Positions 1 through 26,151 of a DNA stretch of 26,151 nt are shown here, one piece after another (positions within the stretch are counted from its first letter, which is position 1; every line of letters begins with the position of its first letter). Source of the stretch: a virus. A program made the position numbers and the translations under genes. The stretch is taken from the IMG/VR virus record IMGVR_UViG_3300024515_000041, positions 1 through 26,151 of that record, one strand, 5' to 3'. The notes under the pieces are model-generated. The model was not told the origin of the DNA and did not search any database. It worked only from the letters and a program-made list of their open reading frames with translations.

Positions 1-1
1 C

Positions 2-3000
2 GCAACCGTGCTGGATCTCCTTAGCGAAGGAGAAATTGACGGCATTGAAAACGGCAACCAAGGCATATTTCTTGATGACACCCCTGTTTTGGATTCGGGC
101 GGCAATCCAAATTTTGAGGGCTACACGATCATCACCCGCACCGGCACACAGGCACAGAGTTATATCACCAATCTTGCTGGAACAGAAAGCGAGACGGCCG
201 TAAACGTTGAAGTCACCAATGCCGTCCCAGTCGTTCGTTCAATTAGCGACTCTGACGTAGATCGCGTTCGCATCACTGTGATGGTGCCTGCCCTGCAGGT
301 ATTTCTTGAGAACGGCGACATCGTTGGTTCTTCCGTCAGCCTTGAAATCCAAGTTCAGTACAACGGCGGCGGTTACAACACGGTTGCTACTGACACGATC
401 AGCGGCAAAACCAGCAACCGTTACCAGCGTGACTATGTGATCACGTTGAATGGTGCATTTCCTGTAGACATCAAAGTTGTTCGCACAAGCGCAGACGCAT
501 CTACCGCTCGTACTCAGAACGAAACTTACTGGCAAAGCTACACAGAAATTATTGACGAAAAGCTGCGTTACCCCAACAGCGCACTGGCGTATCTGCGTTT
601 TGATGCTCGCCAGTTCAGCAACATTCCAACCCGGAAATATCTGCTGCGTGGCATCAAAGTTCAGCTTCCATCTAACGCCACTGTTGACACCACAACTTAT
701 TTAGGACGTGTCACGTATTCCGGCGTTTGGGATGGAACGTTTGGTGCAGCTACCTGGTGCAATGACCCGGCTTGGTGCTTGTGGGATTTGCTTACCAATA
801 CCCGCTATGGCGCATCCGTGCCTGCCAGCAGCTTGGATCGGTATGACTTCTACTCAATCAGTCAGTATTGCAATGCGCTTGTTAGCAACGGCAAAGGAGG
901 GCAAGAGCCACGGTTTAGCTGCAACCTGCTGCTAAATAGCCGCGACGATGTTTACAACGTCATCCAAGAGATGACCAGCCTTTTCCGAGGCATCGCGTAT
1001 TACGGCGCTGGTGCGCTGGTACTGCAGCAAGACAAACCGACAGATTCTCAATATCTGCTGGGACCAAGCAATGTTGTTGACGGCATTTTCACGTATAGCG
1101 GCACATCACAGAAGGCTCGCCACACTACCGCCACCGTTGCATACCAGACCTACGAATCCAAGGGCGAAGTTCAATACGAATATGTGGAGGATTCAGACGC
1201 TGTAGCCAAATACGGCATTTTGAACAAGGACATTAAGTTGCTGGGTTGTTACAGCCAAGGTCAGGCGCATCGGGCTGGTAAGTGGGCACTTCTTAGCGAA
1301 CAAAACCTTACTGAAACCGTTACGTTCTCTGTTTCGATTGATAGCGGCGTCATCCTCAGACCTGGGATGGTGATTGACGTTGCTGACCCACTCAAGGCTG
1401 CAACACGCCGCAGCGGCAGGGTCAAATCTGCAACGACCACCAGCATCACAACTGATAGCAGCGCCAATCTTTCGGTCAACCTCTCCAATAGCCCCACGGT
1501 TTCTGTACTGATGCCAACTGGCTTGGTGGAAACCAGGATCATCAGTGCAATCACCTACGCAACCAATGATGCACGCATTGACGTAGCAACCGCATTTAGC
1601 GAAGCCCCGAACTCTAATTCGGTGTGGTTAATCCAAACGAGCGATATTCAATCCCAACAGTTCCGCGTTTTGAATGTTGCTGATGCAGGCGATGGAATCT
1701 ACGGCGTAACTGCCTTGGCGTATAACGCCACGATTTACGACGCGATTGAATCCAACATCAAGCTGACCGACCGTGACATCACCAACACGCTGGATCCCCC
1801 AGCATCCGTCACGGGTATCACGGGCACAGAATTTCTGTACCAGGACGGCCAAAGTATTTTTTCTGGCTTCAACCTGAGCTGGGTCGCCCCACCAGAACGT
1901 GCCACGTCCTACACAATCCAGTACCGCATTGATAACGACAACTGGACGCTGGTTACAACAGCATCACCCAATATCACTATTCGTCAGACGCGAGCCGGAA
2001 CGCTTGCTGTTCAAATCCGTGCATTAAACAGTGTCGGTAAGGCCAGCCCGATTGCCACTGATTCCTTCGAGATTCTCGGCAAAACTGCTGTTCCTGGTGA
2101 TGTTCAGAATCTGACGTTTGAAGCAATCAGCGCCAACTCCGGTCGCTTGCGCTGGAACCAGACCGTTGATCTTGACGTAAAGGTTGGCGGCAAGGTTTAC
2201 ATCCGCCATAGCAACCTGACTGATGGCACGGGCACCTGGAGCAACAGCGTTGACCTGATTGAGGCGAAATCCGGCAGTGCCACGGAGGCTGTTGTGCCTT
2301 TGGTGGAAGGCGAGATTCTCGTCAAATTTGCTGATGACGGCGGCAGGCTAAGCGTCAATGAAGCCAGCGTGATCATTGATCTGCCCGATGCACTGGATCC
2401 ACTGCTGATTCAAGATCGCCGGGAGGATCAGGACGCTCCGCCGTTCCAAGGCAATCGCGTTGATGTGTTTTACAGCGATGAGTTTGATGCGCTGACCCTT
2501 GACGGTGATGACGACTTGGATGACATTGCCGATGTCGATGCGATTCCTTCATTCGATACCCTCGGCAATATCCTGTCTTCAGGCACATATAGCTTTGCCA
2601 ACACGCTGGATCTGGGCAATGTCTTTGCCTTGGACCTTTCGCGTTACTTTGTCACTCGCGGCTATTTCCCAAGCGACCTGATCGACAGCCGCAACGAACT
2701 TGTCGATACCTGGGATGACTGGGACGGCAGCACGATTGATCAAGTCAACGCCGCATTGCAACTGCGCCGCACCAACGATGATCCAAGCGGAACACCGACC
2801 TGGAGCGATTGGCAGAGCTTTGTGAATGGCACGTTCAACGGACGCGGCTTCCAATTCCGCACGCAACTCACCAGTAACGACACAGCGCAGAACATCCTGA
2901 TCGATGAACTGGGCTATCAAGCCAGGTTGCAACGCCGAGTGGAGCAGCCCACCACGCCTGTCACCAGCACAGCCGGAGCAACTGCCGTGACCTTTACCCA

Positions 3001-3211
3001 CCCCTATTTCACGGGTACTGCAACGTTGGGTGGAGTGAACGCCTACCTGCCTAGCATCGGGATTACTGCCCAGAACATGCAGAACGGCGACTACTTCACT
3101 GTTACAGGCGTAAGCGGCAGTGGCTTTACGGTGACGTTCTTCAACGCCTCTGATACGGCGGTCTCTCGGAACTTTGTGTGGACTGCTGTTGGATATGGAC
3201 GCGGCGGTTAA
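2..3211 (+). CDS. Phage tail tip / host-specificity protein (lambda J-like), 5' end outside window
   Basis: Large tail-tip protein of the lambda gpJ type, which sits at the end of the tail tube and takes part in host recognition. The N-terminal residues LLSEGEIDG followed by FLDDTPV are the usual opening of the conserved J region. A fibronectin-III-like segment (PASVTGITG...FNLSWVAPPERATSYTIQYR) lies at about residues 600-700. The C-terminal part is Asp/Ser/Thr-rich and unlike the conserved core. The reading frame is open to the left edge (GCA ACC GTG CTG GAT), so the GTG at 8 is probably not the true start and the gene is 5'-partial. The family call is firm; the exact host receptor cannot be seen. 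Confidence 0.88.
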   Translation, partial: ATVLDLLSEGEIDGIENGNQGIFLDDTPVLDSGGNPNFEGYTIITRTGTQAQSYITNLAGTESETAVNVEVTNAVPVVRSISDSDVDRVRITVMVPALQVFLENGDIVGSSVSLEIQVQYNGGGYNTVATDTISGKTSNRYQRDYVITLNGAFPVDIKVVRTSADASTARTQNETYWQSYTEIIDEKLRYPNSALAYLRFDARQFSNIPTRKYLLRGIKVQLPSNATVDTTTYLGRVTYSGVWDGTFGAATWCNDPAWCLWDLLTNTRYGASVPASSLDRYDFYSISQYCNALVSNGKGGQEPRFSCNLLLNSRDDVYNVIQEMTSLFRGIAYYGAGALVLQQDKPTDSQYLLGPSNVVDGIFTYSGTSQKARHTTATVAYQTYESKGEVQYEYVEDSDAVAKYGILNKDIKLLGCYSQGQAHRAGKWALLSEQNLTETVTFSVSIDSGVILRPGMVIDVADPLKAATRRSGRVKSATTTSITTDSSANLSVNLSNSPTVSVLMPTGLVETRIISAITYATNDARIDVATAFSEAPNSNSVWLIQTSDIQSQQFRVLNVADAGDGIYGVTALAYNATIYDAIESNIKLTDRDITNTLDPPASVTGITGTEFLYQDGQSIFSGFNLSWVAPPERATSYTIQYRIDNDNWTLVTTASPNITIRQTRAGTLAVQIRALNSVGKASPIATDSFEILGKTAVPGDVQNLTFEAISANSGRLRWNQTVDLDVKVGGKVYIRHSNLTDGTGTWSNSVDLIEAKSGSATEAVVPLVEGEILVKFADDGGRLSVNEASVIIDLPDALDPLLIQDRREDQDAPPFQGNRVDVFYSDEFDALTLDGDDDLDDIADVDAIPSFDTLGNILSSGTYSFANTLDLGNVFALDLSRYFVTRGYFPSDLIDSRNELVDTWDDWDGSTIDQVNAALQLRRTNDDPSGTPTWSDWQSFVNGTFNGRGFQFRTQLTSNDTAQNILIDELGYQARLQRRVEQPTTPVTSTAGATAVTFTHPYFTGTATLGGVNAYLPSIGITAQNMQNGDYFTVTGVSGSGFTVTFFNASDTAVSRNFVWTAVGYGRGG

Positions 3212-3239
3212 AGTGGAACTATTGAAAAGTCCCTGAGCT

Positions 3240-4016
3240 GTGGCACAGCACGATTACGTCATAGCCAACGGCACAGGATCGGCCGTTCGCTCCGACCTCA
3301 ACGGTGTATTAGGCGCGATCTCGACCAATAACAGTGGTGCCACCGAACCGGCTACCACGTATGCGTATCAGTGGTGGGCAGACGAAACGACGGGTCTGCT
3401 AAAAATCCGCAATGCAGCAAACAGTGCTTTCGTCACTGTTGGAACGCTTGCTAGCGCCAACTTGGGTTTGCTGAGTGGTGCTACTGCTGCAAGCACTTAT
3501 TTGGCACTGGCTGGGGGCACAGTCACCGGCAACCTTGAAATTGGCACTGCTGGTTCGCTGACGTTTGAAGGCAGCACAGCAGATGGCTTTGAAACCACGC
3601 TGGCAGTCACCGACCCCACGGCTGACCGGACGGTTACTTTCCCGGATGCCACTGGCACGGTGCCGCTGCTGAGCTTGGCGCAGAGCTTCAGTGCAGCACA
3701 ACGCGGCGCAATCACTGCATTGACCGATGGTGCCACCATCACCCCGGATTTTGCACTGGCGAACAATTACAGCGTGACCTTGGGCGGCAACCGCACGCTG
3801 GCAAATCCAACCAACATCACTGCCGGACAAAGCGGTGCGATCTTCATTTCACAGGATGGCACCGGCAGCCGGACCCTTGCGTTTGGAACTTACTGGGATT
3901 TTCCTACTGGTACGGCGCCAACGTTGACGACAACTGCCAACGCGGTGGATCTGCTGGTTTATACGGTGCGGACTACGACTAGCATCCAAGCACAACTGAT
4001 CGCAAACTTCAGCTAA
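3240..4016 (+). CDS. Tail fibre-like protein
   Basis: Encodes a 258-residue protein whose first ~60 residues (MAQHDYVIANGTGSAVRSDL, then NNSGATEPATTYAYQWWAD) match a short N-terminal module I recall at the head of many cyanophage tail fibres and tail spikes. Probably this part attaches the fibre to the tail. The rest is rich in Ala, Gly and Thr, with beta-strand-like repeats (TVTGNLEIG, SLTFEGSTADGF) and no enzymatic motif. Start is GTG, 28 bases after the tail-tip stop. Its stop overlaps the next ATG by one base (TAATG), so the two fibre genes are probably translated together. The exact role is inferred from family and position. Confidence 0.8.
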   Translation: MAQHDYVIANGTGSAVRSDLNGVLGAISTNNSGATEPATTYAYQWWADETTGLLKIRNAANSAFVTVGTLASANLGLLSGATAASTYLALAGGTVTGNLEIGTAGSLTFEGSTADGFETTLAVTDPTADRTVTFPDATGTVPLLSLAQSFSAAQRGAITALTDGATITPDFALANNYSVTLGGNRTLANPTNITAGQSGAIFISQDGTGSRTLAFGTYWDFPTGTAPTLTTTANAVDLLVYTVRTTTSIQAQLIANFS

Positions 4017-6475
4017 TGGGCGTCCCCGGATCTGCCAACTTAATGCTGTTTGGCGGCGCACAGGCGTACGAGATCGACCAGAGCTTGCGGTTCAACTCGG
4101 CGGATTCGGCGTACCTCAATCGGACTCCGGCGAGTGCGGGGAACAGGCGCACCTATACCATTTCAATGTGGGTTAAGCGGGGAAAACTCGGACAAAGTTC
4201 CCGTCTGTTTGGATCTTATACAGGTCCTAATTCTTATTTTGAGGCGTTTTTTACTAGCTCAGACACACTGCAGTGGTATTACTGGAACGGAACAGGATAT
4301 AGTTACAACAGAAACAGCACTCAGGTCTTCCGAGATGCGAGTGCTTGGTATCACCTTGTTTTTGTATTCAATAGCCCCTCCGGGACTGCTTCACAGCGGA
4401 TGCGGATTTATGTAAACAATCAAGAGATAACATCTTTTTCTGCTTCAACGGATCCTAGCTCTAACTTTGATTGTTTATGGAACAGCACCTCTAACAATGT
4501 GATCGGTGATTTGCTTTATGTAGGATCGCCGGGTTACGGCTTCGATGGCTACATGGCGGAGATTCACGCTATCGACGGCTCTGTCCTTGACCCATCATCC
4601 TTCGGTGAAACCGACCCCGACACCGGCGCCTGGATTCCGAAGCGTTACGCAGGATCCTACGGCACCAACGGCTTCTATCTGACGTTCGCGGATAATAGCA
4701 ACACCACAGCCACCACGCTTGGCAAAGATTACAGCGGCAACGGCAACAACTGGACGCCCAATGCCTTCAGCGTCACTGCTGGTGCAGGCAATGATGTCCT
4801 GAGCGACACGCCGACGACGAACTGGTGTACGTTGAATCCGATTATCGCTAATACAGGTTATTTAATTCCAGCAACGAATGGAAATCTAGAGGTTTCTGTT
4901 GCAGCCGGTTCAAACCTTTTTGTAGGTGCCGCTGGGACACAAGCAATTACTGCGGGCAAGTTTTATTGGGAAATCACTCCTACAGCCATCTCCACCTCAG
5001 CAGGAACTTGGATGGAGGTGGGAATTATTCAAACACTGGCCATATACCCAAATGCAACAAGCATAGGCGCCTTTAACGGCGGCTTTGCATATACAAATAA
5101 TGCGTACAAGGCCAGAAGCGGCTCCTATTCCGCTTATGGTGCAACGTGGACAACCAATGATGTTATTGGCGTTGCTCTCGATGCAGACAGCGGATCGATT
5201 ACTTTTTATAAGAATGGTGTTTCGCAGGGTGCAGCTTACACGGATCTCTTAAACTACAACCTGCCTGCTGGATACTATCCTGCTATTGCCATTTATCGAA
5301 ACACAGGGACAACACAATCTGCTGTATTTAACTTCGGCCAACGCGCCTTTGCGTACACCCCACCGACCGGCTACAAGGCACTGAACACCGCCAACCTGCC
5401 CGAGCCGTCGATTAAGAAGCCGAGCAGTTACATGGACGTGGTTGCGTATTCCGGCGCCGCATCAAATCAAAGCATTACGTTGCTCGGGTTTCAACCTGAT
5501 TTTCTGTGGATTAAACGAAGGAACTCCACTAACAGCCACGTCCTTCAAGATGCAGTGCGAGGTGCCGGTAAGACTTTATTTTCCAATGCAACTAATGCTG
5601 AATCCGGCAATACCTCAGATCTTATTTCTTCTTTTGATGCAAACGGTTTTACTGTCAATGACACCTACTTAGGTGGATCGGGCGGCGGGGCAACCAACGC
5701 CAGCGGAGGCACCTACGCCGCATGGTGCTGGGACGCAGGCGGAGCTGGCTCAAGCAACAACGCAGGCACCATCACCAGCACGGTCAGCGCCAACCCCTCC
5801 GCTGGGTTCTCGATTGTTACCTATACGGGGAACGGCACAAATGGCGCAACGGTTGGGCATGATCTAGGTGTTAAACCGGACATGGTAATTATTAAAAAAC
5901 GAGTCAATAATACTGCAACTAATACAGGAACCTGGATCGTACAGCACAAACAAACTACCGCCGGGGTCAATGCTAACGCAAGCACATTTACTTTGACAAG
6001 CTATACAAATGGTGCGTTATATCTCAATCTTACAAATGCATTGTCATCATATGGTTTTGATAATCAAGTAAACGGTAATACCGACACTTTTGTCGCCTAC
6101 TGCTTCTCCGAAGTCGCGGGTTACAGCAAGTTCGGCAGCTACACCGGCAATGGTTCCAGCGATGGTCCGTTTGTGCATACAGGGTTTAAAATTAGGTTCT
6201 TGTTACTTAAGAAGGCAACCACTGGAGTAGCGAACGGGAACTGGTACCTCTTGGATGCAACAAGAAATGAATACAATCCCGTCGATAAGTACATCTTACC
6301 AAACAGTAGTGCCGCTGAAGGAACAACAACCGCTCACATAGATTTCTTGTCTAATGGATTCAAGGTGAGAACCACAAACACTGATTACAACGAATCCGGT
6401 CAGACGTACATCTTCGCCGCCTTTGCCGAAATGAGTTTCGGTGGTCAAAATGTACCCCCTGCAACAGCGCGATGA
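4016..6475 (+). CDS. Modular receptor-binding tail protein with LamG-like and SPRY-like domains
   Basis: 819 residues. Residues ~20-210 resemble a concanavalin-A/LamG fold (RFNSADSAYL, TISMWVKRG, WYHLVFVFNS, IYVNNQEI). Residues ~300-440 resemble a SPRY domain (GKFYWEITP, VIGVALDADSGSITFYKNG). The C-terminal ~350 residues hold about three copies of a repeat with GF-x-PD-x-x-x-IKKR and a closing G-x-TY-x-x-x-FAE pattern. Carbohydrate or receptor binding at the tail end is the likely job. Base composition alternates between AT-rich and GC-rich blocks along the gene, unlike the neighbours, which suggests modular exchange. The stop overlaps the following HNH gene as ATGA. The last residues, PPATAR, recur as PANAR at the end of that HNH protein. 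Confidence 0.82.
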   Translation: MGVPGSANLMLFGGAQAYEIDQSLRFNSADSAYLNRTPASAGNRRTYTISMWVKRGKLGQSSRLFGSYTGPNSYFEAFFTSSDTLQWYYWNGTGYSYNRNSTQVFRDASAWYHLVFVFNSPSGTASQRMRIYVNNQEITSFSASTDPSSNFDCLWNSTSNNVIGDLLYVGSPGYGFDGYMAEIHAIDGSVLDPSSFGETDPDTGAWIPKRYAGSYGTNGFYLTFADNSNTTATTLGKDYSGNGNNWTPNAFSVTAGAGNDVLSDTPTTNWCTLNPIIANTGYLIPATNGNLEVSVAAGSNLFVGAAGTQAITAGKFYWEITPTAISTSAGTWMEVGIIQTLAIYPNATSIGAFNGGFAYTNNAYKARSGSYSAYGATWTTNDVIGVALDADSGSITFYKNGVSQGAAYTDLLNYNLPAGYYPAIAIYRNTGTTQSAVFNFGQRAFAYTPPTGYKALNTANLPEPSIKKPSSYMDVVAYSGAASNQSITLLGFQPDFLWIKRRNSTNSHVLQDAVRGAGKTLFSNATNAESGNTSDLISSFDANGFTVNDTYLGGSGGGATNASGGTYAAWCWDAGGAGSSNNAGTITSTVSANPSAGFSIVTYTGNGTNGATVGHDLGVKPDMVIIKKRVNNTATNTGTWIVQHKQTTAGVNANASTFTLTSYTNGALYLNLTNALSSYGFDNQVNGNTDTFVAYCFSEVAGYSKFGSYTGNGSSDGPFVHTGFKIRFLLLKKATTGVANGNWYLLDATRNEYNPVDKYILPNSSAAEGTTTAHIDFLSNGFKVRTTNTDYNESGQTYIFAAFAEMSFGGQNVPPATAR

Positions 6476-6945
6476 ATTACAAGCACGGACTTAAAAATCA
6501 CCCACTGTATATAACGTGGAAGTCTATGAAGGCACGTTGCTATAACCAGAGTTCTACTAATTACGAACGATACGGTGCCCGAGGTATTACAGTTTGCGAT
6601 GAATGGCGCAATGATTTTGCAGCTTTTTTGCGAGACATGGGAGAAAAACCATCGCCAAAACATTCCCTAGAGCGAAAAAATAATGCTGGTCCTTACTCGC
6701 CTGATAACTGCTGCTGGGCTACAGCATCTGAACAGGTAAAAAATCGAAGAGCTTATGTAATGCCAAACAAGCAAGGCGAAAAACATCCTATGGCGAAATT
6801 ATCCGACGAGGATGCTGAAATGATCAGAGCACTTGGCGGCGTACTTAAAAGACGTGAAATTGCCAAAATGTTCTCAATAAGTGTGACTACGGTTGGCGAC
6901 ATTATTCAAGGCCGTCGCCGTACTCACCCAGCCAACGCCCGCTGA
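6472..6945 (+). CDS. HNH homing-type endonuclease with C-terminal HTH
   Basis: 157 residues of a phage HNH family: HPLYITWKSMKARCYN, YGARGITVCDEW, then the core SLERKNNAGPYSPDNCCWAT. A C-terminal helix-turn-helix follows (AKLSDEDAEMIRALGG, REIAKMFSISVTTVGDIIQG). It probably cleaves DNA at a site related to its insertion point. The start overlaps the upstream tail gene stop (ATGA). The gene is AT-rich compared with the GC-rich blocks around it, suggesting recent acquisition. After the HTH the protein ends RTHPANAR, close to the PPATAR end of the upstream tail protein but with different codons. This may be the displaced original end of that gene. Confidence 0.88.
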   Translation: MNYKHGLKNHPLYITWKSMKARCYNQSSTNYERYGARGITVCDEWRNDFAAFLRDMGEKPSPKHSLERKNNAGPYSPDNCCWATASEQVKNRRAYVMPNKQGEKHPMAKLSDEDAEMIRALGGVLKRREIAKMFSISVTTVGDIIQGRRRTHPANAR

Positions 6946-6983
6946 CCTATGAAACGGGCATCCACCACCGCTACGATCTAGCC

Positions 6984-7550
6984 ATGGGATTCGAACTTAA
7001 CGGTCAGCCGCTGGCAGTAGACCGCCCCTTCACCGACGCCAATGGCGTCAAATATCCCGCCAACTGGCTCCGTCTTTCCAGCGAAGACGAGAAAGCTGCT
7101 ATCGGCATCACCTGGGAGCCAGACCCCGCGCCAGTCGATACCCGCTTCTATTGGGACCACAACCTGCCGAAGCGTCTGGAAGATGAGCCAGCAGTTGATG
7201 AAAACGGCGACCCCGTGCTTGATGCCGATGGCGTGCAGATCATCAATCGCGGCTTGAAAACCGAGTGGATTACCCAGCAAAAACAGATCGCCGGTAGCCT
7301 GCTCGCCCCATCTGACTGGTACATCATTCGCAAAGCTGACACTGGCATTGACGTGCCAGCAGCGGTCAAGCAATACCGCGACGAGGTGCGTCTTACCAGC
7401 GGCTTGCGTGAGGATCAAATCTCACAGGTCACCACCACTGAAGAGCTGGCTGCGCTGGTGACAAATCCTGCCGAAATCTATTTCGAGGACAAAAACGCAC
7501 ACATGCCGAATCCTGCACCGCACCTGATCCCGTGGCCGGAGCTTGACTGA
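6984..7550 (+). CDS. Tail fibre assembly-like protein
   Basis: 188 residues. The C-terminal half contains LLAPSDWYIIRKADTGIDVP followed by a YRDEVR segment, the signature of phage tail-fibre assembly/chaperone-like proteins that follow fibre genes. The N-terminal half (FELNGQPLAVDRPFTDANGV, YPANWLRLSSEDEKAAIG) resembles the part of such proteins that carries a short hydrophobic start and an acidic linker. Start ATG 6984 is chosen because coding-like sequence begins there. The 38 bases between the HNH stop and this start carry no obvious ribosome site. The stop overlaps the next ATG (TGATG). A chaperone function is inferred from family and position only. Confidence 0.65.
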   Translation: MGFELNGQPLAVDRPFTDANGVKYPANWLRLSSEDEKAAIGITWEPDPAPVDTRFYWDHNLPKRLEDEPAVDENGDPVLDADGVQIINRGLKTEWITQQKQIAGSLLAPSDWYIIRKADTGIDVPAAVKQYRDEVRLTSGLREDQISQVTTTEELAALVTNPAEIYFEDKNAHMPNPAPHLIPWPELD

Positions 7551-7684
7551 TGGCGGTAAAAAGCAAAACCGCACTGGGGCGTGTTGAGCACAAGCCCGGC
7601 AAGCCGAAGCGCACCAGCATCGGGCAGGGTCAACATTCTCGCCCGCGTAACCGCAAAAAGCTAAGAGGGCAGGGCAAAGGCTAG
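7550..7684 (+). CDS. Small basic protein, 44 residues
   Basis: A short gene beginning MAVKSKTALGRVEHKPGKP and ending KLRGQGKG, almost entirely made of Lys, Arg, Gly, Ser and Gln. It starts in a one-base overlap with the upstream stop (TGATG), which supports translation as part of the same mRNA. I recall very similar short basic proteins next to tail genes in marine cyanophages, but could not check this. There is no membrane segment or enzymatic motif. A nucleic-acid-binding or virion-associated role would fit the charge but is a guess. Confidence 0.7.
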   Translation: MAVKSKTALGRVEHKPGKPKRTSIGQGQHSRPRNRKKLRGQGKG

Positions 7685-7717
7685 TTAAACTACAAAAAAG
7701 GCCGATTCTGCCTCACG

Positions 7718-7969
7718 ATGGAACACCACGAAGAGGTGCTGATCACGGCCAAGCCGCCCGAAAGCCCATTTACACAGATTGTCCCGGCATTGCTGACCGC
7801 TGCAGTGGTCGGTCTTGCCGGACTTTTTATACAGGTGGCCAAGCTCGATCAATCGGTGAACACTGTGGCGGCTGATATTCAGGAGCTGAAAAATGACAGC
7901 AAGGAACGCCTTAGCGACCTCGAAACCCGCGTTCGCCAAATCGAAATGCGCGTCGGCTACAACAAATGA
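7718..7969 (+). CDS. Holin-like small membrane protein with coiled coil
   Basis: 83 residues: a short polar N terminus, one clear transmembrane segment (about residues 22-42, IVPALLTAAVVGLAGLFIQV), then a heptad-like amphipathic helix (LDQSVNTVAADIQELKNDS, SDLETRVRQIEMRV). This layout fits a phage holin or another small lysis-accessory membrane protein, and it lies about 1 kb upstream of the endolysin. The holin call is inferred from topology and position, not from a recognised family. The stop overlaps the next gene as ATGA. Confidence 0.5.
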   Translation: MEHHEEVLITAKPPESPFTQIVPALLTAAVVGLAGLFIQVAKLDQSVNTVAADIQELKNDSKERLSDLETRVRQIEMRVGYNK

Positions 7970-8298
7970 TCGTCCACTCCAGCAAATTTGAAGGCGGCTT
8001 CTCCCTGGAGCAACTGGAAAACGAACGCGGCGAGATCTACTACCGCGCCTGCAAAGACAGCATCTGCCGGTATGCAGAAGACGAATACATCGCCCGCATG
8101 TATCTAGAAGGAATGGGCTGGGATCCTACGCAGCCTGAGCTGGATCAATCCATTCCTCAATCTCAACCTCCAGCCGCTGATCCCAAAAATCCTGCTCCCG
8201 AAACCATTCCCGCCAGTCCCGACTCGCCTTCCGAACATTGCACGACAGACACGCGGGTATCAGATTCCTCGGATTGGTGTGGCCGCCTTTACTTTTAG
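7966..8298 (+). CDS. Hypothetical protein; 3' half antisense to an HNH gene
   Basis: 110 residues. The first ~60 residues (MIVHSSKFEGGFSLEQLENE, then YYRACKDSICRYAEDEYIAR) look like a genuine soluble phage protein and start in an ATGA overlap with the membrane protein upstream. From about residue 54 onward the sequence is Pro/Ser-rich and lies opposite the minus-strand HNH gene ending at 8126. That part may be a readthrough extension created when the HNH gene arrived. I do not recognise a function. Confidence 0.55.
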   Translation: MIVHSSKFEGGFSLEQLENERGEIYYRACKDSICRYAEDEYIARMYLEGMGWDPTQPELDQSIPQSQPPAADPKNPAPETIPASPDSPSEHCTTDTRVSDSSDWCGRLYF

Positions 8299-8446
8299 CC
8301 AGCACATGATCAAGCGTGGCCGACCGCCCCAGATCTGAATTGCAGTAAGCACATCTATTACGCCACCGCCAAATAATCTCTTGTCTAAACCTTAACGTCG
8401 CTTCCTTTTTGTTTAAGTATTCGCCATCCATAATCTGATGGTCCAT
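8126..8446 (-). CDS. HNH endonuclease, antisense in the lysis region
   Basis: 106 residues with a compact classical HNH domain: CAYCNSDLGRSATLDHVLAK, then a zinc-type CLSCN motif, with an aromatic C-terminal tail (DWREWFREQDFWDQ). Two CxxC pairs (CAYC, CLSC) should bind a structural zinc ion. It lies alone on the minus strand between plus-strand genes and overlaps the 3' half of the gene ending at 8298. The start could be the ATG at 8446 or the one at 8431 (MDGEYLNKKEATLRFRQ); the second looks more like relatives I remember. A nuclease is near certain. A homing role is inferred. Confidence 0.85.
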   Translation of the reverse strand: MDHQIMDGEYLNKKEATLRFRQEIIWRWRNRCAYCNSDLGRSATLDHVLAKSKGGHTNPRNLIPACLSCNVRKASRDWREWFREQDFWDQRLEVEIEEWIDPAQAA

Positions 8447-8543
8447 ACCGAGGTGTCGCTATGCAAAAGGTAGCGGCAGAAACTATTAAGCGCTGGCCCT
8501 TCTTATCTAGTACAGGTAAACTTCAGCGAGATTCCAGATTTCC

Positions 8544-8684
8544 ATGGATCCCACCGTTCTCGCCGCAATCGCCATCGTGGCTGCCGCCGGCTCTGAAATT
8601 CTCACCCTGCTGCCTATCCGCAGCAATAGCTGGGTACAGCTGGTGATCAGCATTCTCAACGCTATCGGTAGAAAAAAGTCCTGA
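8544..8684 (+). CDS. Small hydrophobic protein, 46 residues
   Basis: Starts ATG GAT CCC and encodes MDPTVLAAIAIVAAAGSEIL followed by TLLPIRSNSWVQLVIS, ending in a Lys/Ser tail. One N-terminal transmembrane helix and a second weakly hydrophobic segment are visible. Similar short proteins occur near lysis genes of cyanophages as far as I recall. It could be a second holin or an anti-holin. No good Shine-Dalgarno sequence is visible. A larger reading frame on the same strand (8461-8646) is not coding-like. The stop overlaps a possible CTG start of the next gene. Confidence 0.6.
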   Translation: MDPTVLAAIAIVAAAGSEILTLLPIRSNSWVQLVISILNAIGRKKS

Positions 8685-8731
8685 GTACAACCTGGCTGGC
8701 GCGATTCAGCACAAGGGACTGGCGCGACGAC

Positions 8732-8956
8732 GTGCAGAAAGCTGCACAGGACTTCAAGTTCAACGCCACGCTCAAACCCCGACTGGATCGTGCCATCGAG
8801 GACTGGCACGCAACTCAGCCATCCGCAGCAACACCTGTTGTCGTTAATGAACCCATCAACGACGAACTACAAACCGGCGATAGTCGCCTTTTAGGAGGCG
8901 CCATGAGTATCCACGCTCCTTGGTCCGATGGCATCCAACAAGATCCGCCTCGCTGA
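8732..8956 (+). CDS. Hypothetical protein upstream of endolysin
   Basis: From the GTG at 8732 the product is 74 residues and starts VQKAAQDFKFNATLKPRLDR. The same frame is open and protein-like further upstream (TTWLARFSTRDWRDD) back to a CTG at 8681 that overlaps the previous stop as CTGA. The true product may therefore be about 17 residues longer with a rare start. Near its end the gene carries a perfect AGGAGG at 8893-8898 followed by an in-frame ATG at 8903. The 3' end overlaps the endolysin start by 29 bases. The function is unknown. Confidence 0.6.
   Translation: MQKAAQDFKFNATLKPRLDRAIEDWHATQPSAATPVVVNEPINDELQTGDSRLLGGAMSIHAPWSDGIQQDPPR
8876..8905 (+). promoter_or_regulatory. Hairpin and strong internal ribosome site before the endolysin
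   Basis: GGCGA-TAG-TCGCC (8876-8888) runs into TTTT and then AGGAGG (8893-8898), four bases before ATG 8903. The CGCC at 8885-8888 can instead pair with GGCG at 8897-8900 and bury part of the AGGAGG. The ATG opens only 17 codons, in the frame of the upstream gene, across the endolysin start at 8928. Seen in the sequence; a regulatory role in lysis timing is inferred. Confidence 0.45.
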
Positions 8957-10052
8957 TCTCTTCCGCTACTACAGAGCGTTACCCCACCAGCTCGCGGCGA
9001 TCACCGAGCTGGAGCAAGCCATCGACAAAGCGAATCCGCATATTCTCGGCCGCGACCAAGGCTGGTTCAAAACCTGGAGTGTTGCCGGCAAGCAAAGCAA
9101 CTTCCCTAATAGCTGGGAAGGCGTCCTTGAGGCTGCCCGAGTTGCTGGCGCCAAATTCCCCGAACTTGTTGCTGCGCAATGGGCTTGCGAATCCGGCTAC
9201 GGTAAATTCGTATCTGGCCGCCACAACTACTTCGGCCTCAAGGGAAGCGGCACCGGCACCAAAACCCAGGAGTTCATCAATAACCAGTGGATCACAATCA
9301 CCGCTGAGTTCATCGACTTCCCGGACCTGCTCTCCAGCGTGATGTATCTGGTGGAGCGCTGGTACAAGGATTACAAGCAATATCGCGGATGTAATAACGC
9401 CGGCAACCGCGAGGAAGCCGCAAAGTGGCTTGTCAAAGAAGGCTACGCAACTGATCCCAACTACGCCGGCAAGTTGATCCAGCTAATGGACCAGCACGCC
9501 GGAGGTGCGCCACCTGTACAGGCCAAAGAAAAGATTCTCCGCGTGCCCTACGAATATCAGCTTGGAACAGATGACGGCCCCAAGGGTTACCGCCAATGCT
9601 TTAGCTCCAGCTGCGCAATGGTCGCCCGGTACTACGGCAAGATCTCTGGCGACTACGAGTACAACAAGATCCGCGCTCGCTTCGGTGACACCACCGACGC
9701 CAATGCGCAAGTCGCTGCACTCCGCTCCTTGGGCTTGAAAGCCAGCTTCGAGATGGAAGGCACCAAAGATCTGCTGGAGCAATTCATCACCGACGGCTAC
9801 CCCACTCCCGTCGGCTGGCTACACCACGGCACCCCAAGCAATCCAACCGGAAGCGGGCACTGGAGCGTTGTCGTCGGATTCACGCCAACACATTTCATCC
9901 ATAACGACCCCTACGGCGAGGCAAATTTGGCGGCCGGCGGGTATATCAGCCACAAAGGTGGCGCCGGAATCGCGTATTCCCGCAAAAACTGGTTGCCAAG
10001 GTGGCTCGTGGATGGCAACGACACGGGCTGGTACGTCAAAATCCGACCGTGA
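8928..10052 (+). CDS. Endolysin: glucosaminidase-like domain plus C39-like peptidase domain
   Basis: 374 residues. Residues ~60-190 match the glucosaminidase/lysozyme-like family, with WACESGYGKF (Glu88 is the likely catalytic acid) and RHNYFGLKG. Residues ~205-374 match a C39-like papain-fold peptidase: YRQCFSSSCAM (Cys224 or Cys229), GHWSVVVG (His311) and HNDPYG (Asp327) form a plausible Cys-His-Asp set. The two domains should cut glycan and peptide bonds of the host cell wall at lysis. No signal peptide is seen, so export would depend on a holin. The start ATG lies inside the end of the upstream gene. The reading is confident; which bonds are cut is inferred. Confidence 0.87.
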   Translation: MASNKIRLADLFRYYRALPHQLAAITELEQAIDKANPHILGRDQGWFKTWSVAGKQSNFPNSWEGVLEAARVAGAKFPELVAAQWACESGYGKFVSGRHNYFGLKGSGTGTKTQEFINNQWITITAEFIDFPDLLSSVMYLVERWYKDYKQYRGCNNAGNREEAAKWLVKEGYATDPNYAGKLIQLMDQHAGGAPPVQAKEKILRVPYEYQLGTDDGPKGYRQCFSSSCAMVARYYGKISGDYEYNKIRARFGDTTDANAQVAALRSLGLKASFEMEGTKDLLEQFITDGYPTPVGWLHHGTPSNPTGSGHWSVVVGFTPTHFIHNDPYGEANLAAGGYISHKGGAGIAYSRKNWLPRWLVDGNDTGWYVKIRP

Positions 10053-10056
10053 AGCC

Positions 10057-10278
10057 ATGCGTCCCATCGAACACTCCACCGAATCCAGTTTTCACAAAGC
10101 AGCCACCGACCAGTGGTTGATCGACCGCTTCAACTCCGGCGATTATCGCGGTTTGCTGGAGGCCGCGCTGATCTTGAACACGCTCCACCAGCTGGAAAGA
10201 ACAAAGGCTGACTGGGCTATCCACGAAGCAGCGGACAACCTAGCCAGCCAATTTGGACTGGATCGAGACTCGGCTTAA
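10057..10278 (+). CDS. Hypothetical helical protein, 73 residues
   Basis: Starts at ATG 10057, only four bases after the endolysin stop. It encodes MRPIEHSTESSFHKAATDQW and a helical C-terminal part (YRGLLEAALILNTLHQLERT, ASQFGLDRD). A longer frame reaching back into the endolysin gene is not credible because that stretch is endolysin coding sequence. The stop codon shares bases with the stop of the convergent minus-strand gene (TTAA at 10275-10278), so two operons meet exactly here. The function is unknown. Confidence 0.65.
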   Translation: MRPIEHSTESSFHKAATDQWLIDRFNSGDYRGLLEAALILNTLHQLERTKADWAIHEAADNLASQFGLDRDSA

Positions 10279-10448
10279 CGGCCGTTGTACTTCTCGTACA
10301 ACCCGGTGTAGGTGTGATGGTACGGATGAGATTTGTCATCCCGACCATCCCAGGCATAGAGCTGTTCGAGCAAATCCACCCGACTTTGATCAACGATCAC
10401 GCGACCCCAGGCTTCCTTTGCCCACTGGGGCACTTCAGTTTTGCTCAC
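10275..10448 (-). CDS. Hypothetical protein, 57 residues, last gene of the minus-strand cluster
   Basis: GTG start at 10448, with GGAG seven bases upstream on the minus strand. Product starts VSKTEVPQWAKEAWGRVIVD and ends HTYTGLYEKYNGR. It overlaps the end of the upstream gene by 14 bases, so translation is probably coupled. A longer frame to 10580 exists, but its extra part lies over the other gene and is not protein-like. Near the stop an inverted repeat (GTTGTAC-TTCTC-GTACAAC) could form a hairpin, but it has no T tract. The function is unknown. Confidence 0.6.
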   Translation of the reverse strand: MSKTEVPQWAKEAWGRVIVDQSRVDLLEQLYAWDGRDDKSHPYHHTYTGLYEKYNGR

Positions 10449-10746
10449 TCTGTTTCTCCACAAGTTTGAGACGCCTCCGGGCCGTTTCTTTGGGACCGGG
10501 GGATGACCGCGCCAGTTTAGGTTTCCCGGCAACAGAACCAGGCACTTCCACCCGACACTTGGGGTAACGATTCTGGGCAAACTCGATCGCCTGCTTCAGC
10601 GACTCCGCCCGCACCAAATCCCGCATCGGCCCCTGCCCCGGCAACCAAATCCGCAACTCGTACAATTTCGCCTTTTCCGAGCTGGTGCGCGATACACCTT
10701 CCCCGAGCTGAACTTCCTGATCGAGATCCCACTGCAACGGATTCAC
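10435..10746 (-). CDS. Hypothetical protein with basic C terminus
   Basis: 103 residues. The N-terminal two thirds (KAKLYELRIWLPGQGPMRDL, SLKQAIEFAQNRYPKCRVEV) resembles a small alpha/beta domain; the last ~30 residues are Lys/Arg-rich. GTG start at 10746 overlaps the upstream stop as GTGA. It is translated between two equally small genes in one tightly packed unit. A nucleic-acid-binding role is possible from the basic tail but not demonstrated. Confidence 0.62.
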   Translation of the reverse strand: MNPLQWDLDQEVQLGEGVSRTSSEKAKLYELRIWLPGQGPMRDLVRAESLKQAIEFAQNRYPKCRVEVPGSVAGKPKLARSSPGPKETARRRLKLVEKQSEQN

Positions 10747-10952
10747 TTCACACCTCGGTAGGCAGGTTCTTCAACAGCATGAATCACCACGGTTTTGCTG
10801 GTGCATTCGGCAACGACACGTGCAACAGCGGCAGCACGATCATGCGTGCTCCAGCTGGAGGCATCTTCTTTGCGAGTAGTGACTTGGAGTGTTTGATCGG
10901 GGTAGACGGCGGTGATCCACCGATCCCCGGCCATGATCGCGTAGCGCGTCAT
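10743..10952 (-). CDS. Hypothetical protein, 69 residues
   Basis: Encodes MTRYAIMAGDRWITAVYPDQ, then an Ala/Val-rich helix (HDRAAAVARVVAECT) and ends YRGVK. It has no recognisable domain. It is the first gene of a three-gene minus-strand unit: a promoter-like pair lies upstream at 10985-11013 and the stop overlaps the next GTG (GTGA). Confidence 0.65.
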   Translation of the reverse strand: MTRYAIMAGDRWITAVYPDQTLQVTTRKEDASSWSTHDRAAAVARVVAECTSKTVVIHAVEEPAYRGVK

Positions 10953-10984
10953 CGCTTTTTAGTGTTTACTGTGTAAGCCTAATG

Positions 10985-11013
10985 ATTTTATCCTGATTCC
11001 CCCAGACTATGAA
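10985..11013 (-). promoter_or_regulatory. Sigma70-like promoter for the 10952-10275 genes
   Basis: On the minus strand: TTCATA, 17 bases, then TAAAAT, about 30 bases upstream of the ATG at 10952. The -10 matches consensus in five of six positions and the -35 in four of six. The gap to the gene also contains ACACAGTA, repeated upstream of the 11305 gene. Confidence 0.45.
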
Positions 11014-11029
11014 GACGTGCGACTGAGTC

Positions 11030-11305
11030 TTATGCGTCTTTATCTGACTCCCCTTGTTCTTGCTTGGAGCGCATTCTTCCCTCAACCCGCTTTTTCACCG
11101 ACTCTCTCCAAACCGCTTCGTCAGCAGCAAGAGCCGCCTTGTATTCCGAAGCTGGCAGGGCTTTTTCCAATGCCGCGTAAACCATTTCGCGCAACATACC
11201 CGTCACCTTTTTCCCCTCAGCCGCTGCCAACTGCTCAGCCAGCTTGTAGCGGTTGGCGTCTAGCAACAGCTGGCAATAAATTTTCGATCCGTGGCGGAGC
11301 GGCAT
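11030..11305 (-). CDS. Small DNA-binding-like protein (possible ribbon-helix-helix)
   Basis: 91 residues: MPLRHGSKIYCQLLLDANRY, then KLAEQLAAAEGKKVTGMLRE and a long charged helix to the end (VKKRVEGRMRSKQEQG). The strand followed by two helices, with a GKKVTGMLREMVY segment, is reminiscent of ribbon-helix-helix proteins, but this is a weak structural guess. The start has AGGA two bases upstream of ATG. The 49-base upstream gap holds a TACTG-N5-CAGTA inverted repeat that could be an operator. A regulator of the neighbouring genes is a reasonable hypothesis only. Confidence 0.62.
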   Translation of the reverse strand: MPLRHGSKIYCQLLLDANRYKLAEQLAAAEGKKVTGMLREMVYAALEKALPASEYKAALAADEAVWRESVKKRVEGRMRSKQEQGESDKDA

Positions 11306-11354
11306 AGTCCTGTCTCTACTCTCCTACACAATAGCATACTGTGTCGCAGTAGTC

Positions 11355-11558
11355 CTACCACCGGACATCCCCATCCACATTTTTCCGCCAGGCATTGGAC
11401 TGGGACACCCGCGCACTCCCCCGCTGCTTGGCGCATCCTTTCCTAATTCCCCGCGCCCACTCCAGGAATGCGGCCGCACGCTGCAAATCCGCCGTTTTGG
11501 CCGCACGAATTTCCCGATACAACCACTCCAGCACAATCTCCCTGCCGGTGCGACTCAC
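11355..11558 (-). CDS. Hypothetical protein, 67 residues
   Basis: GTG start at 11558 gives VSRTGREIVLEWLYREIRAA followed by KTADLQRAAAFLEWARG and a basic tail ending DVRW. The GTG overlaps the preceding gene's stop as GTGA, so translation is probably coupled. The frame is open further upstream to 11702, but that segment lies over the 11734-11555 gene and is cysteine-rich and not protein-like. Helical, with no known domain. Confidence 0.6.
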   Translation of the reverse strand: MSRTGREIVLEWLYREIRAAKTADLQRAAAFLEWARGIRKGCAKQRGSARVSQSNAWRKNVDGDVRW

Positions 11559-11734
11559 GAGACTACTGGTGAGACCGCCTCTGTAGTCCGGCGGATACTG
11601 ACGACATGCTGATCCGGGCAAATCCGCAGCGCATATTCCCGCGCCGTGAACGCATCTGGAGCTTCCACAAACAAAGCATGAGTGGCCCCATGACGAGGCC
11701 ACATCGTTACTAGATATTCCGCCAGCTCGATCAC
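11555..11734 (-). CDS. Small protein, 59 residues, coupled to genes on both sides
   Basis: Reads VIELAEYLVTMWPRHGATHA then LFVEAPDAFTAREYALRICP, ending TTEAVSPVVS. The GTG start overlaps the HNH stop as GTGA, and its own stop overlaps the next GTG as GTGA. This double coupling and the protein-like composition are the evidence that the gene is real. Before the HNH insertion it was probably coupled directly to the DNA polymerase gene. The function is unknown. Confidence 0.62.
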   Translation of the reverse strand: MIELAEYLVTMWPRHGATHALFVEAPDAFTAREYALRICPDQHVVSIRRTTEAVSPVVS

Positions 11735-12255
11735 TTGGCTTGGTCCCAGCTCAATCCGACCTTAGCTTCGGCCGAAGGTAAAGACCTATAACTTTTACCG
11801 CGCACTATCTGGCTGATGTGACTTTGATGCGCTCCATAGCTGGTGCCGATACTTTTTTGGGTCTCACCAGCGGCATAGCGAGCTCGAATATCCGATATTT
11901 CAGCAGCGGTGAAACGAGCTTTGTAGTGCGTTAATCCGCCTGGAGAACAGCTCGGCCGCCGGTGTTTTGCGTAAGCATCCAGCATGTTCATGCTGTGTGT
12001 ACTGTCCTTTAGATGACTGGGGCGAACACAGCAAGGGTTATCGCATATGTGCATTACATAAGCCGGCTTAGTACCTGTAGACCACCACAGCAACATGGCG
12101 TGGGCACGTTCGTGTTTTCGCCCGTTACGAAAACGGCCATAGCCATCCCTGTTTGTAGCTCCTTGCCATTCCCAACAGCAAGTTTGCATGTGCTGCTGCT
12201 TAGTACCAGCGCACTGAACTTTCGTCCAAAAGCGGACGCCTATACTCTGATCCAT
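11731..12255 (-). CDS. HNH homing-type endonuclease carrying a polymerase-like C-terminal tail
   Basis: 174 residues. HNH core: CCWEWQGATNRDGYGRFR, ERAHAMLLWW, then MHICDNPCCVRPSHL. A C-terminal helix-turn-helix follows (FTAAEISDIRARYAAGETQK, SHISQIVRGKSY). After the HTH the last 16 residues, LPSAEAKVGLSWDQAK, align with the last 17 residues of the adjacent DNA polymerase, IPPLAEAKVGISWNECK, although mostly different codons are used. The stop overlaps the next gene as GTGA. The simplest reading is that the gene inserted near the 3' end of the polymerase gene and now carries the displaced original end. The nuclease call is firm; the insertion history is inferred. Confidence 0.87.
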   Translation of the reverse strand: MDQSIGVRFWTKVQCAGTKQQHMQTCCWEWQGATNRDGYGRFRNGRKHERAHAMLLWWSTGTKPAYVMHICDNPCCVRPSHLKDSTHSMNMLDAYAKHRRPSCSPGGLTHYKARFTAAEISDIRARYAAGETQKSIGTSYGAHQSHISQIVRGKSYRSLPSAEAKVGLSWDQAK

Positions 12256-12318
12256 CAGCCGGTGATGCGGTTGGTCGGGGGTTGGGCGTTGGAGCGCCGC
12301 AACCCCGCCACTATACCT
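12256..12318 (-). promoter_or_regulatory. Structured leader between DNA polymerase and HNH gene
   Basis: In transcript orientation, 12 bases after the polymerase stop: GGGGTTG, bulged C, GGCG, loop CTCCAA, CGCC, CAACCCC (plus-strand 12278-12306). CGACCAACC follows, and the HNH ATG lies 22 bases after the stem. There is no T tract, so it is not a standard terminator. The same layout occurs at 22351-22417. Confidence 0.65.
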
Positions 12319-14145
12319 TTACTTACACTCATTCCAGCTAATTCCCACTTTTGCCTCAGCTAGCGGAGGTATATCACCTAACCAACGTGCCTCGGCCTGT
12401 TCCATTACGGAAGAAAGGATACCGGCCCATCTTTCGGCGTGATCTTCTCGGACGAGACACACAACTTCGTCATGCACCACGCCGGCCAAGCGCACAATCT
12501 CCTCCCCGTCGGCTCTAAGGAGCGGCCACAGTTTGCCAAGCGTAAGTTTGAGGACGGCGGCACCAGCTCCTTGGATTGGAGTGTTACAGCGCGTGGTGAG
12601 TTTGTTGTTCTCGCCCGGTAGAAACCGCCGCAAGCCCGAGATGCGTATGCGGATAGATGGATTCCCCTTAGCCGCATCAGCAGCGCGAGCATTTTGCTGC
12701 TGCCATTCGGCGATGCCTTTATATGCAGCGTGGAACTTCCTCCGCACCTCCGCCGCCTCATCAAGATCCATCTGGATTCCCATTGTTGCGGCGTAATTCC
12801 TAAGTCCTTTTGCCCCACTCCCGTAAAGAAGTCCGAAGTTGGCCGACTTGCTGACCTGCCGCTGCTCCTTCGTAACCTCATCCTCCGCGACCCCGTAAAT
12901 CTGCGTCGCCGTAATCGTATGAAGGTCTTTCCCCTGCTGGAACACCTCGGTCATTAAGGGATCCTGCGCTTCTGCCGCCGCCAACCTCAACTCCATCTGC
13001 CCATAGTCCGCAACTACCAGTCGCCAACCAGTTGGAGCTTGAACACAAGCCCGGAACCGCACATCCCTGGGAATCTGCTGAAGGTTTGGACTCATGCAAC
13101 TCATGCGCCCCGTATCCGCCCCCATCTGCAGGTAGCTGGCGCGGATAAACCCATCATCCGCCAGATTCTTCAGCAGAGTTTCGGCCATCTGCCGCCGCTT
13201 CTCCACCCGCTTCCACCGCAAGTAGTCAGCCACCACCTTGTGATCGCCGACATACTCTTGGAGCGCAGACCGACTGGCACTCGGCTTCTCGGACTTCATA
13301 TCCATCGGCGCCTTACCCAGCAGCGCCGTGAACTTCTTCAGCAGCTGCACCGGGCTATTGAGATTGAAGACATTGGGATCCGGCTTCTTACCCTTCGCCC
13401 CAGGCTTGGTCTGGTACAGCAGCTTCCCATCAATCCCCCGGCAGAGCTTGTGCTCATCGGGCAGCGCAGCATCAAAATCCTCAATAAATTTCTCACCAAG
13501 TTCTACGTGCTCAATATCCAGGTCCTCGATTACCTTTTCCAAATCCTGCTTGTTAAATGGCAGTCCAGTTCGCCACAACTGCGCCATTGACGGCAGTGCA
13601 TTGCACTCCAGATACCAAGCGTGATAGTGCATACCTTCCGCCATCCGCTGCTCAATCTGCTGGTACAAATCCAGCAACACGAGCACATCAGTGGCCGCAT
13701 ATTCCATCTGACTAAGCGTCAGATCCTGGGACCAATCGCTGCGCTGCTCTTCCTTCGAAATCTCGCGTTTGAGATAGCGCCGCACAACATGTTGTAGGCC
13801 ATGCTTTACATTTACCTGCCCGTTGGTTAGTACACGACTGGCGAGCATGGTGCAGAGCACGCGCCCCTGCGGATACAGCTCGTGCTCCTGCAACCACCCC
13901 AAATCAAACACCGCGTTGTGCGCAACCCAGGTCCGCTCCACCTCGAAGAACTGCTCCAGCTCAATCAGGTTTTCGTCGGACAACTCCCAAAAGTCCAGCA
14001 CCACAGGGTCTTGTCCCGGCGTAGCCAGCTGGAGCAACCGCAATCCCCCGATCTTCGGCTGGAGCCCGGTGGTTTCAACGTCAAACGCCACGAGCTTGGC
14101 ATCGTCCAGGGTGTGGAGATGCTGGATGCCTTGGAGAATTTTCAT
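12319..14145 (-). CDS. polA: Family-A DNA polymerase with 3'-5' exonuclease domain
   Basis: 608 residues. The N-terminal exonuclease domain has VAFDVETTG (Asp22, Glu24), HNAVFDLGWLQ and YAATDVLVLLDLY. The polymerase domain has motif A VVADYGQMELRLAA (Asp380), motif B RQVSKSANFGLLYG (Arg429, Lys433, Phe437, Tyr441) and motif C VVHDEVV (His558, Asp559, Glu560). No 5' nuclease domain is present, as usual in phage enzymes. Phe437 corresponds to E. coli Pol I Phe762. It should copy the phage genome with the upstream primase-helicase. The C terminus SWNECK is followed by a hairpin leader and an HNH gene whose own C terminus mimics it. Complete and confident. Confidence 0.96.
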   Translation of the reverse strand: MKILQGIQHLHTLDDAKLVAFDVETTGLQPKIGGLRLLQLATPGQDPVVLDFWELSDENLIELEQFFEVERTWVAHNAVFDLGWLQEHELYPQGRVLCTMLASRVLTNGQVNVKHGLQHVVRRYLKREISKEEQRSDWSQDLTLSQMEYAATDVLVLLDLYQQIEQRMAEGMHYHAWYLECNALPSMAQLWRTGLPFNKQDLEKVIEDLDIEHVELGEKFIEDFDAALPDEHKLCRGIDGKLLYQTKPGAKGKKPDPNVFNLNSPVQLLKKFTALLGKAPMDMKSEKPSASRSALQEYVGDHKVVADYLRWKRVEKRRQMAETLLKNLADDGFIRASYLQMGADTGRMSCMSPNLQQIPRDVRFRACVQAPTGWRLVVADYGQMELRLAAAEAQDPLMTEVFQQGKDLHTITATQIYGVAEDEVTKEQRQVSKSANFGLLYGSGAKGLRNYAATMGIQMDLDEAAEVRRKFHAAYKGIAEWQQQNARAADAAKGNPSIRIRISGLRRFLPGENNKLTTRCNTPIQGAGAAVLKLTLGKLWPLLRADGEEIVRLAGVVHDEVVCLVREDHAERWAGILSSVMEQAEARWLGDIPPLAEAKVGISWNECK

Positions 14146-14168
14146 GCCTGGTAGGGCGGGTTCGTGTA

Positions 14169-14450
14169 CTACTCTAGCACACCTTCAACTTCCCTGGCAG
14201 CGCACCCTTCTGCGTGGAGCGTTCCAGCTTCTGGAAAGCCGAGCAGGCAGCGATGCTCCCAGTGAACGCAGTGCCGACATGGACCACCATCAGCAACACG
14301 GCGGTATCTCGACAGCATTGTTGCCCGGCACTTATCCGCCCGTCCGGCCGGTGTCCGGTCATAGCACTTGGCGCAGTACAGCGGGTTCCTGGTGTTGCCG
14401 CCGCAAGCGATGCAAACGCGCTCGTCGATGTTGAGTGAAAGTCGCTTCAT
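14169..14450 (-). CDS. Cys-rich zinc-binding-like protein, 93 residues
   Basis: MKRLSLNIDERVCIACGGNT is followed by NPLYCAKC, so CxxC...CxxC forms a likely zinc knuckle. The C-terminal half contains CRHCVHWEHRCLLGFPEAGT and a further Cys (AEGC). That second motif, C-x2-C-x-HW...C...PEAGT...C, is repeated in the neighbouring protein at 14447-14782, so the two share a paralogous domain. ATG 14450 overlaps the upstream stop as ATGA. A nucleic-acid- or protein-binding role is likely but unproven. Confidence 0.68.
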   Translation of the reverse strand: MKRLSLNIDERVCIACGGNTRNPLYCAKCYDRTPAGRADKCRATMLSRYRRVADGGPCRHCVHWEHRCLLGFPEAGTLHAEGCAAREVEGVLE

Positions 14451-14782
14451 GACTTTTTGAAGAGTGAACATTCAGTGGCAAAAGTCCCACCCGCTTCGGG
14501 CAGGTGCATGGAACACCCGTTGGCATCCCAGTGAATACAGGCGTAGCAGGAGTCAGTGTCATCCAGCTGCAGGTGCAACACCACGGCTTCCTCCAATCGC
14601 TGGAGCGCCTCGAAGTGTTTCATCTGCGCGGAGTCGATCTCAAAAAACGTATCGACATGCCCGCAAACACCGCATTGGCGCCTGACTCTCGTTGCGGGAG
14701 TGCGCCTCCGCACATTGGCCTCCCTTGTCCGGGATTCTTTGACGCGGAACGATTTGTTCCCGCACTTAGGACAAAACTTCAC
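14447..14782 (-). CDS. NrdR-like zinc-ribbon protein with a second Cys cluster
   Basis: GTG start at 14782 with GGAG eight bases upstream; product 111 residues. The first ~50 residues (VKFCPKCGNKSFRVKESRTR, RRQCGVCGHVDTFFE) resemble the zinc ribbon of the ribonucleotide reductase repressor NrdR, with two CxxC pairs and an Arg-rich stretch between. The ATP-cone of true NrdR is absent. The C-terminal part carries CYACIHWDANGC and LPEAGGTFATEC, homologous in pattern to the next gene. A transcriptional or DNA-associated role is inferred. It overlaps the upstream HTH gene by 17 bases. Confidence 0.7.
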   Translation of the reverse strand: MKFCPKCGNKSFRVKESRTREANVRRRTPATRVRRQCGVCGHVDTFFEIDSAQMKHFEALQRLEEAVVLHLQLDDTDSCYACIHWDANGCSMHLPEAGGTFATECSLFKKS

Positions 14783-14963
14783 TGACAGAACTCCAGGCTT
14801 GACCGTTGCAAATTCGCCAGGCGTGCTTGCGATCAACGCCGAACTCATCCGAGAGCTGGCTGTAACTCCAGCCCTGTTTCTGAAGTTTCCGCATTTTCAC
14901 TACAAGTTCTGGCGTGAGGATTGCGTTGAGGTTGTGCTCACCGCGTTTGAAGCGTCTACCCAT
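14766..14963 (-). CDS. Solo helix-turn-helix protein, like a homing endonuclease tail
   Basis: 65 residues: MGRRFKRGEHNLNAILTPEL, then VVKMRKLQKQGWSYSQLSDE and FGVDRKHAWRICNGQAWSSV. This is the kind of HTH domain found at the C terminus of the HNH proteins in this window (compare GEKHPMAKLSDEDAEMIRA at 6472-6945), but no nuclease domain precedes it. The start overlaps the previous gene's stop (ATGGGTAG). It may be a remnant of a homing gene or a domesticated regulator. Confidence 0.65.
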   Translation of the reverse strand: MGRRFKRGEHNLNAILTPELVVKMRKLQKQGWSYSQLSDEFGVDRKHAWRICNGQAWSSVSEVLS

Positions 14964-15120
14964 TCCAGTGGCGAATAACTCCTGCGCAGATGAAAACGTT
15001 GGTGATCATGTAACCGCCAAGGATAAAGAGACGCACCATCGCAACCTGATCTGCGACCCGGCTGTGCTGGTGCGCCTTTTCACCAACGGCCTTGGCGAGA
15101 ATCCGCCACCAGTACCTCAT
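14956..15120 (-). CDS. Small single-pass membrane protein, 54 residues
   Basis: Starts at ATG 15120, overlapping the upstream stop as ATGA, and reads MRYWWRILAKAVGEKAHQHS, then a hydrophobic helix (MVRLFILGGYMITNVFICAG) and ends RHWNG. One transmembrane segment is likely at residues ~30-49. A longer frame to 15246 lies over the DUF3310 gene and is rejected. The function is unknown. Confidence 0.6.
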   Translation of the reverse strand: MRYWWRILAKAVGEKAHQHSRVADQVAMVRLFILGGYMITNVFICAGVIRHWNG

Positions 15121-15383
15121 TTTTCCTGATAAGCCTCTGTCGCCAGATGATTTACCAGACGGTTGAGGTACCACTGGGCTTTTCGAGCATCCTCGTAGGG
15201 ATCCTTCTTTAACCACATCCGACTGATGTACTTGATAACCTGCCATTGAAGGCCACCAACTACAGCATCGGGCGCGGCCTTCACCCAGTCTTCGAGCACA
15301 TCAATCACTTCAGTTTTCCCAGCCGTGTAATGACTGGGGTGATTGACAGCATCAACAGCCGACAGTTTGAACTCGTTCATCAT
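15117..15383 (-). CDS. DUF3310 family protein
   Basis: 88 residues with the family signature VNHPSHYTAGKTEVIDVLED near the N terminus, then a helical part WQVIKYISRMWLKKDPYEDA and RKAQWYLNRLVNHL. These short proteins are common in phages; databases sometimes call them nucleotide kinase-like, but I see no P-loop here. It overlaps the dCTP deaminase stop (ATGATGA; either ATG could start) and the following membrane protein (ATGA). The location beside dcd fits nucleotide metabolism. Confidence 0.8.
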   Translation of the reverse strand: MMNEFKLSAVDAVNHPSHYTAGKTEVIDVLEDWVKAAPDAVVGGLQWQVIKYISRMWLKKDPYEDARKAQWYLNRLVNHLATEAYQEK

Positions 15384-15892
15384 CCTTTAGAGGCTTGAAC
15401 TCTTAGGTCTCCCTGATAGCGCCCGGTGACTGAGTAGTCCTTATTCGGCAGGAGCGACATCTTGTGGAACACAATCTGCCCAATCCGCATCCCAGGCCAC
15501 AGAGCGACTGCATGCATAGCGCGTGCATTTTGCAGCTCCAGCGTCAGCCGCCCCTTGAAACCTGGATCGACATACCCAGCCATCAAGTGCTCGATACCTT
15601 CCCGAGCCCGACTGGACTTAAGCGCCAGCTGCCCAGCCACAACATTCGGCACCGAGAAGCACTCGAACGTCTCCGCGAGAACGAACTCATGTGGCTGGAG
15701 CATGAACGGTTTTTCCTTCGTATGCCCCGCAATGGAATAGGGGACAAATTCCGGGCTTGTTGGAATTTCAACCAGGAGATTTTCCCCAAGCCTCACATCA
15801 AGTGAGGCCGGGTTAATCATTTCCTGATCGAAGGGTTCCACGAGACCTTTCCGCGCCAGGCAGAAGATCTCGTAATCAGGAAGGATCGACAT
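15380..15892 (-). CDS. dcd: dCTP deaminase
   Basis: 170 residues from the ATG at 15892, which shares its A with the upstream stop (TGATG). The family core is complete: LALKSSRAREGIEHLMAGYV, DPGFKGRLTLELQN, with the catalytic Glu expected in TLEL, and WPGMRIGQIVFHKM. The N terminus MSILPDYEIFCLARKGLVEP and INPASLDVRLG are also typical. It converts dCTP to dUTP in the cytoplasm, feeding dTTP synthesis during phage replication. No dUTPase is seen in the window. A longer frame to 15943 covers the upstream gene and is rejected. Confidence 0.93.
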   Translation of the reverse strand: MSILPDYEIFCLARKGLVEPFDQEMINPASLDVRLGENLLVEIPTSPEFVPYSIAGHTKEKPFMLQPHEFVLAETFECFSVPNVVAGQLALKSSRAREGIEHLMAGYVDPGFKGRLTLELQNARAMHAVALWPGMRIGQIVFHKMSLLPNKDYSVTGRYQGDLRVQASKG

Positions 15893-16245
15893 CAGGCCGT
15901 AACTTCCTGCTGGAGCTGAACGTGCTTCCAGGTCTTGCCCCACTTGATGCAGTTGATGGTGGTGATGTGAACGCCGTACTCACGGGCAATCTTGGCCACG
16001 GACTTGTTACCAGCAGCCAGCTGACGCTTGATCTCCATGACCTTGGCGTCGTTCAGCACCGACACACCCCTCTTGCCGCTGGACTTACGAGTCTTAGTTT
16101 GAGACTTCGCAGTGGCTTTGGCGGTAGAGGTAGCGAGCTTGCTATCAAGCACCACGCTGGTGCAGCTTTCCAGGATGGTTTGGACTTTGGCCAGAGCGTG
16201 TGCCAATTCCTGGTGCTGAGAATCAGAAAGGATGTGCATGTTCAT
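15892..16245 (-). CDS. HTH DNA-binding protein with coiled N-terminal region
   Basis: 117 residues: a helical N terminus (SDSQHQELAHALAKVQTILE), a basic Ala/Lys/Ser/Thr linker (ATAKSQTKTRKSSGKRG), then a C-terminal HTH (DAKVMEIKRQLAAGNKSVAK, REYGVHITTINCIKWGKTWK). The HTH is of the type that ends many HNH homing endonucleases, joined here to a histone-like linker instead of a nuclease. It could be a regulator of the dcd operon or a domesticated homing domain. No clear ribosome site is seen; a second ATG lies two codons downstream. Confidence 0.7.
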   Translation of the reverse strand: MNMHILSDSQHQELAHALAKVQTILESCTSVVLDSKLATSTAKATAKSQTKTRKSSGKRGVSVLNDAKVMEIKRQLAAGNKSVAKIAREYGVHITTINCIKWGKTWKHVQLQQEVTA

Positions 16246-16283
16246 GGGTAAGAACGCGAGCAGTGTAGTAGAGAAAGGCCCGA

Positions 16284-16541
16284 CTAGGAGTCCAGTTCGA
16301 GCTTGATTGCAGCTTGGAAATACCCTGCAACCTTGATACGCCGGTAGATGTGACCGGCTTCCTCGCTCTGCTTGTTCTCAATGGTGTCGTACTGGGCACG
16401 AGCCTCATTGAGGGCAGACAAAGTCTCAATGTTGAGCAGGTTTAGCTCGGAGTCAGCCAACTCCGAGAGCTTATCGAGGTAAACAGACCTGCCCCCCAGC
16501 AGGTAGGACCGGAAAAAGGGCAGCGTCGAAATTTCAGTCAT
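16284..16541 (-). CDS. Hypothetical helical protein, 85 residues
   Basis: Start at ATG 16541 (MTEISTLPFFRSYLLGGRSV), with TGGA about six bases upstream; a longer frame to 16619 is opposite or over the previous gene and looks spurious. The body is helical and charged (LDKLSELADSELNLLNIETL, NEARAQYDTIENKQSEEAGH) and ends with a Tyr/Phe-rich stretch. It lies 16 bases after the preceding stop in the same transcript. No domain is recognised. Confidence 0.6.
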   Translation of the reverse strand: MTEISTLPFFRSYLLGGRSVYLDKLSELADSELNLLNIETLSALNEARAQYDTIENKQSEEAGHIYRRIKVAGYFQAAIKLELDS

Positions 16542-16557
16542 GTAAATCCAGTAGTGA

Positions 16558-16743
16558 TCAGCCGAAGTACAGCTTGCGCCGCTCTTCAACCCAAGCATCG
16601 TATTCTGCGCGGTCCGCAAACCTGTGCTGGAACACGTCCGGCACAGGCAAGTTGGACTGAGGCTTTTGCTGGCGCATCTCCATCAGATCGTGCCAGTTGT
16701 ATCCGCGTGATTGGCGGTAGTAGTCGGCGTACCAGTCAGTCAT
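16558..16743 (-). CDS. Hypothetical protein, 61 residues
   Basis: MTDWYADYYRQSRGYNWHDL with a charged aromatic C terminus (FADRAEYDAWVEERRKLYFG). The ATG overlaps the upstream stop as ATGA. It is rich in Trp and Tyr, has no membrane segment and has no recognised domain. The coupling argues that it is real. Confidence 0.6.
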   Translation of the reverse strand: MTDWYADYYRQSRGYNWHDLMEMRQQKPQSNLPVPDVFQHRFADRAEYDAWVEERRKLYFG

Positions 16744-16976
16744 GCAAAGAAGTTGGGGTCTTGGTGTTTTAGCCGAGTGAGATCGGTGAGTCTTAGTTTG
16801 AGAATCTCGTGGATGGCCAGATTGGCAAGTCTGCTGGAGCAGATCGTGTCGCTGGTGGCAAACACGTATATCAAATGTCTATACAGCTGGGTCAAGGTGC
16901 GAGCCCGGACCCAGTGCGTATCGCCTGGGATGGGCTCGGTCCCGTACTCAAACGTGTCGTAGTCGTCATCATTGCG
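16740..16976 (-). pseudogene. Gene with missing 5' end, apparently split by an HNH gene
   Basis: The frame ending at 16740 is clearly coding: PRNDDDYDTFEYGTEPIPGD, then THWVRARTLTQLYRHLIYVF and a tail ending HQDPNFFA, followed by an ATGA overlap to the next gene. There is no ATG or GTG start in frame before it runs into the HNH gene; only a TTG at 16895 could start a shorter ~50-residue product. A frame to 17117 exists, but it overlies HNH coding sequence. Upstream of the HNH gene a matching fragment, LRNSSDYDDCTVH then stop, can be read. The gene was probably interrupted by the HNH insertion, or it is translated by an unusual route. Confidence 0.5.
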
Positions 16977-17409
16977 CGGATCGCAAAACGTTATAAATCG
17001 TGCGTTGGGTAACGCCGAATTTTTTGGCGAGCTGGCGCTGTGAAACTCCTCCACGGTGGTACTCCGAAACGATTGCTGTTTTGTCCTCCTTAGATAGTTT
17101 GGCCTTGTTGTGGCCATGCACCAAGTTGCTGCAGGCCACGTTGTGTTGAGTAGTACACCATTCCAAGTTGCATACGCGATTGTCCGTTTTTATGTGGTTG
17201 ATGTGGTTTACGACTGCTCCGGTCGGCTCCAGCCATGCTTCAGCTACTGCCCTGTGTACATAAGTGGTTTTTCCCTTACGTCCAGGTTTAAAGGTGTAGT
17301 AGCCCATCTTTGACAGATACGGCTTGAGTACACCTCGCGGACCCTTAATGGAACCTGTGTTTGAGGCGGAGTAACCAGGACAACTAGGGATGGACTTCCA
17401 CTCGTGCAT
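16969..17409 (-). CDS. NUMOD4-HNH homing endonuclease with C-terminal HTH
   Basis: 146 residues. The N-terminal NUMOD4-like segment is EWKSIPSCPGYSASNTGSIK. The HNH core is YVHRAVAEAWLEPTGAVVNH followed by INHIKTDNRVCNLEWCTTQ. The HTH is AKLSKEDKTAIVSEYHRGGV then QLAKKFGVTQRTIYNVL. This is the classical layout of a free-standing homing endonuclease. A 10-base direct repeat, CGACTACGAC, flanks the gene (plus-strand 16956-16965 and 17448-17457). The stop is TGA followed by a second TGA. Confidence 0.87.
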   Translation of the reverse strand: MHEWKSIPSCPGYSASNTGSIKGPRGVLKPYLSKMGYYTFKPGRKGKTTYVHRAVAEAWLEPTGAVVNHINHIKTDNRVCNLEWCTTQHNVACSNLVHGHNKAKLSKEDKTAIVSEYHRGGVSQRQLAKKFGVTQRTIYNVLRSAQ

Positions 17410-17494
17410 AGGTGTGGCGTAGCAGGTCTTCAGTGTACCGTACAGTCGTCGTAGTCGCTGGAATTACGGAGTTCCCGAGCCTCGCTCCACTCAA
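17384..17494 (-). CDS. Possible 36-residue product filling the gap before the HNH gene
   Basis: A TTG at 17494 overlaps the upstream stop as TTGA and opens LSGARLGNSVIPATTTTVRY then TEDLLRHTYARVEVHP. It ends inside the HNH start region. The alternative frame in the same gap reads SEARELRNSSDYDDCTVH with no ordinary start. Both are weak. This stretch is more likely the damaged 5' end of the gene now ending at 16740. Confidence 0.25.
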   Translation of the reverse strand: MSGARLGNSVIPATTTTVRYTEDLLRHTYARVEVHP

Positions 17495-17736
17495 TCGTCC
17501 GGGTGGAGCACTTCCCAGTCGTCGATGCGGTTGTAGAAGAGTCGGGCAAGTTCTGCATCGGTGGCCGGGATCAGATCTTCATCCGAAAGGTAGAAGGTGC
17601 CTCGGCACAGGGCAGGTCCGTACTCCGCTGGGTCGAGCTGCGTTTGGTGGTGGACAAGCACCATTTCATCAACAACAGCAGTGACGGTGACAAGGCCATC
17701 GGTATCCATCGAGAAGTCATCAAGTTCAAGGATCAT
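17491..17736 (-). CDS. Hypothetical acidic protein, 81 residues
   Basis: MILELDDFSMDTDGLVTVTA, then VVDEMVLVHHQTQLDPAEYG and a C terminus ending WEVLHPDD. It is strongly acidic with a beta-strand-like N-terminal half; no domain is recognised. ATG overlaps the upstream stop (ATGA). It belongs to the operon starting at the promoter near 18018-18045. Confidence 0.62.
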   Translation of the reverse strand: MILELDDFSMDTDGLVTVTAVVDEMVLVHHQTQLDPAEYGPALCRGTFYLSDEDLIPATDAELARLFYNRIDDWEVLHPDD

Positions 17737-17972
17737 TCGCCCAGCCCCTTAACAGTCTGCTCGGGAGTGATGGATTGCATCCACTCGTCCCAGCTCATCT
17801 TGAGGAACTGCTCTAGGTCGTCAAGCTGCTGGAGCTGGTGGATGTCGTAAACGGGGTTGAAGCCGTTCTTCTCGTGCTGGACGATCTTGTCCTGGAGGAT
17901 GCGCCGTGCCCAGCTAACGGCGAAGTACCAGGGGCTGAGCTTGAAGTTGTCAACTGGAGTGTGCGTGTTCAT
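17733..17972 (-). CDS. Hypothetical protein, 79 residues, first gene after an internal promoter
   Basis: MNTHTPVDNFKLSPWYFAVS, then WARRILQDKIVQHEKNGFNP and an acidic helical C terminus (LDDLEQFLKMSWDEWMQS). No domain is recognised. It starts about 45 bases downstream of a consensus-like sigma70 promoter, so it probably leads the transcript that carries dcd and the DNA polymerase. Confidence 0.65.
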   Translation of the reverse strand: MNTHTPVDNFKLSPWYFAVSWARRILQDKIVQHEKNGFNPVYDIHQLQQLDDLEQFLKMSWDEWMQSITPEQTVKGLGE

Positions 17973-18017
17973 TGTGATACTTGATTGAAGCGGCCAGCGG
18001 TTGCTGACCTGTCCCTA

Positions 18018-18045
18018 GAGTTACACATGACCAGCAGGGTGTCAA
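18018..18045 (-). promoter_or_regulatory. Sigma70-like promoter for the 17972-and-onward operon
   Basis: On the minus strand: TTGACA (perfect -35), 16 bases, then TAACTC preceded by TGTG (extended -10-like). It lies about 45 bases upstream of the ATG at 17972 and no other gene intervenes. The best promoter match in the window. Confidence 0.6.
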
Positions 18046-18134
18046 GCCGGTCCTGTAACACTCTGCAATGTGGCAGCGGCGGCCTGGAATCGCTACCTTT
18101 GTGCTCCGTCCTTTCTTTGAGGGGAACGGGTAGT

Positions 18135-18186
18135 CCGCAGTAGCCCGGCTGCGGTGAGGCTGGCACCTCGGGAGGACCAGCCACCG
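18135..18186 (-). promoter_or_regulatory. Overlapping hairpins in the gap after the 18545-18192 gene
   Basis: CCGCAG-N8-CTGCGG (18135-18154) shares bases with a larger stem CGGT/GGCTGG paired to CCAGCC/ACCG (18152-18186, two-base bulge; the loop itself holds CCTC-CC-GAGG). The two cannot form together. They lie just downstream of a minus-strand gene and upstream of the 18045 promoter, with no T tract. Confidence 0.4.
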
Positions 18187-18191
18187 GGCAC

Positions 18192-18545
18192 CTACTCCGG
18201 CACACCAAGAGCAGCTGGCTCGTATTGCGTGAGTACGCAAACGTCAGCCCCCTGCCGCAGAGCAGTCCCAACGATGTAGTGGAACTGCTTCTGGGCGTCG
18301 TCCGACTCCTCGATCTGGTACTCCTCGACCTCGTAGGCCATGCCCTTGCGGTACCAGGAGATCCGCACCACGGCCAACAGCTCGTAGGGGATGTCCCCAA
18401 CCGTGTATCCCAGGGTCGGCTTCCTGGGACGCTTCGGCTGGGGTGGTTCCGGCTTAGCCACGGGATCTCTCCAAAACAGCCACCCGGCAACCCGGAGCAG
18501 CCCTAGGAAAAAGTTAGGCGGGTTGACCACTGGGCGACGGTACAT
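18192..18545 (-). CDS. Hypothetical protein, 117 residues
   Basis: MYRRPVVNPPNFFLGLLRVA with a short hydrophobic stretch (about residues 11-25), a Pro/Lys-rich linker (PEPPQPKRPRKPTLGY) and an alpha/beta C-terminal domain (DIPYELLAVVRISWYRKGMA, HYIVGTALRQGADVCVLT). The ATG lies 32 bases inside the end of the HNH gene upstream. A membrane-anchored or membrane-associated protein is possible. Unknown function. Confidence 0.65.
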   Translation of the reverse strand: MYRRPVVNPPNFFLGLLRVAGWLFWRDPVAKPEPPQPKRPRKPTLGYTVGDIPYELLAVVRISWYRKGMAYEVEEYQIEESDDAQKQFHYIVGTALRQGADVCVLTQYEPAALGVPE

Positions 18546-19077
18546 CGTCCGGCATTATGCGATCAGCTTTTCCGTTATTACATGTTCTACATAAAGTTTG
18601 AAGGTTATGCGACTCATTAGACCCGCCTTTAGATATAGGTAAGATGTGATCGACGTTAAGAATGGCCCCGTCTTTGGCACTTAAACCACAGTAAACGCAT
18701 TTAAATTTATCGCGTACAAATATAGACATACGCAAGGTATTAGGTACGTTTCTTTTATTTACTACGTGAGTGTAATACCTTTTTGCGCATTTAAAACCGT
18801 TAAATTTTACATTCTCTCTGATATTTACGTCGTTAAATTTTAAAATCTCCTTTACGGCATACATGGCACAAGCTATGTCCGATGCCCCTAGAGGATTTTG
18901 TACTTTACAGCTAACTGTTACTACAACAAAGATGTGACCAAGTATATCTGCGGTGCTATTGAACTCATCTATATCCAGAACAATAGCGGTGTCTTTTGAA
19001 CACTTAAGTTTTAAGTTTGGTGCTAAGTACCAGCTCCCCCAGTTGTCCGGGGACTGTTCGAAAGGCAGTTGTGCCAT
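18514..19077 (-). CDS. HNH endonuclease with a long AT-rich N-terminal domain
   Basis: 187 residues. The C-terminal third is a classical HNH: FKCVYCGLSAKDGAILNVDH, ILPISKGGSNESHNLQ, TLCRTCNNGKADR, with two CxxC pairs for zinc. The first ~115 residues (VVVTVSCKVQNPLGASDIAC, NVKFNGFKCAKRYYTHVV) form a domain I do not recognise. The region ~18560-18990 is markedly more AT-rich than all its neighbours, a sign of transfer from another source. It sits between the primase gene and the 18545 gene and overlaps the latter by 32 bases. A structured gap precedes its start. Confidence 0.83.
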   Translation of the reverse strand: MAQLPFEQSPDNWGSWYLAPNLKLKCSKDTAIVLDIDEFNSTADILGHIFVVVTVSCKVQNPLGASDIACAMYAVKEILKFNDVNIRENVKFNGFKCAKRYYTHVVNKRNVPNTLRMSIFVRDKFKCVYCGLSAKDGAILNVDHILPISKGGSNESHNLQTLCRTCNNGKADRIMPDDVPSPSGQPA

Positions 19078-19184
19078 AGATTTATCGGAGCAAGCTCCGG
19101 ACGTAGGTGGACGGGGCGATGCGGCCGCTGGAGCGGCGACGCATTGGGAGGGGTGGCTGCCCCTCCCTTTGCCGTGCGTTGAGA
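19078..19184 (-). promoter_or_regulatory. Three stem-loops between primase-helicase and HNH gene
   Basis: In transcript order: GGGAGGGG-N6-CCCCTCCC; then ATGCG, TC bulge, GCCGC-TCCA-GCGGC, CGCAT; then GTCCACCTACGTC; then CGGAGC-TT-GCTCCG just before the HNH ATG. The middle element and its CCACCTAC follow-on resemble the leaders at 12256-12318 and 22351-22417. No ribosome site is visible before the ATG. Confidence 0.55.
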
Positions 19185-21623
19185 TTAGCTCCAGATGTCG
19201 GCCTGACGGCGTAACTGCTCCAGCTCCTCTTCGGTGCGCTTGGTGCCGGCATCAGGATCCTCGCGCGTGAAGAGCGCCCCACTTTCTTGTCCAGTTTGGC
19301 CAGAAGCACTGCGCTGCAAGGAAACTGAAGCGGACAAGACCTCGGACTTGTCCAGATCTGTCCGGGTTTGTCCGGTTTTGGCTGTTATGGCCTCTTCAGC
19401 TCCCAAAACCTGGACAACTTCAGGCTTGTCCAGTTTTGTCCGGGCACCAGATCCAGCTCCAGCACTGTCTTTTTCCCGTTTTTGGACAGTCTTGTCCAGG
19501 CCCCCCGCGCGTGCGAGTACTGCTTCGTACTGCTTGGAGCGACCCTCTCCAATGGAGCGGATCAGTCCCCTGTCCTCCAAGCGCTCCAAGGCTTTGCGGA
19601 TGGCATCGACCTTGCCTCCACACAAAGGATCAGCGTTGAGCTGGGTCCGAGACAGAGGTTTGGGACTCTCCCGCAGACGCACCAAGACACGGTCCACCAC
19701 AGATGCGGGCTGGCTCTGGTCTTCAGGGGTCTCAACGTCGGCCAGCGTGAAGCTCAGGTCGTCCTGCTGGGTCAACTTGAGTTGCTTGCCTTCATTGCCC
19801 TCACGGCTCTTTGTGATAGTGATGAGCCTGGAGCCGGCACCGAGATACTCCAGCTCTTTTTTCTCGGGTCTACGGATTGCCATGCTGATGTCCACGGCAT
19901 CCTCCAAGGCTGTTGTGCCCCGGAAGCCGCCTTCCTTGTTGGCGTGGTGAATGAAGACGATCGTGGTGGCCGGGAAGCTCTCGCCGTTTTCAGAGCTGTA
20001 CCAGTACATCGGTTCGGCGTACTCAGCCTTGTTCTGGTCGTACGCACAACCGCGCATACAAGCCGTCACCGAGTCCCACACCACCAACTTCGGCTGGTGC
20101 TTCTCGACAGCCTTGATGAACCAGTCGTACCAAAGCATCGAGACCTTGTTCTCGATCTGCACCGGATCGTCTGCAACAAAATCGAGATCCTCGAACTGCT
20201 TACGGATCCTTCGGCTGTTTTGATCGCCGTTAAGCCACAGCACGGTTCCTTGGTCAACTGGTACGTCGGCTCCACGCACACTGAACGGTGTGCCGCGTGC
20301 AATGTGCTTTGCGATGGTCAAGGCAGCCATGGTCTTGCCACAACCGCCACGACCGTGCAACAGCAGAGTGCCCGGCTTAGGCAGCAACTCAGGGATCAAG
20401 TACTCGATGGGAGATACGTCGGCTTCCAACAGCTCGCGGAGACTGCCGCCTTGCGCCCCACGCTTGAACTCTCGGTGAGCAATTAGCAGGCGCGAAACAG
20501 CACTGGAATCCCTGTAACGGGCTTCCATTGCGATCTCGTGGAGCGTGTGCTGGACCTCGGAAGGATCCTCCAGCAACATCGCCTTTTCGGCGCGGGCAAT
20601 GATCTCTTTATGAGAAAGGCCAACTGAGATAAAACGCTGGACTCTGTCCTGCTCTGCTTCGGCCACCACCTTTCGCAGATCTTCCGACAGCCACATGCGG
20701 CCGGGCATCTGCTGATCCGCCAGCCAGAACAGCGACCCCAGGCTCACCGGCCCCTTGCGGAAGGACTTCCAAACCTCCTCACAGGGATTGCCATCAGCCC
20801 AATCCTGTGAAAATTCTGGGTCTTCTGCAGACCACGCGGACCACAGCGTTAACCCGAGGTCAGTCGGCAGTTCTGAGTGGATCGCCATCCCCACCTTCAC
20901 CCAGTGATCCCGGCTGCCATTCCCCTGGCCCGGAATCACCTTCAGTGCCGACTGGATGATCTCAGCCACTTCAGCTGGGTCTCGATCCGAGAAATCCAGA
21001 GCCTTCCGGTTCTTGATGAAGCCCCCGTCCTGAACCTCTTTACCGGCCGCATCACGCATCTCAGCGATCAGCCAGTCCGGCGCCTCAGGAATGGCCTCCA
21101 GATCCCCCTCAAAGCCGTACTCACCAGCTGGAGCCTTCCCATCACTGGAGCCCGGATAAGCCCCGTAGATGACCCCCTGACGGCCCCAGAGGACCTCGTA
21201 GCCCGCCCCGGTATCCGACAGCCCAAAACCCTTTACCTCGCCCCACAGGGCCTCAGGGACGCGGAAGAGGTACTTCGCCGCATTGGCCTTGGTCGAAGTA
21301 ACGACTGGAGCACCCTCAAGCGACTCGCCCCACTTCTTTTTGAGACGGGCGAGATTGCGATCCACGTCGAGAATCACGAGTCCCGCGCTGCGAGGCCCGG
21401 TGAACGCCCCCACCGCCTGAAACACCTCAGGCTTCCGCTCGATCTGGAGCGCAACATCCGCCGGCCCCATCACCTGGTGGTGCGACTTTTCAAGCGGCGT
21501 CTTGCCTTTTGAGAGTTTCCCGGACTGGATCGCCTGATCCTTGACGTAGATCGGTGCGTAGGCGACACCAGTAGGCAGCTGGCGCACGAACGCCAGCAAG
21601 TCCAGCACTTTCCTAGTGCTCAT
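19185..21623 (-). CDS. Primase-polymerase / RepA-type helicase
   Basis: 812 residues. The N-terminal ~200 residues resemble a prim-pol domain (YAPIYVKDQAIQSGKLSKGK, LVILDVDRN with Asp86/Asp88, VVTSTKANAAKYLFRVP). Residues ~240-300 resemble a PriCT linker (WVKVGMAIHSELPTDLGLTL). A RecA/RepA-type ATPase follows with Walker A GRGGCGKT (424-431), Walker B LVVWDSV and the FIHHANKEGGFRGTTALEDA segment. A winged-helix-like part comes after ~640. It should prime and unwind phage DNA for the family-A polymerase. The last ~120 residues are low-complexity, and their DNA carries the TTGTCC(A/G)G array. A + strand ORF of similar length opposite it is a coding-bias shadow. Confidence 0.9.
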   Translation of the reverse strand: MSTRKVLDLLAFVRQLPTGVAYAPIYVKDQAIQSGKLSKGKTPLEKSHHQVMGPADVALQIERKPEVFQAVGAFTGPRSAGLVILDVDRNLARLKKKWGESLEGAPVVTSTKANAAKYLFRVPEALWGEVKGFGLSDTGAGYEVLWGRQGVIYGAYPGSSDGKAPAGEYGFEGDLEAIPEAPDWLIAEMRDAAGKEVQDGGFIKNRKALDFSDRDPAEVAEIIQSALKVIPGQGNGSRDHWVKVGMAIHSELPTDLGLTLWSAWSAEDPEFSQDWADGNPCEEVWKSFRKGPVSLGSLFWLADQQMPGRMWLSEDLRKVVAEAEQDRVQRFISVGLSHKEIIARAEKAMLLEDPSEVQHTLHEIAMEARYRDSSAVSRLLIAHREFKRGAQGGSLRELLEADVSPIEYLIPELLPKPGTLLLHGRGGCGKTMAALTIAKHIARGTPFSVRGADVPVDQGTVLWLNGDQNSRRIRKQFEDLDFVADDPVQIENKVSMLWYDWFIKAVEKHQPKLVVWDSVTACMRGCAYDQNKAEYAEPMYWYSSENGESFPATTIVFIHHANKEGGFRGTTALEDAVDISMAIRRPEKKELEYLGAGSRLITITKSREGNEGKQLKLTQQDDLSFTLADVETPEDQSQPASVVDRVLVRLRESPKPLSRTQLNADPLCGGKVDAIRKALERLEDRGLIRSIGEGRSKQYEAVLARAGGLDKTVQKREKDSAGAGSGARTKLDKPEVVQVLGAEEAITAKTGQTRTDLDKSEVLSASVSLQRSASGQTGQESGALFTREDPDAGTKRTEEELEQLRRQADIWS
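19287..19499. repeat. Iteron-like array of TTGTCC(A/G)G units
   Basis: About ten copies in 213 bases: plus-strand 19287, 19348, 19358 (CTGTCCGG), 19368, 19426, 19436, 19492, and minus-strand copies at 19332-19337, 19411-19417 and 19483-19489. Neighbours at 19348/19358/19368 and 19426/19436 are exactly 10 bases apart. An eleventh copy lies at 19043-19050. Units fall in different codon phases of the primase gene, so the repeat is at DNA level. Confidence 0.75.
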
Positions 21624-21653
21624 GTTAGAGTCTCACACGAGAATGTTTAGACA

Positions 21654-21688
21654 CGCCCTTGCAGTTAGCCACTGCAGGGGCGTTTTCT
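21654..21688 (+). terminator. Rho-independent terminator, plus strand
   Basis: CGCCCTTGCAGT (21654-21665), loop TAGCC, ACTGCAGGGGCG (21671-21682) with one G-T pair, then TTTTCT. It lies between the divergent primase and ssDNA-binding genes. The only plus-strand transcript it could end would run antisense through the minus-strand cluster, or a short leader. Confidence 0.65.
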
Positions 21689-21702
21689 CAATGTAGCCAG
21701 AC

Positions 21703-21730
21703 TTGTCAAGGCGTGTTAGTGTTTTACACG
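21703..21730 (+). promoter_or_regulatory. Candidate promoter for the ssDNA-binding operon
   Basis: TTGTCA (21703-21708), 16 bases, then TACACG (21725-21730), about 40 bases before ATG 21769 and just after a terminator. The same bases read TTGACA on the minus strand, so the site may also serve the divergent primase gene, although no good minus-strand -10 is visible. Confidence 0.4.
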
Positions 21731-21768
21731 TTGCCCCCAGGGCGACCACACCAGACACCTACACGACC

Positions 21769-22350
21769 ATGGGTTTCCTTTCAAAGCAAGCATCAGCAAC
21801 CGTTTCCAGCTCCGGCACCGGCGGCGGCTACCTCCAAGTTTCCAAGCTCGCCGATGGTGGCTCCGTCCGCTTCGCCCTTCTCAGTGACGAGCCTCTGGAG
21901 TTCTACGAGTTGTGGGCTTCTGACGGTGCGTCGTCAAAACCGTTTCGCTTTCTGCACGAGCCCACTATTGAGGACATCAACGCAGAATTAGGCGACTATG
22001 AAGCCCGCGAAGGCCGAGGCGGTCCTGGCACTGTTGACATCAAATTTGCCATAGCTGTTCCCGTTTATTCGTATGACAGCGGTCGGGTACAAGTGCTGTC
22101 TCTGACCCAGAAGTCCATCCTCAAAGAGCTGGATCAAATCAGTCAAATGGAGGACTACGAAGACTTGCTGGCGTGGGACTTCAGCCTCAGCAAGAAGGGC
22201 TCGGGTCTTACGACTGAGTATCAACTCCGCCCTGTTCCTCGTAAAAAGGGAGTCCAGGAACACATTGATGCGGCTTGGCTGGAGGCAAAGGCTGAAGGTT
22301 TCGACATCAAGCGTTTGATCGACGGAGCCAACCCTTTCAAGCCTGCTTAA
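21769..22350 (+). CDS. Putative single-stranded DNA-binding protein
   Basis: 193 residues from ATG 21769; the longer frame from 21703 runs over the promoter and is rejected. It begins MGFLSKQASATVSSSGTGGG and has a beta-rich core (SVRFALLSDEPLEFYELWAS, DIKFAIAVPVYSYDSGRVQV), then LSLTQKSILKELDQISQ and an ending DGANPFKPA. I recall this family next to polymerase and exonuclease genes in cyanophages, where it is taken as an OB-fold ssDNA-binding protein. The identification is from memory and position beside an exonuclease; no catalytic motif is present. Confidence 0.55.
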   Translation: MGFLSKQASATVSSSGTGGGYLQVSKLADGGSVRFALLSDEPLEFYELWASDGASSKPFRFLHEPTIEDINAELGDYEAREGRGGPGTVDIKFAIAVPVYSYDSGRVQVLSLTQKSILKELDQISQMEDYEDLLAWDFSLSKKGSGLTTEYQLRPVPRKKGVQEHIDAAWLEAKAEGFDIKRLIDGANPFKPA

Positions 22351-22417
22351 GCCGGTAAGATTGTGGGGCAGCGGTGCTTGCAACACCCTGCCCCCGACCA
22401 CCTACCCGAAATAGGCG
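22351..22417 (+). promoter_or_regulatory. Structured leader between ssDNA-binding gene and HNH gene
   Basis: Fourteen bases after the stop: GGGGCAG (22365-22371), bulged C, GGTG, loop CTTGCAA, CACC, CTGCCCC (22388-22394). CGACCACCTACC follows and the HNH ATG lies 23 bases after the stem. Same architecture as 12256-12318, with different stem sequences. Confidence 0.65.
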
Positions 22418-22903
22418 ATGGCGAAAGCATACAAGCCCTTACCAGCTGCGGAAGAGCTGTGGGAGCTGTTTGAATACAGGCCGCTTACAGGGCAACTGGT
22501 GCGCCGTATTCGTGGGGGGCGTGTCATGCCGGGCACCTGCTTTGGGGCAGTAGGTCCTAAGGGCTACCGACACGGGTCCATAGATCGCACTCGTTACTAC
22601 GCGCACCGACTGGTGTATGTCTGGGTTACAGGTAACGATCCCGGGCAACTCGACATTGACCACATCGATTCCGACAGAGACAACAACTGTTTTTGGAACT
22701 TGCGAACTTGCACACGCACGCAAAACAACTTCAATCGCCTGGCACAGGGTTACGTCGAAGTGGACGGCAGGTACTACGCCCGCATCTGCACCGGAAACAG
22801 GCAGGTACGTGCCCTCGGGGGTTACAGCACAAAAGCTGAGGCATACGAGGCCTACAAAAAAGCCGCTCTGGAGTTGCACGGGGAATTTTCTCGTGTAAAT
22901 TAA
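22418..22903 (+). CDS. HNH-AP2 homing endonuclease
   Basis: 161 residues. The HNH core is YYAHRLVYVWVTGNDPGQLD, then IDHIDSDRDNNCFWNLRTCT. A C-terminal AP2-like DNA-binding domain follows (GYVEVDGRYYARICTGNRQV, YSTKAEAYEAYKKAALELHG). This HNH-AP2 arrangement is typical of mobile phage endonucleases. It lies between the ssDNA-binding and exonuclease genes, with the structured leader before it and a 20-base gap after. Unlike the HNH genes after the polymerase and receptor-binding genes, its C terminus looks like a normal AP2 end and not like the upstream protein's tail. Confidence 0.9.
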   Translation: MAKAYKPLPAAEELWELFEYRPLTGQLVRRIRGGRVMPGTCFGAVGPKGYRHGSIDRTRYYAHRLVYVWVTGNDPGQLDIDHIDSDRDNNCFWNLRTCTRTQNNFNRLAQGYVEVDGRYYARICTGNRQVRALGGYSTKAEAYEAYKKAALELHGEFSRVN

Positions 22904-22923
22904 AATCGGGAAAAAGTATCTTC

Positions 22924-23769
22924 ATGCCTTCCAACACACAAGACACCTTGGCTGGACTAAGGAAATGGAGGCTGGAGCAAGACAATTCAGGCCCGTTCCG
23001 GGTCTACCGAGACCAAAAAGGACAGATCTATCATTCTGTTACACACATCCTGAAGGAAACCAGCGATAAAACCGGGCTGGAGCGTTGGGAAGCTCGCCTG
23101 GGACCGATTGAAGCCACGCAACAACGCAACATTGCCGCCACGAGAGGGAACATGGCCCACTCTCAGGCGGAGTATCTACTGAAAACCTCCATGCAGCTGG
23201 CGCGATCCACTGCAAACAAGCGCAACGCCATTCGCTGGGACGAACAGGGACTGGCGCGAATCCCAGCCCCCATCACCCAATGGGCACTCAAGCGAGTCCG
23301 CCCAAACGTCCCCCGAGTTGGCTGGAGCGCAGCCGGCTACGCCCGAGGTCTCTCGGACTGGATCGCCGAGAATGTGACCGAGGTTTTCGCCTCGGAATTT
23401 TCCATTCACCACCCGGCCGGTTTTGCTGGAACCTGTGACGCCCTGGTGGGCATGAAAAACAACGCGCTGGTGCTAGCGGACTGGAAGACCAGCGTGGGAC
23501 GCAAAACCAACGACGAGGATCGCCTCCCCAAAGGCCATTCATACATCGACCAGTGTGGTGCCTACTCCCTAGGCCTCAAGTACCTCACCGGCCTAGAACC
23601 GACTGGAGCAGCCATCGTGTTGGCACGCCGCTGCGGCAAGCCCAACGTGCATTACATGTCACAGGACGAACTTATCGAAGCCGAAGATTCATTCCTGGCG
23701 CGAGTGGTGACGTATTTCGAGAACTTAGAGATCCCGTCTCGGGCTGACGCCCTCGACAAAACAGCCTGA
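22924..23769 (+). CDS. PD-(D/E)XK exonuclease (RecB/Cas4-type)
   Basis: 281 residues with the motif order of RecB-family nucleases: RGNMAHSQAEYLL (motif I His), FAGTCDALV (Asp), LVLADWKTS (Asp-x-Lys) and YIDQCGAYSLGL (QxxxY motif). It should degrade dsDNA ends, likely giving ssDNA for annealing recombination with the upstream putative ssDNA-binding protein. N-terminal residues ~25-60 (PFRVYRDQKGQIYHSVTHIL) are typical of phage members. The start ATG is 20 bases after the HNH stop. The nuclease fold is confident; polarity and partners are inferred. Confidence 0.85.
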   Translation: MPSNTQDTLAGLRKWRLEQDNSGPFRVYRDQKGQIYHSVTHILKETSDKTGLERWEARLGPIEATQQRNIAATRGNMAHSQAEYLLKTSMQLARSTANKRNAIRWDEQGLARIPAPITQWALKRVRPNVPRVGWSAAGYARGLSDWIAENVTEVFASEFSIHHPAGFAGTCDALVGMKNNALVLADWKTSVGRKTNDEDRLPKGHSYIDQCGAYSLGLKYLTGLEPTGAAIVLARRCGKPNVHYMSQDELIEAEDSFLARVVTYFENLEIPSRADALDKTA

Positions 23770-23773
23770 AAAC

Positions 23774-23870
23774 CCATTCATGACTGGAGCGCCATTCATT
23801 GGCACCTGCACAAAAAGCCATTCATACCGCCTAAATTCCATTCATAGTGTGTAAGAAAATCGCCATTCAT
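23774..23870. repeat. Five CCATTCAT direct repeats
   Basis: Copies at 23774, 23792, 23818, 23838 and 23863, all on the plus strand, start to start 18, 26, 20 and 25 bases, with unrelated spacers. They fill the gap between the exonuclease and a small membrane protein gene. A sixth copy is inside the exonuclease gene (23535-23542). The array could be operators, iterons or a replication or packaging signal. Confidence 0.75.
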
Positions 23871-23874
23871 AGCG

Positions 23875-24015
23875 ATGGCTGGAGCAATGCTGATTCTTGC
23901 TGGTGCGCTGATCGGTCTCTACGGCCTGGCGGTACTCCTTGGTGACCGGGAACCCGATGGCACCGTGCGGGACAGTATCAGTGTGAGACGCAAGAATCTC
24001 ACCCGGAAGGACTGA
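23875..24015 (+). CDS. Small membrane protein, 46 residues
   Basis: MAGAMLILAGALIGLYGLAV then LLGDREPDGTVRDSISVRRK and NLTRKD. One N-terminal transmembrane helix with a basic cytoplasmic-like tail. The ATG lies five bases after the last CCATTCAT repeat; no ribosome site is visible, and the ATG at 23887 is an alternative. Composition supports a real gene, but it is short. The function is unknown. Confidence 0.5.
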   Translation: MAGAMLILAGALIGLYGLAVLLGDREPDGTVRDSISVRRKNLTRKD

Positions 24016-24046
24016 GAAGCCCCACCACAAGGGCAGGGCTGGAGCT

Positions 24047-24370
24047 TCAGAGTTCCTGCAGCCGGACGGTGGCGATCCCATCGAGTGGGACACCTAAGCG
24101 GTGAGCAGCCCCGGCCGATAGATCCACCGAACCGCAGTCACACCTATCTGTGACTGGAACAGTCAGCCGACGGCCTTGGTGCGTGATCTGCAGCCGTGTC
24201 CCGCAAGGGAGCCAGGGGTGAGCCGCACTGATTCCCCAATGCTGGTACGTCTGGCCGCAATAGGTCGGTCGGCCATGGAACCACGGGTCATAAACCGTGG
24301 CGGTTACCTGGCGGGCATCGGCTGGAGCGCTAAGGCAGCACGCCAGCCAGAGGAGCACAGTGCGTCTCAT
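24047..24370 (-). CDS. Secreted RlpA-like double-psi beta-barrel protein
   Basis: 107 residues. A signal peptide is clear (MRRTVLLWLACCLSAPADA). The mature part reads ATVYDPWFHGRPTYCGQTYQ, HWGISAAHPWLPCGTRLQIT, PVTDRCDCGSVDLSAGAAHR, LGVPLDGIATVRLQ, which follows the RlpA-type barrel (AH...LPfGT, DR, DLS...A...LG). Such proteins bind or cleave peptidoglycan. Four Cys residues may form disulphides. In a phage it could act in lysis or envelope remodelling, apart from the endolysin operon. ATG overlaps the upstream stop (ATGA). Confidence 0.75.
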   Translation of the reverse strand: MRRTVLLWLACCLSAPADARQVTATVYDPWFHGRPTYCGQTYQHWGISAAHPWLPCGTRLQITHQGRRLTVPVTDRCDCGSVDLSAGAAHRLGVPLDGIATVRLQEL

Positions 24371-24810
24371 TTGGTTACCTTGCGGGAGGGTTGGCGCTTG
24401 CCGGCATTTGCGCGGCGTGCTCGGCTGGCGCCTCGCACAGGTTGCGCGGCGTTTTCCGTTTTCCCCAGCGGATCTTGTGGAATCTGTGGAAAACCGCCGG
24501 CGGCCAGAACCTGCTCAGCAGTCAAGGTCTGACGGCTGACGCTGGCGCGATCTAGGACAGCCTGGAACGCTGCAGCCTGCCGCAGCTGTTGCTGCCTCTC
24601 ATGGAGTGCCGGCAGTGTTTCCAGGTTCCAGCGACTCGAGCCAATCTTGCTAGCTTCGGCGCGATGCTCAGCCAGCCAAGCCAGCACGGCATCATCGACC
24701 GGGTGATTCTGTGCCAGCCAGAGCTTATCTGCCCACTCGATCTTCAGGCGTCGAGCGGCTTCGCGTTCAGCGTCGCGGTTCTGTTTTCTTTCCTTGGAAC
24801 TTGTAAGCAT
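24367..24810 (-). CDS. Hypothetical charged protein, 147 residues
   Basis: MLTSSKERKQNRDAEREAAR followed by RLKIEWADKLWLAQNHPVDD, a helical centre (LPALHERQQQLRQAAAFQAV) and a basic tail (ASRARRANAGKRQPSRKVTK). It is very rich in Arg, Ala and Gln; no domain is recognised. The fold looks helical and nucleic-acid-binding is plausible; a terminase small subunit was considered but no supporting motif is visible. The stop overlaps the RlpA-like gene (ATGA). Confidence 0.6.
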   Translation of the reverse strand: MLTSSKERKQNRDAEREAARRLKIEWADKLWLAQNHPVDDAVLAWLAEHRAEASKIGSSRWNLETLPALHERQQQLRQAAAFQAVLDRASVSRQTLTAEQVLAAGGFPQIPQDPLGKTENAAQPVRGASRARRANAGKRQPSRKVTK

Positions 24811-24856
24811 GGCCTCGGGTAGGGCTCGTGTGCAACATTACCACGGCCGCGCAACC

Positions 24857-24884
24857 CTGCCAGCCAGGTTGCTAAGTGTAACAA
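24857..24884 (+). promoter_or_regulatory. Candidate promoter for the 24947-26082 genes
   Basis: CTGCCA, 16 bases, then TAACAA, preceded by AAGTG. The spacer length and GTGTAAC -10 match the stronger minus-strand promoter at 18018-18045. The -35 is weak. Confidence 0.35.
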
Positions 24885-24946
24885 GACCAGGGCTTAGGGC
24901 TGGAGCTGATGGCAGACTGGCGTCAGTCACCTAGGGAAACGATCCC

Positions 24947-25351
24947 ATGACCATCGACACCGTTAAGCGTGAAACGGCCTGCTGGGGCGACGTTCAGCAC
25001 TGCGGCGGCCTTGTCTCGCTGGAATCCGAGACGGTTTGGCATCGCAGCAACCGCGAACCTGAGGCTGAGTACATCCGTACCGCGTGGCTGAGTGTGGAAC
25101 AGCTGCCCGAGTCCCGCCACGACCTACCCACTTTTAAGGTGCTGGCACGCGATCAGTGGATCCGCCGCTCCGGTAAGTATCAAGGCACGGTTGAGGTCAG
25201 CTGGCTGGAGTCCAGCACCTTTGACCGCTTGTGCGATGCACAGCTGTTCGCTGATTGGGCGATCACGCGCTGGCACCAGGCAGGCACCTTTGCGGCTGCA
25301 GGCATGGCGCTCCGGCTTGATCTTGACGCCAGCGGCAACCCTGGCGCTTGA
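24947..25351 (+). CDS. Hypothetical protein, 134 residues
   Basis: MTIDTVKRETACWGDVQHCG, then SLESETVWHRSNREPEAEYI and LSVEQLPESRHDLPTFKVLA; it ends in an Ala-rich helix and LDASGNPGA. Trp- and Arg-rich, soluble, with no recognisable domain or membrane segment. It starts about 60 bases after a weak promoter and is separated by 59 bases from the acidic protein that follows. Confidence 0.65.
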   Translation: MTIDTVKRETACWGDVQHCGGLVSLESETVWHRSNREPEAEYIRTAWLSVEQLPESRHDLPTFKVLARDQWIRRSGKYQGTVEVSWLESSTFDRLCDAQLFADWAITRWHQAGTFAAAGMALRLDLDASGNPGA

Positions 25352-25410
25352 CGGCTGGCGCGTGCTGGCTGTATTGTTTCACAAGAGCAAACCTAACCAA
25401 GGCTCAAACC

Positions 25411-26082
25411 ATGACCACTTACACCACCGAAGCACTGGCGCGTTTCCCTTGGATCGTCAGCTGCGACACCCTGAAGACTGAGCACCTGCTCGTTAAATAC
25501 TGGGAAGCACTGGAGCAGGTTCACCGTTGCCGCTACGACGGTTCACCCTTCGCAGCAAACCAGCCCACACTGACTCAGCAACTGGAGCAGATCGCCGGTC
25601 CTGATGCCAAGGAAGCGGACTGGGACGAGGAGACGGCTGCCCAGTACGTAGACAAGATGCGCGAGATCTTGGAGGAGTTCGCTCCCGACGGTTTCCACTT
25701 TGGCAGCCAGGAAGGGGACGGCGCTTGCTTCGGCTTCTGGCTGGATCAGGACTGGGCCGATCTGCTGGAGCACTGCGGCTTCGCTTCCGATTCTGACCCC
25801 GAGGCCGTGGCCGCAGTGGTGCGGGATCTGCTGGCTTCCGGCGTCGATACAGACAACTATGAAGACGCCTACCAAGGCGAGGCCGAAGGCTACAACGAGG
25901 CAGAGGCTGGCGCAGAGTTTGCCGCGCAGCTGGCGGAAGATACCGGCCTGATCCAAGCCACGGCGCAGTGGCCGCACACTTGCATTGACTGGGAGGAAGC
26001 CTGGCGCGAGCTGGAGTTAGGCGATGGCTTCTGGCTGCAGCGGATCAACGGCTGCCAGTGGGCTGTGTTCCGTAGCGTCTGA
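25411..26082 (+). CDS. Strongly acidic protein, 223 residues
   Basis: Start at ATG 25411 (MTTYTTEALARFPWIVSCDT), with AAGG about eight bases upstream; an open frame further upstream to 25348 is not needed. Asp and Glu are very frequent throughout (for example EADWDEETAAQYVDKMREIL, and DTDNYEDAYQGEAEGYNEAE). Two Gly-Phe-Trp-Leu motifs (FGFWLDQDW and DGFWLQRINGCQW) lie in the middle and at the end. The high negative charge could suit a DNA-mimic or anti-restriction protein, but no family is recognised and this is only a suggestion. A terminator follows. Confidence 0.7.
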   Translation: MTTYTTEALARFPWIVSCDTLKTEHLLVKYWEALEQVHRCRYDGSPFAANQPTLTQQLEQIAGPDAKEADWDEETAAQYVDKMREILEEFAPDGFHFGSQEGDGACFGFWLDQDWADLLEHCGFASDSDPEAVAAVVRDLLASGVDTDNYEDAYQGEAEGYNEAEAGAEFAAQLAEDTGLIQATAQWPHTCIDWEEAWRELELGDGFWLQRINGCQWAVFRSV

Positions 26083-26104
26083 GCTGGAGCCCACCGATCA
26101 CACG

Positions 26105-26129
26105 GCCCGGCCTAGTTGCCGGGCTTTTT
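26105..26129 (+). terminator. Rho-independent terminator
   Basis: GCCCGGC (26105-26111), loop CTAGTT, GCCGGGC (26118-26124), then TTTTT. It lies 22 bases after the stop of the acidic protein and should end the 24947-26082 transcript. Confidence 0.85.
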
Positions 26130-26151
26130 GCTGCGAAATGTGAGAGCGCAG

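Follow-up and report, generated by a model that had tools for sequence, protein, structure and literature searches.

The window, a 26,151-nucleotide stretch of viral DNA from IMG/VR, carries a family A DNA polymerase gene on the minus strand (14145-12319; PF00476 and PF01612) and, directly behind it on the same strand, an HNH endonuclease gene. The resident part of the polymerase (12466-14145, minus strand) comprises the 3'-5' exonuclease and polymerase regions through the HDE of motif C, and it matched PF00476 (E = 1e-66) and PF01612 in the profile search. The 48 codons beyond motif C (12322-12465, minus strand) are borne by a cassette and belong to a divergent allele of the HDEV.CLV type, which is also present in other cassettes of the A and B types described below. 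The TAA stop of the polymerase, a 63-nt structured leader and the HNH start codon occupy positions 12253-12321 (minus strand). The HNH open reading frame (12255-11731, minus strand) is composed of a core of about 160 residues (11776-12255), with an HNH_3-like His-Me finger and a C-terminal helix-turn-helix (HTH), and of a retained native polymerase 3' end, AEAKVGLSWDQAK followed by TGA (11731-11772), to which the core is fused in frame. The next gene of the operon (11555-11734, minus strand) begins with GTG and overlaps the HNH stop as GTGA (11731-11734), as a sequence-only reading of this DNA had noted.

The polymerase ends in PLAEAKVGISWNECK and the HNH open reading frame in PSAEAKVGLSWDQAK. 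Ten of these 15 residues are identical, and six of the ten use different codons. In the AEAKVG.SW...K core, nine residues are identical and five of them are encoded differently, which confirms the starting observation of the earlier reading, namely that the HNH tail resembles the polymerase C terminus written in other codons. The polymerase/HNH junction recurs in two IMG/VR contigs from other metagenomes (L002 and L003) and is therefore no assembly error. All relatives and alleles compared in this study were metagenomic contigs; peptide patterns retrieved no polymerase relative from species genomes, and no cultured phage was similar at the DNA level.

The profiles identified an HNH-type catalytic domain in the window protein. 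It matched PHROG 59 (E = 5e-21), 826 and 1872 with E-values of 1e-17 to 1e-21, and PF13392 with an E-value of 1e-4, below the curated cut-off. Residues H52, H69, C71, N73, C76 and H81 were conserved in seven HNH homologues. The dN/dS value of about 0.1 for L061 versus L089 indicated purifying selection. Distant homologues matched to about residue 160 only. Among 80 HNH homologue loci, including one that matches L061 and stops at its contig edge (L224), the polymerase-tail motif occurred at polymerase-slot loci only; HNH homologues with the same tail away from a polymerase gene, which would have spoken against the sequence-only reading, were not found in this set. The search of solved structures gave no HNH match, only a weak HTH match. 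The AlphaFold model (mean pLDDT 49) was useful for the HTH only, and the tail was predicted with very low confidence.

For the polymerase, 80 relatives were taken from IMG/VR. Three of these, L004, L005 and L006, are near-identical to the window and lack the HNH gene, so the gene is present or absent at one site with conserved flanks. Their polymerase, ending in PLAEAKVGLSWDQAK-TGA, runs straight into the next gene through a GTGA overlap; the SWDQAK end and the overlap that had been predicted for uninterrupted relatives were both seen. In an alignment with L004, the window differs at 2 positions over the 1,718 nt that end with the GA of the final HDE codon of motif C. Beyond motif C, the nucleotide identity fell to about 62% through the stop, with 31 of 48 residues identical. 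Homology picked up again at GCCGAAGC / GCCGAAGCTAAGG. About 105 nt of the native polymerase gene are missing from the window, and 693 nt of other sequence (window 12465-11773) take their place. This cassette carries a divergent polymerase 3' end that runs from motif C to a stop of its own, then the leader, then the HNH gene; of the native gene, the final 13 codons survive behind it as the HNH tail. Because the tail and the downstream DNA match L004 with a single mismatch in about 505 nt after the HNH core, the likeness is far beyond chance, which identifies the HNH tail as native polymerase sequence that was retained.

Motif C, which lies some 140 nt before the stop inside a block conserved at the nucleotide level (GTGCGCTTGGCCGGCGTGGTGCATGACGA), marks the left border of the cassette. 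Insertion into the last polymerase codons, as first proposed, does not agree with this position. The proposal that the element came with a gene end of its own held; this end is an old divergent allele and not the native end with merely re-spelled codons. The divergence had been noticed in the last 15 codons, which do differ, but it runs through the whole 48-codon stretch beyond motif C.

Pattern searches with the spacer, the polymerase and the HNH protein yielded additional occupied slots. We found at least eleven distinct interrupted alleles, with three endonuclease types, on scattered polymerase backgrounds. A-type HNH genes with the native tail were present in the window, L061, L089, L090 and L094; L084 matches L061 but runs off the contig edge. 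The native 3' fragment was absent from the A-type alleles L192 (the same contig as L230), L229 and the distant L231, from the B-type alleles L028 and L091, and from the C-type alleles L175/L178, L176 and L177/L179, which are AP2-like by resemblance. L177 kept just a few bases of the native polymerase end. In most occupied alleles, the next gene starts within the HNH stop or end, through GTGA, ATGA or TAATG, or through a longer overlap in the B type; L176 and L177 have no overlap. The fusion had been explained as a means to keep operon coupling. The fused piece is indeed the native end, but the tail-less B-type, C-type and L192 alleles, together with L176 and L177, show that the fusion, though useful for the operon arrangement, is not essential. 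Thus, the observation behind the sequence-only reading was confirmed, and its interpretation was supported in part.

L100 and L101 carry a cassette-type segment (HDEVLCLV...SSTMEEAEARWLGEIPPLAEAK) joined to the native tail, without an endonuclease. Their polymerase bodies are 98-99% identical to the empty L108. These alleles are likely the footprint of a lost endonuclease. They could arise by recombination between the two tails, which would remove the HNH gene, or by partial conversion. Behind a distant polymerase, L231 (2431-2992) contains a 51% identical HNH gene with a divergent leader (51.8 bits) and without a native tail, which suggests an old association of the A-type HNH with the polymerase slot.

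The occupied state changed eight times on the tree of polymerase bodies, on which a single occupied clade was rejected (AU p = 6e-68), and twice on a tree built from the sequence beyond motif C. With 118 nt in this segment, the cassette clade was weakly supported (44-86), and a sister relationship of the window and L004 was not rejected on the segment alone (p = 0.475). In our judgment, the replacement argument is carried by the direct comparison of the window with L004 (99.9% and then 62% identity) rather than by the segment tree. L089 and L090 agree at 95-98% in their cassettes and mostly at 73-91% in the polymerase bodies. Phage trees based on the polymerase can be broken at motif C.

Candidate resistance differences were located at both ends of the brought-in polymerase segment. 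The residues after motif C were of the IILLV type in nearly all empty alleles and V.CLV in the A- and B-type cassettes and L176. In the 48 non-redundant empty alleles, ATC ATC (once ATC CTC) follows motif C, and the GCT and GTC codons of the A-K-V-G tail are invariant. Both the codons following motif C and the A-K-V-G tail codons were changed in the cassette copies compared; the retained tail has GCTAAGGTCGG in the window, L061, L089 and L090. This pattern is compatible with a target at any point from motif C to the tail; the cut may fall at either border, motif C or the tail junction, or in the interval. A perfect motif-C dichotomy acting as a resistance code was rejected, as it is broken by L100/L101, by the occupied alleles L175, L177 and L179 (ILLV-type motif C) and L192 (CVLLV), and by the L127 group, which is empty, yet has VILLV. 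The sequences of L175, L177, L179 and L192 mean that resistance cannot depend on one fixed sequence. Synonymous diversity at AKV (GCTAAGGTC) was zero in the 48 empty alleles, except for one K/N change. This is not decisive as a target-site signature, because the diversity is equally low over a longer stretch, codons 481-500 (0.03 versus a mean of 0.39 in the same alleles). The low-diversity stretch as a whole covers codons of about 475-505 of the window polymerase (roughly 12630-12725, minus strand); it may reflect an overlapping constraint or repeated conversion.

The leader of the window contains a -10-like TATAGT, a first hairpin formed by GGGGTTGCGGCG and CGCCCAACCCC, and a second hairpin adjoining the start codon. 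In seven alleles, the distance from the polymerase stop to the ATG is exactly 63 nt (69-column alignment with stop and start codons), with a mean column identity of 95% across this spacer, while the HNH proteins encoded by these alleles share only 34-74% identity with that of the window. The fold comprises two hairpins, one long and one short, in 24 leaders taken from the polymerase slot, the ssb slot and a third slot; the short one pairs with the AGG/CGG beside the start codon, and 97.5% of the cells were paired. The covariation score was 0.331 as compared to 0.149 in shuffles, none of the 500 shuffles scored as high, and slid controls were near zero. A covariance model detected both leader copies of the window, with 83.8 bits in the polymerase slot and 87.8 bits in the ssb slot. 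It also detected divergent copies ending at the ATG before HNH, tyrosine integrase-like and MTxxDY genes. The idea of a polymerase-specific element was rejected, as the leader also occurs after ssb and other genes. Probably, the cassettes make use of a 5' element that is general to this phage group. The analysis yields a covarying leader RNA for which Rfam gave no match. A sigma-70 promoter scan found no promoter in the leader, and the -10-like box is suggestive only as a promoter element.

On the basis of these results, we propose that the locus is a phage homing cassette, which would replace the 3' end of its target gene and supply a cleavage-resistant end (estimated probability about 0.8). 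We favor this reading because empty-site relatives match both flanks of a sharply bounded block, and because the HNH gene is scattered on the body tree and changes only twice on the segment tree. The L089 and L090 cassettes being more alike than the bodies that carry them, and the different motif-C context of empty alleles and of the A/B cassettes and L176, argue in the same direction. Further support comes from L100 and L101, which look as expected after HNH loss, from the three endonuclease types occupying one slot, from the purifying selection on HNH, and from the agreement of the logic with the demonstrated WHO elements (PMC7282813).

In the proposed mechanism, the HNH enzyme would cut or nick empty polymerase alleles between motif C and the AKVG tail, and the break would be repaired from a cassette allele. 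The conserved motif-C block and the duplicated native tail would serve as the left and right arms, respectively, of this repair. Homing would then restore a working polymerase with an end no longer recognized by the enzyme. The divergence of the two tail copies would limit self-cutting and excision. The leader, with its promoter-like -10 and hairpins, would drive or time the expression of the endonuclease, and the retained tail would preserve the stop/start overlap with the next gene. The HNH tail appears to be better explained as the right-hand homology arm than by operon coupling. It is also fairly probable, though less so than homing itself, that the locus represents a phage class of target-end-replacing cassettes. 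In this class, a cleavage-resistant polymerase end starting at motif C, a conserved promoter/hairpin leader and one of three interchangeable endonuclease types would travel together, and the empty footprints would reflect a cycle of gain and loss.

Ordinary allelic recombination could have exchanged the polymerase C terminus and the HNH block by chance, the endonuclease being a passenger without homing. Phages recombine freely, and the nucleotide-conserved block at the left border is a natural crossover point. We regard this explanation as unlikely, since the block with its endonuclease recurs on scattered backgrounds, with eight state changes and always in the same place, three endonuclease types occupy the slot, and the HNH gene is under purifying selection. 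That the tail is a functional endonuclease domain, its polymerase likeness being accidental, is considerably less likely still. Five distinct A-type alleles keep it as an uninterrupted in-frame extension, but outside homologues and L192, L229, L230 and L231 stop at about residues 159-165 without it. Furthermore, the DNA of the window tail hardly differs from the native polymerase end found in its clade, the tails of other alleles resemble their local clades, and the tail has very low confidence in the structure model, which is poor overall.

HNH genes often reside within introns of phage polymerase genes (I-HmuI, I-PfoP3I; PMC3428280), and a group I intron or another spliced element with the HNH tail as its 3' exon would give a mature polymerase ending in SWDQAK. 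Such an element is hardly credible here. A group I or group II intron was rejected, as Rfam returned no intron match at E-values up to 10 between 11000 and 13000 and none at the gathering threshold in the whole window, and the conserved group I core was not found. Moreover, the polymerase reading frame is complete with its own end, a 3' 'exon' is lacking in cassettes of the B and C types, and the leader likewise follows the stop codons of ssb and other genes. Hairpin-stimulated stop-codon readthrough or bypass would join the polymerase and HNH proteins, which are in the same frame and separated by a fixed 63-nt spacer with a strong hairpin after the stop. The L094 spacer has a second in-frame stop (CTCTAACGC), the C-type cassettes have other frames and stops, and the leader also precedes genes that do not lie behind the polymerase; these findings leave this explanation a negligible weight.

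The proposed homing cassette was compared with known systems. WHO elements of Torulaspora and Lachancea yeasts (Coughlan et al. 2020, PMC7282813) home into FBA1 and swap in a resistant 3' end, with the duplicated 3' fragment as the second homology arm. Similarly, the window has a free endonuclease gene behind the target gene and a native 3' fragment downstream, and diverged endonucleases occur at one locus. In contrast, WHO endonucleases are intein-like with a zinc finger and act on a nuclear aldolase gene, whereas an HNH/His-Me enzyme follows a phage polymerase here; this enzyme carries the leftover end as an in-frame extension that shares the gene overlap, and its cleavage of the target is a prediction. 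The protein matched HNH profiles and an HTH only; it would work like a WHO element and is no member of that family. The target gene is a hybrid of a native 5' part and an element-supplied divergent 3' end, as in WHO elements and mitochondrial mORFs. In excerpts of PMC3630166, mORFs, which are mobile ORFs of fungal mitochondria with duplicated C termini (Allomyces atp6; Glomus atp6, atp9, cox2 and nad3), bring a foreign C terminus. That functional segment is in phase, and the native segment behind the endonuclease is near-identical to empty relatives, as in our case. These excerpts concern LAGLIDADG or GIY-YIG enzymes in mitochondrial genes, and describe neither a shared structured leader nor an in-frame native-end fusion. 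By its anatomy, the cassette matches the WHO/mORF route and belongs to neither family.

According to the parts of PMC2988022 consulted, T4-like free-standing endonucleases (MobE, SegG) are HNH or GIY-YIG genes adjoining an essential gene, with co-conversion of the flanks. Hairpins and late promoters control T4 homing endonucleases in a way similar to that proposed for the leader. RNA hairpins and start/stop overlaps, which the cassette shares by anatomy, control expression. A second target end or a fused native end is not described in those parts. More generally, the portions of the phage literature consulted describe co-conversion and allele-based resistance in an architecture different from that of the cassette. 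I-HmuI, I-BasI and I-PfoP3I (PMC3428280) are also HNH enzymes tied to phage DNA polymerase genes, but they need group I intron splicing, and there is no intron here. We found no earlier phage case of target-end replacement in the open-access papers searched. The data suggest that phages, too, have the unusual kind of homing known from WHO elements of yeasts and mORFs of fungi, where a resistant target end is supplied by the element and no splicing takes place, and that it acts here on the catalytic core of a replicative polymerase; phage alleles of all stages are at hand: empty, occupied by three endonuclease types, and emptied with a footprint.

The second leader-family copy of the window (22348-22420, plus strand) shows compensatory base changes and follows an ssb-like gene (21703-22350). 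It precedes an HNH gene of a different type (22418-22903, plus strand; PF13392 E = 3e-11, PHROG 99) with an AP2-type C terminus by resemblance. The covarying leader was also seen upstream of HNH genes after the ssb-like gene in L180-L199, L204 and L209. At the ssb end (window 22330-22350, L181-L219), most HNH-bearing alleles have NPFKPA, and the HNH-free alleles seen have NPFKAA or NPFKAG. The ssb slot is possibly a second, smaller gene-end replacement. Related leaders precede an integrase-like gene in L205 and MTxxDY genes in L206, L207 and L210. In an apparently unrelated phage, a weak match to the leader model (22 bits, core GCGGCGCTAGAACGCC) was located before an HNH gene (L239, 2431-2507). 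The window contains four further HNH-type genes, at 6472-6945 (plus strand) and at 8126-8446, 16969-17409 and 18514-19077 (minus strand).
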